From positions 32,580,301 through 32,644,300 of the forward strand of contig OZ020622.1 of NCBI GenBank assembly GCA_963971575.1: 64,000 nucleotides of DNA, given 5' to 3'. Every line of letters starts with the position of its first letter. The first letter of the stretch is position 1. The translations under genes were made by a program, and so were the position numbers. The stretch comes from Liopterus haemorrhoidalis. Taxonomy: Eukaryota > Arthropoda > Insecta > Coleoptera > Dytiscidae. Shown here piece by piece: positions 1 through 64,000 of the stretch. Under the pieces are notes generated by a model. It had not been told where the DNA came from. It made no database searches and was given only the letters and a program-made list of their open reading frames with translations.

Positions 1-230
1 TATACATTCAAATAAAGATAAAATATGAAATCAGTTTAATTAAATAAGATAATGCAAAAATAAACTGAATATTATTTGAATGAAACAAATTTAACAAGAT
101 AAGTAATATTATTGTATTTGAGAAGGTGATAAGCATAGATGAGAATAATAACAAGAGGTTGTGACTCATACATTACAAATACATAAAATAAAATTAAAAC
201 AATAATCAAAGGTTTTTTTTTACAACATGA
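1..230. other. AT-rich sequence without a recognised gene
   Basis: I see no open frame with family resemblance and no terminal repeats. The stretch ends at a run of TAA triplets that looks like the tail of the minus-strand LINE beginning at 231. Confidence 0.5.
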
Positions 231-329
231 TTTAATAATAATAATAATAATGAACTTTATTTAATTTGCCAAATATAAGAAATGTATATAAAATAAAATA
301 TAAAATTCTTTTATATATAATAACATTTG

Positions 330-331
<2 letters not shown>

Positions 332-386
<55 letters not shown>
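332..386. repeat. (TA)n microsatellite
   Basis: About 55 bases of almost pure alternating TA, inside the 3' untranslated part of the minus-strand LINE. Confidence 0.95.
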
Positions 387-424
387 GCAAGGAAAACTTA
401 ATATTCCTAACTCTTTAAAAATCT

Positions 425-549
425 GTCTACAATAGAGCGCATTGTAGACAGATTGCAATCCCACCAAGTATTCTTATTGCATTTTTCTGAGTTCTAAATA
501 TTCCAATAGCATCAGTAGAATTGCCCCACAGAATAACACCATACTGCAT
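425..549 (-). pseudogene. LINE reverse transcriptase, C-terminal fragment
   Basis: The minus-strand frame from 549 reads MQYGVILWGN, then FRTQKNAIRILGG. This matches the pattern (Y-G-x-x-x-W-G ... Q-K-x-x-I-R-x-I) seen after the RT thumb in Jockey/CR1-group LINEs. The frame is broken soon after. It belongs to the same relic as 1005-1090 and 8696-8930. Confidence 0.7.
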
Positions 550-1004
550 GATAAATTGTATTTATGAAAAATATACAATTTTTGCTATATGTAGTGATAC
601 GTATCTCTTGATTTTATATAACATAAAGTTGTTATAATTAATTTTGTTATAGTAAAGGAGATTTTACTTGATAGGTTGATCGATTGAGAACCGATAAAGA
701 AATGTATATCTATTTCACACAGTTTTATGTAGATGTCAAGAACGTATGTCTGCTTCTTACTGTAACGTACGTTCATAGTTTTTGGCTTTTTTGTTATATT
801 ATATTATGGTAATTTCAACGTATGTTCCTATGTATACACGCGGGCGCTTTAGACCTCCCACCACTACTAGATGGAAGACAGGCCTGTCAAATGAAACAAA
901 TTGTATCTCTTTCTCTATTTCTAGCTTTGTCTGTGAACAAATGATATGGCTCTATTCAAAAATGGAAATATTATTGCTATAATTCTCTCCCATTGAACCA
1001 TATG

Positions 1005-1090
1005 CTTTAAATAACAGTCTCCTTTACTATAGCTACATATTTCACATGTTCTTTCCAATTTAACTGTGCATCTAACACAAATCCTAATCC
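1005..1090 (-). pseudogene. LINE reverse transcriptase thumb fragment
   Basis: The minus strand reads GFVLDAQLNWKEHVKYVA, the LG-x-x-LD-x-x-L-W-x-x-H motif that follows the RT palm in non-LTR elements. The open frame continues exactly across the TSD into the fragment at 8696-8930. This shows that the element at 1091-8695 was inserted between them. Confidence 0.75.
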
Positions 1091-1254
1091 CTACAACCCC
1101 TAACCAGATGCCCCATGTCCAGCCCAATATAAATTCTCCCATTGTAGAACAAATCCTAAATTTCTTCCTTAATCTTATCACCCCACATATCGATACAATT
1201 AAAACATTCATCATTAATAATATCTTTCCAAATTTATTTAATGGAGCTAATTAG
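1091..1254 (+). pseudogene. LINE ORF1 C-terminal tail
   Basis: The frame ending at 1254 reads a hydrophobic, Ile/Phe-rich tail (PIVEQILNFFLNLI). It overlaps the ORF2 start at 1241 by a few codons, an arrangement also seen in two other LINEs of this window. The rest of ORF1, including any zinc knuckles, is absent because the copy is 5'-truncated. Confidence 0.55.
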
Positions 1255-2846
1255 TAATCTACTAGAAAAAATAACAATCCTCAACTGGAATGCCGATGGA
1301 ATAAAGCGACAACGCTCTCTTCTCATAGACTTTTTAAATAGATACAAAATCACAATAGCGTGTATATCCGAAACACATCTCATTAAGAATGATAACTTTA
1401 AAATCCCTGGTTACAAAATTTACAGAAAAGTTCGAGAAACGGATCACGCGTCTGGAGGTGTCGCATTAATAATTAAAAATAAAACTAAACACAGTGAACT
1501 ACCAGAAATGAACTGCCTAAATTTAGAAACAATAGAACTACAGATTTTTCTAAACGACATAAAATCCCTGAATATAGTTTGTACCTACAAGCAACCAAAC
1601 AAAAAATTACAAATAAGCGACTTCCAAAAAATATTCTCAAAAAATGAACCAACCCTCTTAATCGGCGATCTAAACAGTAAGAATACGATATGGGGCTGCC
1701 GAGCAAATAACCCTGCTGCTACGCTACTAAACCAAATTATCGCAGAAAATGCACTAAATGTGCTTGCACCGCCCGAATACACGTACTATCCATATAACCC
1801 AAAACACCAACCAGATATACTAGACATAATTGTTAGCAAAAGAAACCGAACAAACCGTGATAAACGAATTGGACTCGGACCATCTCCCCGTTATTATTTC
1901 ATGGAATTGCAAACCAGAATACGCGGCTCCAAAACAACGATTAATTAATGGCATAATTGACTGGAATAAATTTCGAGATAACTTAGACAGTAAAACATCG
2001 CAGCCTATTACAACAACGGCCGATGGAATAGAAATGCAAGTAGAAACTTATACCAAACACATAGTAAGCAGCATAAAACAAGCAAAAATTCAAACGAAAT
2101 TTCGCAAAACCAACACAAGCTCGAGGAAAACCCCGAACTACATACTAAATCTAATTAAAACAAAGAGTAAAATTCGCCGAAATTATCAAAAAAACAGAGA
2201 TCCTAGACTAAAAAATTACCTGAATAACTTAACCCATCAAATTCACCGAGAAATTGACAAACTACGAATAGACTTGTATAATCAACACATAGAGGAACTA
2301 CAACCAACAGGCATGTGGAAGACAACAAAAAGAATTCTGCAGCAACCACACACAATAGCTCCAATAAAAGTACAAGACGGAACTCTCTACACAGACGCCG
2401 AAAAATGTCAGACATTCTCCAATTACTTCGAGAAGGTTTTTACACCCACTCATATTACAAGCGCAAGGCACCAAAGCTCAGTTATATACTATGTAGAAAG
2501 AAACGTACCAGAGCCATCTGAAATCAAAACCAACGTCGCCCTCAGAAATTAAAATAATTATAAAATCACTTCCAATAAAAAAATCTCCAGGTCCAGATCT
2601 AATCACTAACATCATCCTAAAACAGCTACCACCAAAGTTCCTAGCGTACCTTGCATCGCTTTTCAATGCTTGTTTGTCACTTGGCTACTTTCCAAAACAA
2701 TGGAAAGCAGCGGAGATCATTTTATTTCTTAAAGCAGGCAAAGACAAAGCACAATTAACACATTTTCAAAACTGCTGGAAAAAGTTATTTACGCAAGACT
2801 TGAAAAAGAAATTAATGCATCGGCAACACTTCCACCATTCCAATTT
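1241..2846 (+). pseudogene. LINE ORF2, endonuclease and start of RT
   Basis: The frame from 1241 begins with an APE-type endonuclease: LNWNADGIK, then ISETHL, GDLNSKNTIWG and a TYYP...PDILDIIV segment. This enzyme nicks target DNA to prime reverse transcription. Around 1835 the reading shifts frame and continues with SDHLPVIISWN (the SDH catalytic motif). A connector follows up to about 2550, then a second shift leads into RT at KSPGPDL and FPKQWKAAEI. The YRPISLL segment expected next is deleted near 2760. The frame then reads LLEKVIYARLEKE and FQF, where the I-clade LINE interrupts it; it resumes at 7466. Non-functional. Confidence 0.85.
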
Positions 2847-2851
2847 CCCCC

Positions 2852-3011
2852 GCAGGGGAAGTTCATAATGGCCATAACACCTAGCCATTTGTAGAGCTTT
2901 CGGGCCTGATGATCCCGCGTACCCTCAATCACGCAAGGGAAGTTCATAATGGTCGCATCACCTGACCATATAGAGCTTTTGGGCCTGATGATCCCACGTA
3001 CCCTGAATCAC
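2852..3011 (+). repeat. Two tandem ~80-bp monomers at a LINE 5' end
   Basis: Monomer 1 (2852-2932) and monomer 2 (2933-3011) share the frame GGGAAGTTCATAATGG ... GGGCCTGATGATCCC and differ at roughly 10-15 percent of positions. They begin within 6 bases of the element's 5' boundary. Tandem 5' monomers often act as internal promoters in LINEs. That role here is inferred from position. Confidence 0.7.
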
Positions 3012-3549
3012 ATATCATTTGGGAGGAGACAGTTCAGAGAAGCCGATTGTGGGAATAGGCTTATCTGTTGTCTCTTTGATCTCCCACTTAAATTCCTACC
3101 CACGTGTTTGCCGTGCGTGGAGACCCGTAACGCCGGAGAAGAGGGTCCTGGTCGGTTGAGGGAGACTGCTGCCCGCGGACAGTACGATCCCAACACGCCT
3201 TCTTTGGCCTCGGATTCGGTAAAACGGGAGGCTGAGTCTGGTCAGCTCAGTCAATCGGCTGGTGTCACGGTTCATGAATAGAGTGGCTCCACTACTGGAT
3301 CGTGGATGCCGGGGTAATGCCGTGCCACTAGACAAGTATTCGGGGGTCTGTGGGAGCGGATGCAGCTCGCCCGGTTCCAGAGTTGGCTACTACTGGTTCT
3401 CGAGCGGGTCGAGCAGCCCGTGACTACTTCCTCCGATGCTATACCATCCTGACATGCCTGGCGCAATGAGCCGGTTTGCGGCCAACGTCCCCTGTGTGGG
3501 GCTCCCTGGTGGGTGGGCATGGCAGGGTGATGAAACTTAGTATACGGGT
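3012..3549 (+). other. LINE 5' untranslated leader
   Basis: This stretch is more GC-rich than the flanks and lies between the 5' monomers and ORF1 of the I-clade LINE. Short open frames exist but none shows family resemblance. It probably contains the rest of the internal promoter. Confidence 0.5.
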
Positions 3550-4605
3550 ATGGCGACTACCCGGAGGGATACAAATTTCTTAAATTCCGCCACTAGTGAG
3601 AGTAAACTCCGTAAAAAATCAAACAAGAGACCTCGTCGTGATGCTCAGTCATCCGACGAGGGATGTGTTAGGCCAGCTGCCAAGAAGGCAGAAGGTAAAA
3701 GAAGTGTTGAGTATTGTGCGCCAGTACCACGATTTCTCGTCGTGAAGGTACAAGAAGAGGGTAAGTCTTTTAAGGAGATGTCCCCTTTCTTCGTTGCCCG
3801 AACGTTGAGAAATACGTGCTCTACTGGTATAAAGTCGGTGCGTAAGTTGTCGGACGGTACACTGCTAATAGAAGCAGAGACTGAAGCGTCGTCAACGCTG
3901 CAAAAATTAGTGAAGTTTTCTGAGTTTGGCATTTCAGTACAGCCGCATAAGGCACTGAATTGTTCGAAAGGCGTCGTAACGGATCGTGACCTGGCGTATG
4001 TTACGGAGGAAGAGTTCGTGCAGGAAATGGCATCGCAAGGTGTCATTGAATGCAGGAAGCTCAACCCTCGTAACGGCAAGCCTTCGATCTCCATGGTGGT
4101 GTCCTTCGCTGGTACCAAGTGTCCAACATCGGTAAGGGTGGGGTATAACGTTTGTAGCGTTCGCCCCTACTATCCCAACCCGATGCGATGCTACAAGTGT
4201 CAGCGTTATGGGCACACCTCAAGTCGTTGTGGTAAGCACACCATCTGTGCCAACTGCGGACAGGATCAACATGAAGTTGAAACTTGTCCAAACGCGGCAC
4301 ACTGCGTGAACTGCAAAGGGGCGCATGCCTCTACTTCACGCCACTGCCCAACGTACTTGGAGGAGAAGGCAATACAGGTCATTAGAACGCAGGACAGGAT
4401 ACCGTATTTCGACGCCAAGAGGAAATACAAAGAGAGCGCGCCGGTTACTTTCGCGAAATCTTTCGCGCAAGTAGCTGCAAAGCGAACTGCAAGTGTCCAA
4501 ACTCAGACAGAGTTAGTGCCTCGTCCGACAACTTTGGGAGAAAGTCCGGAAAATATCCGGTCTAAATACAGCTACAGCCATTGCTGGTCTATCGGTAAAT
4601 GGTAA
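3550..4605 (+). CDS. LINE ORF1 (Gag-like, three zinc knuckles), truncated
   Basis: The protein has a basic, Lys/Arg-rich N-terminus and a middle region like the gag-type RNA-binding domain of I/Jockey ORF1. Near residue 215 come three consecutive CCHC knuckles, CYKCQRYGHTSSRC, CANCGQDQHEVETC and CVNCKGAHASTSRHC. Such proteins coat LINE RNA and help form the ribonucleoprotein. The normal C-terminus is missing: after about 4535 the DNA is ORF2 sequence read in the wrong frame, so the last 20 or so residues (ending SIGKW) are an artefact of the deletion. The ATG at 3550 starts the long open frame and follows the leader directly. Confidence 0.75.
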   Translation: MATTRRDTNFLNSATSESKLRKKSNKRPRRDAQSSDEGCVRPAAKKAEGKRSVEYCAPVPRFLVVKVQEEGKSFKEMSPFFVARTLRNTCSTGIKSVRKLSDGTLLIEAETEASSTLQKLVKFSEFGISVQPHKALNCSKGVVTDRDLAYVTEEEFVQEMASQGVIECRKLNPRNGKPSISMVVSFAGTKCPTSVRVGYNVCSVRPYYPNPMRCYKCQRYGHTSSRCGKHTICANCGQDQHEVETCPNAAHCVNCKGAHASTSRHCPTYLEEKAIQVIRTQDRIPYFDAKRKYKESAPVTFAKSFAQVAAKRTASVQTQTELVPRPTTLGESPENIRSKYSYSHCWSIGKW

Positions 4606-7138
4606 CGTAGTTACCTTAGCGGTCGAAATTGCCAACACTTTGGCATCTAATTTTGCGTTCAATTCTAGCTCTGAACATTATTCACCCGAGTTTTTAACTC
4701 GTAAAGCAGGCCTCGAATCTATACCTCTAAATTTCTTTTCTAGGAATGACGAGGTATACAACCTGCTTTTCTCTCGTGAAGAGCTAGATAGCGCGATGTC
4801 AAAGTGTAAGGATAGCTCTCCTGGTCCAGATGCGATACATTATCGTATGATCCGAAATCTTCCGGAATCATCTAAGTCTAGGCTTTTGAATGTCTATAAT
4901 AGGATATGGACTGAGGGCAAGTGCCCGACCAAGTGGAAGGAATCTCATATAATTCCTATCCCCAAAGTCGGGAAAGATAAACACTTGCCTTCTAGCTATA
5001 GACCTATATCACTGACCAGTTGTCTCTGCAAGCTCATGGAGCGAATGATCAGCAAGCGTCTGATTTGGTTTTTAGAATCAAACGACTTGCTGGCCAATAC
5101 ACAGTGCGGTTTTCGCCGTCACCGCTCAACAGCAGATCATCTGGTCAGACTAGAGACAGCTATCAGGAATGCTTTCGTTGAAAACAAACACCTGGTAGCT
5201 GTGTTTTTCGATATTGATAAAGCCTATGACACTGCATGGATTTATGGGATTCTCCGTACTCTGCATTCCTGGGGTCTCCGGGGACGCTTGATGTTCTTTA
5301 TAAAAGACTTCATGTCGAACCGGCGCTTCAGGGTGCGGATCGGAAATACCCTGTCACAAATGTTCGCACTGGACAATGGGGTCCCACAGGGCTCCATACT
5401 GAGCGTTACGTTATTTTTGATTGCCATTAACGGTGCAGCTTCATGTATTCGATTACCTGTACAGGCCGGACAAAAGACTAGTACAATCGAACGTCAGCTC
5501 CAGCTGACCATCAATCGTCTCGATACATGGGCAACCGAAAATGGCTTCAAATTCTCGACCAGCAAAACTGTGTGTGTCCATTTTTGTAGGAAAAGGGGTG
5601 TCCATCCCAACCCTACACTCACGCTAAATGGAGCACAGTTACCATTTACCGATACTGCCAGATTTCTGGGTCTCGTTTTTGACAGTCGTCTAACTTGGCG
5701 GGCACATTTTTTGTCCGTCAAGAAAAAATGCCAAAAGTCGCTCAATTTGTTGCGGGTCCTCAGTCACAAGACATGGGGTGCAGACCGCACTGTCATGTTG
5801 CGTTTATATCGCTCTCTAGTGCGCTCTAAGCTGGACTATGGATGTCTAGCTTATGGGTCAGCTAAACACCAAGAGATAAGAATTCTTGACACTGTACATC
5901 ACACTGGGGTTAGATTGGCCACAGGTGCATTTCGCACCAGTCCAATACTAAGCCTGCTGTGTGAAGCAGGCGAACCGTCACTGTACAATCGTCGTAAAAT
6001 TCTATCCCTGCGGTATATGGCTGCACTCAGTGCCAAGCCAGATCATCCCGCGTATGACCCTATTCTACAAAATAGGCATACAGAGATTTATGACAGAAAA
6101 CCAAGAGCCAATAGGCCCTTTGGTTTGAGGACTTTCGACATTTTGGGCGATATTGATTTTAATATGCCCGAAATGGCAAGTTTCGTTTTGTGTGCTGTTC
6201 CACCATGGACGCTACCGCGTCCACTTGTGAACCTCACATTAACTAGGTTTGATAAAGATACTACGTTGCCTATCGAATACCAACATGAGTTACAAAGAAC
6301 ACTGGTCCCTAGGTTCGAGGATACTGTCATTTTTACTGACGGATCAAAATCCGGAACCAGGGTTGGGTGTGCGTTCGTTGTTTTGAATCCACGCCAACAG
6401 TTTCAGTACCGTCTGCACTCCATAACGAGTGTGTACACTGCTGAGCTGTACGCTATTTTCAAGGCCCTGTGTTTTGTTTCGTCAGAGCAAAGTCGGTCAA
6501 GTGTTATCTTGACGGACTCGCTGAGCGCTCTGAACAGTATCCAAGATCCAGATCCAGTGCATCCTCTTGTACTAAAGATCCGGTTGCTACTCCACAACCT
6601 GAATGCTCAGAATGTGAGGGTAGAGCTGTTTTGGATACCGGGACATGTTGGTATTAAAGGCAACGAAGCGGCAGATGCAGCTGCAAAAGCCGCCTCTCAC
6701 AGACCTATGATTGATGTGAGTTTCGTTTTTCCAGATGACGCAAAGAGTCATCTGACACATCTGGTTTTAGACATGTGGCAACATGAGTGGGGCCGCACAC
6801 AGAACGTTAAGTTACGACAGATTAAGGGAGACGTTAAACCATGGGGTTCTTCCTGCAGGATTAACCGCAGGGAGGAAACTGCCATCACACGCCTTCGTAT
6901 GGGTCACTGTTGGTGGACCCATGGACACCTCCTTCGAGGTGAAGAGTCCCCTGTCTGTGAGACGTGTAACACAGATTTGTCTGTGTTACACATTTTAACC
7001 GAATGTGTACAGTTCGAGGATGTCAGGGAGAGGTTAGGCCTGTGCTATGACCTGTCAGTTGCGTTAGGTGACGACAGAGTACTCATGGACAGGCTGATAC
7101 TCTTCCTGAGAGAATCGAACTTACTGTTTTATGTGTGA
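4541..7138 (+). pseudogene. LINE ORF2: RT without YxDD, plus RNase H
   Basis: The open frame enters near 4541 as ORF2 sequence just upstream of RT (VRKISG, then VNGNVVTLAVEIANTLA) and runs unbroken to 7138. RT landmarks are SSPGPDAIHY, SYRPISLTSC, FFDIDKAYD and NGVPQGSILS. Where the YxDD box should follow, the sequence jumps from AASCIRLPVQ to TIERQLQLT, so the catalytic aspartates are gone. The RNase H domain is intact in appearance: TDGSK (about 6336), YTAELYAI, LTDSLSAL and PGHVGIKGNEAAD. A zinc-knuckle-like C-terminus (CETC, H, C) follows near 6955-7010. No endonuclease domain is present, so this copy cannot have moved on its own. Confidence 0.85.
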
Positions 7139-7452
7139 AATCTTGCACCTTATTTTAATGTGTTTCTATTTATTAACTGTGATATTCGATGGTAATTGGC
7201 CCCTTTACAGCCTCTTACCATCACCCTGAGTCTGTTCAAATTTTCGAACAGACTTTTTATATTATTTACCTGTGTTTGTCAGTGCAAGATTTCTTTTATT
7301 GAGTATGTGTATTTTTAATGATTTTATTTATTTATTTATTGTCCAAATTTTTGTTTTTAATATATAGTCTAGTCATTTAGATGGGCTGCGTTAGGCGCAA
7401 ATAGCCTTTGTTGCTGTGCGCCAAAAATTTCAACTAACTAACTAACTAACTA
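7139..7452 (+). other. LINE 3' UTR ending in AACT repeats
   Basis: The last ~60 bases (CGCAAATAGCC...GTGCGCCAAAAATTT) lead into five AACT units and then the TSD. The same 3' terminal block recurs at 22866-22912, which identifies it as the element's conserved end, probably recognised by its RT. Confidence 0.8.
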
Positions 7453-7465
7453 ACCATTCCAATTT

Positions 7466-8500
7466 GGATTCCGTAAAAATCATAGTACCATACAACAACT
7501 GCTTAGAATCACCGAAACCATCGAAAAAGGATTCGAAGCGAAAGAATACACACCTGTACTATTCTTCGATGTAGCCCAAGCATTTGATAATGTCTGGTTG
7601 ATACTGACCCTGCGACTGCCACCTTATATTACCACTATTCTATTCTCATTCCTGGAAGAACGAATATTCATATTAAGGATCAACAATGAAGTGTCGTCAT
7701 CGAAGAATATAAAAGCAGGTGTACCACAAGGCAGCATCCTCGGGCCAATCTTATTTAATATATATGTACGAGACATCCCAACTACCAACGCAACTATTGC
7801 CATGTTTGCCGATGACACTGCAATACTAACTCAAAACGGTAACCTTTACGCAGCCATAGAGGAGCTTCAAGTCGCTTCAAACACCATCTGCCTGTGGTTC
7901 AACAAGTGGAATATAAAGCTTAACGCCATGAAAAGCGAAAGTAAAATATTCACACTAAGAAGACTCTACAGCCCCAACACAATTAAAATCAACGGCAGCA
8001 CAGTAGAATGGAACAGAAAGGACAGTGCAGTCAAATATCTAGGTGTACACCTCGACACACGCCTAACGTGGAGCATCCACATCAACAAAAAACTTGCCTA
8101 CGCAAGGCTCCAACAACTATACCCTCTAATCAACCGAAAATCTAAGCTGAAATTAAACTGCTCCATGCTACTGTACAAATAGCTACTCCGTCCACTTCTA
8201 ACCTATGCCTGCAACGTCTGGGGAAATACTTCAGCAAGGAACATCAGCAAGTTACAAGTTTTTCAAAATAAAGTGCTAAGAACTGCTACCAATTCACTTT
8301 GGTTCATCAGAAATGAACAACTCGACTATGAACTGTCAATGCCACCAATTCAAGACTTTATAAGTACAGTTACCAAACGATCCATTAGAAACCTGAAAAA
8401 CTGCGAAAGTGCCATCTTATTTAACATTGGGCAAAAAGGTATTCACAAAAGGTTAAAGAGACATTTACCGCAAGACCTATATAGTTCAGAAGACGAGTAA
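7466..8500 (+). pseudogene. LINE ORF2, RT palm to C-terminus (continuation)
   Basis: This is the second half of the RT interrupted at 2846. It reads FGFRKNHSTIQQLL, FFDVAQAFDNVW, AGVPQGSILGPILFNIY, MFADDTAIL and KYLGVHLDTRLTW, so the FADD catalytic box is present. A segment is missing after FDNVW, and a stop codon near 8180 (LLYK*LLRPLLTYACNVWG) interrupts the thumb region. The frame reopens and ends at 8500 with DLYSSEDE. The order of motifs and the lack of RNase H fit the Jockey group. Confidence 0.85.
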
Positions 8501-8695
8501 GTGTCAGTGCGCGACCCTGCCAAACAAGAAAGTCCTAAAAAAAAATTAATATTAATCTTAAAATTAACATATGTATAAACTAGGGTAGTTACGTGATCCC
8601 CACGCCATATTAAATAGGATAATACAACAATGCTGTGAATAACATCTGTATTATGTTGAACCGGCAATAAACAATTAAAAAAAAAAAAAAAAAAC
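8501..8695 (+). terminator. LINE 3' UTR with poly(A) signal and tail
   Basis: AATAAA at 8666-8671 is followed within a few bases by 18 A residues and then the downstream TSD copy at 8696. This marks the 3' end of the outer Jockey-like LINE. Confidence 0.8.
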
Positions 8696-8930
8696 ATCCT
8701 AATCCTATCATTATGGAAAGATCTGTTGAGACTAAAAACTAAATGGAAAGTTTTATCTTCATTAAGTTTAAGCTTATTCCTATTAAACCACAATATAACT
8801 TCATCCATAGTAGCTTTTATATTCTGTTCAACGTGATCATGATCTACACCACTATTAATAAAATTTGTGTCATCTATATACATGACAGTACTAGCATTTA
8901 CTTCATCAGGTAGATCATTTATAAATAATA
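8696..8930 (-). pseudogene. LINE reverse transcriptase fragment with YIDD box
   Basis: The minus strand reads LFINDLPDEVNAS, MYIDDTNFINSG, then ATMDEVILWFNRNKLKLNEDKT. This is the catalytic YxDD box and the following helix of a LINE RT. Towards lower coordinates it runs to the TSD at 8696-8705 and continues at 1090. Upstream of 8930 it dissolves into T-rich sequence. Confidence 0.8.
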
Positions 8931-9330
8931 TTTTTTTTTTTTATAATAATAATTTTTATAATAATATTTTTTTTACGTAATATAAAATATCGTATGAGTT
9001 TTTTGCTTTCTTACAAAATTCATTCTGATAATTAGTACTATTTCTAATATTAGTACATTGCTTTCACTTTTGTAAGGACACACCAGATCTGGTTATTTTG
9101 GTTACTTTTATAGTGTATTATTGCAAAAAAAAAATACGCTGTAAAACAAACTTCAGAATTGTTGGTTATGATCATTATAATTACGATATAAACATTTTTC
9201 AATACCAACATGACATACAATTTCAAAGGTGCAAACTATTGATATCAAAATTTCCTCTAAGTTGGTTTTTACAAAAGTGTAACATAGCTTTAAAACTAAA
9301 GTCCGTTTCTTTGGTTTAAGAGGAATTATA
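8931..9330. other. Non-coding, contains a dispersed repeat
   Basis: The stretch 9075-9290 resembles 23840-24130, for example CAATTTCAAAGGTGCAAACT here and CAGTTTCAAAGGTGCAAACT there. It is therefore part of a dispersed repeat of unknown type. No coding resemblance. Confidence 0.5.
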
Positions 9331-10512
9331 GGCTACTCCAAACGTTTCAGAGGAACTAAATAGATTCTTTTTTGTTGTCACGAGCTGACCCTTTAACGAT
9401 CTAAGTGAGCTTCTGCTAAACAAAATGACCAAAAGCTTCATTTAAACGTTAAGAGTTACTAATTTTCAAAATCTAGTTCTGCTTAATTCAAATAAACAGG
9501 CTATAGATTTTGGAAACTAGTAATTTTTATCGATTAAATGATACTTTTGATCTTTGTGTTTAGAAAAAGCCCACTTCAATAATTAAAAAGTTGGCTCGTG
9601 ATAAATTATAAACATAATAGACCGCGAGCTCATGACAGTTTATGGTCTCCTATTTCATACAGCATGCCTTTTGGAGGAGAGAATATTTACCCTGTGACAA
9701 CAAAGAAAGGAGGGTACTAAACCCCTGCACGCTTTCCGGTTAGATGGAAAATTGCATTTCCACTGACACAAAATTTAGTTTTTCTCTGATTTAATAATGC
9801 GGTACGTCTTATCAAAAGAAAGTTAAAACAAACTTAAAATCTTTAAAAATATAGGCATGCGGTTCGCTTGGTCCCAAAGGACTCAAATGGCCACGTGATT
9901 TCGTAATAAAAAAATATATATATTTCCGCGTTTTTATGCAGCATGCCGATGAAAAGAATTAAAGTTTGTGCCATAGAACTCCTATAAAAAAATTGGCATG
10001 CGGCCCTCGTTGGCCCAAGGGTGGAAAATTTCGGAAAAGTTTTGTGAAAATTTTAATCACACAAAATTTTTCCGATATTTTCCACCTTCGGGCCGCATGC
10101 CAATTTTTTTATAGTGGCTTTATGACACAAACTTTAATTATTTTCATCGGCATGCTGTATGAAATCGCGGAAAATCATATTTTTTTATTACAAAATCACG
10201 TGACTGTTTGAGCCCTTTGGGACCCTGCAAATCGCATGCCAATAATTTTTAAGACTTTAAATTTTTTTAACTTTCTTTTGATAAAAGGGCAAGCATTATT
10301 AAATCAGAGTAAAACAAAATTTTGTGTAAGTGGAAATGCAATTTTCCATGTAACCGGAAAGCGTGCAGGGGTTTAGTACCCTCATTTCTTTGTTGTGACA
10401 GGGTAAATATTCTCTCCTCCAAAAGGCATGCTGTATGAAATCGGAGACCATAAACTGTTATGAGCTCCCGGTCTATAAAAATTCCATTTAGTTACGTTTA
10501 GAATATCCTATA
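9331..10512. mobile_element. Mariner-type foldback element, split by a second foldback
   Basis: The left end (CTCCAAACGTTTCAGAGGAA...TTGTCACGAG) matches the left arm of the mariner-type element at 28721. Unlike that copy, this one is palindromic: sequence at 9378-9480 reappears inverted at 9505-9610 and, beyond the inserted foldback, at 10477-10512 (...CATTTAGTTACGTTTAG). The 858-bp palindrome at 9618-10475 therefore sits in its right arm. Degenerate, non-coding. Confidence 0.6.
9618..10475. mobile_element. 858-bp palindromic (foldback) element
   Basis: The two halves are near-perfect inverted copies folding about 10047. Ends are TAGACCGCGAGCTCATGA and its inverted counterpart TTATGAGCTCCCGGTCTA. 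Internal landmarks repeat inverted: CATACAGCATGCC, CCCTGCACGCTTTCCGG and GGCATGCGG. A 3-bp TAA lies on each side (9615-9617 and 10476-10478, allowing one base of ambiguity), compatible with a Harbinger-type TSD. It has no coding capacity. The transposase family is inferred only from the TSD length. Confidence 0.7.
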
Positions 10513-10523
10513 ATGCTCTATAT

Positions 10524-11088
10524 CAGTGGTTCTTAAACTTATGTAGTCCGCGGACCCCCACTTGAACAACATTTATTTTTGCGGACCCCATCCCAACCCT
10601 AGGCATTTTACGTCGTTCTTGAGAATTAATTTCTGGCTCAATAATCTCATTGGCACTACGCTGTAATAAATATTGGTAAAAATGTATCGCTGGTTATTTT
10701 AATAAATGTTCTTGTGCATTTATAGAGGAACATTTTTTATAGTATATAGAATAAAAAACATAAAATTAATAAAAATAGTAGTAAAAAGAATAAAAAAGTT
10801 ACAAATTATAATACGTTAAACTCATACAAACATTTCTTGGTCAAATATTGGTCAAAATAGATCTTATTATAATATGTTTTCTGTAAATAATTAGCAGTTG
10901 AATAAAAGTAATTAAATTTTTACTAATTATTGTTTAGTTAACAAATATAAAAAGTCTTGACCATGTAGGATTTTTATTAAATGAGTTATTAGAATAAAAG
11001 CGAAAAGTTGGGGGATGTAAAGTTAATGTCCAAATTAACTAATACGCGGACCCCTAGGGGTCCGCGGACCACAGTTTAAGAACCGCTG
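10524..11088. mobile_element. hAT-type non-autonomous element
   Basis: Inverted ends CAGTGGTTCTTAAACT and AGTTTAAGAACCGCTG are flanked by an exact 8-bp TSD CTCTATAT (10516-10523 and 11089-11096). TCCGCGGACC blocks follow inside each end. At 565 bp it has no coding potential. CAG...CTG ends and 8-bp TSDs are hallmarks of hAT transposons. Confidence 0.92.
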
Positions 11089-11096
11089 CTCTATAT

Positions 11097-12640
11097 TACA
11101 GGGAGAGTAATAGTAGAAGTAGGAAAAATTTTCACCCAGCTTTTTTGGACAGAACGTTTATTTAAGTAACACAACATTTCGCCAACTATTTCTTGGCTTC
11201 CTCAGGTGCTATAACGAACAATTTTAACTATAATAACAATCTTATACTTAATATAAAATTTATTTACCTATACTAATTTTAACGTTATTCTAACAGCATG
11301 TATATCGTCCATAACCAGGAATGGTGAAGTTGCGGAACTGACATTGACAAAATATTTTATACTTGAAAATCCAGAAGAATAGGAAAACAGGAAAAATAAT
11401 TTAATATAACAATAATAGATGTGACTATGAGTTAAATTTGACAAATCAACCCTATAAATTTACGTTATATAAAAATAACAATATTCAAAAACATTTATGA
11501 ATGATTCGCAAATAAACCATTACATCAATATGACAGCCAGTAACACTACCCCCCCTGACAACCCGGTACGTACAAATCGCAGAGATTGCAGTGTCACCCA
11601 CTGTACAATATAATGTAACATTTAAATTAAAAATCATAAAATCCCAAATCAAGATAAAACAGTGAAAGAACCCAAACAGACATTGAAAACTGGAACAATC
11701 ATACAGTTCGACGTACAAATCCCCCAAAACCAATGGTACGCGCAGAGACAATGCGAGAATGGTACCTCAAACGGTATATCAAGACCAATAATCAACTCCC
11801 CTTGTGAGATAACAACCTGTTAAAAATAGATAAAATGTAAAATTAAAATAAAGTTCATCGGTACAACCACCGTATAAGAACCATTTCCCATAAGAATGAG
11901 AAATCCCAAAAGGACATTGAAAGCTAGATTATCATACAATCCAACGTACTAATTCCCCAAAAATCGATGGTACGCACAAAGACATTGCGAAATGAATACC
12001 TTGAATTGTATATCAAACCCAACACTCAATACCCCTGGTGAATTCTCAGAATCTGTTTAATAACACATAAATTTGAAATTTAGAATAAAATAGTTGATTC
12101 CATGGAACAAGAAAAAAGGAACAATTGGAAAATGGACATTAATCAAGCAAAGTCGCCCCAATTCTTCAAGAATCTGAAAACAACAGATTTTTATGACATA
12201 ACCTCAAAATGGTAAAAATAACAAATCACAAAAATAAATTACTCACCAACTAGGTAACCAGTAAAGAACCAATACAATTAAAGAATTGTGGAAGAAAACT
12301 TAAAAAATATCAAAGATGTACTAAGATAATAACAACACATGTGATTCCTTTAGCAGTGCTGCCACCACAGATTACCAAGAGGAGATTATAAACCTACATT
12401 AAAGTCACTGGATTATACAAAGTAGCGCAAGCCTTTGAAGAAGCCGACTGAACCCAGGGTTTGATTGGCAACATTGATTCCCCTATTAAGCAAACTAGAG
12501 CAGCAATTTTTACGTTCTTAAGTTTGCGTCTGCGCTGTCATATCTCTCTTTCTCGCTCTAATTTAGTAACCTCCTTTGTCAGCGGTTTGAATATTTAAGG
12601 TAAAGTTTCATTTAAATATATATAGAGTATATCCATTTAT
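11097..12640. other. Unassigned repeat-derived stretch
   Basis: Sequence near 11160-11215 (AACATTTCGCC...CTTCCTCAGGTGC) resembles the terminal regions of Penelope-like elements. A second such motif (GAAGAAGCCGACTGAACCC) occurs near 12440. No coding remnant was recognised. Two diverged tandem copies of a ~238-bp unit lie inside (11640-12115). Confidence 0.35.
11640..12115. repeat. Two diverged ~238-bp tandem copies
   Basis: The copies at about 11640-11875 and 11885-12115 share ACATTGAAARCT, ATCATACA, CGATGGTACGC and AATACCCCTGGTGA-like blocks at the same spacing. Function unknown; they may be subunits of the surrounding element. Confidence 0.55.
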
Positions 12641-13034
12641 TTAATAAAAATAAAAAAAAATAAATTGAAATGGTACCACAATTTTGTTTTAGTGCATCTT
12701 TGAATAAAAAAATCGTGATTACAATGTTTAAAATAAAAATTTTGGTAGTACTAGTTCCTTATTTTTGTACTGTTGGAATCACTGAAAATCATTTGTGATG
12801 GTGACATTTTTAGCCCCAGTATGGCCGCTGTTGCGCTACTTTATATAATCTAGTGACTTTAAACTACATGTTATTTTCTGTGCTTTTGTGGTACAGTAGC
12901 GCCTCTATTTTCAAATCCAGTAACTATTCGATTTAAAATTTACCGCCAGAGCTTGCTAATTTTAAAGGCAGGAAAAAATTGTTGATTAATAAAACAAGAT
13001 AATAATTTGAAAGCTAGTTTTATTTGCATAATAA
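12641..13034. other. No gene seen
   Basis: AT-rich sequence without recognisable coding frames or terminal repeats. Confidence 0.4.
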
Positions 13035-13400
13035 CAATAAAACAAACAATAGAAACAAAATAACACAATAAAAATAACAAAATTAAACAAAAATGGTAAC
13101 AAAAATAGTAACAAAATAACACAAAAATAATAACAAAATAAAACAAAAATAGTAACAAAATAAAACAAAAATGGTAACAAAAATAGTAATAAAATAACAC
13201 AAAAATAATAACAAAATAAAACAAAAATAATAACATAATTAAACAAAAATAGTAACAAAATAAAACAAAAATGTTAACAAAAATAGTAACAAAATAACAC
13301 AAAAATAATAACAAAATAATACAAAAATAATAACAAAATTAAACAAAAATAGTAACAAAATAAAACAAAAATGGTAACAAAAATAGTAACAAATTAAAAT
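13035..13400. repeat. A-rich minisatellite
   Basis: Irregular tandem repetition of AACAAAAATAGTAACAAAAT-like units, with GTAAC/ATAAC variants about every 18-20 bases. Long minus-strand Phe/Tyr/Val-rich open frames over this region come from the repeat and are not genes. Confidence 0.9.
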
Positions 13401-13459
13401 AGTGAGAAAGTAAAAAATAATGCATCAAAATAAAAATGTATAAAAACATGTTCGATACA

Positions 13460-15600
13460 TTATATTTGTACTTTCCCATACATCTTTAAAAAAGTATCGA
13501 TGGCATTATTTGGACGGTCATCTTTCTTATTTAATTTTTTATTCACTGTTGAAATAAAATAATTAATCATTACATATATAATAGTGTATTTGAACAGTAA
13601 ATTTAAATCATAACTATGAACTTCACAGCAATGTACGTCTCTACAATCTAATGTGTCCATAATAACAGTAATTAAAGAAGTTTTATTAATATTAGATATA
13701 ATATTATCATAACTTTTTTTTTATATCAGATATTATTTGAATGAACTCTTCACTTGGGTATTTCAGCAACCGTTTTTCACTGTTATAATCTTTTAAATGT
13801 ATCAACTGGTGCACATCTTTCACTGTGTCTGTTATTAATAAATTATTACCAGTTTCACATTTATTTGCTTTAACAACTCTGCGATACACAAAGCCAGAAA
13901 TATAAGCATTTGTTTGGGGCTTCAATAACCTCTCCCCAATCATAAAGTTTTGTTCCAGGGTGGGTTGTGAGGACGAAGAATGGGTATATAGGGTAATTTG
14001 ACTAACTTGTTGCGGATGTAGTGGATGACGATAACAGCGAATTTAGTGACAGAAGGTAATTTGTCCCGGCGTCTTCACAATTCAGCCCATTGGTGTTCCG
14101 CAGCGTATTATTCACTATGGCCGTTTTAAATGCCGATACAAATTGCGGGCAAGCAGGATTGGTATTTTGCCCACACAACCCACGTATAATTGAGAACAGA
14201 TTCTCCAAAGGATCTTGATTACAACTTCTGGTTCCGAAGTATTTGAAACCAAGATCCTTTAGTTGGTTCCAGAGTACTCTCATATTACTGATGGTCTTTA
14301 AAAAACCAGAAATACATGGTGGAGTGGTTTGCTTTACACCATTTTTTAAAAACTGAAATTCGCTGATGCTTTTTACAGCCTGCTCCCAGAAGTCCAAGTG
14401 GCCGATCTTTTCTGTTAAAACGCCTCCCAGAGGCTTGGGATTTCCAAATGTCCCGACTGAAGACCTGTGCAGCCAATTTTACTTTCATTTTTTTTTTTTG
14501 TGCTCCGGGAATATATGGTCCTTCGTCAGCTTGCTGACTTTACTATCCTCCGTGCCGTCTAATTTGTACAATTCTACTATGTCTGACCATTTGGCAACAC
14601 GATGATCATCATACATAATATCTTTGGTCAGTAAATTATTGCGTACAGATTATAGTAAATGTGGTAGTACATCAAACAAATGAATAATTTCATGACCATC
14701 GATATTATATATGAGATCACCGAGTCTATTATTGTCCTTGCTCGAACTCCTAATCGCTGCTCGGTTTGAACTGCCCTGATCAGACACAGATGCCACAATT
14801 GTAAATTCAGTTTTGGTGTGGACTGCATTGACGATTTCTTTAACTCAATTTTTTAACAAAAACGTTTTTGCGGTTGATTGCACCAGATAATATGCCAAGG
14901 GTTGCTTCCAATTCTTCCTTAAACCGCGTATCATAAAGACTAATGCATGGTCTGCCAGTTTACACGAGCGGGTAGATCCGAGAACCTCTAAACCGTCTAT
15001 CCTGTCTCTCGCTTTATCACATGATAAACCGGCAGACAATGACACTTCATCGAACAATAATGTACAATAATTGTCTAAGTTGTTTTTCAAATTTTTCGAA
15101 TTTAAATTAAAAAACGAAAACAACTGTTCATTAATACCAGGCTCCAGAATAATTTTTCTCAAGGTTTTATTCATTCTCCTCGTTGTTGGAAACGTAAATT
15201 TTTTTTCCATATAATGATATGCCCGCGGGCTCCTTTTATATAACGCCATATAAAAAACGTTCTCATCCGCGGTATATTGACGAGAATGTTTGTTCTTGCC
15301 CACTGCCTTTAGTTGGCTGTTGATAAATAATTGTACCATTCTTGGCATTTTTTCGAATTTTTCAATTGCCTTTAGATAACCATTACTAAAAATATCGTCT
15401 GTGCCTGAGGATTCCTTAAATAAACGGCGAGCACTATATCCACCTCTTATTTTAATAGTAGTTAGGAGATTTCGTGCCTTTCTTACTTCCTCATACAGTT
15501 TCTTTTTTTTTCGGTGTAAGACAAGCGACATTTTTTGCGCCACCTGTTTTAGCGCTACGTGTCCGGGCGAAGCCCAAAAATATCCAAGAATTTAGAAAAT
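13460..15600 (-). pseudogene. P-element-type transposase relic (copy 1)
   Basis: Reading downwards: a basic stretch KKKKLYEEVRKARN (15500) and RSPRAYHYM follow in order. LLFDEVSLSAGL holds the first catalytic aspartate. Next comes DRIDGLEVLG, then LVFMIRGLRKNWKQPLAYY and SVSDQGSSNRAA (second aspartate). DVLPHLL follows, with a stop after it, then MKVKLAAQVFS and DPLENLFSIIRGLCG. A C-terminal Cys/His segment lies down to 13460 (VHQLIHLKDY, LLKYPSEE, DVHCCEVHS). These blocks match P-element/THAP9 transposase order. Frames change near 14840, 14490, 14400 and 13945, so it is dead. No N-terminal THAP domain is adjacent. Compared with copy 2 (18460-21670), the C-terminal half is the better preserved. 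Confidence 0.85.
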
Positions 15601-15975
15601 TTAGCAAAACGTCAATAATTATTTAATTTTTAAAATATATTATTAATTTTTTTAATTCTATTTCCTTTTTTTAATATTTTGCGTTGGCAGTAATGAGATG
15701 GCAGTAATGATGGGAAATCCCATATGTTAATATTGAACCAATTGTGTAGTAGTAACTTGAGTTTTGAGCGTTCATTATAGCTCCTAATTTGTAATAATTT
15801 AAAAATTAAATGTGATGAATGTCGTAGTACAATAATTGGCAATAAAAAACTTTTAGATGCACACAGGGCAATGTGAAATACAGTTTTAAAGAAAAAAAAA
15901 AATAAATAAATAAAAGTTTTGTTGAGAAAATTTTGTGATTTGCTCGAAAATTCTCGAAAACACTGTCCTTTAGCC
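15601..15975. other. No gene seen
   Basis: AT-rich sequence between the P relic and a Harbinger-like element. Nothing recognised. Confidence 0.4.
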
Positions 15976-15978
15976 TTG

Positions 15979-16539
15979 GGGTACGTTCGGAAACCCTAAC
16001 TATAGTGACTAACGTTCACGATCGTTAGTTCGGTGAGCATCAAAGGTTTTCGAACCCTAGAAGTTTTGCATAACCTAAACAGTTTTATTAACTGCTAGTA
16101 TCAATCATTTTATTAAAATGTCAAACAATTTAAGGCAAATAATATTGTGTAATTAACTTAAATTTTACTATAATACTACAAAATATTTATGAAAGTGAAT
16201 CAGAAGATGAACATGATGAAGAATCTAATTTACTCGATATTGTTAAGCAATATTTAAAAAAAGAAAAATCCACACCAGCACGGATTTTAGAATATTTATA
16301 CCTTTTTATAAAAAATGACAATAAATATCGTTGTAACCGTGGTTTCTTTTAAAAGTAGCCAACAGCTGACAGGTTAATGCACTAATGCGCATGACGAGTA
16401 AAAGTTCACGATCATTTTTCGTAGTTACAAAAGTTACTGTCGGTGACGACCTTGGGTAGTTTTCGAACGAAGTCGTTGATGTACTCACTAACTTTTCGAA
16501 CGGTTAGTTACTAGCCGGGTAGGGTTTCCGAACGTACCC
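15979..16539 (+). mobile_element. Harbinger-like element with 3-bp TSD
   Basis: The inverted ends GGGTACGTTCGGAAACCCTA and its complement at 16520-16539 are flanked by TTG on both sides (15976-15978 and 16540-16542). The 3-bp TSD and GGG-start ends suggest PIF/Harbinger. Between 16190 and 16330 an open plus frame reads an acidic run (YESESEDEHDEESN) followed by LLDIVKQYLKKEK. This could be a remnant of the autonomous element's protein, but I cannot assign it. Confidence 0.75.
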
Positions 16540-16689
16540 TTGTGCTACAGAATGAAAAACAGTCATCCCGTGGTGAACAAGAGAAAAATATGGCGGGGAA
16601 TTCAAACTACAATCTTTCATAAAACAAAAAGGAGACCAAGTAAAAATTAAATTTGATGTATAAGATTACTATACCAATCAGTTAAATTT

Positions 16690-17230
16690 TGAGTATCTGT
16701 TTTAAAATTAACTGTAGGGAACTTATGAAAATCATTTCGCTAACACTACGTTTGAAATAAATTTGTTCCGTATCTAAGATCTTAACATTCTTAAAATCAA
16801 AATTATGATTAGTATCAAAATGTAGTTTAGCAAGGGCTATAGTTTCCCTTTTATTACGATTTTTTTTTCCTGCAGTCATAGGGATGGTTGTACATTCTGA
16901 ACGTATGAAAGATTACAGTCTGAACATGGAATTTTATACACAATACTCGATATATGGTCAAAAGTCGGCATGTCCTTAGTTTTAGAATACAAATTATTAA
17001 TAGTTTTACAATTGTAAATTACAATTTTGAAATTATCATTGCTAAACAAGAGAAGGAAATACAACAATATACAACATTGTCCCTATCTATCAGAACAAAA
17101 TTTCTACCATTGTTGTAAAGGATTGAGTGTATAAGATTTTTTGGAACATTATTTTCTATCGCTATCTTAGTAAGAGTGTCATAACCTTGTTTTATGAAAT
17201 AAGGATGACAGATAGTCTAATCTCTTTTTT
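16690..17230 (-). pseudogene. Penelope-like element, linker and GIY-YIG end
   Basis: Minus-strand frames read YFIKQGYDTLTKIAIENN (linker after RT), then HISSIVYKIPCSDCNLSYV, then a shift, then ALAKLHFDTNHNFDF, KILDTEQIYFKR and SEMIFI. The V-Y-x-I-P-C-x-x-C-x-x-x-Y pattern and the later H, R and E residues match the GIY-YIG endonuclease at the C-terminus of Penelope retroelements. It may be the C-terminal part of the PLE whose RT lies in pieces at 24362-32076. That link rests only on order and orientation. Confidence 0.75.
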
Positions 17231-17397
17231 AATGCAATAATAGGGCTAAGTAATAATAAGGGAGAGTAATATTAGAACAAAAATATGGATTAAAAGACAT
17301 GTGGATTTTGATTCTTTGAGTATTTGTTGTAGAATGACACATTTGGTGAAGCAAATAGACCGACAGAAAAAAATTCTTAAGTAAATTAAGTAAATAA

Positions 17398-17604
17398 AAT
17401 ATTAAAATAAATAAAATAAATAAAATAAATAAAATAAATAAAATAAATAAAATAAATAAAATAAATAAAATAAATAAAATAAATAAAATAAATAAAATAA
17501 ATAAAATAAATAAAATAAATAAAATAAATAAAATAAATAAAATAAATAAAATAAATAAAATAAATAAAATAAATAAAATAAATAAAATAAATAAAATAAA
17601 TTAA
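17398..17604. repeat. 9-bp microsatellite (AAATAAAAT)n
   Basis: About 22 perfect copies of a 9-base AT unit. Minus-strand frames of repeated Tyr-Phe-Ile are a by-product. Confidence 0.97.
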
Positions 17605-17752
17605 ATACAACTAGACAGACAGACAATATATATAAATATAAAAGAAATTAAACGATCCAAAAGGCGAGGCAAGGATATGGAATTACGGTTCTTAACAAAC
17701 AGATAGCATGCACACATGCACACATGCAACATACCAGCATGCTGTTAATTAT

Positions 17753-18310
17753 TTTCTCCACGACCACTATAGAATTTAACAATTCTAAAACCAATTTTGA
17801 CTACAGAAAGTTAATATTCTAACACAAGAGTTGGAATGTTATTCTAAAGCACTTATCTTCTTATGCATTTTGCGTGTATTTCATTCCATCACTTGTTATG
17901 GAATAACTATTCCATGCTTGTTGTCTTTTGTTTTTGTAGGGTTACATTAAGATATATGCAACGTTTACATTAAATAAATGCAACATAACTTACTAACCTA
18001 AAATAGTGGCCGATGTGCGGCAAATTAAATTAAAATTAAACAAATAATAAATAAAAAAAATTGTTTAATTAATTGATTAATTTGTTATGTAATATAAATT
18101 ATTTGTTAAGATAAAATGTTTGTTAAAATAATTATTTGTTAATTTATTTTTCTTTTTGGTGGTCGTGGAGAAAGTAGGGTCTGTGAATCGGTTGGAATGA
18201 GAAAATTCGTTGTTCGTGGTTCCTCACGCTCGCCTGCGGCTCGCGCTCGGAATATTCCACTCGCATCGAATTTTCTCATTCCAACCTTGTTACAGAATAT
18301 ACTATTCTAA
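17753..18310 (+). mobile_element. Deletion derivative of the tyrosine-recombinase transposon
   Basis: Both ends match the large element at 50356-54105 in opposite orientation. The start (TTTCTCCACGACCAC, then TTGACTACAGAAAGTTAA and ATGCATTTTGCGTGTATTTC) equals the inverted right end at 53935-54104. The finish (GTGGTCGTGGAGAAAGTA, then the hairpin around GGTTGGAATGAGAAAATTCG) equals the inverted left end at 50356-50470. In the middle, AAAATAGTGGCCGATGTGCG at about 18000 matches the recombinase coding sequence for its active-site segment. It is therefore an internally deleted copy about 0.56 kb long, presumably mobilised in trans. Confidence 0.85.
18178..18300. repeat. Terminal hairpin of the recombinase-transposon derivative
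   Basis: TCGGTTGGAATGAGAAAATT and AATTTTCTCATTCCAACC face each other around a GC-rich loop containing CGCTCGCCTGCGGCTCGCGC. GTCTGT/TTACAGA-type bases lie outside. The same hairpin with a shorter loop is at 50362-50456. Confidence 0.85.
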
Positions 18311-18459
18311 TTTTTCTACCATAAACCCTTAGGTAATTATCTACATTTACATTTTTCCCATTATCTAATTTTTTCCATGTTTCTGTTTACCCCCGTAATC
18401 AAATATTTAACCCCAATATAAATAACAGATAATTTAAAATTTTCTTATATGTACAGCAT

Positions 18460-19190
18460 GCTTATGACTACAGTAATAATTAGTTATATTAAAATCTACC
18501 AAACGTATCAAATCTACTACAATATTAGTACTGTTAATAAATCTACTTATATTTCTCAAAACTATACTTTTACATCGTCTAACTTCTTCTACTACATCTT
18601 CGGAAGGATACATTAATCTATTACTACCAGAGAATTTTTCTTTTAATATTATTAACGCGTGTCGGTCTGTACATACAGCATCTAAAAAGTATTTCGTGCA
18701 ATTATCACAATTAAAATTTAAAATTTGTAAAGGTGATCTTGGAAGTTTGCAGGGACAAATGGGAATACAGGGGTAGGTGGAGTGATAGAGGTTGTTGATC
18801 TTGGAGTTATGAGGGATTGCAGGCTGGTCAAGAATTCGGCCCCATCATCTTAACAGTTTGTTGCACTTTGTCGTCGAATTGTGTTAATAATACATGTTTT
18901 ATACGCGGACACAAAGTGTGCAGATGTTGGGAACGTATTCTGGCCACACAGACTTCTAATGGTGCCAAATAAATTTTCTAGAGGATCTTGATTCAAAGTT
19001 CTAGTGGCTAAAACTTTAAAACCAAATCCTCTCATTCGAGCCCATAAAACTTTTAAATTACGTATACTAACTATAAGGTGTCTAACACAGGGTGGTGAAG
19101 GAACCTTTTTACCATCCTGATAGAACGACAAACCTTTCAATTTTTGTTCCGCGCCCTCCCAAAATTTAAAAATATCTGATTTATCCTTAA
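18460..19190 (-). pseudogene. P transposase copy 2, C-terminal part
   Basis: The minus strand reads MKGLSFYQDGKKVPSPPC, IVSIRNLKVLWARM, NQDPLENLFGTIRSLCG and FVSAYKTCI. Further down come NCDNCTKYFLDA, RHALIILKEKF and MYPSEDVVEEVR. These blocks align with the C-terminal segment of copy 1 (for example DPLENLFSIIRGLCG there). The frame is interrupted between 18850 and 18740. The upstream neighbour segment begins beyond the insertion at 19191-19572. Confidence 0.8.
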
Positions 19191-19572
19191 TAGGGTGACC
19201 ATTCGTTCCGGTTTTCCGGGATTGTCCCGGTTTTATGTAAATTATAATGTTTTCGGGACGGTCGATCGTCCCGGTTTTTACATAATTCTGAATTTGTAAG
19301 AAAGGCTCGCTTCTGTTTGCTCACAATATTCATTAGATTTTTTTTTTTTCATTAGACTGTTTTTTTTTATTCTTGTTTTGTAAGTGATCATGATGTGATT
19401 AACATTTTATTTAATAAATGACACTGAATTTATAATAGAATGGAGCAAAATTTTTATCGTTTTTTTGAATAGTAACCTTGGAAACCAGACCAAAACGCAA
19501 CCCTATTATTTTAATTTTATATTCATTCAGTTTTTTTACTCTGTTCCGGTTTCCCTTCGCTGAAATCTATCT
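19191..19572. mobile_element. hAT-like element in P relic, decayed
   Basis: The left end TAGGGTGACCATTCGTTCCGG matches the inverted right end of the element at 44356-44532. The right end (inverted: GATTTCAGCGAAGGGAAACC) matches that element's left end, but its outermost bases are mutated. Flanks CCTTAATA and CTCTTAATA suggest a degenerate 8-bp TSD. The P transposase reading resumes on both sides. Confidence 0.6.
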
Positions 19573-20444
19573 CTTAATAGCTGATTCATTTCACTTTTAT
19601 ACTTTAAGCTCCTATTTATCGACAGTACCCTTCCAATCCATTACACTACATTTTAATAATAAATTAAGTCCAGAATATACAGAATGACTGAACACTTGAG
19701 AAGCAAATTTAACTTTCATTTTATCCCGACCCTCTGGATTAATATGTTTCGAAGTTAATTTTGATGCTACCCTCCCATCTGCCGTGGTGCTATCTATTTC
19801 AAAAAACTTTTACTATATCCGACCACTTCGCAACTTGACCATCAAACAAAACGTCTTTATTCAACCAATTATATCTAAAACATTTTAATATATGTGACGC
19901 ATCAAAAATATGTACAATTTGTTTACCGTCTATATCATAAATAAAACTATCCCCGCGACCCGCGTCGATGTATAATCGTCTAAGGGCTGCGACATTCGCG
20001 GATCCCTGATCTGAAACCGTAGCAAGAATACTAAATTTTGTCTTCGAATGTAATTCTTTAATAATACTCGCGATAATTCTCTTTAAATCGTACGTTTTTA
20101 CCCCCGACTGAGCAAAATAAAACGCAACAGGGTGTTTCCAATATTGATTTAAACCCCTTCACATAAAAATTAACACGTGATCCGCCACGTAAGGTGTATC
20201 TCCTTCTCCCGTGTTCTGTAATCCCGTCACTTTTCCTAATTTATAATTAAAATTTAGGTGAGGTGAGGTTGTATTGCCATCTCGTCGAACATAAATACAC
20301 AATGTCTCATCTTATCTACGCACAAAGCTAAATGATTAATAATATTATCGCAAATCCCAACAGTTAATTGAATATTTTGTAAACTCCGAAGTAAGGTTCT
20401 TCGAGAAAGCAATGCCAACAATGTCGATAAATATCTATACAGCC
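19573..20444 (-). pseudogene. P transposase copy 2, catalytic region
   Basis: Minus-strand translation gives VADHVLIFM, a stop, RGLNQYWKHPVAFYFAQ, then TKFSILATVSDQGSANVAAL (second catalytic aspartate), DIDGKQIVHIFDASHIL, GQVAKWSDIVK and MKVKFASQVFSHSVYSGL. This matches copy 1 block for block. Several stops make it non-functional. The FDE block expected just upstream falls near the hAT insertion at 20445-20675. Confidence 0.8.
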
Positions 20445-20675
20445 CAGTGGCGGCGCTAGCTCTTAAAATCTGGGGGGGGGGCAAAAAAATTTGAATAAAA
20501 TCTGGGGGGGGGCAGGAAATATTTTTTGTCGTTTACATATGAAAATACAAGTAATGACCTAAAAAAAAAGGTCCTCACTTCTAAAATATATTTTTTTCCA
20601 AGCAATTCTAGGGGGGCCAACTGGGGGCCAGAACAACTTTGAGGCCCCCCGGACCTCTCGCTAGCACTACCACTG
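20445..20675. mobile_element. hAT-type MITE, 231 bp
   Basis: The ends CAGTGGCGGCGCTAGC and GCTAGCACTACCACTG are flanked by the exact 8-bp TSD ATACAGCC (20437-20444 and 20676-20683). The interior has G-runs and the motif AAAAAGGTCCTCACTTC, which recurs in other hAT-type elements here. It interrupts the P transposase of copy 2. Confidence 0.92.
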
Positions 20676-21192
20676 ATACAGCCTAAGACTAAGTTTGTAC
20701 ATGCACAAGGATAAAGCCTTCTCTTCCATGGTCCATGGTTTCTTTTTATGCCAGCATGCGATATTTGACCGCTAAGTAAAATTTTCGCGGCAAGGGTAAG
20801 ATTTAATTGATTAGTAAAACGGCTATTGACTGAACGCTTGCCTTGTCTTTTAGAAATGTGTCTACTCAGAAGTTTTAAAGCTTTGGATGTTTTTTTATTA
20901 CTCTCCCTGTGATAAACAAGCGATCGCCTCGTTCGCCTTATGTAGTTATACAATTTTCTTTCCCGACGTGTCAGCCTGGACGAGCGGCGAACTCCGATAA
21001 TTTCTAAAACTACGGTACCTGAACGCCGTCTTGAAGCTCCGCTGACACTGGTAGAATTGCAAGTGGTGCTACCACCCTGAGCCCAGTTTGTCAGTTCTGG
21101 CTCCGGTGTTGAACAAGCTAGCGGTTCTGGCTCCGGCTTTGGAGCAGCCCAAGCTAGCGGTTCTGCTGGCACCGCGATTTCTCTGGTGACCT
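20676..21192 (-). pseudogene. P transposase copy 2, N-terminal basic region
   Basis: From a likely splice acceptor at 21193/21192 (TTTGTAG before AGGTCACC) the frame reads EVTREIAVPAEPLA and a low-complexity Pro/Glu segment with two PEPEPLA repeats. A charged stretch follows (RRERKLYNYIRRTRRSL), then LKLLSRHISKRQGKR. The last part corresponds to the coiled-coil/DNA-binding region before the catalytic core in P elements. The frame runs into the hAT insertion at 20675. Confidence 0.65.
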
Positions 21193-21413
21193 CTACAAAT
21201 AGACAATTAATTTTAATAATTAAATATAATTAATAATAATAATTAAGAGTATAGCATGCGTGTGTTTGTGCGTTCGTGCAGGCGCGCGTGTGTGCGTGCG
21301 TGTCTTCGTGCGTGCGTGCGTGCGTGTGTGAATGAAATGTGGTAATGTATTAAATTAATAAACTGCAGTATTACCGTTGTAACTAAACAACGATACCGCC
21401 AATACGGTATTAC
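21193..21413 (-). other. Probable P-element intron with GT-rich microsatellite
   Basis: Bounded on the minus strand by AAG/GTAATA (donor, 21413) and TTTGTAG/AGG (acceptor, 21193), it separates the THAP exon from the basic region. It contains an irregular (GTGC/GTGT)n run at 21258-21330 that is GC-richer than its surroundings. The intron call is an inference from the splice consensus and the domain order. Confidence 0.55.
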
Positions 21414-21669
21414 CTTAAACATAACTTTTTTCGCTCCGGCGTATAAAATTGGCCGCTTCTAAAATAGGACTCCACACTCTGTAGTTTTGTAGAAGTGAAT
21501 ATCCAAACCCTTTACTCCAAACAGAGTGCGGCAGCGCTTCTCCAATGCTCGGTATGGCTTCCAGCCGTTTGTTCCGCAGGTCCTGGTTCACGGGAAAAGT
21601 AAATAGACGTCGATTGGAACTTGTGCATCCAGGCACTATGCAATATATCGGCGTTTTACTCTGAAACAA
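21414..21669 (-). pseudogene. THAP-domain exon of P copy 2
   Basis: The minus-strand frame begins MFQSKTPIYCIVPGCTSSN, then FTFPVNQD. This gives the C-x-x-x-x-C zinc ligands and the F-x-F-P motif of a THAP DNA-binding domain. The second half (VESYFRSGQFYTPERKKL, equivalent to the C-x-x-HF part) is in another frame, so at least one frameshift occurred. In P elements this domain binds the transposon ends. Confidence 0.7.
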
Positions 21670-21730
21670 ATAATATTCATTAAGTATTGGAATTATCAGG
21701 ATTTAATATGTCAAATTAATAAATACACAT

Positions 21731-22645
21731 TTTTTAGGGTTTTATAGGTATGACCAAAAAACCCTTATACCGTCATTTTGTCGTCTGTCTGTCTGTCTGT
21801 TCGGTAAAAATTGTAGCCAAACGGATAAACCTAGAGAGTTGAAATTTGGCATGCTTATACAACTCTTTGACCCGCACATAGGAAAAATACTAAAACATCT
21901 AAAAAACATATCCCCCTAAAAATATAAACAAATATGTGCTCATCGAAAAAAAAATATATATTTTTTTTAAATTCTGAGTAGGGTATCAAATGAAAGCCCT
22001 TAGTACGTGGATTAACGATCAAAATTTTATTTTTGCAAAATAAATTATTTTGATGCGATTTTTGCCAAACTTGTGCAAAAAAATTTTTGTCCCACACCTT
22101 GTAGCACAGATGGTTTAAACTAAAAATCTAAAAAAATTCTAAGTAATGTATATTGGTGTGAACCGAAATAGTACAACAGGAATTTTTGATCAGATTATGT
22201 TTTCGGAAAATAATGCATTTTTTGTGGTTTTTGGTTCACAAAGTACAAAAGTTATACCAATGTAAGACACTCACATGCAAGGCGTGCGATAGCGTAATGG
22301 TTAGAGCACTGGTATCGTAAGCTAAAATGCGCTGGAAATGAAGGGTTTCGAGTTCGAGTACGGAGTGAATTTTATTTTTTCAGTTTTTTTTTTGCATTTT
22401 TATTATGTTGAAATTATTTTGTCAAAATTCTAGTTATATTTTGACAAATGTTGCATTTAATTTTTAAGAGCGTAAATTTAATAACCAGACTTATTATATG
22501 ATTAGCAGACGATAAATTATTTTTAAAATATCGTTCATTTTGCCGTGATTACTACAAAGTAAAATTTGTCCTACACACTCAGCATGTCGCCTTCACTTAT
22601 TATATATCTGCGAAATCCTGAAATGTGTGAATATTCACACTTCAC
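21731..22645 (+). repeat. Dispersed repeat, copy L (inverted partner at 24961-25980)
   Basis: It begins AGGGTTTTATAGGTATGACC, contains GTCTGTCTGTCTGTC and TTGAAATTTGGCATGC, and ends near TTCACACTTCAC. The same blocks run in reverse orientation at 24961-25980. A third, internally deleted copy is at 30031-30499. No coding frame is shared by the copies. Confidence 0.85.
22281..22365 (+). other. tRNA-like module in repeat copy L
   Basis: TAGCGTAATGGTTAGAGCACTGG resembles a pol III A box (D-arm) and GGGTTTCGAGTTCGAGTAC a degenerate B box (T-arm). Spacing is roughly tRNA-like, but acceptor stems do not pair well, so this is a tRNA-derived relic, not a tRNA gene. The equivalent position of copy R holds a different tRNA-like sequence. 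Confidence 0.55.
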
Positions 22646-24199
22646 ATGAATTTTTTATATTGAACAAGACCGGTTTCGATAAAAAATTTTATCTTCATCA
22701 GTTGTCTGAAGAGAAAAGAGGAACAAAACAGTCATGAAAAATCATACTAAAATATCAGCGACAATGTATTATATAAAATACATAACATAATTATATATTC
22801 TTTCAGTCTTAAAATTTATAAACAAAAACAGAACTGAAATATCTACGTTGACAATTATAACACTCTAAACGCAAATAGCCTTCGTTGCTGTGCGCCAAAA
22901 ATTTTAACTAACATAACACTCGAAACAAAGATCTAGCTAAAAATATTAAAACAGTAAAAAAAAATTGGACAGAAATGTTTTACATTTGCAGTACCAAAAA
23001 TATACAATCGTTTTATAACAGTAATTTTCTGGAAATAAATTCATTAACAATTCACAGAATAAACCAAACTAATTTTAAAAACTGGGCAAAGAAATACTGT
23101 TTCAGTTTGTCTCAGGTAGAAATAAAGGAATTGTTGTAAATTATAATTATGCTTGTACATTGTAAATATTTTCTTCATCCAGCAAAAACATTTAAATGTA
23201 ATATATATGTAACTTGATACATTTATTTAACTGTATACATTTTTTCGATTAAATAGAACACCACGCACAGACTGGTTTTCACAGTCTTTAGTGGTTGTGA
23301 ATGAATGTTCTTGAAATATTCATTCACACATCCTATTTATTTTATGTATATTTCAAAAAAAAAAAAAAAATGTTTTGTATAATATTGTACAGTTATAATA
23401 AATAAATAATAATAATAAAAATAATGTGTATACTTACTCAAATATAATGGACATTAATAATGGTTGTATGTGACATCTTGTATTGAGCGTGCATAATTAA
23501 CATTATTACTATTACAATTAAAAATAACACATTAAATTCTGGTGGAACATTGACAGAATAAAAAATATTAAAAAGAACATATCACAGCAATTTGAATAGA
23601 ATAGTAATATATCACACTCGTCAAAATATAATATATCAAATTTTATATTATTTAGTAGACCACATGTCTACTGTAACACGTTAAAGTACAGAATGACAGG
23701 TACAGACAGTAAATTGGACATTAATTAATAATACCACGCATGGTTTTCTTTATCTTTGATATACTTGATGATGTAATCATAACAGTTGTTCAAATTTGCC
23801 GCGTCTTGTTGATTGTTGATATAATCCGTCTCAATTTGTAATACGAAACTAGTTCTGGTTACTTTGGTGACTGTTGTGATGTAAACAGACTTTGGCGTAT
23901 CCATCTGAACCAATACTATGATAATATTATAAATGTATTGTCAATATACAACATAAAAAATGAACTTTCCTTGTTAGTTACGTATTACAAAATGAGACAG
24001 ATAATACATATTTATAATCTGACTTTTCAAATTATTTTTCTGTAATACCGACATCACATACAGTTTCAAAGGTGCAAACTACTGAAAACAAAATTTCCTC
24101 TTAGTTTGTTCTTATAAAAGTGAACAGCTTAATATGAAATAATAATTTTAAAATGTAAAGTATACAATAATTACCATAACAAATAATAAGAAAACAATC
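22646..24199. other. Repeat-derived stretch, no clear gene
   Basis: Near 22660-22720, ACCGGTTTCGAT...ATCTTCATCAGTTGTCTGAAG resembles Penelope terminal regions. A 62-codon minus-strand frame at 23725-23913 (starting MVQMDTPKSVYI) is unassigned and may be chance. The sequence 23840-24130 is related to 9075-9290. An A-run followed by (ATA)n at 23355-23425 looks like a retroelement tail. Confidence 0.4.
22866..22912 (+). mobile_element. 47-bp 5'-truncated I-clade LINE insertion
   Basis: CGCAAATAGCCTTCGTTGCT...CCAAAAATTTTAACTAAC matches the last bases of the LINE at 2847-7452 (CGCAAATAGCCTTTGTTGCT...). It is flanked by the 9-bp TSD ATAACACTC (22857-22865 and 22913-22921). An extremely short insertion of the same family. 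Confidence 0.85.
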
Positions 24200-24361
24200 A
24201 TTTCCTGAACCTGTTAAAAATACATGATTACCGGTTAGTTATAAAAAGGTTCGGGTTCAGGTTTTGGTTCATAGACCTTGAAATATTCAGGGTCAGGTTC
24301 ACGAAAAATATAGATTTTTTCGGGTTTTCGGTTCGGGTTCGGGTTAAGCTTCAGGTCCCTG
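24200..24361. repeat. GGGTTC-rich repeat patch
   Basis: Repeated GGTTCGGGTT, GGGTCAGGTTC and CGGGTTTTCGGTTCGGG blocks. It interrupts the Penelope RT relic on its lower side. Origin unknown. Confidence 0.5.
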
Positions 24362-24429
24362 AATATTATTGTATTTAAAGAAACTACTGTCAAATATAAA
24401 CTCAATACATTTTATAAACATACTTTGAT
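24362..24429 (-). pseudogene. Penelope RT fragment (central)
   Basis: The minus strand reads SMFIKCIEFIFDSSFFKYNNI. This corresponds to the PLE segment between the LFTNIP motif and the MGSPLS-type motif. It continues directly from 26811 once the hAT element at 24430-26802 and one copy of its TSD are removed. Confidence 0.65.
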
Positions 24430-24960
24430 CAGTAGCGGCTGGTGAGTAAAATATTTGGGGGGACACTTTTTTTCCCATATATATCTATTAAAATATTTAT
24501 ACGAGAAAAAAGTAAATAAATAATAAATACCCGAAAATATGTTCTGCAACTAGAAAAACTGACAAATCTGGCACTTTTATTAAGATTTATGGTCAATATT
24601 ATTATTATCATTTTTGTAGTTATTACTTTTATTATTATTATTATTAAAATTGCAATATTATTAAGACAATGCTTTGTAGTCAGAAACTTAACATATTTGG
24701 TTATTAATTAAGCAGATACCTACACATATTCACATATTTAAATATTAGATTTAACCTTTTCGTTATGTTCTTTAAATGAACGTCGAAACGCAGTATCAAG
24801 TTGAAATCGTATATTTACCAATCCCAGCATGGCAAATTTGACCGAATAATGTATATGTTTATGAGACACATTATGTTTAAGAACTTTATCTTTGAAATGT
24901 TTAATATCTTGAACATAGGCTGACAAGATTTTTTTACAGAAAAAGAGTATACTAAAAAAT

Positions 24961-25980
24961 GTGAAGTGTGAATTTTCACACATTTCTGGGTTTTGCAGGT
25001 ATTTAGTAACTGAACGATGATTATTTGGGATGCCAAAACAAATTTTATGTCAAAATATTTTTTTATGAATTTTAATTCGAATGCCTAATACCATTATTTA
25101 AGTTTCTAAATATATGCAGTATTTTTGTTATGTAGCAAAGTTCATTAAGATTTTGAAAATTGCACCTATGGCTTCCATTGGTTGCTTACATCATAAGTCC
25201 CGCCCTTTGATTTCGTCAAACATAGAATTAAATTATAATTTCAGCACTTTCCACTGGTTATTAAATTTACGCTTTTAAAAATTAAATGCAACATTTACCA
25301 AATATAACTAGAATTTTAACAAAATAATTTAAACAAAATAGAAATAAAATCAACAGGATTCGAACCCTAGATTGCAAGTTTAGTTATATTATTAAGCGTA
25401 CGACAAATCCAACCACGCCACGAGAGCTAGTGTTCTGGTATGTTACACAACGTATTAAATAGTTAACATATTTTAGTTAAAAACACAAAAAATGCGTTAT
25501 TTTCCGAAAACATAATCTGATCAAAAATTCCTGTTGTACTATTTCGGTTCACACCAATATACATTACTGAGAATTTTTTTAGATTTTTATTTTAAACCAT
25601 CTGGGCTACAGGGTGTGGGACAAAAATTTTTTTGCACAATTTTGGCAAAAATCGCATCAAAATAATTTATTTTGCAAAAATAAAAATTTGATCGTTAATC
25701 CACGTACTAAGGGCTTTCATTTAATACCCTACTCAGAATTTAAAAAAAATATTTTTGTTTTCGATGAGCACATATTTGTTTATATTTTTAGGGGGGTATG
25801 TTTTTTAGATGTTTTAGTATTTTTCCTATGTGCGTGTCAAAGAGTTGTATAAGCATGCCAAATTTCAACTCTCTAGGTTTAGCCGTTTGGCTACAATTTT
25901 AACCGAACAGACAGACAGACAGACAGACGACAAAATGACGGTATAAGGGTTTTTTGATCATACCTACAAAACCCTAAAAA
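24961..25980 (-). repeat. Dispersed repeat, copy R (inverse of 21731-22645)
   Basis: Shares GTGAAGTGTGAATTTTCACA at one end and TCATACCTACAAAACCCTAA at the other with copy L in opposite orientation. Interior blocks also match, such as TTCCGAAAACATAATCTGAT. It lies within the hAT element at 24430-26802. The L and R copies enclose 2.3 kb. Confidence 0.85.
25350..25430 (-). other. tRNA-like module in repeat copy R
   Basis: On the minus strand, CGTGGCGTGGTTGGAT (A-box-like) is followed about 45 bases later by a perfect B box GGTTCGAATCC. The middle does not match the module in copy L, although the flanks of both modules match. Acceptor pairing is poor, so not called as a tRNA gene. Confidence 0.6.
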
Positions 25981-26810
25981 GGTCCTCACTTCCAAAATAG
26001 AAGTGATAAAAACAAGTGACCAGCAAAAAAGAAGTAAATTCAGGGATTTTTTTATAAAAAGTAAGAGTATAGAGGATATTACTCAAAAAAGAGTATAATA
26101 CTCTAAAAAAGAGTACGTCTGGTCACCCTACTTTAACACCATTTACTGTCTTTATTTTATATGCGTCTGATGAGCAAACCAAACACACGAAACAAAAAAA
26201 ATTTATCACATTTTATTTATCACATCCACACAACCAACTTGCAATTAAATATTATTTTTCACTAAACTTTCTATTATGTTCATTTTTATCCTGTTGGGAA
26301 ATATTCAATTTTGGCCGATGAGGACCCATATTTTTTATTAATAATTTTGTTTCATAGTTAAGCACGTTAGTTTTAATAAAATATACTGTATTCATTTTCA
26401 CGTTTAAGTACTTGTCACAAATCAAAACGACCGAACTAAGCTACGGGACACCGGCCGTTATTCACTAATACATACAACACTAACCTTCGCCGCTGTTGTC
26501 GTTACCAGTACATTTTTGCTACATGTGTAGATAAGAACATTAGATATTGCATGTGGCAACGCTGCATCTTGGGACACTCCGTGGAGTGTCCTTTCGAGCA
26601 TTGTTTTCTAGATTTACATTTTTAAAATCTAACATTTATATGAAAAATCTTTGAATAAGAAATAATAAAAATAGAAATATGCAGATATATCTAGCTACTT
26701 TAATGCAATTATAAAATATAAATGTAGTATTAAATTTAGCTTTTTTACTAATAATTTTTAGGAGGTCACTGTCCCAGCGCCTCCCTGTCTCAGCCGCCAC
26801 TGACTTTAAT

Positions 26811-26902
26811 CAATATTTGTATATAATGTAAATAGATCCCATTTCTTTTTTATAACTTCAACAACTAATTCTTTTGGTATATTGGTAAATAAGGATATTA
26901 CA

Positions 26903-26937
<35 letters not shown>

Positions 26938-27382
26938 ATATTTTATAATTAGGTGATCTTATACAGGACACCACTGGTCTTATAGGAAAATTAGCTTTAT
27001 GCGATTTAATAAGGCCATAAAATTTAGGTGAAACGGCATTATATATTTTTAAAGATTTACCTTGAATGTCAGTCATTATATCTTTATCTACCAATTCTTT
27101 AATAATACTATTTTATTATTATTTTTTTTTTTTGAAAATATTCTGTAGGGTCTTTATTTAGTAATTTATAATATTTAAAATCTAGTAATAATTCATTGCA
27201 TTTTTTAAGGTAATCATCTTTGTACAAAATCACGGTCTGTTTGCTTTTGTCAGAATTCGCTATTACTATCTTACTATTATTTTTGAGAAATCGTTTCGTT
27301 AATTGAAAAGTTTTTATTAATTTCTGATCTGTGTGATAATTTATGGTATTATTTTTGAATTTATTAATATGATTGGTTATTA
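26811..27382 (-). pseudogene. Penelope RT relic, N-terminal to motif LFTNIP
   Basis: The minus strand reads HINKFKNNTINYH, IVIANSDKSKQTVILYKDDY, LLNKDPTEYFQ, then after a shift FYGLIKSHKANFPIRPVVS and SPNYKI. An AAAT microsatellite (26902-26940) interrupts, and the frame resumes ISLFTNIPKELVVEVIKKKW. This is the characteristic DK-x-x-x-x-V, YGL-x-K-x-HK, RP-I/V-VS and SLFTN order of Penelope reverse transcriptases. The upstream part lies at 31946-32076 and the downstream part at 24362-24429. Confidence 0.85.
26902..26940. repeat. (AAAT)n microsatellite
   Basis: Nine to ten AAAT units inside the Penelope RT relic. Confidence 0.95.
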
Positions 27383-27516
27383 CTAGGGTCCGGCAAAAAT
27401 ATGCAACGGTACTTTAGTTAGGTGTTTTTCGATAAAAAGCGGCACATGTGTTATCTGTAGAAATAAAATGTAATTATATATATTTGTAATGTGCCCTGCT
27501 GACAAATAGTGTAACG

Positions 27517-27768
27517 CAGGTGTTGGCAACCTTTTGTCAATAAGGGCGCAATATGGATTCAAATGTTATTGAGGGCGCATAAAAACGTAAAATATATAAA
27601 CATTCGTGGTTCACAAGGTCGTCTAATCTAGCGCTGATCGCTCAAGTCGAATCACCAATAGATGCGATGTGGATATTGGGCTCAGTATGTGTGTCTCGAT
27701 AGCTAGGGCGCATAAAAATCTCACCGAGGGCGCCACGGCGCCCGCGGGTGCCGTGTTGCCGACCCCTG
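27517..27768. mobile_element. hAT-type MITE, 252 bp
   Basis: The ends CAGGTGTTGGCAACC and GTTGCCGACCCCTG are flanked by GTGTAACG (27509-27516) and GTGTAGCG (27769-27776), an 8-bp TSD with one mismatch. The interior carries GGGCGC blocks near both ends. Confidence 0.85.
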
Positions 27769-28720
27769 GTGTAGCGTATAAAAATTTAATATCTTATCAA
27801 AAACTGACCAATGGCAAAGGAGTGACCGGAATTACCTATCTCGGATATAATTAGAGATGGGTCGTTCATGAATGAACCGGCTCACTGAGCCGGCTCATTA
27901 CACTGTCCGAAGTGACACGGTTCACCAAATTGAAATGAGCCGGCTCACGGCTCACTGTATAGTTTCAAATTTCAAGGATACGATAGGTCGGGCGATTGTG
28001 AGCAGTGACCGGAGTGATCCGGATCTGGATCGATGTCATGTTGAACTTCGCGAGAACTCGGCTTGTAATGTATTATCATAAAGTGTATTTTGTCATCAAT
28101 TTGTAGGGCAGTTTATTTGAAACTAATAGGCTTAGTCTGTATTTTCTTAAAACCATACTATATAAAAATATTGTCCAAATCCCAGTTGTCCGATTTATAA
28201 GGGCAATAAACATCGCCATAAACTTAACACATCTGGTTTAAAATACAGTAGCTACATAAAGTGAATTGTTTGTTTCAAAAATGTTAGATAATTCACTTCT
28301 ATAGTCGGATTGCTGATAGGTGACTGTTCGTTGCTACAAGTATCGATATACAATAGTATATGTTTTCTCTGTCTATATCATTATAATTATTTGCATACCC
28401 ATAGTAACGTATAGTGACGCAAGTTGACAACTAACCTTCCAAATTATTTTAATAAAAACAAAACATTAGAATGAAACGGAAATATTCGTAGATATCTTTA
28501 CTAATTTGAGCACGATAATAAATTCACAGCAGTACTCAAACAAACAATATTATTAATTTTAAGGTAATAATTATAAATAAGGAAAAATTTATACTCGTAC
28601 GTTTGTGATTATAATATAATTTTGGATTATAATTTGTTGTTTGATTAAATTAAATTTTTATGTTTCCCCTAAGTACAAAGTAATAAAATATTAAGTAAAA
28701 ATATATTTATTCATATAATA

Positions 28721-29129
28721 CAGTCTGTTCCAAACGGTTAAGCGGAACTAAATGGGATTTTCGTTCTTTTAGGTTGTCACGAGAAGGGACCTTGCTGGGG
28801 TTATTTAATTTTTGACGTTGGAATGTCAAAATTTAAAATTCCAACAATGAAACCATAGAAACGAATGACATGTCAAAATTAAATTATTTTTTTTTTTGGC
28901 AAATTTTAATGACAAAAAAATAAATAAATGGGAAATTTGTATTAAGAATGCACAAAATATCAAAATATAAAGAAAATGACATTTTAAAATAATATTAACC
29001 TTAACCAAAAAATGTTAATTGTAAGTATGATTTACAAAGCTTAAACAAAACGACCGAAAAGCACGATTTAAGCGATGAAAGTAACTAGATTGCAAAATCT
29101 AGTTCCGCTTAACCGTTTGGAACAGACTG
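28721..29129. mobile_element. Mariner-type MITE, 409 bp
   Basis: Inverted repeats of about 31 bp begin CAGTCTGTTCCAAACGGTTA at the left and end with the complement at the right. A TA dinucleotide flanks each end (28719-28720 and 29130-29131), the Tc1/mariner TSD. Related decayed sequence lies at 9331-10512. Confidence 0.9.
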
Positions 29130-29169
29130 TATATTGCTACAAGTTGTATTTAAATTTTACTTTTATTTT

Positions 29170-29802
29170 TAAAAAATTAGTCACTGTAATGCATGATATC
29201 GTCGTCAGCTGAACTATCGCTGTCATTTCTTGTACTTATTATTATTGGATTAATATCATCAACGTTCCTTTCCCTTTCCCACCATTCATTTATTAAATTT
29301 TCGATTTTTTTAACAGATTTTGCCCAAGTTTCACAGGCTACTTGTCACATTTTTAAAACTTCGTTATCACTATATCCGTTTTGACCAATATGTCTATCAT
29401 AACAATATTTTGTTATACCCCAAATTAGTTCAATGGGGTTAAACTGGCAGTGATAAGTAGGTAATCTTAGTACTTCATGACCATACGTTGTGCCAATGTA
29501 TCAATAAAATAAACTGGTTCAGATTTTAATTTCCTTCGTTTTCTCGTGATTTTGTTAGTGAGAAGTTCAGATTTATTACATTTTATAAATCTACGAATTG
29601 TTGATTCCGAAATCTTTAAGGCAGCTGCTACTCTTTGACGGACACAAGATAGAGAAATAAGTGGTCCATTGTTCTCTTTTTCGGATTTAAAATATTCCAG
29701 CAGATTTAAAATTAAAGTTTGTAAATTTAATAATTGGCCGCAAGATCTATTAATTAATATTATTAACAGACACTGACAGCTAAGACAAATAACAAAAAAC
29801 AT
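29170..29802 (-). pseudogene. DDE transposase relic, IS630/Tc1-related
   Basis: From 29802 the minus strand reads a helix-turn-helix region (VRQRVAAALKISESTIRRFI) and a basic RKRRK patch. Near 29490 it then jumps to the C-terminal part of a DDE_3-type catalytic domain: HEVLRLPTYHCQFNPIELIW. The tail reads WAKSVKKIENLINEWWERER and an acidic Ser/Asp-rich stretch. The catalytic middle (first two Asp) is deleted and a stop lies in the tail. The PxYHCxxNPIExxW motif is shared by Tc1/mariner/IS630 transposases. Its relation to the nearby 409-bp MITE is unproven. Confidence 0.75.
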
Positions 29803-30030
29803 TTTTAAAATCGCTGAAAAATTTTAATATATATTGTATGTTTTATATATATGTTGTCCATCAAGTAGGGACAGATTAGTTACACTGAATTGGTATTTTT
29901 TTGGAATATTCATATAAAATAAAGTTATTACTTTATATAAATTACATTTCATATTATCATACATATTATCATATTATTATATTGGCTTAAAATATTATTT
30001 TTGTAGTACTAGATATAATAAAAAATTGAC

Positions 30031-30499
30031 GTGCAGTGTGAATTTTCACACATTTCAGGGTTTCGCAGGTATTTAGTAAGTGAATGATGATTATTTGGGA
30101 TGCCAAAACAAATTTTATGTTAAAATATTTTTTTGTTAATTTTAATTCGAGTGCCTAATACCATTATTTAGGTTTGGGACACATTTTTTTTTTCACAATT
30201 TTGACAAAAATATCCTCAAAATAATTTATTTTGCAAAAATAAAATTTAGATCGTTAATCCACGATAATTTTTAATTTTTTTTTTCGATGAGCCCATATTT
30301 GTTTATATTTTTAAGGGGATATGTTTTTTAGATATTTTTCCTATGTGCGGGTCAAAGAGTTGCATAAGCATGCCAAATTTCAACTTTCTAGGTTTAGCCG
30401 TTTGGCTACAATTTTTACCGAACAGACAGACAGACAGACAAACAGACGACAAAATGACGGTATAAAGGTTTTTTTGTCATACTTGCAAAACCCTAAAAA
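30031..30499 (-). repeat. Dispersed repeat, copy 3, internally deleted
   Basis: Same orientation and ends as copy R (24961-25980), with shared blocks GATGATTATTTGGGATGCC and AAGCATGCCAAATTTCAACT and four CAGA units. About half of the interior, including the tRNA-like module, is missing. Confidence 0.85.
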
Positions 30500-30837
30500 T
30501 TGTAAAGTTTGTTTTGTTGGGTATTAATGGGTTAATACGAAAACAACAAAATACTGGAAGCAATTGTAGTCGTTGGAGTGACATCATTTCGGTCACAAAA
30601 ATGTGTATGTAAAAATTCTTAAAGCCTCCTTCCTTTAGTATCAGGGGGTTGAAACTCTAATGGCAAAACGAAAACCATATTACGTTCCATAACCCAACAC
30701 GAATAGCGCACCAGTCGCTATAGCTACGCGCATGACAGGATGTTGCCTGTTACGGCTTCTGTCATTAGCGTCAAAATCTGTAATTAGTGTCAAAATCGTA
30801 TTCTGTAATTTTGTAATTTCATTGTTTAATTCGGAAA

Positions 30838-30951
30838 ATGGGTGTTAAATGCTTTGTTTTGGGGTGTGATAGTAGTGAACCTACAAGATATCGCTTTCCA
30901 AACACGAAGACACGTGTGACTCCAGAATTGTATAAAACATACATATATGCA
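30838..30951 (+). pseudogene. THAP-like N-terminal fragment
   Basis: The ATG at 30838 opens a 37-codon frame starting MGVKCFVLGCDSSEPTRYRF, then PNTKT. The C-x-x-x-x-C plus RYRFP pattern resembles the first zinc ligands of a THAP domain. The frame ends before the second ligand pair. It could be an exon remnant of a P-like element; too short to be sure. Confidence 0.45.
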
Positions 30952-31039
30952 TAAACATTGCATATATGAATGCACTACTTGAAACATACATGTAACAGTC
31001 ACCTATCAGCAATCCGACTATATAGATTTTTATTTATTT

Positions 31040-31335
31040 AACTTGTTCATATAATGCAAAAGCCAGCTGAGCGACGTTTTACCTTCATACATATTGCAAA
31101 CCAACAACCGTATTGAACGAACGACCGACAACTGACCGACCTGTGTCTCGGGAAAATGTTTACAGTTCATATAATGCAAGAACCGGGGCTAAGCGACGTT
31201 CTACTTACGACCGACCGACCGACAACTGACCGACCTGTGTCTCGGGAACATGTTTACAGTTCATATAATGCAAGAGCCGGGGCCAAGCGACGTTCTACCT
31301 ACGAACGAACGACCGACCTGTGTCTCGGAAACATG
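31040..31335. repeat. Three ~100-bp tandem repeats near a hAT-like end
   Basis: Each unit runs TTCATATAATGCAA...AGCGACGTTYTAC...GACCGACCTGTGTCTCGG, with variable numbers of GACC/GAAC tetranucleotides. They lie just inside the right end of the 27852-31432 element. Confidence 0.85.
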
Positions 31336-31586
31336 TTTATTTATCACTGAGCCGGATCAATGAACCGACTCAGCAAACTGAACGACCTCCACTGATCCGG
31401 TTCCGCAAACTGAGCCGAAATTCCCATCTCTAGATATAATCCCAAAATAATGAGGTGTCGTTATTAAGATAAGAATTAATTGCGGTAAAAGTGTTTTATT
31501 CTTTTGTTTTTTGTTGAAATAAAGTTTAAAATAGCACGCCTATGGCAAAAGTACCGTTGCATATTTTTACCTGTCTCTAGTTATCA

Positions 31587-31945
31587 CTAGAGTCCGGCAA
31601 TAATATGCAACGGTACTTTAGTTAGGTGTTTAATCGATAAAAAGCGGCACATGTTTTATCTGTAGAAATAAAATGTAATTATATATATTTGTAACGTGCC
31701 CTGCTGACAAATAGTGTAGCGTATAAAAATTTAATATCTTATCAAAATCTGACCAATGGCAAAGCAGTGACAGAAATTATCTATCTCGGATATAATCCCA
31801 AAATAATGAGTTGTCGTTATTAAGATAAGAATTCATTGCGGTACAAGTGTTTTATTCTTTTGTTTTTTGCTGGTTTTTTGTTAAAATAGAGTTTAAAATA
31901 GCACGCCTAGGCAAAAGTACCGTTGCATAGTTATGCCTGTCTCTA
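31587..31945. mobile_element. ~350-bp inverted-repeat element, copy B, complete
   Basis: The ends CTAGAGTCCGGCAATAATAT and (inverted) TAGAGACAGGCATAACTATG enclose the same interior as copy A: AAAAGCGGCACATG and GCACGCCTAG. It abuts copy A in the same orientation, suggesting insertion next to it or a tandem event. Confidence 0.8.
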
Positions 31946-32076
31946 ATTATTACATTTACAGTTCTGCATCTAATGTTGTTTAAGTCATGATTCTCTTGTT
32001 TATCAAAATTATTTAATATATTTTCTATATCACTAATCAATTGTGATATCGGAATCTCATTATTATTGTATGGAAC
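31946..32076 (-). pseudogene. Penelope relic, N-terminal piece
   Basis: The minus strand reads ISQLISDIENILNNFDKQEN, then LNNIRCRTVNVI. It leads, once the inserted elements between 27383 and 31945 are removed, into HINKFKNN at 27382. The Leu/Ile-rich helical character and position fit the N-terminal part of a PLE polyprotein. Upstream it is cut by the element starting at 32077. Confidence 0.6.
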
Positions 32077-32359
32077 CAGGGGCGGCTCAAGACGGTATGC
32101 AGGCGATGCGCTGCATCAGGGCGCCAGGATCAAGGGGCGCCGAGTCGAAGAAAAAATGTATAGCCTATTACAATATCAAAATAGCTTTATTCATTTTTGT
32201 AATAAGTATTGTGACCTTTAATTAAATCTAGCAAAAACTACTTTTATTTACTGGGCGGCACTTCAGGCTTCTAGTAAAAGGGGGCGCCATGCAAGGAAAT
32301 TTAGAAAAGACTACCTTTTTTTACTGGGTGGCAATTCAGGCTTCTAGTAAAAGGGGGGC

Positions 32360-32363
<4 letters not shown>
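32077..32363. mobile_element. hAT-like element, left end only
   Basis: It begins CAGGGGCGGCTCAAG, a typical hAT-type MITE end, and holds two ~80-bp tandem units (TTTACTGGGYGGCA...AAAAGGGGGCGCCAT). The right terminal repeat is not visible before the AT microsatellite, so it is truncated or interrupted. Confidence 0.55.
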
Positions 32364-32405
<42 letters not shown>

Positions 32406-32420
32406 TATATATATATATAA
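32364..32420. repeat. (AT)n / (AC)n microsatellite
   Basis: Alternating AT with a short ACACAC interruption. Confidence 0.95.
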
Positions 32421-32865
32421 GGGGTCTAAATCCAAAACCTTCCATGTCCACTTTTAAAAAAAGTTAGGAATGTCATCATATTATACAGTTTAGCTGTCAT
32501 ACAATTTAGAAAAATCCAATTGATGTAGTTTCAAACAGTAAGTTATAAAAACATGGTTAAATGCAAAACTTACTATGCACAAAACACTTTTTTTTTCAAA
32601 ACAAAGCATATTTGAATTTGTCTGAAGTTGTTTTTTTATAATAAATACTGAAATATTTTATTTTGTTGCCCTATGTTAGTAGAGATTAATAAAACTAATT
32701 CAAACCAAAAAATTCTACCAAAAAAAAAAAAATTCTTCTGTGATAAATAACAGTATTTGGTCTCTAGAGTAAAACAGAATAGTGGTGTGAATACCGTTTT
32801 TCGGTAATACCGAAAACCGGTATTTTACGTAATTTTTAACGGTATTCAAATACCGGTATTTTATT
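32421..32865. repeat. Dispersed repeat with TACCGGTATT palindromes
   Basis: The CCATGTCCACTTTTAA block (32441-32457) and TAGTGGTGTGAATACCG (32780) both reappear inverted around 61395-61460. TACCGGTATT-type blocks also occur near 55755. No coding frame. Confidence 0.5.
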
Positions 32866-33060
32866 TATTTATTTATTAAACAAGTTTTCGCCATACAACA
32901 GGACAGATGTCCCAATAAAAGTATGGCGACAGATACATTAATTAAGGCGGCGCACAACCCTATAGTTCTCAATAGTTTCTTATACAAAACTAATAATCGG
33001 AAATAAAATTAATAACAATCTATATATCAAAATTTGCAGCGAATTTTTATCTATCTAATA
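32866..33060 (-). mobile_element. Possible LINE 3' end
   Basis: Read on the minus strand, GGACATCTGTCCTGTTGTATGGCGAAAACTTG leads into repeated TTTA/AAAT units, resembling a LINE 3' UTR with a microsatellite tail. There is no coding support. Confidence 0.3.
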
Positions 33061-33650
33061 GGATATTTTTAATTGTAGAAAAAACAGTAATGCAATTGTA
33101 AATAAGCAAATTGCATTATAGACGCCATCTTGTAAACCAATTGACGCATATTTGCGTACGATGCGGCAAATTGTAGCTAAAGCATCATTCTACTAATATG
33201 TTTATAGCTATTTTGCTCTATTGTGGAAACTACTTATAGTTATTATACTTAGTAGTCTATTTTTGCCGCCACCTTCAATATGCCGCGGTTTTCAAAATAG
33301 GTATTACAAGAAAAATGATTTAATATTCGTAAAGAATACGTGTACCAAGTGGAATTCCATTATCATCAAGTATAATATTTTTCGACGAAGGTTCTAAACA
33401 ATAAGGAGTCGAGTCGAAAACAATGTTGACGTATTATTTGAACATTTCTACACAAAACTATATAAATATAAAAGTTATTCGAAACCCACAAATATATTTA
33501 AAAAATTACAGAACAATATCGCTGATGTCTATTTTTAAGTTATTGAGCGATAATATTTTTACAATAAATGTTTCTACAATTAAAAATATCTTATTAGAGA
33601 GATAAAAATTCGGTGCAAAATTTGATGTATAGATTGTTACAAATTTTATT
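33061..33650 (+). other. Mostly unassigned; one possible RT scrap
   Basis: A plus-strand frame at 33423-33605 includes NPQIYLKNYRTISLMSIFKL, reminiscent of the LINE RT motif N-Y-R-P-I-S-L-L. No other RT blocks flank it, so this is weak. The rest shows nothing recognisable. Confidence 0.3.
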
Positions 33651-33901
33651 TTAGATTTTTAGTTTTGTATAAGAAATTAGTAACCACTGGGGGTTAGACG
33701 CAGCCTTAAATTTACAAACACAAATATATACAAGTACAAAATACAAAAACAAACTAAAATATATATATATATACATATATATGATCAAATGCAATATTAA
33801 AGAAAAAAGAAAGATTATACAGAAATAAATATGAAATAATACAAAAAAAAAAAAGTTATGTGTTATATATAACTGAGCCACAATTTCCTGTTTAAAACGC
33901 C

Positions 33902-36076
33902 TCAAACTATAGCCGAATATGTCAGTTCTTCTTCATCAGAATTATTATTCATTAAAATAGAATTATAGAAGTGACACATTCGGTTAATCGGAGAGTTAAA
34001 AGCGGAATTCGATTTTTTATCATACATAGAAAAAATTTCGTTACATCTTATGTAATAATTGGGTACACGTAAGCCAAATTTACAGAGTAAATGAGGGTAA
34101 TCAATCAAAGAATTAACAATCTTATAAAGAAAACAAGAGTCATGAAGCTTACGTCTATTTTCAAGTGACATTAAAATTAAATTTACATTAGGAAACCTGT
34201 AACAAATGTAATTTACAAATGTTTTCTGTACATTTTCGATTCGATTTATATAGACAGAATACTGAGGAGACCAACACACTGTTGCAAACTCCAATTGACT
34301 TCTAACAAGAGAATAATATAGACAGAATAGTTTTAAAATTTTTAAAATATTTACATGTTCTCAAAACAAAGCCTAACATTTTGTATGACTTTTTGACAAT
34401 ATTATTTATATGCTCAACAAAAATCATTTTACTGTCTAAAATTACTCCTAAGTCATGAAATTTGGAAACCTTATTTAGTATATTATTTTCTATTGTATAT
34501 GGAAAATGTGTTGACGTGCGATTTCTGGTAAAAGAAATTGTCAGACATTTAGAAGTATTTAATTTTAAACAATTAAATTTGCATTATTGAGCAAGTCTAT
34601 TGACATCTTCTTGAACAGAGTAACAGTCAGAAATAGAAAATATTTTTTTAAAGATCATCTTCAGAAGATCATCTGCATACATAGTAAAAGACGTGTGTTG
34701 AAAACATTTATAGATATCATTAATAAAAATGTTGAATAATAACGGACCGAGGTGACTGCCTTGAGGGACACCGGATGTTATGTAACTATGATTAGATTTG
34801 AATCCATTCAGTACCACACACTGTTTTCTGTCTTTTAAATACGAATGGAACAATTTCAGGAAGATGCCGCTCACACCAACCTCAGTAAGTTTAGACAAAA
34901 GTATATTATGATCTATGGTATCAAATGCTTTACTGAAATCTGTGTACACAGCATCCACCTGAATACGTTCATCCATTGAATTGAGAACAAAATCAGTATA
35001 AGCCACTAAATTTGTGTCAACAGACCTGCCAGGAAAAAATCCATGCTGTTCCATATTAATAATGATTTTAACGTTAGAAAATAATACATTTTAAACTATT
35101 TTTTCAAAAATACATAATTTCGAAATAGGTCTATAATTTTCAATGTTATTTTTATTTCCATTTTTAAATACAGGTACAACAATGGCTTCCTTCCAAGCAG
35201 CCGGAAACTGACCACTCTTTGGTGACATATTAAATAAAATGCTTAAAAGCAAACAAAGAGAGACTGCACAATTTATTATAAAAATTGAAGGAATTTCATC
35301 CGGGCCAGAACCTTTATTAGCATCTAAGTTAGTTAAAACATCAAAAACTTCATTTTCACTGATAGCGAAGTTGCTAACAGTAGAACATGTTATGTTGTTA
35401 CTGAGATTCTGCACGATATTATTAGTGGGTAAAGTAAAAACAGAATTAAAATAATCCGCGAAAAAATTACATATTTCGGAACCATTATTAGAAGATTTGC
35501 ATTTATAATTAAAAAAATTAGGAACCCCTTGTGTTTTTAATGAAGAAACATGTGCCCAAATTTTTTTTGTATTATTTGGATTCACTTCTTCTAAATCCTT
35601 TATATAATTATTATAACAATTTTTTATTTGCGACTTAACTAGTTTTCTCAAAATAGAAAAATTACAGTAATCTACAGCAGTATTGAAACGCTTATATTTA
35701 TTATGGGCCTTATGTTTTTCTTCAATGAGCTTAATTAATTTATCGGTATACCAAACTGGATAATTACGTTTTTTAGCATACTTCTTAGGAACAAATTCAG
35801 AAATAATATTATTCAAATTATGGTAAAATAAGCCAACTGATTATTTACTTCTAAATTGTTGAAGAGTATATGCCAATCAATGTTATTTAATGCGTTATTA
35901 ATTTTACCATAATCTGCTTTTTTGTAACAAAATATATTTCTTATATTATTGCATAATTTTTTGATAATTAATTGATTTAAAAATGGCACAAGTATATGCA
36001 AGGGCGGATGATGCACGTCAATTTTAGTTATTGGAGTTGGACAGCAGATAACTTTCTCTGATTTAATATTAGAGAT
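33902..36076 (-). pseudogene. LINE reverse transcriptase (and endonuclease C-terminus)
   Basis: From 36076 the frames read SNIKSEKVICC and VHHPPLHIL (end of the endonuclease), then a shift to ISEFVPKKYAKKRNYPVWYT. RT follows: GSGPDEIPSIF, FPAAWKEAIVVPVFKNGNK, NYRPIS, HGFFPGRSVDTNL, YTDFSKAFDTIDHNIL, SGVPQGSHLGPLLFNIFIND and FTMYADD. Directly after YADD a short duplication of GATCATCTTC disrupts the frame. The thumb (LGVILDSKMIFVEHI) follows in another frame to about 34300, and a C-terminal piece at 34294-33902. Dead copy; CR1/Jockey-group by motifs. Confidence 0.85.
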
Positions 36077-36558
36077 TGTCGCCGGTCAGTCTGCGTACGT
36101 AACCGGTACAATAGTTTTTTCCTGTGACGTCACAGATCTCGCACGTGCGGATTAAGGTTTTACGACTGGTTTTTCCTCGCTTTGGAATTCGGACCAATCA
36201 GAGCGCAGGGTCCGAGATAAGCCGTCACCGAACCGAGCCAATGGGAGAGCCGCATCGGCCGAGCGACCGACACCGAACATTGGACAAAAAGCGGCCGTTC
36301 CACCGAAATGAGATCAGGTCTGAGTCTGTTCGCCGTTGAGTAAGCATCGGTGCTACAGTATTATTGACAGGTGCTGTACTTTACTGACTACTCGTGCTTT
36401 TTTGGGTGAGTATAGAGTGATTACGTGCTGTCTGGATCGCGATTAACGGTTATCTTCGCGTAAGAGAAGCCGCAACAATCGGTTTCAGACTGTTAGCAGT
36501 TGAAACTGCAACGATTGGATAGGGCTCCCGTTCAGCGCTCTCTGCTAGCGAACCGGGA
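36077..36558 (+). promoter_or_regulatory. LINE 5' leader, probable internal promoter
   Basis: GC-rich non-coding sequence between the element start and ORF1, with TGACGTCA (CRE-like) near 36123 and TCAGTC-like sequence at the start. Jockey-group LINEs carry internal TATA-less promoters here; this role is inferred. Confidence 0.4.
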
Positions 36559-38895
36559 ATGGCCCCCGGTGGTCGCGGTGGCGACACCGGGAAGCCTACC
36601 GAGGAACCCCCGTCCTTAGGTACAGGCGCTCGACAGTGGTCGAGCCGTACCGCCGGTTCGGGGACCACGGATAGGAGAATCGTCATTTCTCCTGATGTCA
36701 TGCGTAATGTCATCAGGTCTCCTCGTACTCCTGAAGTTCCTGCGGGAGCTTCGGAGAAGGCGAAAGCTGGTGCTGTTAGCACCATTGTTAAGGCCGCGGC
36801 CTCCCTGACTGCCACCGAGCACTCACCATCACCGAGTGGCTCCGGCTTCAGGTCCAGTGCCGCTCAGAGTTCTGATGGTAACATTACCAATGCCATCAGA
36901 TCTCCTAAAAAATCCAGGGCTTCACATAAAGCCATGGAGAAGTCACACGGTGCTCGTGCTTGCACCACCGTGGAGGTCTCGGCTAGTCCTGCGACCCCAG
37001 ACACCCAACCTTCGTCGGGTGCCTCCGGCTCCAGGTCTAGCCCTCGTAAAGCATCACGTACTGATGTTAACTCAGTACGTGATGTCATCAAGTCTCCTTC
37101 AGTTAAGAAGGGGGCCAACGGACGTACCGGCACCGCATCAACATCTTCTGCGGGTACCTCAGCCTCTGGACGACCTTCTTCAGGACGTTCCACGGGCCCC
37201 AGGTCCACCAGGTCGAGCGCTTCCTCAACTTCAGGAAGCCGCTCCCCCACCGACCGATTTAACCGTCCTCAGGGAGGTCGGATGTCCTCTGCCTCCGACG
37301 TCTTCTACAGTGAAGCGTCAGAAGTCACTTCCTCCTGCGCGGAGGAGAGTGACATGGAGATCCAGGTGGATACTCCCAGCAAGCGCCAACGCTCTGACTC
37401 GTCAACGGTCTCGGGCGGTTCCGTGTCGTCCTTGAAACGACCTAAACGGGCCTCCAAGACCCTGACGCCTCAGAGCACATCACCAACTCCGGTCCAGGTA
37501 TCCAATGTCGCCAAACCGGACGACATGGAGGCCTCACCGGTGGCAAAGTCGCCCTTGCCGACTTTGTCTGCTGCCAATCTAGCAAAGTGTCCACCAGTGA
37601 CACTTACTAGTAAGCAGCACTATATGCTATTTAGGAGCCGGTGTGCCCAAGCTGGCATCACCATCCTAAGTGCGCGTAATCTACCATCCGGCATTGTTCT
37701 GCAACCAGCGTGTGTTGCAGACTACCGCAAGGCCACCAAGTTGCTTGGTGACATGCGGGCCGACAAGTCACTACATGACGTTGAATACAACGTCATTCCA
37801 CTCAGGTCCGAACAACCTTTGCGGGTTGTTATTCGCGGATTGCCTGTAGAGATTGCTCTACAGGACATCAAATACGAGCTCAGTCAGCTTGGCTTTGAAT
37901 CAGCCAAACTGACAAGGCTCTACAAGGGACCGATTGGAGCACGCCGAATCCTGCCGTTGGTTATGGTTGAGTTAGCGAGGGGGAAAACCGCTATCTACAA
38001 CCTGAAGTCTCTTCTTCACTTTAAGATCAGAGTGGAGAAGAAAAATCGCACTGACGAGATTAGACAGTGCTACAACTGCCAGGGTTTATATCACACGGCT
38101 AGTGGCTGCCATGCCAAGCCGCGTTGCAACTGGTGCAGTGGTGATCATTCATCACAAAAATGCACCAACAGGAACGAGCCGCCTTGCTGTGTCAATTGCA
38201 AGGCACGTGATTTGCCTGCAACACACACGGCTGGATCTCGCTCCTGTCCATCCAGAGTTTCAGCCAGACGACCTGTCTCGGCTAACAGGCCAGTGGCACG
38301 TACGGTGTACGTGCCGGCACCTCCTCCAGCGACCTCGGCCTGGAACAAGAGACTACCATACGTGGCAGCTCAGCCTGTTCCAGTTGCCGCCAAACCACTG
38401 CCTGCTCGTGTCAAGCAGTCTTCGCCTGCTGTGGCACCTGCCACACATGCAACACCGACCCCTGTTGTTTCGGCATCCGTGCCTGTTATTCCTGCCACAG
38501 GAACAGACGCGGATGGCTTCCAAAAACAGAGGAGGCGTAGAGGGAGGCGTCAGAGTAGCGCAGCTACTGCCTCTACCTCAGCTGTTCCTCCTGTTTCATT
38601 GTCCACAGTGACAGCCACCAAACAACAGGTAACTCAGGCTTCGCGACAGCCAGCCAAGACCTCACCACCTTTGGTGAGACCAGCAGCTCGCCCTCGCAAA
38701 TTCACACCATCGGCGGCGCCTGTGCCGCCTTCTTCTTGTGCTGCGCCAGCAGACGCGCTCAAGATGTTGCAGGAGTTGCTCACGCAAGCAGCCGCTTTGT
38801 TGAGCAACGCCGCGTTGATTATAAATCAACTTTCCCTTCAGCCTGCCTTCTGGTCTCCCATTATTGTACCCCACAATGGCAGACACCAGAACTAG
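36559..38895 (+). CDS. LINE ORF1, Gag-like protein with zinc knuckles
   Basis: A 778-residue protein. The first ~330 residues are low-complexity, Ser/Pro/Arg-rich and probably disordered. A gag-like RNA-binding region follows (LRVVIRGLPVEIALQDIKYE near residue 420). Three Cys/His knuckles come near residues 505-565: CYNCQGLYHTASGC, CNWCSGDHSSQKC and CVNCKARDLPATHTAGSRSC. The C-terminal third is Ala/Pro-rich, ending in a hydrophobic helix-like segment (ALKMLQELLTQAAALL). The ATG at 36559 lies in a GGGAATGG context at the start of the open frame. It should package LINE RNA. It is longer than most Jockey ORF1 proteins because of the N-terminal Ser-rich extension. Confidence 0.85.
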   Translation: MAPGGRGGDTGKPTEEPPSLGTGARQWSSRTAGSGTTDRRIVISPDVMRNVIRSPRTPEVPAGASEKAKAGAVSTIVKAAASLTATEHSPSPSGSGFRSSAAQSSDGNITNAIRSPKKSRASHKAMEKSHGARACTTVEVSASPATPDTQPSSGASGSRSSPRKASRTDVNSVRDVIKSPSVKKGANGRTGTASTSSAGTSASGRPSSGRSTGPRSTRSSASSTSGSRSPTDRFNRPQGGRMSSASDVFYSEASEVTSSCAEESDMEIQVDTPSKRQRSDSSTVSGGSVSSLKRPKRASKTLTPQSTSPTPVQVSNVAKPDDMEASPVAKSPLPTLSAANLAKCPPVTLTSKQHYMLFRSRCAQAGITILSARNLPSGIVLQPACVADYRKATKLLGDMRADKSLHDVEYNVIPLRSEQPLRVVIRGLPVEIALQDIKYELSQLGFESAKLTRLYKGPIGARRILPLVMVELARGKTAIYNLKSLLHFKIRVEKKNRTDEIRQCYNCQGLYHTASGCHAKPRCNWCSGDHSSQKCTNRNEPPCCVNCKARDLPATHTAGSRSCPSRVSARRPVSANRPVARTVYVPAPPPATSAWNKRLPYVAAQPVPVAAKPLPARVKQSSPAVAPATHATPTPVVSASVPVIPATGTDADGFQKQRRRRGRRQSSAATASTSAVPPVSLSTVTATKQQVTQASRQPAKTSPPLVRPAARPRKFTPSAAPVPPSSCAAPADALKMLQELLTQAAALLSNAALIINQLSLQPAFWSPIIVPHNGRHQN

Positions 38896-41569
38896 AGCGC
38901 GCCCTGCTTGCCTAACCATCTGTGCTTGGAACGCGGATGGTATTCGCTCTAAACGGGACGAGTTAGAGCTATTCGCTAGTGATCACAACGTTGATGTGAT
39001 ACTAGTTTGCGAGTCGTTCCTGAAGCCTGCAATGAATGTGAATCTTCGCAATTATTGCTGCTATAGGAACGACCGACTAACGGCCCGGTGTGGAGGTACT
39101 GTCATCTATGTCAGATGCAGTATTGACCATCATCAGGCCTATGATCCCCCTCTAAGCCAGATGGAGGCTACAACGATCGAGCTTACTACAAGCTTCGGAC
39201 CTGTGTTTCTGACGGCGGCTTATAAACCGCCACAGAACCGACTTCTTGCCGAGGACTTGGAGAAGTTGCTCGATCGCCGAGGTCCGGTCATTATCGGCGG
39301 CGATCTCAACTCCAAACACCCTCAGTGGAACAGCCGTGTTCATAACACGAACGGACGTACGTTGCGGCGCTTTGCAGACCGCACGGGTGTGATTGTTACG
39401 GCTCCTAAGGATCCTACTCACTACCCGCGTGTGCCAACTCACAAGCCGGACGTGATTGATGTCTTTATTCTTAAAAACATCTATCACCCCTGTGATGTTT
39501 ACACACTTTCCGAACTGAGTTCAAACCACAATCCTGTGATCTTGGACTTGAATGGACCGTCAAATCACATTGCAGAGATAACTCTCTCCAAAGTGCACTG
39601 GCCTACTTTCTCCAGACTGGTGGAAGAACGATCTGATTTGAACATTAAGATCGCTACTCCTGAACAGCTGGACTCGGCAGTTGAACGGTTTACCGTCATG
39701 CTGAGCGAAGCAGCGAAGGAAGCCACCGTCAAGAAGACCATTCGTCCTCAGGCCAAGCGTCTACCTGGACGTATCCTTTCGCTCATTCTGGATCGGAACC
39801 GCGTTCGCCGCAGCTGGCAGCGTAATCGCGATCCGGTGGACAAATCCAGAATGAACCGGCTGGACCGTTTAGTTCGCTTGGCTATGGCTGAACACCGCAA
39901 CGATGAATGGTCTCGTGTTCTCGAGCAGCTGTCACCCGACGACCGCTCCCTCTGGAAAATGACCAGGGCTTTGGGTAGGAAGCGTGGTAGGATTCCTCCC
40001 ATTATCACACCGACAGGGGTGGTGTACGATCGCAAGAGCAAGGCTGAGGCATTTGCCGACAGCTTGCAGGCACAGTGCAGCCCTAACGAGGATATTGTTG
40101 AACCTGATTTTGTTCGAGAAGTGGGTGAGAAACTTCAATCGCTAGCCGATGAAGATTTCAATCCCGATAATCACGACTTCTGCACTCCTGGAGAAGTCGC
40201 AGCGATTATCAAACGTCTGAAAATCAGGAAAGCTCCCGGTCCGGATGGTATTTCTCACAAGATGATTAAGAACCTGGGTAGGAAGGCACTGCTCTATCTT
40301 ACACTGCTTTTTAACTCATCTCTGAAATTCAGCCACTTCCCAAGTCCTTGGAAAAAAGCGGACGTAATTCTGTTTCCTAAAGCACAGAGCGATCGCTCTC
40401 TCGCTAAGAATTATCGTCCAATTTCTTTGTTGTCTTGTCTTGGCAAGATACTCGAGAAGCTTATTCTAAGCAGGCTTCAGTTCCATGCTGACTCAAACAG
40501 TTTGATACCTGACGAGCAACATGGCTTCCGACAAGGACATTCTACTGTCCATCAACTCATGCGCGTCACTGAGTTTGTCACTGACGGTTTCAACAGAAAC
40601 TTTTCTACCGGTGCAGTCTTTGTAGATATTTCTAAGGCCTTTGATCGCGTTTGGCACGCAGGTCTTGTCTACAAACTGCACTGTTTAGATTTTCCACCTG
40701 CTCTCATCAGGATGATCGCCTCGTATCTGACCAACAGGGTACTGAGAATCAAGATAGATGAAATTCGCTCATCGTGGAGACCGGTTGAAGCCGGTGTGCC
40801 ACAAGGCTCTCTGTTGTCGCCATTGTTGTACGCTCTGTACACCAATGACATGCCGACATCGGAAGGAACGATTAAGTGCCAGTATGCTGATGATACAGCT
40901 TACCTAACTCGCTCGTGGGACCCAGCTCTAATCTCTCAACGACTCCAGCACGCCTGCTCGAGTCTTGAGAATTGGTGCAAACGCTGGCGTGTCGCGGTGA
41001 ATGGGGCCAAATCTAAGGCAATGCTTTTCACTAGAAAGTCTAGACTTCCGTCGGGTGCGGTTAGACTGTTCGGTGAAGACATTCCCTGGTGTAAAAAGGT
41101 CAAATATCTTGGGCTCATTTATGATCCCAAATTGGTCTGGAAGGAGCATATTAATGACTCTATTACCAGAGCGCGGAAGTCACTAGGCATGCTCTTTTCT
41201 CTCACCAACAGAAAAAGCAGTCTAAGCATTTCTAATAAGACCAGGATCTACACTTCTGTGATCCGACCTATACTGACGTACGCTTCTTGTGTTTGGGCTT
41301 ACTCCAGTACCGCTAACATCAAGCGGTTACAGGTGTTCCAAAACAAGTACTTACGTCGGGCCTCCGGCGCTGCCTGGTTTGTGCGCAACGTCGACATCAT
41401 GAACGATTTGGGCGTGCCGAGTGTGGAAGACTTTATTCGCGCTAGCGCGGAGAAGTTCTTCCAGATCGCTCAAGTGCACCCCAATCCTACTATAGCATCG
41501 TCCGTCGACTACGTTCCGGCCGATGTATGGAAACATCGCAGACCGCAATGTTTCTTGACAGACTGTTGA
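38876..41569 (+). CDS. LINE ORF2, APE endonuclease and reverse transcriptase
   Basis: An 897-residue protein starting at ATG 38876, 20 bases before the end of ORF1, so translation probably depends on reinitiation or leaky scanning; an in-frame ATG at 38864 is an alternative. Residues ~12-240 are an APE endonuclease: CAWNADGIRSK, CESFLKP, GGDLNSKHPQWNS, KPDVIDVF and LSSNHNPVI. RT covers about 440-760: RKAPGPDGISH, NYRPISLLSC, FVDISKAFDRVWHAGL, GVPQGSLLSPLLYALY, catalytic YADD near residue 670, and KYLGLIYDPKLVWKEHI. The tail holds the TYASCVWAYSS and LQVFQNKYLRRASGA motifs typical of the Jockey group. There is no RNase H. All catalytic motifs look intact, so the enzyme may be functional. Confidence 0.92.
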   Translation: MADTRTRARPACLTICAWNADGIRSKRDELELFASDHNVDVILVCESFLKPAMNVNLRNYCCYRNDRLTARCGGTVIYVRCSIDHHQAYDPPLSQMEATTIELTTSFGPVFLTAAYKPPQNRLLAEDLEKLLDRRGPVIIGGDLNSKHPQWNSRVHNTNGRTLRRFADRTGVIVTAPKDPTHYPRVPTHKPDVIDVFILKNIYHPCDVYTLSELSSNHNPVILDLNGPSNHIAEITLSKVHWPTFSRLVEERSDLNIKIATPEQLDSAVERFTVMLSEAAKEATVKKTIRPQAKRLPGRILSLILDRNRVRRSWQRNRDPVDKSRMNRLDRLVRLAMAEHRNDEWSRVLEQLSPDDRSLWKMTRALGRKRGRIPPIITPTGVVYDRKSKAEAFADSLQAQCSPNEDIVEPDFVREVGEKLQSLADEDFNPDNHDFCTPGEVAAIIKRLKIRKAPGPDGISHKMIKNLGRKALLYLTLLFNSSLKFSHFPSPWKKADVILFPKAQSDRSLAKNYRPISLLSCLGKILEKLILSRLQFHADSNSLIPDEQHGFRQGHSTVHQLMRVTEFVTDGFNRNFSTGAVFVDISKAFDRVWHAGLVYKLHCLDFPPALIRMIASYLTNRVLRIKIDEIRSSWRPVEAGVPQGSLLSPLLYALYTNDMPTSEGTIKCQYADDTAYLTRSWDPALISQRLQHACSSLENWCKRWRVAVNGAKSKAMLFTRKSRLPSGAVRLFGEDIPWCKKVKYLGLIYDPKLVWKEHINDSITRARKSLGMLFSLTNRKSSLSISNKTRIYTSVIRPILTYASCVWAYSSTANIKRLQVFQNKYLRRASGAAWFVRNVDIMNDLGVPSVEDFIRASAEKFFQIAQVHPNPTIASSVDYVPADVWKHRRPQCFLTDC

Positions 41570-41760
41570 TAAACGTCTTTCATCTTGGACTCGCTCTGCT
41601 GTGATTACATCATTCTTATGATAGGTCACAGTTGAACAGTATCTTGACCTACAGGAAAGGTCTATCTTTATTCCAACTTGTTAAGTTGGAATACTCAAGA
41701 CACGAGTTGAGGGCTTACAGCCCGGTACTCTTCCACAGGATTGGATTGGATTGGATTGGA
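41570..41760 (+). other. LINE 3' UTR with (GGATT)n tail
   Basis: Non-coding sequence ending in about three and a half GGATT units at 41740-41759 in place of a poly(A) tail, a 3' end style seen in several non-LTR families. Confidence 0.65.
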
Positions 41761-42984
41761 AATGAGATCAGTCAACAACCAGCAGTCTAGCAGAGAACAA
41801 CTATCTACCTACGATCTATCAAGCAAGTGAGTTAACGAAGAAACCGGCATTGCCGTACATATAAAAAAAGAATTTATACACTCTGTGTATTATTATTGTA
41901 TAAATATTCTGTGTTCACTTTAACTATTGCAAGTAACGCTGACACCCTTTAGCGGGCCTTGTAATAGTTATTGTCTTCGTAAACGTATACACAGCGCGCT
42001 GACCGTCTTCGGCGTGTCTGTGTCCCGTCCGCTGACGGTTTAGCGGACCTCTTCGAATACGTTCCGTCGCTTCACGTCTTCAACTGTTATCATCACTTCG
42101 CTTCACGTCTTCAACCGTTTTCATCACGTCCACGTCCGTTTTCATCACTTCGCATCGCGTCCACGTCCATTATCGCCACGTTGCTTCACGTCCACGCCCG
42201 TCACCGTCAAGCCACGTCTACGTCCGTAGCCGTCTTGTCTGCCGCCGTCACCTCCGTACCCCAGCTACGAACGCACGGCCACCGTCGCACTAAGAAGCCA
42301 ACGTTATCGCCGATTCTCGTCGTCGCTCGTTTTGTAGCGCCGCTGCAGACCGCTACGACCCGGACATCATCACCACAGAAGCCCAGCACATACACGGCAG
42401 TTCAGCCGTCCTACACCGTCACCGCTCAAGGCAACAGTCAGCCCGCTCGTGCCGCTGTCACCATTGACGGTCACCCATCTAACTTCGACGGTCACCACTC
42501 CGGTCTTGTCGGTCACCACTCTGAACTCTGTGGTCACCCCTCCGGAGTCAGGCCGCTCTTCAATCAGGAATCTCAAAGAAGAACAGAGAATTACGTCGGC
42601 GTCTCTTCAAGTTGTTCGGCTCCACGTCACCACCGTAAACACAGTGTCGAGCGACACTATCGAGCGACGAACGCCGACCAACGCATAGACCCGTCTTTTT
42701 CCTTCTCTCTCTTCCTTTCCTCTTTATTGTTATTTCCTGTTAATTATTATTCATTATCTTTGTTTCTTTGTTGTTATTATTTTCCATATTTTTCTTTGTT
42801 AATAAAAACCGTTACATCCAAACTGTCCGACTATTATTTTTCAAACCCTGGGGAATCAAGTTTTATCTTTCATGGTGTCTAGAGACGATGTGCATAGGTT
42901 CTACCTCGCCGCAACGCTAGCCGTGGCCGGTAGTAGTGGTTACTCCCCTAGGGCTCAACACCCCTGGCTGAGTCAATCCCGCAA
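41761..42984. other. GC-rich unassigned segment, possible LTR remnant
   Basis: Between the LINE tail and the host LINE there is 1.2 kb of sequence unlike its surroundings. Imperfect CGTCCACGTCCGTTTTCATC repeats run from 42070 to 42240. A poly(A)-signal-like AATAAA lies near 42801. Near 42871 TTTCATGGTGTCTAGAGACG could be an LTR end plus TGG-type primer-binding site. The open plus frame 42181-42882 has repetitive composition and no family resemblance, so I do not call it a gene. Confidence 0.35.
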
Positions 42985-43618
42985 CAATATCACTAGATCG
43001 AGAGTTATTGTGGTTTTTAATCTGAGTAAATTGATAAAAATTGCAATACGATAGACAATCAATTAATTCCATAGATGACTTGTTATAAATATTTACAGCA
43101 GTTAGTTCATAGTTAGAAAGATCTTCCAAAACCCATTGCAAACGAGGAAGATTAAAATCGCCGCAAATAAAAAAATTATCGTCAGGTTGTTTTTCCCGTA
43201 AAGTGATTAAATTATTAATGAAAATATTTATTGCTTCTTTGTTATCAGGAGGCAAGTAAACGCAACAAATATTAATATTAAAATTATAGTTATCAACAGT
43301 AGTATAAAAAGTAACCCATACATCTTCCGCCTTGTTGAACCATTCGCTCCTCACAACATAATTAAAACAATTTTTTATAGCAATAAGCACACCACCACCA
43401 TCTGATTTCATAGATGTATCACTTGATCTGTCCCGTCGCACAACACTAAATTCATTGGATATAACTTCTTGATCATAAACAGAGGAATTCAGATTTGTTT
43501 CCGTCATACAAATAATGTCATATTCTGAAGAAATAGTATTCAATCTACACTCATTAGTTTTACTTCTTAAACCCCTTACATTTTGATAGTAGAGAGAAAG
43601 CGCCATTGTGGAAAACAA
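42985..43618 (-). pseudogene. LINE APE endonuclease (ORF2 start)
   Basis: From ATG 43606 (or 43618) the minus strand reads LSLYYQNVRGLRSK, CMTETNLNSS, GGGVLIAIKN, CCVYLPPDNKE, FFICGDFNLPRLQW and NNSRSSDIV. These are the ordered motifs of LINE APE endonucleases. The frame is open up to the insertion edge near 42985. The last catalytic part lies at 36050-36000, beyond the 6.9-kb insertion. Confidence 0.85.
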
Positions 43619-44347
43619 AAAGTTTTTGAATTAATTATTAGTATAGATAATTATCCTATAATATAATACGCCTGTTTGTATGTTCGTATGTTCGACCGGT
43701 CGTTTCTTCATTCCCCGATAGAGGCGCGCATATGTTAATTATTTATGTAAATTGTTTAAAATATATTGTTGATGCAATAATAATGAATTTTCTACGAACA
43801 TTTTTTATAATTATTATAAGATGCAATAATAGTGAATATTCTACGAACACTTTTTATAATAATTAATAGAATTGTAAGAAATTATTGTTTATGTATTGGA
43901 CAGTAGTGTGCTGTGAATTTTTGTTTTGAGTGTTGACATTAAATTAGTAAAAATGACAGTTGTGTTTTTCATTAAAAAATCACTTCACAATTATTAATTT
44001 TTACGAAACAAAACAGAGAAAAACGTTATCCTTCCGTGATATTCGACATTTTTGATTAAAATTATTATTAGCAGAAAAATAATTATTTTAAAAAATATTT
44101 GGTTTTGATGAAAGTAAGAAAAATGTGACTTTTTTTCTTTATTATTATTTTTTCAATGCTTTATTATTTTTTTATTTCTACGATTTATAGGACAAGATTT
44201 ACAATATCCCACTGCAAACTCTATACAGATGGCAGCACATAACGACTACACTAAATAATTCAAGAATTATCAGTGGCTCTAAAACAATGGTTTCTGTTTA
44301 TTTATCACATTAAAATATCATTTACCTTTTAGTTTAGGTTAGATTCA
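43619..44347. other. AT-rich stretch, nothing recognised
   Basis: No coding frame or terminal repeat was recognised. It lies between the endonuclease start and a tandem-repeat block and may be an insertion or leader sequence. Confidence 0.4.
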
Positions 44348-44355
44348 CCTTAAAA

Positions 44356-44532
44356 TAGGGTGACCAGATTTCAGTGAAGGGAAACCGGGACACAGGAAAA
44401 AAAAAGGTCCTCACCACTCAGATTCAAAGTGAAAAGCAAAGAGATTCAAAAACCGGGACAATCGGGCGTCCCGAGAACAGTTTTCGGGACACCGGGACAA
44501 TTGACCGAAAACCGGGACGAATGGTCACCCTA
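44356..44532. mobile_element. hAT-type MITE, 177 bp
   Basis: The ends TAGGGTGACCA and TGGTCACCCTA are flanked by the exact 8-bp TSD CCTTAAAA (44348-44355 and 44533-44540). The interior has repeated CCGGGACA blocks and AAAAAGGTCCTCACC. It inserted into the first, partial unit of the tandem repeat that follows. Confidence 0.9.
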
Positions 44533-44540
44533 CCTTAAAA

Positions 44541-45090
44541 GCACTATCTTAGGTTATGGTTGATAACTGTTTTTTTTTTTTTTTTTATAAACCACCTAAA
44601 AATAAATTGTATTTTAACTGTTCTGTGCAGGGCTAGGGACAGTGATTCACCTTAAAAGCACTATCTTAGGTTATGGTTGATAACGGTTTTTTTTTTTTTA
44701 TAAACCACCTAAAAATAAATTGTATTTTAACTGTTCTGTGCAGGGCTAGGGACAGTGATTCACCTTAAAAGCACTATCTTAGGTTATGGTTGGTAACTGT
44801 TTTTTTTTTTTTTATAAACCACCTAAAAATAAATTGTATTTTAACTGTTCTGTGCAGGGCTAGGGATAGTGATTCACCTTAAAAGCACTATCTTAGGTTA
44901 TGGTTGATAACTGTTTATTTTTTTTTATACGCCACCTAAAAATAAATTGTATTTTAATTGTTCTGTACAGGGCTAGGGACAGTGATTCACCTTAAAAGCA
45001 CTATCTTAGGTTATGGTTGATAACTGTTTATTTTTTTTTTTTTATAAACCACCTAAAAATAAATTCTGTTTTAAAAGTTCTGCACAGTCC
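44541..45090. repeat. Tandem repeat, ~113-bp unit, nearly five copies
   Basis: Each unit contains CTATCTTAGGTTATGGTTGATAACTG, a T-run of variable length, then ACCACCTAAAAATAAATT and GTGCAGGGCTAGGGA. The last copy diverges. A first partial unit precedes the MITE at 44356. Confidence 0.95.
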
Positions 45091-45197
45091 CACCTGTTTA
45101 GAATCTCTGTATATTGAACAAATGACGTGGTGTGACGCATGCGCAGTGTTCAGTGGGATATTGTAAATCTACCCCCTGATTTGAGATATAGTGTAAG

Positions 45198-45300
45198 TAC
45201 GCTTTTTTCCGTGTGCCCTTTTTGCCGTGTGTTCTTTTTTCATGTGTGCTTTTTTCCGTGTGCGTATTAATCCGTATGCGTTTTTTCCGTGTCCGTATTT
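45198..45300. repeat. CTTTTTTCCGTGTGC minisatellite
   Basis: Six or so imperfect ~17-base units of CTTTTTTCCGTGTGCG. Confidence 0.85.
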
Positions 45301-45486
45301 TTATATTATATAAGAAAATGGAAACTTAATTTTAATAAATATATTTTAAATTTAACGTCCCAAATCATTTTTAGTTTTAACATTATAAATATAATGCACT
45401 GAGTGAAAATGAATCGTTTTCCCATCTTAAAAAGTTAATGAATTAATAATTCGGAATAATGCTCATTATTTGTCCAGTTTTTAATA

Positions 45487-45582
45487 ATGGGCGAAGAGTT
45501 GATTCAATTTGAATTGGATGAAGTTAGGCGTATGGCTAGAGAAAGAAGTCTGAGGTGTCGAGCAAGTTCCACATTAAGGTAA
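45487..45582 (+). other. Short open frame ending at a splice-donor-like site
   Basis: The ATG at 45487 opens a 31-codon frame (MGEELIQFELDEVRRMARER...) ending TTAAGGTAATGA. AAG/GTAATG would serve as a 5' splice site. It could be a first exon or chance; no family recognised. Confidence 0.2.
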
Positions 45583-45622
45583 TGATTTGTTTGCCAACAC
45601 AGTTGGCAACAGGTGCACTAGT

Positions 45623-46622
45623 TTATTTAGAAGATTTCAACGCTTCCAAATCTTCCAAGTGTGTTATCCTTATTATTCTAGTTTCTTCATTTTTCCGAAC
45701 AAAAAATTTTCCCCATCTTGACCAAATAAATTTATAGTTTTGGAGTTTAAGTTTTCTTGCTTCACTGAAGATCATCTTGTTGTACTGAGTTAGTCCTTCA
45801 TTTATGAAAATTCGTCTTTCCGGACTAGAAAATTTAAGGTTTTTAGTGTTCAGTACTTCATTTGTTCCATATTTTTTGTTTTGCAGTATGCTTTCCTTGA
45901 TTTCTGCGGTTTTTAATTTAACAAGTATATTCTCGTCATTTTTAAATTTGTTAGGACGCATGCGTGATGTCTCAATTTTCATCAGCAGTTATAGGATGTT
46001 GTATCGCATTCAAGATTTTTATAACCGATTTATTTAAATCTTTACCTTCTTCTTGATTTACGCCATAAATTTCAACCACATTGCTTAATTTATTTTGATC
46101 CTCTTCTATAAATCGCTTTTTAATTATACGAATTTCCGCCTCCATTTTCACTTGTTTTTCTTTCAATATAGCATTTTCCTTTAATAGAGTATAATTTTCT
46201 TTCTTAAGTTCTTTCACTGTCTCTTTTATTTCATCAATAATATTCGTAGTAAAATTGGGAAATTTTTCAATTTCCATCTTAAAATTTTGGAAATATTTTT
46301 CGAATAAAGACTCGATCTTTTTTTCGATGTTCATATTTTTCTTAATAATAGTTACATTTCCTTCGTTATCATCCTCGGATTCAGAAAGGTCACATTCTCC
46401 ACCGCTGGTTATTTCACAAGATGGACAATCCCATTTCTTTTTTCCATTTAAGATTTTATTAATCAGAACTTTAGATAAGTCAATACATTCTTGGTGAAAC
46501 CAGTTACTACAAGATTTGCTACAGCATTTTATCCCTTGTTGACTTCTAGGGATCTTTTTGCTACATTTAGTACAAACGCTTAAATTTTTACCAGACATTG
46601 TAGCCCCTGTATGTATTAACAA
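45623..46622 (-). pseudogene. LINE ORF1-type protein: PHD finger, coiled coil, FP-like domain
   Basis: From 46622 the minus-strand frame has a C4HC3 PHD-type finger at residues 17-69 (C17, C20, C33, C38, H43, C46, C66, C69, with W-F-H and W-D-C-P-x-C). An acidic patch (DLSESEDDNE) and a long charged coiled coil (about 85-185) follow. Then NKLSNVVEIYGVNQEEGKDL begins the FP-type region. The frame stops at 45972; an overlapping frame (45982-45623) continues with a domain resembling baculovirus FP/LINE ORF1 proteins: LVKLKTAEIKESIL, RRIFINEGLTQYNK, KLQNYKFIWSRWGKFFVRKN and IIRITHLEDLEAL. One frameshift therefore separates the halves. Such ORF1 proteins are known from insect LINEs. It probably belongs to the split LINE at 33651-43618. 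Confidence 0.7.
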
Positions 46623-46960
46623 TAATTATATATTATTATTAATTAATTATTATATTATTTAGAAAAAATAGATGAATGATAAAAAATACACAAAAAAAAA
46701 TAAAAAATTTAAAGCGCCCGTGATGGGGGTCGAACCATGGACCTTCTATCTTATAGTCTTCTGTTTTCTTTCGAAAATTCTTTATTGTTTAAATATTTAT
46801 AAAAATTTATAATATTTACTTTACACCTCCTATCTCTATTGGACATATGTGTAGTTACATTATGTTTACTTATAGTGTATAAAGATATTTTTGCTTATGA
46901 TAAAGCAGTAGCGGAATAGGTAATAATTTTTAATTAAAGTTTAGGGGCAAACGATAGGAT
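46623..46960. other. AT-rich spacer with a tRNA-like half
   Basis: On the minus strand at 46711-46762, GGTTCGACCCCCATCACGGG matches a B box plus the 3' strand of an acceptor stem, preceded by an anticodon-arm-like segment. The 5' half is missing, so this is a tRNA-derived fragment at most. The rest is unassigned. Confidence 0.45.
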
Positions 46961-47089
46961 TGTTCCCTTGAAGAGGTATATTAAACCTAACTTAAACCTA
47001 ACTTAATCTAACTTAACTAAATTAAAACTTAAACTATGTTAAAAACTAACTGGGAATTAGAGTAGAGATAATGGCTGCAATGAGAGACA

Positions 47090-50064
47090 GTCTCAGGTAA
47101 CTGGAACGCCTCCAGTGTAGGTTGGAAGATGTTGGAAGGGGAGTTTGTGTATAAATGTATGTAGTGAAGGGTGTCTAGTTATGTGTTTAGTTAAGGGGTT
47201 GGAAGAGAGTTGTGTGGTGTAAAATTTGTGCGAAATTTTGTTAATGTAGTCGGTAATTAGGGGTCAGTTAGTTCATGTAGTTCAGTAATTCTGGTGTATC
47301 TGTCAGCGTTAGTTACAAGTCTTAAACATTTGTTTTGAAGTCTTTGAAGTTGTATTTTTGTAATTCGAGTCGCGACACACCAAGCTGGGGCTGCATAAGT
47401 CATGGTTGGTCTGATAATAGTGGTGTAAATTAGTTTTTCTGTGTGAGTGTGCTGTGTTTGTTTAATAAAGGGTATAGTTTTTTAACGACATAGTGTGCTT
47501 TGATTATTGTGTTGTGAATGTTTTGGCTGAAGGTTAATGTTTTGTCTAGTTGTACGCCAAGATATTTTACTGTTTTAGTCAAAGTCGGGTTTGTCTTATG
47601 GTCATAAATTTTGAGTTTAGAAAAAACAGTATTATTAGTAAATTTGCGGGAGAAAACTATGGTTTTAGTTTTTTGTGAATTTATGTTTATCTTCCATAAA
47701 TCCCAGTAGTCCTGTAGTTTGTCGATGTGTAATTGTAATTGTCTTTTAGCTACCTCTGCAGTGAAAGGGCATAAATTGCCGTATCATCAGCAAAGAGGGC
47801 AATTTTTGTCTTGTCAAACAAAGGAATGTCATAAATGTAGAGAGTGAAGAGTTTGGGGCTGAGGACACTGCCTTGGGGAATGCCTGAAGATATGAGATGT
47901 GGGCAGGAAAAGGTATTGTTTATCTTCACTCTGAATGAACGGTTTGATAAATATGAATTAATGGTTAGTATTAATAATTTAGGAAATTTGTAGTGAATTA
48001 GTTTGCTAATGAGCCCTACTACCCATACCTTGTCAAAGGCACGTTCAATGTCTAGTAAGGCCATCGCAGTGACTTTTCCTTTGTTGAATTCAGCAGTTAC
48101 GTCATAAACTATACGTACTACTTGCTGAACAGTATTGTGTCTGGTTCTGAAGCCGAACTGATGTGGTATTGTAATTTTGTGTGCCACATCAAATTCTAGT
48201 AGTCTGGAAAGAATTATTTTTTCTGTTATTGTGGAAAGAGAATTTAATAGGCTAATGGGGCGATAGTTATTAGGGTCCGTATGATCTTTATTTGGTTTAG
48301 GAATTGGGACGATGGTAGCCACTTTCCATTGTGAAGGGAAGTGATGGAGTTTAATTATGGCGTTGATAATATAAGTAAGCTGAACTATAGCTTTTTGGGA
48401 TATATTTTTGAATAATTTATTGTCAAGTAGATCAGGACCAGGAGCTTTTTGATTGGGAAGTGTTTTAATTAAATTTGTAATTTCTAAAGGAGAAGTGAGT
48501 AATTTGATGAGGCGATTTTTGGATGTATTGTGAGAGGTGTTTAAATATTCAATTGTGGAGTCTGTAATATTTTTTTGTTTAGAGGTGTTGTTTGGATTTA
48601 TGTGATGCACTCTTTCGAAGGCATCAGCTATAGCCTCAGCCTTCTGAGAGTCTGTGATGTGTTCCGTGTTATTATGTTTTAATGTGGGTATGCGTGAGTT
48701 CGGCTTCTTTCTCATTAAGATATAAGGAAGTAAGTTTTTGTTGGAATATGTTATTAGTGTGATTTTTAATGAGTGTGCGTATGTGTCTGTTAAGTGCATT
48801 AAGTTGTGTTCTGTGTTGAGGGCTTTGTGTACGTTGCCATAGTTTTCTCGCCGCATTGCGTTTAGTTATTATGTCAAGTATGTCTTGAGGTAGTCTTTCT
48901 GTATTTGTATTAATTGTTAGTGATTTTGAATGTTTAGTCTTAGCAGTATCGAGTGCGTCTGTCAGTAATTTATCTTCATCCTCCAGTTGTTGGGTAGTCA
49001 GAATTTTATTAATAATTTTGATTAGATTGTCAAGTGTACTTCTAAATTTTTTCCAGTCAGTGTCTTTGTATGAAGTTATGGTCTTGGTTATATTTTCGAA
49101 GTTTTGTTTATGTAATTTAAATACAATAGGGTCATGGTCAGAACTAAGTTCATGTAATGTAGTCGGGCCAGTTACATTATTAATATTTTTATTAATTATA
49201 AAGTCGATAGAGGATGGAGTGGAACCGTTCGGAGGAAAGTGAGTCGGTTTGTCCGGACACATAATAATGGTATTATGACTCAGCGAATGAGTGTATATTG
49301 CTGAGCCACTAGTGTTGTTAGTGAGATTGCAGCCCCAACTTGTGTGTCTAGCCAGGGCCATGTGCGAGAAGAGCCGCGGGGCCTGCTGTTCAGATCGAAG
49401 TGAGGAGCAAAAAAAAGGTTCCCAACTCCATGCGCGGAGCTTGTTGTTGACCGCGGGGCCTGCTGTTCAGATCCAAGTGAGGAGCAAAACAAAAAGGTCC
49501 TCAACTCCATGCACGGGGCTTGTTGTTGACCGCGGGGCCTGCTGTTCAAATCCAAGTGAGGAGCAAAAAAAAAAGGTCCTCATCTCCATGCGCGGGGCCA
49601 TGTGCGCCTACACATGCTGCACATGCCTCGCGCCGGCCCTGTGTCTAGCATTGAAGTCGCCAACTAGTAGTGTTTTGCTGTGTGTTAAAAGTGAGTTTAG
49701 ATCTGCGTGTGTGATTTTATTTTTAGGTTTATTGTAAGCCGAGATTATGTGGGTGTTGTCTGTAAGTTTGATTGTTAATGTTTCAAGTGTAGAGTTATGT
49801 TTTTAGTATGTGTGGAATGTTGTGTTTCACTAGTATGGCGACTCCTCTAGCTGCAGAGTCATCATTGTCATCCGCGTCGTTTGGTCGGTCCCGTCTGTAA
49901 ATTTTAAAGTTTCTAATTGAAAATTTGTCTTTTGCTTTAAGTCTGGTTTCGTTAAGTAGTAAAATGTCAATGTCATGTAAGTTAATGAAGTGTTTTAGTT
50001 CGTGAGTGCGTAGACCTACACTGTTTGCGTTCCAAGAACAGATGTTAATGTTCTTATATGCCAT
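47090..50064 (-). pseudogene. LINE ORF2, APE endonuclease and RT
   Basis: From ATG 50064: NINICSWNANSVGLRTHELK, LLNETRLK, RGVAILVKH, VGDFNARHTSWGCN (split at ARH by the MITE at 49353-49641), FPPNGSTPSSIDFII and LSSDHDPIVFKL. A connector shifts frame near 48760. RT reads QKAPGPDLLDNKL, NNYRPISLLNSL, HQFGFRTRHNTVQQV, LLDIERAFDKVW, SSGIPQGSVLSPKLFTLYIY and LFADDTAIYAL. Another shift near 47755 leads to QLQLHIDKLQDYWDLW and KYLGVQLDKTLTF, after which stops accumulate. No RNase H. Jockey group. Confidence 0.88.
49353..49641. mobile_element. hAT-type MITE with internal ~70-bp tandem repeats
   Basis: The ends CAGGGCC and GGCCCTG are flanked by the exact 8-bp TSD TGTCTAGC (49345-49352 and 49642-49649). 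Three GC-rich units (GCGGGGCCTGCTGTTCARAT...GTGAGGAGCAAAA...GGTCCTCA) fill the middle. Removing the element and one TSD copy rejoins the endonuclease motif GDFNARHTSWG of the host LINE in frame. Confidence 0.93.
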
Positions 50065-50355
50065 ATTGTCCCAGATTCTGAGAAAATTGAACAAATGTCA
50101 TAAATTTTTCTTCACTACTATTGCAGTTAACGAGTTGGGCGTTTAGGTCTCTCATGGCAGCCGGCATACCACTCAGATTCACCAGTTGATTCATTTTTTT
50201 TTCATTTCTGAAAAATTAGAGTTGATATTAATGTTTTCATTAAAATTAGGGGATACATTTTCTTGCTTGTTTGAAAATGTAGGGATTTCATTTATTTCTT
50301 TTGTTTGGGTCGGTGGAGTACGAAGTACTGGTCTTATTGGTGGAAGTGAGGGAAT
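50054..50355 (-). pseudogene. LINE ORF1, C-terminal part
   Basis: The minus strand reads IPSLPPIRPVLRTPPTQTKE, then an Asn-rich segment. After a one-base shift it continues NQLVNLSGMPAAMRDLNAQL and ends NLGQYGI at 50054. It is the continuation of ORF1 interrupted at 54105, overlapping the ORF2 start by about 11 bases. Confidence 0.7.
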
Positions 50356-50361
50356 AGTACA

Positions 50362-50456
50362 TTCTGTAACAAAGTTTGAATGAGAAAATTCGATGCGTGA
50401 GGAACCATGAGATGAGCAACGAATTTTCTCTTCCAACCGAGTTACAGACCGTACTT
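50362..50456. repeat. Terminal hairpin of the recombinase transposon
   Basis: GTTACAGAATG-side sequence TTTGAATGAGAAAATTCGAT and the opposing CGAATTTTCTCTTCCAACCG form an imperfect stem around a ~30-base loop. The same structure with a longer GC-rich loop lies at 18178-18300, so it belongs to the element. It might be a recombination or replication signal; that is inference. Confidence 0.8.
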
Positions 50457-50642
50457 TCTCCACGACCACCAGCAAAAAAAAAAAGAAAGAAATTTAACAA
50501 ATAATTATTTTAACAAATAATTTATATTACATGACAAATTAATTAATTAATTAAACAATTTTAAACATAATTTTTATTTTACATATAATTTACACTTTTG
50601 GTTACATTTATAGCGAAAGCTGTATAAATATAACTAATTATT

Positions 50643-51812
50643 TTACATATTAATAGTTATATTTATAGTGTTTTCGCAGTTGTTAAAATTAAATATGGGA
50701 GTTTTTTCAATGTTTTCTGATTGTGTTTCAATGCTTTCTGATGTAACGGTATAATTAGTTGAAGTTGAAAGAGGAAGATTATGTCGTTGGTTGCTGGATG
50801 TTACTGGATGTCGGTTACATCCAGTAACCGACGACATAATTTTGTTCGCTATGTTTAATCGATTTTGTAAAGAATTATCAATGTAACCTTCAGCTACTTC
50901 ACTACTACGCCATCCACCGTGTCTTTTAAGGGTTTGTAGATCGGCACCTGCATCTGCTAAAATAGTGGCCGATGTACGGCGAAAGCAATGACCAGTATAA
51001 TTTTCTGGGGTTTCTAAGTTTAAAAATAATGCAATCTGCTTAGGCATATTACCCAATTTGTTTTGCCCGATTACCTGTCGGGTACATTTCTCTTTTTGGA
51101 AATTTAGAAAAAATGATCTGACGGAACACCTTGTGGTCTTAAAGACATATATTCTTTAACAATATTATAAAAATCTCCCGTTATAGTAAATTTTCTTGGT
51201 TTGTTTGTTTTTGTGTCAGGAATTTTAATGAAAAATGTAGTACCCAAATCTTTCATATCATTTATTTTTAGGTTATATAATTCACTTTTTCTGCATGCTC
51301 CCATAATTCCAATTATAAGTGCAGTCTAAAAAAAAAATTACGTAATTAAATTTCAATTAATAGATATTTTTATGAAAATTATTACCTTTGTTGCCAAGTA
51401 TATTTGATCTGGAGAATTTTGTAAAAAGTTTTTAACGTTTTCAGTCGTAAAAGTTTTAGATTTTTTATCTACATATGTGTCGGATTGGCGTTTTAAAAAC
51501 GATCTGAGTTTTTTATAATATGAAATGTCAATTACATGTTAATTGCGTAAATTAATATTAATTGTTGATTTCAATATCGAATATATTTTCCAAAGGGTAG
51601 ATGATTTGAATTTTGTTGAAAGTTCATAAAAGTAACTTAAAATTACATTTTCCGAAAATGATACAGTGTTTTTTTCTTTTCTCCAGTCAATAAAATGTGA
51701 ATAATATTTTTCGTATACACTTTTTGATTAGTGTTAATAATTTCTAGATATTACATCAATTCTGGTGGTGTGAGGGTGTCCATATTTTCATTCGAATCAA
51801 AGTCGCTCATTT
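50643..51812 (-). pseudogene. Tyrosine recombinase of Crypton-like transposon, decayed
   Basis: From ATG 51812 (MSDFDSNENM) the frame continues through one stop into an N-terminal SAM-like core-binding region (VYEKYYSHFIDWRKEKNT). A second stop follows, then KTFTTENVKNFLQ. A 60-bp intron (51326-51385) leads into the catalytic domain. MGACRKSELYNL holds the first active-site Arg. A frameshift in a T run follows SDHFF, and the frame then reads GNMPKQIALFLNL. GHCFRRTSATILADAG gives H-x-x-R, RHGGW the later His and EGYIDNS the nucleophilic Tyr. This R...H-x-x-R...H...Y set defines tyrosine recombinases. The C-terminal tail is Asn/Thr-rich. Two stops and one frameshift make this copy inactive unless edited or misassembled. 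Confidence 0.85.
51326..51385 (-). other. Probable 60-bp intron in the recombinase gene
   Basis: On the minus strand it starts AAAG/GTAATA and ends in a 12-T tract followed by AG/ACTGC. Removing it joins YLATK to TALIIGIMGACRKSEL in frame, matching the expected recombinase sequence. A spliced intron implies the gene was expressed in a eukaryotic nucleus. Confidence 0.75.
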
Positions 51813-53920
51813 TTATATTTAAACTATGAAAACACAATAAAGTAAATTAACATTAAAATTACTTTTTAGTTTACTTACATTTAGTTCGGTTTACTTTATA
51901 TTTTACTACGATTTTAGTAAGTTATATGTTTTTTTTAAATAAGAGATGCAATAGTCTTCGTACGCGCAAAGATACTGCCTGCACTACTTTTCAGCGCGGA
52001 GTAATGCATACCAGTCGCTCATTTTTATATTTAAACTATGAAAACACAATAAAGTAAATTAACATTAAAATTACTTTTTAGTTTACTTACATTTAGTTCG
52101 GTTTACTTTATATTTTACTACGATTTTAGTAAGTTATATGTTTTTTTTAAATAAGAGATGCAATAGTCTTCGTACGCGCAAAGATACTGCCTGCACTACT
52201 TTTCAGCGCGGAGTAATGCACACCAGTCGCTCATTTTTATATTTAAACTATGAAAACACAATAAAGTAAATGAACATTAAAATTACTTTTTAGTTTACTT
52301 ACATTTAGTTCGGTTTACTTTATATTTTACTACGATTTTAGTAAGTTATATGTTTTTTTTAAATAAGGGATGCAATAGTCTTCGTACGCGCAAAGATACT
52401 GCCTGCACTACTTTTCAGCGCGGAGTAATGCACACCAGTCGCTCATTTTTATATTTAAACTATGAAAACACAATAAAGTAAATGAACATTAAAATTACTT
52501 TTTAGTTTACTTACATTTAGTTCGGTTTACTTTATATTTTACTACGATTTTAGTAAGTTATATGTTTTTTTTAAATAAGGGATGCAATAGTCTTCGTACG
52601 CGCAAAGATACTGCCTGCACTACTTTTCAGCGCGGAGTAATGCACACCAGTCGCTCATTTTTATATTTAAACTATGAAAACACAATAAAGTAAATTAACA
52701 TTAAAATTACTTTTTAGTTTACTTACATTTAGTTCGGTTTACTTTATATTTTACTACGATTTTAGTAAGTTATATGTTTTTTTTAAATAAGAGATGCAAT
52801 AGTCTTCGTACGCGCAAAGATACTGCCTGCACTACTTTTCAGCGCGGAGTAATGCACACCAGTCGCTCATTTTTATATTTAAACTATGAAAACACAATAA
52901 AGTAAATGAACATTAAAATTACTTTTTAGTTTACTTACATTTAGTTCGGTTTACTTTATATTTTACCACGATTTTAGTAAGTTATATGTTTTTTTTAAAT
53001 AAGAGATGCAATAGTCTTCGTACGCGCAAAGATACTGCCTGCACTACTTTTCAGCGCGGAGTAATGCACACCAGTCGCTCATTTTTATATTTAAACTATG
53101 AAAACACAATAAAGTAAATTAACATTAAAATTACTTTTTAGTTTACTTACATTTAGTTCGGTTTACTTTATATTTTACCACGATTTTAGTAAGTTATATG
53201 TTTTTTTTAAATAAGAGATGCAATAGTCTTCGTACGCGCAAAGATACTGCCTGCACTACTTTTCAGCGCGGAGTAATGCATACCAGTCGCTCATTTTTAT
53301 ATTTAAACTATGAAAACACAATAAAGTAAATTAACATTAAAATTACTTTTTAGTTTACTTACATTTAGTTCGGTTTACTTTATATTTTACCACGATTTTA
53401 GTAAGTTATATGTTTTTTTTAAATAAGAGATGCAATAGTCTTCGTACGCGCAAAGATACTGCCTGCACTACTTTTCAGCGCGGAGTAATGCATACCAGTC
53501 GCTCATTTTTATATTTAAACTATGAAAACACAATAAAGTAAATTAACATTAAAATTACTTTTTAGTTTACTTACATTTAGTTCGGTTTACTTTATATTTT
53601 ACCACGATTTTAGTAAGTTATATGTTTTTTTTAAATAAGAGATGCAATAGTCTTCGTACGCGCAAAGATACTGCCTGCACTACTTTTCAGCGCGGAGTAA
53701 TGCACACCAGTCGCTCATTTTTATATTTAAACTATGAAAACACAATAAAGTAAATTAACATTAAAATTACTTTTTAGTTTACTTACATTTAGTTCGGCTT
53801 AATTTATATTTTACCACGATTTTAGTAAGTTATATTGTTTTTTTTTTTTTTAAATAAGGGATGCAATAGTCTTCCTACGCGCAAAGATACTGCCTGCACT
53901 ACTTTTCAGCGCGGAGTAAT
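51801..53920 (-). repeat. Ten 212-bp tandem repeats upstream of the recombinase
   Basis: Units start at 51801, 52013, 52225, 52437, 52649, 52861, 53073, 53285, 53497 and 53709 (plus coordinates), a constant 212-bp period with only scattered substitutions. On the minus strand each unit runs from GGAGTAATG-complement sequence through CGCGCGTA-like and AT-rich DNA and ends ATGAGCGACT, the start of the recombinase. The unit nearest the gene supplies the real start codon. The array therefore looks like repeated promoter-leader monomers; the outermost unit has a few extra bases. Confidence 0.95.
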
Positions 53921-54105
53921 GCATACTAGTAGTGAACAAACATGGAACATTTATTCCATAACAAGTGATGGAATGAAATACACGCAAAATGCATAAGAAG
54001 ATAAGTGCTTTAGAATAACATTCCAACTCTTTTGTTATAATGTTAACTTTCTGTAGTCAAAATTGGTATTAGAATTGGCAAATTCTATAGTGGTCGTGGA
54101 GAAAG

Positions 54106-55137
54106 TCTTTTTCCAGGTTGCTTGTTATTGGAGTAGGGAGTAGTGTTCTTCTTTGTTCAGTTCCATTCCAGGGGTTGTGTGCTGGAAGAGGTGCCGGAAT
54201 AAATCTAGTCGTATGCATATTTTGTTGACTGCTCTTTCTTGAATTTTTGATGTTTTCAATTCTTCTTAGATATGTTGGACAGGTAGTAGAGTTTGCAGTA
54301 TGTGGTCCTTGGCAGTTGGTACATTTGATAATTGGGTTAGGTGTACACTCACTAGTTAAATGATCACCTGCACATTTCAAGCATTTTGGTTTAAGGTAAC
54401 AATTAGATGTCGCATGCCCCAGGCTTGACATCTATGGCATTGTATAATTACTTTTTTGTTGTAGCATCTTTCCCAGTTTATCTTAGTATAAGCTATGAAT
54501 TTAATTTTTTCAATATCTGAGAGATTAGTTGAGTTATCTACAATTATTAAATAGTAAGGCCTTCTAGTTGCTCTCATTTTTGTGACAGCTATAACTTTGA
54601 TATTATTTTCTAAGATTGTTTAATTTCATCAAGTGTGATGTCACAGTCTAGTCCTTTTAGTACAAATGCATGCGATTTTAGATGTGCAGGCGTAAAACTA
54701 AAGTGTTCAATTTTAGCATGTCTGATAATGTTAAGAAGTTGGTCTCTTTCTTTATGTTCATGTAAGAAAATATTTGCATTTTCCTTAGTGTATTTAAAAT
54801 GGAATCTTTTTCCAGCTACTTTGGATATATTGTCTACAAGGTCTTTATTATTGGTAGCCTTACCTCTTATTACAATTGGTGGTGGTTTTTTCATCTCATT
54901 TTTCTTATTAATGTTTTCTAGTGTCTCATCATCGAGATTTTCAAGAGCAGTGTATTTGTTATTTGTTTCCATGGTGTTGTTTATGTTCAAATTTTTATTT
55001 TGACAGGATTTGGATTCAAATGCTTTAGTTAAATCATCTAAAATAATTATGTTTGAGGTATTTACAAGGCTGTTTTCCGTTGTCATTGATTCATTACTAT
55101 CAGTAGAGTCACTGCTTTCATTTTCTGTTTCGTTCAC
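54106..55137 (-). pseudogene. LINE ORF1, N-terminal part with zinc knuckles
   Basis: From ATG 55137 an acidic Ser/Thr/Asn-rich N-terminus (MNETENESSDSTDSNES) precedes a gag-like RNA-binding region: PPPIVIRGKATNNKDLV, SFTPAHLKSHAFVLKGLDCD. After a shift near 54600 it reads RRPYYLIIVD and WERCYNKKVIIQCHRCQAWG. After another shift at 54420 it continues HATSNCYLKPKCLKCAGDH, CTNCQGPHTANSTTC. This gives three CCHC-type knuckles in series. The frame runs to SNLEKDF at the transposon junction near 54105. Confidence 0.8.
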
Positions 55138-56681
55138 TATTATTTTTGGCGTTTAACGCCGCGCGACACTGTTAAGTTTTTTAATTAGTTTTTGTGATAA
55201 AAAGTAAATCTTTTTAATATATTATTATTGTTTATAGACACACTAGTTTTTATAATTATTTTAAACAGGTAATTAATAATTATTTACACTTATATCCACT
55301 CTAAAAACACTATTTTTAACGGAGCACAATTTGACAGTTATTTACTTGTTCCAAGGCACACTTGGATCTGGTGCTTATAGTCTGTTGCGCTAGCCACTAC
55401 TCTAATATTAGTTTATTGAATTATAATTAGTTCGTATTATACCAGAAGGTAAAACAAAATTGTTTAGTATATTTTCCTTATTTATTTTCTACTAAAGTGT
55501 CACTATCACAATTTATCACCTTATTTATCATTTCAAAAGAAATTTTCAGTATTTATTATAAGATTTATAGTAATTTTTCACTTTTTTATCAGCAATGTTA
55601 ATAACCGATTCACTCATAAACACGTCTCGATTTTTGGTAAATGGAGGAACCAGATGAGTGAAAATATGTCCTGTACTCAGTCATGACAATGGAAATAAGA
55701 GACAACCAATTACAGTGTACACATGATGAGTATTAATGGTATTCTGTTTAAAATACCGGTATTACGGTATTATTAACTTTTACATATTACAAAATTAAAA
55801 TTTGTAAGAATCTAGAATTGTTCAAGAAATATCTTAAATTCCCTAAAAAACCTTAAATTCTAAGAAGGCGGGTAGGTATTTCCGGCATAACGCTTGTTCA
55901 GTCCTGAGTTCATGTACACAATGAAAGCAATAAAATAAATCAACCCTAATTTTGACACTAGTACAGTTTATGATTTGTAGTAATGTAACAGGATTCTAGA
56001 TTACTCAAAAAAAACATTTTTTTACAGCAGTATACACTTCTTCTTTGATTTAATTTTTGTGCAGAAGAATCCTGCTGCTGAAAATACTCTCTAGAAACAA
56101 AACTGTATATATGTTTTTATTGTTTTACCTTAATATTTTTAATTATAATTAATTGTTAGTATATTAGTTAGTATATTATTATAATTAGTTGTAAAAAATA
56201 ATGTATAATTTTTGTTACTTATTATACTCTATCTCCGAAAGACAGATAGCAATAAAATTTATTATTTAATAAATAATTAATAAATAAAATAAAAAGTTAT
56301 TGTATTATCACACAGAAGCTGCAAAACAAAAGCGACAAAATATGAATAGTTCGAAACGAAATATTGTTAAAAACAACCGAGTGTGCCGCACATATTATAT
56401 GGGAATACGAACTAGGGTTAGACACAATATACCATAAAAATTTGACCCTAAAATTTTGAGGAATAATATGGTCACAGGGGTGTGTTCAATGATATGATAA
56501 ATATGGTCACATGCGTGCGTTTAGTAAAATGATAAATAGTAATATAGAAATACACAAAACCAATTTAAACGTGTTTAAAATGTGCACGCCACTGGTAACT
56601 GCCTGACAAAATGATTTATTACTATCAGTCTTTCAGAGATAGAGTATACCTACGTACGACAATATTTTTTGAAAGATATAT
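55138..56681. other. Leader or intergenic AT-rich sequence
   Basis: The first few hundred bases may be the 5' UTR of the LINE ending at 55137. TACCGGTATTACGGTATT near 55757 relates to repeats at 32820 and 61340. I recognise no genes. The stretch ends at the TSD of the LTR element (56678-56681). Confidence 0.4.
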
Positions 56682-56842
56682 TGTCACGCCTAGGTTGGTT
56701 TTGGGGGGTTTGTATGAATAAAAGAATATAAATTCTATATACTAATTTATTACTAGAAATAAAAGAATACAATTTCTAATTACTAACAGTACTGGCCACG
56801 CCAGGTTAAGGGTGTATAAATTATATAGCACCTTAATACAAT

Positions 56843-56889
<47 letters not shown>

Positions 56890-57390
56890 CTTCTAATAAG
56901 TTATATTATAGTGACACAATAATTGAATTAACTAATTAATTCCGGATCGTAAGAGTTTTACTTAAATGGAATAAATTCCATTAAAGTTGTGAGACACATC
57001 TGGAGCAAATACAAAAATATAATTTTAAACTGTACTTACATAACCACGGCTTTGTAGGCCCATTTTGGTAAATGCACAATTGGTAATAGTCACAAGAGTA
57101 CTGATTACTAATTACTACTTCTTACTTCCTTTTCTTTAAGAACTTTTAGTTCTTTATTTATGAAATATATAAAAACAATCCGTGGAAGAATTTCATGACA
57201 AGAGTTACGTGTTAAAACACGGGTCAGTTTAGTGCATAGTAAGTTATTCCTAAGATGTGGATGCCCTGTATCCGTGACAATCTGATAATTTATAAATTAA
57301 CTAAATTTGTAAATTAACAGAGTTGTATTTAGTTTAATTTGTATTTAAATTCATTTATAATAATATATAAATTATTTCATATATTTGACA
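56682..57390 (-). repeat. 3' LTR
   Basis: A 709-bp repeat, TGTCACG...TTGACA, differing from the 5' LTR mainly in the length of an internal (TA)n run and a short GGGCTCTAGGTAGGGC segment found only in the other copy. Confidence 0.93.
56846..56888. repeat. (TA)n in the 3' LTR
   Basis: About 43 bases of TA, longer than the equivalent run in the 5' LTR at 60662-60679. Confidence 0.95.
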
Positions 57391-58078
57391 TTACCCCCTC
57401 CTTCAAATGCCATGGCCCCACATGGCCATCTTTCCACCTTCTTCCATCATAAAAGGTCATAACTACGACAACTTGCATTCTCATATTTGTTACATTTTGT
57501 TGTATTTTGCTGTCCAGTTGGTTATCTCTCAGTACCAAATTATTTACCTTCTCTTCTGTTGCGATACCACAGCACCAATTGGATGCGTCTCCAATAAAGT
57601 TAAGTGCCCTTTTTTCTCTTTTAACGTTGTCAATTTCTTCATTCCCTTCTTGTCCTTTGTATTCGAATGCTGCTGATAAATTGTCGGTCGTCAGTACGAA
57701 ATATTTTGGATCTAATAAGTTTTGAAATTCGTTCAGTGCCACCGATGTCGTTGAGATTAATTCGTTTAACTGTGTTGCCATTTTGTATTCCTTGGCGTTG
57801 TTTTCTTGACTGTGTGGATTCGAGGTACTATCTTCTTTTCTTGATTTTTCTATTTTGTTATTCCCCACCTGTTTGCAGAAGTGGCTGGAGAATGTTTCTT
57901 TATCTTCGGTATATCTAATGTCTGTCCATGTCCCAGTGTACGTCAATGGAATGGATGCCTCGTAAATTACAGTTTCTGGTAACTGTTTCCAATACGCCCC
58001 TGCTACTATCTTTGCTGCGATTTCGCCTTCAATGACATTGACACTGATAATAATGAACAATCTAAAATTCAAAGTCAT
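57377..58078 (-). pseudogene. env-like glycoprotein, N-terminal fragment
   Basis: A 233-codon minus-strand frame with a hydrophobic N-terminus like a signal peptide (MTLNFRLFIIISVNV). An ectodomain segment contains YEASIPLTY. Near residue 155 a furin-type site KREKR is followed by a hydrophobic ALNFIGD stretch like a fusion peptide. This layout matches F-type Env proteins of errantiviruses and their baculovirus relatives. After about 210 residues the frame runs into the polypurine tract and LTR. The rest of the ectodomain, the transmembrane anchor and the tail are therefore deleted, and the copy cannot make a functional glycoprotein. Confidence 0.75.
57391..57405 (-). promoter_or_regulatory. 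Polypurine tract
   Basis: On the minus strand GAAGGAGGGGGTAA lies directly before the 3' LTR, the normal site for plus-strand DNA priming in LTR elements. Confidence 0.8.
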
Positions 58079-58336
58079 TAGTTTTTTATCTTATAATCTA
58101 GTATGCCCTAAAGCCCTGTAAACTTCTTATAAATAGAAAATAAATATAACATACTGTTAAGACATCTTTTGTTCCTAAATATATCACTGCTTATTTCCTG
58201 TTTGGGGATTTGTTAATTGAAACCCATTTTTTTTTTTTTTTTATATGTTACCCTTTTTCTTTTTATTCTATCATATCTACATTATATATATCTATATTTT
58301 TTTTTTCTACGTAATGATACATTTATAATTTTATTA
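58079..58336. other. Non-coding spacer upstream of env
   Basis: T-rich sequence between the small ORF at 58337 and env. Possible splice signals only; nothing firm. Confidence 0.35.
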
Positions 58337-58683
58337 CTCCCAGCCGCTTTCTGTTTCGCTTGACTGGGGGTTATTTTGGTTGTAGTACTCCCCCCCGACG
58401 ACACCGTTCTTTGCCGTACCGACACTTCGTCCCCTGCCGGCTGTCGGCTGCCTGCGGTTTCCTCCTAAAATTCCCTTCCGGAAGGTCCCTGTTCCCGGAG
58501 CGACTTCCTTCCACCACCCGGGAGGATATTCCGGAGATGGTTTTATTTTCATCTCACACGTTATTTCTTTTTTCTTATCCCTGTCTTCCTGTACTTTCAC
58601 CGTGATAGTACACTCTTCGTCTGCCCTTACTGACCCCGGTAGGAAAGTGCTAATTAGTGAAGAAACAGGTATTTTAGGTCCTC
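58337..58683 (-). other. Unassigned open frame in the LTR element
   Basis: An open minus-strand frame of about 115 codons without an early ATG (first Met at 58600). It reads VRADEECTITVKVQEDRDKK, then EYPPGWWKEVAPGTGTFRKG, then a Gly/Arg-rich tail. It is clearly more GC-rich than its surroundings. Its position between pol and env suggests an accessory or spliced product, or a displaced piece of gag. I recognise no family. Confidence 0.4.
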
Positions 58684-59001
58684 CCTATTTATTTCTACTA
58701 CGTCAGCTCTACTTGTTAATAAGCTCTAACTGTACTACTTCTAACTAATAACAAACTACATATTTACTTTATTTTATTTTTCTTAACTTCTTCCCGAGAA
58801 TATGTGCCTTCTTAGACGCGTCCTCTTCTGTTTTTTATGGTCATTATATTTTATGGAGTTAGGAGAGGTTTTGCCCTTTTGTTTCGAAAAAGAAAAAAAA
58901 AAAAGATTCTAATTAGCTGGTTTATGAAGTTTTCTGTGGCCAAGGGTAATCGTTTTAAAGAATTTTATTGGTAAATTAAAATTGACCTTTAAAACTTAAT
59001 A

Positions 59002-59106
59002 GAAAAATTAAAAATTAAAAATTAAAAATTAAAAATTAAAAATTAAAAATTAAAAATTAAAAATTAAAAATTAAAAATTAAAAATTAAAAATTAAAAATT
59101 AAAAAA
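59002..59106. repeat. (TTAAAAA)n 7-bp microsatellite
   Basis: About 15 perfect copies of a 7-base unit inside the LTR element. Confidence 0.95.
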
Positions 59107-59147
59107 AAACTTTAAATTTTGATAAGTTTATGTATGCCCCCAACTGT

Positions 59148-59390
59148 CTACATTTCTAATTCGTCCGTTGACATGTCGAATATATCTAAATCGTTATTTT
59201 TTTCTTCTAATTTCACGTGGTAGAGAAATCCCTCCACCCCGAAAATACACCTCACGTCCGCGCAGGTGAGCTCCCCCGCGTAAGAGACTGTGGGTGGACA
59301 CAGGGTGAACGATGTTCCTCCACATCCCGGACAATATTTTGGTACACCCGGACAGTGCTTGTCTTCACAGTGTGGGCATGTTCTGTAATT
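59148..59390 (-). CDS. Small Cys-rich zinc-ribbon-like ORF in the LTR element
   Basis: The minus-strand frame reads YRTCPHCEDKHCPGVPKYC, PGCGGTSFTLCPP, GELTCADVRCIFGVEGFLYH and an acidic tail ending STDELEM before a stop at 59148. Several C-x-x-C pairs suggest zinc binding. There is no in-frame ATG; instead ATTACAG at 59383-59389 could be a splice acceptor, so it may be the last exon of a spliced transcript. It lies between the end of pol (59527) and the env region. It is not a standard gag zinc knuckle. I do not recognise the family. Confidence 0.5.
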   Translation of the reverse strand, partial: NYRTCPHCEDKHCPGVPKYCPGCGGTSFTLCPPTVSYAGELTCADVRCIFGVEGFLYHVKLEEKNNDLDIFDMSTDELEM

Positions 59391-59438
59391 ATATTATTTT
59401 GTTTTTTACCCATATGTTAAGTGGTGTTAATTTTTTAA

Positions 59439-59442
<4 letters not shown>

Positions 59443-59509
<67 letters not shown>
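59443..59509. repeat. (AT)n microsatellite
   Basis: About 66 bases of alternating AT. Confidence 0.97.
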
Positions 59510-59510
<1 letters not shown>

Positions 59511-59526
59511 CTTTAGTTATAGCGCA

Positions 59527-60351
59527 TTACTCTACTACTTCCTCTCCTGTTTGTTTGTTACTCCTTAAATTATAATTCCCGTTTATCGCTTGCCATTGTT
59601 CATAGTATGGCTGCATTCGCTTAACATGAACTGTATCTTTTACCACTTTTTTTCCCGTGCCTATTTTGACTACGTAATTTTCTTCCGATATTTTTCTAAC
59701 AACTTCGTACGGTCCATACCAATTTAAAAGTAGCTTATCGCTTTTCCCTACGTATCTTCGCGGTGTGTATACTTTTACTTTCTCTCCTACTTTATATTCT
59801 ACTGCGCGGTGTTTTTTACATATCGTTTTTTATCTTTTTCTTGTCGCGCCGAAATACGTTCTTTTGCCAATTTTCTTAATTCTTTAATTTATCCGACTGT
59901 TCTTTTAACGTTTTCTATTTCTATTTCTTTATTTAATTGGGCTTCGGTGGGTAGTATAGGGTCTCTTCCGTAAACTAATTTGAATGGCGACATTTGTGTT
60001 GTGTCTTGGGTGGCTGTGTTATAAGCAAAAGCTAACTGATGTAAATGTTCGTCCCAGTCTGTCTGAGCCGAATTTGTATATAGGCTGATCATGTCTGCCA
60101 AGGTTTTATTGAATCTTACCGTAAGGCCGTTTATTTGGGGGCGAATAGCGCGAGAGACAATCTGCGTCTTTATGGGTTGTACCGCTTTTATATACTATTG
60201 AGTAATCATAATCTTGCAATTTTATGCCCCATCTGGCTAATCTTCCAGTTGGATCTCTGATTGATTTTAACCAACAAAGTGCATGATGGTCTGTAACGAT
60301 TTTAATATTTTTTATTGGCTGTTTGTCACTAGCACTGTCACTTTTTTCCAT
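59527..60351 (-). pseudogene. pol remnant: RNase H connection and integrase C-terminal half
   Basis: From 60351 the minus strand reads [40 protein letters not shown] and HKDADCLSR. This is the end of the gypsy-type RNase H domain. A deletion near 60105 jumps to integrase just before its final part: MISLYTNSAQTDWDEHLHQL, FAYNTATQDTTQMSPFKLVY and GRDPILP. A stop occurs near 59888. The C-terminal GPY/F module follows: VGEKVKVYTPRRYVGKSDKL, LNWYGPYEVVRKI, then VKDTVHVKRMQPYY. Most integrase catalytic residues and all of RT are missing. Ends at 59527. Confidence 0.85.
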
Positions 60352-60480
60352 ATTTTTTAGCCATGTCCATATACAAGTATTATTTTAGCACATGAAAATA
60401 ATTTTACACTATCTTACTAACTATGATTAATATATGTATATACAATTTGACTCCAAATGTGCCTCAAGACCCTTAAAAAA

Positions 60481-60494
60481 CGGCGCCTCCACCA
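60481..60494 (-). promoter_or_regulatory. Primer-binding site
   Basis: On the minus strand TGGTGGAGGCGCCG starts two bases after the 5' LTR. The TGG start complements a tRNA CCA end. I did not assign the tRNA. Confidence 0.7.
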
Positions 60495-60496
60495 TA

Positions 60497-61199
60497 TGTC
60501 ACGCCTAGGTTGGTTTTGGGGGGTTTGTATGAATAAAAGAATATAAATTCTATATACTAATTTATTACTAGAAATAAAAGAATACAATTTCTAATTACTA
60601 ACAGTACTGGCCACGCTAGGTTAAGGGTGTATAAATTATATAGCACCTTAATACAATACAATATATATATATATATATAACTTCTAATAAGGGCTCTAGG
60701 TAGGGCTTAGGTTCAACCTAGTGACACAATAATTGAATTAACTAATTAATTCCGGATCGTAAGTTTTACTTAAATGGAATAAATTCCATTAAAGTTGTGA
60801 GACACATCTGGAGCAAATACAAAAATATAATTTTAAACTGTACTTACATAACCACGGCTTTGTAGGCCCATTGTTGGTAAATGCACAATTGGTAATAGTC
60901 ACAAGAGTACTGATTACTAATTACTACTTCTTACTTCCTTTTCTTTAAGAACTTTTAGTTCCTTATATATGAAATATATAAAAACAATCCGTGGAAGAAT
61001 TTCATGACAAGAGTTACGTGTTAAAACAGGGGTCAGTTTAGTGCATAGTAAGCTATTCCTAAGATGTGGATGCCCTGTATCCGTGACAATCTGATAATTT
61101 ATAAATTAACTAAATTTGTAAATTAACAGAGTTGTATTTAGTTTAATTTGTTTTTAAATTCATTTATAATAATATATAAATTATTTCATATATTTGACA
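60497..61199 (-). repeat. 5' LTR
   Basis: A 703-bp repeat with TGTCACGCC and TTTGACA ends, aligned along its length with 56682-57390. It is the upstream LTR for the minus-strand element. Confidence 0.93.
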
Positions 61200-61203
61200 A
61201 TAT

Positions 61204-63192
61204 TTTAATTAAAATATGTCTGTTTTTGCAGTCCCCTCTACAAAAATGTTTCAAGTAATATTATCGTACCTGGCCAACTTTACATATGTTTTTAAAATAA
61301 ACATAAAAAAAGGAAACTCTTGTTTTATATCTATATTATTAATACCGAGATTCCGGTATTGGACTTTCAGAATACTGAAATGCCGTTATTAGAAATTCCG
61401 ACCGGTATTCAAACCACTAGTTAAGAGTGGACATGGAGGAATTTGCATTTAAACCCTTCTATGAAGTATCCAAGAAATACTCCATCAACTTAATGTTTTA
61501 TTTATTTATTTTTGTTCTGATTGTTTATCCAAGCTTTAATTGGCTCTACTGTTTTCTCTGCAAGAACTGGAAAATTTAACGACGCCTGACCACATTCAGC
61601 TGTAGGAGGTAAAGTTTTATGTTAAGTTAAAGGCAAATATCTTCCTCATGATTTTTCTCTCTGGTGTATTTAAAGTTCTACGTTTTATAAAACAGCCGGA
61701 TTTTCCTGAAAATATAAAATATTTTAGTCTTAATAATCTTTAGTTAAAATCATGAACAAAAAAAATGGGTTTTCTAATTTACGTTTTGTGAAATAACATT
61801 GTAATTGAAAAATAAAAGGCACTGCGTCCAATTTTATTAAAATTCTGTTTTTACTAAATTCTTACTTTTTTAATTCTTTCTTTCAAAAAATCAATCTCCT
61901 CACGAGCCGGCGTGAGGTGCCGGGGTAATCGCCAAGGATCCCGCACTTTCTAGGGCCTCGCACTCCCACAATATAAAATGGTTGATAAAGTACAGTCAGT
62001 GCTCATTTGAACAGATCTCCGCAAAATGTGCGGACGGCTCTACCAATAGTGCAAAGGTCGTCCTGTTCTCAATTAGGTAGAGAAAAGGTTAAGGAGAAAA
62101 TGTACATTAAGAATACAAAAAAAAAAAACTTTCATTTTACTCTACTGGCAAATTTGCTATGTGTGACATAGTGTTCTATTGCTTTCGGGCTACAGATGTT
62201 ATTTAAATTTAATTAAAGAAATGTAAATATTAAGTGATCGTTTGACAAAAACTGAAAGATAGGCGGTGACAATAAGTTTTATTTTATAAATATTTGTACA
62301 TTGGTATACATAGTGATAAATGATAAAGTAAAACATTAGAATCACCACTAAAGGTTGAACAACCTGTGCGTGGCTAATTTTGTGCTTATGTTATTGAGTC
62401 AATGTAATTTATGCATGAAGGTACAATATTTATATAAAACTACATTTTAATATATGACATTTTGATCATGTAAATAATTTGAAATATAGATTTTTCATTT
62501 TTCACTTATATCACAAATTATAAACTTAGTTTTACAAGCTGCAGGTATGAATCGGTGATGAAGATTTTTTAGAGTTATTCTGTACTTATTTCAGTAAATT
62601 TTCAATTTCATTGTTGGAAAGTGATATGCTAAAATTTTTTGATAATTTTATAAAATTATGAGCCAGTAAATTTTTATTATTTGTATCAATGTATGTTAAA
62701 AATGTATTCTAAACTTTCGATATATTGTTCACAAAGCTACGTTGTCCGAAACATTTAAGCGACATTCTTGAAATTGCAAGATGTTTGTTTCTTGTAGTAT
62801 AACCGTGATCAAGTTTATTGATAACTGTTGGATTTTTCTAAATGTATTTTAAAGTGCTAAGTATATATAATTGTGAAATTATATATACTCATACTTTCAA
62901 AAACTAATGTACAAATACACAAATATACTGAAATAAGCACGGTTGAACAAATACAATTTTACCATAAAACGTAAAATATCATGACTGGGCCAGTCATGAT
63001 ATTGGCCGTTGAGATAGACAGAAAAATCTTGTAGAGAAATAACTGGACCGTATAGATTATAGATAGTTTTTTAGAAAATCATGTAGGGGAATAAAAAAAG
63101 CATGTCTAATTATTAAATAAGTCATCATCACAATATTAAAATTTTTATGATGCTAATTTTATTAAATCTGTGTAAAACAATACCTTGATTTT
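61204..63192. other. Mostly unassigned sequence
   Basis: 61333-61460 carries GACCGGTATTCAAACCACTA and CATGGAGGAATTT blocks, an inverted relative of the repeat at 32421-32865. A short GC-rich patch at 61900-62080 (GAGCCGGCGTGAGGTGCCGG...) is not recognised. The rest is AT-rich without coding resemblance. Confidence 0.4.
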
Positions 63193-63519
63193 CTACAGAC
63201 AGGTGAAAGTTTTCTTCCTGTTCGACACTATCATCAATTTTGTCGTACTTAAAACTGTAATATATGAGCCAATTATAAAATTGTGAAACATACTAGTACC
63301 TTCAGAACATTCATTCAATTCACAATCTGCACTAATAGTATCAAATGATTTCCCTCTAAAATTTTTAATATCACCACTCTCCATGGCAATAAGAATTCTA
63401 GAAATTTTAGCTAGATGAACGGCATCAGATGGCAATTTATAATGTATTTTGTGAATGTCTAAATTATGCCCCATAAAATCACGAGAGTCTCGCGACAGGA
63501 CGAACCGTCAAAACTAAGC
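63193..63519 (-). pseudogene. Possible tyrosine-recombinase-like C-terminal fragment
   Basis: The minus strand reads SRDSRDFMGHNLDIHKIHYK, then LPSDAVHLAKISRILIAMES and FRGKSFDTI. The M-G-H-x-x-x-x-H-x-x-x-Y arrangement resembles the last His and nucleophilic Tyr of tyrosine recombinases. The following LPxxxxxLAKxSxxLxAxE stretch resembles long uncharacterised transposon-encoded proteins found widely in animals. No first active-site Arg is seen upstream in the remaining 480 bases. It is unrelated in sequence to the recombinase at 50643-51812. Confidence 0.45.
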
Positions 63520-64000
63520 AAGCAGGTTGCGTACGTTCCATCACATATGTTCTGAAATGTCAGTGACAAATACCATGCGTTCTTAACTTAAGGGTCGCAA
63601 CAAAACCAATAAAGCGAAAAAACTTACGCAAAAGCGATTGAATTTAAAACAGATAAAAGTATTTGTATAAACTATTATCAGATATTGTTCAATAAATCAC
63701 TTAAAACGGTACTTTAATAAACAAAATATTAAAAAAAAAAAAATATTCGAATTAAATTGTTCCATCACCATGGGGAAACTGCTCAAATGATTTTGTATTT
63801 ATCTGCTGTAAACTTTCACTTAATATATAGCCTATAATATAACAACTCATGATCAACTCAACTTTGTATCGAATTTCATGATTTGTAAAAATCTTTGGGG
63901 CGCAATTTATCTAGCACATAATGTGAAAAAGTATTTTTTCATATCCTTCTTTTCAGTTTTTAAAATATGAAATTCACACTGCTGTTTACAATCACGCTCT
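63520..64000. other. No gene seen
   Basis: AT-rich sequence to the window edge. If the fragment at 63193 is real, its upstream coding part may lie outside the window or be lost. Confidence 0.4.

What the first reader, a model, noticed from the sequence alone, without database searches (positions are those of the whole stretch)
50356..54105. Tyrosine-recombinase transposon with a promoter-like tandem array
A Crypton-like recombinase (R, HxxR, H and Y all visible) sits downstream of ten exact 212-bp repeats. Every repeat ends in the recombinase start context ATGAGCGACT. Each unit therefore looks like a complete promoter-leader ending at the start codon, and the gene-proximal one supplies the real ATG. 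Promoter monomers are known from some LINEs; I am not aware of them as a described trait of tyrosine-recombinase DNA transposons. Array length could tune expression or arise by recombinase-driven or replication-slippage expansion.
Basis: partly seen in the sequence, partly recalled or inferred. Interest (0 to 1): 0.88.

Follow-up and report, generated by a model that had tools for sequence, protein, structure and literature searches.

The report
Crypton copy with amplified leader repeats
In a genome that is likely an insect's, a broken copy of a Crypton-like jumping gene carries ten tandem copies of the stretch just before its recombinase gene, where the other copies examined carry no more than one, so the pile-up is likely a local accident; the ends of related elements share a conserved hairpin that is predicted to be part of the recombination site.

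Summary
The array is real: ten 212-bp units at 51801-53926, nine differing pairwise by 0-4 bases and one diverged unit at the far edge. Each ends ten bases into a tyrosine-recombinase gene on the minus strand. The element (50352-54104) interrupts a Jockey-type LINE; its recombinase is Crypton-like but broken (two stops, two frame changes). Genome searches show the unit is the element's own leader: at 20 of 20 other loci read it is present once (full length in 2, partial in 18), always beside other element parts; eight full-length copies of a young sister family have no array. The unit is bounded by a 3-bp match (ACT), so microhomology duplication plus unequal exchange explains the array and why every unit ends at the start codon. 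"Promoter array" as a family trait is not supported. The more interesting result lies at the ends: three recombinase families here share a 3' hairpin (133-134 nt when complete, with compensatory changes), preceded by an inverted motif that in two of them matches the 5' terminus. I saw no such plan in the Crypton passages I read. A head-to-tail joint sequence occurs at 81 places; in the one folded, it completes a palindrome around the presumed crossover.

The parts
50352..54104 (-). Crypton-like tyrosine-recombinase transposon, 3753 bp, gene sense on the minus strand
   Evidence: Both ends shared with the copy at 17753-18307 and with other genomic copies; interrupts a LINE ORF1 whose homologues continue across the site
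51801..53708 (-). Nine near-identical 212-bp units: leader plus first 10 bases of the recombinase gene
   Evidence: pairwise 0-4 differences of 212
53709..53926 (-). Distal unit, diverged, that keeps states shared with L031/L032
   Evidence: 3.5% from the other nine; alignment columns 52 and 90-91
50643..51810 (-). Tyrosine-recombinase pseudogene, ATG at 51810; two premature stops and two frame changes
   Evidence: (PF00589, 1.1e-6)
51326..51385 (-). Intron, 60 bp, also present in copies L031 and L032; same position as in the sister family
54088..54104 (-). 5' terminus of the element in gene sense (TTTCTCCACGACCACTA)
   Evidence: sister family 5' terminus TTTTTCCTACGACTA
50453..50469 (-). Inverted inner copy of the 5' terminus, just before the 3' hairpin
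   Evidence: pair I16 (17 nt, 100% complementary to 54090-54106)
50352..50454 (-). 3'-terminal hairpin in gene sense (103 nt here, apex deleted; 133-134 nt in complete copies)
   Evidence: (z -6.4)
17753..18307 (+). Second, non-autonomous copy in the window; no array, no recombinase except a 27-bp inverted fragment (17998-18024); full hairpin with apex
54105..55137 (-). Upstream half of the ORF1 (zinc-knuckle gag) of the Jockey-type LINE that received the insertion; itself frame-shifted
47750..50351 (-). Rest of the LINE: end of ORF1 and ORF2 with reverse transcriptase
   Evidence: (RVT_1 1.1e-27)

Best explanation
A broken copy of a Crypton-like tyrosine-recombinase transposon, inserted in a Jockey-type LINE, carries ten tandem copies of its own 212-bp leader, and the array likely arose by tandem duplication between two 3-bp matches followed by unequal exchange. 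Shown: the other copies with recombinase sequence that I read have one unit; the unit is bounded by ACT on both sides (CTACT before the unit, GCGACT at its end), the unit-unit joint is GCGACT then GGTATGC or GGTGTGC, and the downstream breakpoint falls 10 bases inside the gene, which is why every unit ends at the start codon. Shown: two pairs of neighbouring units are identical (u3=u4, u7=u8) and the edge unit is the most diverged, the pattern that unequal exchange leaves. Inferred: the first duplication is about as old as this copy's own lineage, so it may predate insertion, and growth to nine units came later. Inferred: the array is a passive by-product in a dead copy, not a regulator. Inferred for the living family: the recombinase moves a circle whose 3'|5' joint lies in one arm of a long palindrome, with a mirror of the joint in the other arm.
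For: Unit search of the own genome: array only here, 39 other single places (40 of 199 candidates scored). 20 of 20 loci read (L011-L030, three of which are L031-L033 again) have the unit once, in element context. One unit directly before recombinase sequence in L031, L032, L033. No ~212-bp array in any of 17 loci, in nine sister-family loci or in 1.4-kb stretches upstream of the gene at three further loci. Unit variants and shared states. Window-lineage substitutions 17 of 1104 sites against 3.5% between distal and proximal units. Broken gene. Element limits, LINE interruption. Background: the window and the loci hold many other tandem arrays, including 79 bp x 2.9 in the same LINE.
Against: Only 40 of 199 candidate unit places were scored and only 20 of the 39 other places were read, so an array of strongly diverged units elsewhere could be missed. 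Most of the other loci (18 of 20) hold only part of a unit, and only three besides the window keep much recombinase sequence next to it, so the comparison set for whole elements of this family is small. A 3-bp match is weak evidence for the breakpoint mechanism. Dating rests on a handful of substitutions and on the assumption that exchange did not erase differences. Promoter activity was not tested.
Confidence: 0.85

Rival explanations
1. The array is a working set of promoter monomers, as in mouse L1, that raises or tunes recombinase expression.
For: Each unit spans the leader up to the ATG; tandem 5' monomers are known in mouse L1 (PMC9022269, search listing and start of abstract).
Against: Other copies read have one unit or part of one; the gene downstream is broken; each of nine upstream units adds a 12-codon upstream ORF. 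A candidate 55-nt leader intron that could remove these is weak: 25 of 1000 shuffles have one, the antisense strand has one too, and the real gene intron fails the same rule.
Confidence: 0.06
2. The multi-unit array formed in a mobile source element and was carried here by transposition.
For: Distal-to-proximal divergence (3.5%) is about twice the window lineage's own branch (17 of 1104), so the first duplication is roughly as old as the lineage.
Against: No second array-bearing insertion was found; the nine proximal units are much closer to each other (0.92%).
Confidence: 0.12
3. The recombinase itself drove the expansion by acting at unit borders.
For: The element encodes a site-specific recombinase, and a head-to-tail joint of whole elements recurs in this genome.
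Against: The recurrent joint falls at the element ends (ACTATT|CTCCACGAC), not at the unit border, which shares only ACT with its start and shows no such site.
Confidence: 0.03
4. Assembly artefact.
For: Near-identical repeats can be miscounted.
Against: The units carry distinct variant combinations and a diverged edge unit; the assembly is contiguous (1.02 Gb in 91 contigs; the contigs fetched from run up to 247 Mb), which suggests long reads. Raw reads were not available.
Confidence: 0.03

Closest known systems
CryptonI elements of insects (Kojima and Jurka 2011, PMC3212892; abstract, passages and section 8 read)
   Same: Encodes only a tyrosine recombinase with R, H, R, Y; insect relatives; no C-terminal extra domain; non-autonomous derivatives that share both ends
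   Different: That paper reports no terminal repeats, direct or inverted, in animal Cryptons; here the ends carry an asymmetric inverted repeat and a long terminal hairpin. No leader array is mentioned in what I read of it
Helitron2 ends (Bao and Jurka 2013, PMC3627910; passages read; authors' names recalled)
   Same: Asymmetric terminal inverted repeat: one copy at the 5' end, the other just upstream of a 3' hairpin
   Different: No Rep/helicase here; a Crypton-type recombinase instead; hairpin 133-134 nt when complete, against a 3' repeat about 20-30 bp from the end in Helitron2
Integron attC sites (PMC2727003, PMC3053210, PMC11641012; search listing and start of abstracts only)
   Same: A tyrosine recombinase and a palindromic, folded site with little sequence conservation
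   Different: Here a eukaryotic transposon; no evidence that a single strand is the substrate
Mouse L1 promoter monomers (PMC9022269; search listing and start of abstract only)
   Same: Tandem units upstream of the first ORF
   Different: There a general feature of mouse L1 5' ends; here found in one dead copy of a DNA transposon

Membership tests
CryptonI | Tyrosine recombinase with R-H-R-Y | tested here: met
   PF00589; R154, H255, R258, Y290 invariant in 18 aligned proteins; best solved match XerA. In the window copy the gene is broken, so this holds for the read-through and its relatives
CryptonI | No reverse transcriptase, DDE transposase or Rep/helicase in the element | tested here: met
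   the only ORF of 100 aa or more inside 50352-54104 is the recombinase piece 50643-51056; the LINE ORF1 end overlaps the right border
CryptonI | No GCR1_C or other C-terminal domain | tested here: met
   only PF00589 above its cut-off in the recombinase pieces and in four relatives
CryptonI | Found in insects | tested here: met
CryptonI | Clusters with known CryptonI elements in a recombinase tree | not testable with these tools
   The Repbase reference elements are not held
CryptonI | No terminal repeats (reported for animal Cryptons) | tested here: inconclusive
   No plain terminal inverted repeat or clear target duplication seen, but an asymmetric 17-bp inverted repeat and terminal hairpin
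Helitron2 | Rep/helicase protein | tested here: not met
   only recombinase ORFs in the window element; in the 2034-bp sister element only the two recombinase exons and one 78-aa frame exceed 70 aa
Helitron2 | Asymmetric inverted repeats with a 3' hairpin | tested here: met
   for the window family and the sister family
L1-type promoter monomers | Tandem units shared by many copies | tested here: not met
   no second array found
L1-type promoter monomers | Promoter activity of the unit | not testable with these tools
   No RNA data
Satellite DNA | Arrays of the unit at many places without link to the recombinase element | tested here: not met
   one array, 39 single places; 20 of 20 loci read in element context

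The most novel reading that the evidence does not exclude
Insect Cryptons recombine at a folded, palindromic site. The circle joint (3' end ACTATT joined to the 5' end, TTTCTCC) lies in one arm of a ~160-nt palindrome whose other arm holds a mirror copy of the same joint, with a conserved apex at a fixed 52-53 nt before the 3' terminus; the recombinase reads the folded structure, much as integron integrase reads attC. The genome holds 1,398 exact copies of the apex 14-mer and 81 matches to the head-to-tail joint, and the recombinase of a sister family looks uninterrupted once its intron is removed, so the reaction is directly testable.
Probability: 0.35. Interest if true: 0.75.

Novelty: new variant of a known kind. 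Interest (0 to 1): 0.47.

Why it matters
The array itself is a warning: a repeat ending at a start codon can look like designed promoter monomers and still be a chance duplication in a dead copy. The ends matter more. Crypton termini have been hard to define (PMC3212892, PMC8969392, passages read), and how these eukaryotic recombinase transposons choose and cut their sites is open. A terminus with a compensating hairpin, a fixed ruler distance and a recurrent head-to-tail joint gives a concrete site to test, and a way to find such elements and their non-autonomous derivatives from their ends.

Tried and rejected
Bacterial-style promoter scan of the array: 28 sites against 10.9 in shuffles, but this only reflects AT-rich repeated units and a promoter type of no relevance here. 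Rfam (gathering thresholds) and tRNA scans of the window: nothing. Phage collection with DNA of the element, prokaryote genome contigs and viral contigs with the recombinase alignment: no relatives. Trace of the array unit inside the non-autonomous window copy: not significant (8 to 25 of 200 shuffles as high, four comparisons). Leader intron in the unit: weak. Target preference (AAAWTA before the 5' end in gene sense) rests on 13 left and 16 right flanks, from which rows with unclear ends were dropped, and on eight sister-family insertions. The C16 family (41% identity) shows none of the end motifs within 1 kb downstream, although one 140-nt window there folds at -28.2 kcal/mol, so the end architecture is not shown for all recombinase families here. 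Genome searches with the two element ends as DNA (window 53927-54110 and 50345-50470) did not complete, so the number of copies by ends is not known. Searches for prior description of Crypton arrays, hairpins or insect Crypton ends; the listings and the passages that I opened (PMC3212892, PMC3627910, PMC8969392, PMC5844308) do not describe them for Cryptons, but most of the listed papers were not opened, and subscription papers and Repbase were out of reach.
Full report
What is there. TRF finds one 212-bp array of ten copies at 51801-53930. On the minus strand each unit runs from GGT(A/G)TGCATTACTCC to ATGAGCGACT (the distal one starts one base later), and the last unit runs into a recombinase gene with its ATG at 51810. 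The nine proximal units differ pairwise by 0-4 of 212 bases, the distal one from them by 6-8 of 211. So 'ten exact repeats' is close but not right.

The gene. A piece of it matches the Phage_integrase family. A read-through query finds 513 proteins, the best a 60%-identical firefly protein; the species named among the 120 listed hits are insects, by recall. An 18-protein alignment has the R, H, R and Y that I take as catalytic. A profile of it matches XerA in the PDB. The window copy is broken by two stops and two frame changes and has a 60-bp intron that L031 and L032 share.

Limits of the element. A second copy lies in the window at 17753-18307, with both ends but no array and no gene apart from a 27-bp inverted fragment. 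I fetched 17 loci from the own genome; 16 of them carry one or both end regions, and L033, a truncated copy, carries neither. The element interrupts a Jockey-type LINE: relatives of its ORF1 continue from one side of the insertion to the other.

Is the array a trait? The own genome is 1.02 Gb in 91 contigs. A search with the unit gave 49 matches, ten of them this array and 39 at separate places (40 of 199 candidates scored). I read 20 of those 39 as loci L011-L030: each has the unit once (full length in L011 and L012, partial in 18, in L018 as two non-overlapping pieces), and each has other element parts beside it. Copies L031, L032 and L033, which are L011-L013 with longer flanks, have one unit directly upstream of recombinase sequence. 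None of the three has an uninterrupted gene. A recombinase search (122 matches, 111 of 674 candidates scored) turned up a sister family at about 56% identity, nine loci of which (L051-L059) I hold; L055 is incomplete, and the eight others are about 2034 bp from end to end and contain no array. Stretches of 1.4 kb reaching upstream of the gene at three further loci (L060-L062) hold only a 4-base repeat. The array is therefore private to this copy, as far as these searches reach.

How it arose. Single-copy relatives show the sequence before duplication: CTACT then GGTATGC at the start of the unit in L031 (CTACAA in L032), GCGACT then TNTGATTCG-like sequence at its end. The unit-unit joint is GCGACT then GGT(A/G)TGC, so the two sides share ACT. 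The start-codon ending of each unit then follows from where the right-hand breakpoint fell. The distal unit keeps bases shared with L031 and L032 that the nine others have lost. The nine differ by 0.92% on average, the distal unit from them by 3.5%, and other copies' units from them by 5.1-9.1%. The window lineage has 17 private substitutions in 1104 gene-region sites, L031 23 and L032 50. This fits an early duplication followed by later unequal exchange, with the usual diverged edge. It is an inference from few changes.

Does it act as a promoter array? I cannot exclude it, but nothing found here supports it. The gene is dead in this copy. Each of the nine unit-unit joints opens a 12-codon reading frame, MSDW(C/Y)ALLRAEK, so transcripts from upper units are predicted to be poor messages. 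A possible leader intron is not convincing.

The ends. In gene sense the element starts TTTCTCCACGACCACTA and ends in a hairpin closing with AATGTACTATTC (many other copies AATATACTATTC). Directly before the hairpin sits an inverted copy of the start (17 bp). The sister family has the same plan with other letters: start TTTTTCCTACGACTAG, inverted inner copy TAATCGTAGGAAAA, then a hairpin ending AATATACTATT. A third family (C84, C12) has the inner motif, hairpin and end; its 5' end was not found in L060. The C16 family has none of these motifs within 1 kb. Complete hairpins are 133-134 nt in all three families; C84 and several copies of the first family are shorter, and the window copy is 103 nt and has lost the apex. 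I folded 22 hairpins, 12 of the first family (those whose two limits were clear), eight of the sister family and two of the third: 20 were lower in energy than all 100 shuffles; L032 (17 of 100 as low) and the truncated L045 (49 of 100) were not. Sister copy L056 was dropped because its end differs by one base, and L055 was not tried. On an alignment of ten of the 22 (five short copies, L035, L037, L038a, L040 and L045, and seven repeated sister copies left out), 92.2% of cells pair, 13 of 27 pairs have changes on both sides against 4.6 in shuffles, and none of 500 shuffles reaches the observed values; sliding the partner by 1-3 columns drops pairing to 27-48%. Seven of the ten rows are one family and the structure was predicted from the same rows, so these counts are not independent events.

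Ruler and joints. The apex TCGCCTGCGGCTCG occurs 1,398 times in the genome, the backward control 0 times; I have not read those places. In loci L031-L066 and the window there are 13 distinct apices (15 rows, two of them repeats), and 12 have the 3' terminus starting 52-53 nt after the apex with at most one mismatch; one in L031 does not. In L034 and L057 one element lies head-to-tail in front of another with the joint ACTATTCTCCACGAC. Genome-wide the 19-mer ATATACTATTCTCCACGAC has 81 matches, 45 exact and 36 with one mismatch, control 0. Only two of the 81 places were read, so how many are independent joinings, and how many are copies of one joined pair, is not known. The L034 joint folds as one long palindrome through the joint (z -9.0), because the inner inverted copy mirrors the joint: inner GTACTTTCTCCACGACCAC, joint ATACTATTCTCCACGACCAC. 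I read this as a recombination site whose mirror lies in the other arm of the palindrome. That the recombinase uses it, or that it folds in the cell, is not shown.

Comparison. Kojima and Jurka report no terminal repeats in animal Cryptons, and a curation guide gives a short direct repeat as the only distinguishing feature of Crypton termini. The nearest published end plan that I saw is that of Helitron2, but no Rep/helicase is present here. My searches of open papers showed no description of this plan for Cryptons; Repbase and most subscription papers were not searched, and most listed papers were not opened. The claim of CryptonI membership rests on the recombinase and its insect relatives, not on a tree with the reference elements.

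Verdict. The finding as given is mostly explained: a private leader duplication in a dead Crypton copy. The end architecture found on the way is the part worth following.

Noticed in passing
window 17753-18307: Non-autonomous relative of the element; it and L034, L036, L042 and L030 share a 26-27-bp inverted fragment of the recombinase gene, which suggests one derived subfamily.
   Followed up: partly
G000, whole genome: Hairpin apex 14-mer 1,398 exact matches and head-to-tail joint 81 matches (up to one mismatch), control 0 in both: elements with these ends seem very abundant.
   Followed up: partly
L051-L059: Sister Crypton-like family with near-identical copies (about 99% over 2 kb where complete) and a two-exon recombinase; looks recently active.
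   Followed up: partly
window 56682-57393 and 60497-61202: Direct repeat pair, 94.7% identical over about 710 bp with starts 3.8 kb apart, possibly the long terminal repeats of a retroelement; an ORF lies just inside (57377-58078).
   Followed up: no
window 36559-41569: GC-rich LINE-like stretch with two long ORFs (778 and 901 aa).
   Followed up: no
window 9617-10476: Inverted repeat of about 430-bp arms, 86% identical, nearly head to head.
   Followed up: no
window 44532-45082 and 49374-49598: Other tandem arrays (113 bp x 4.8; 79 bp x 2.9, the latter inside the same LINE); with arrays in the loci they suggest that local tandem duplication is common here.
   Followed up: no
L031 3771-4498: Nested pieces of element ends in opposite orientation next to the single-unit copy.
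   Followed up: no
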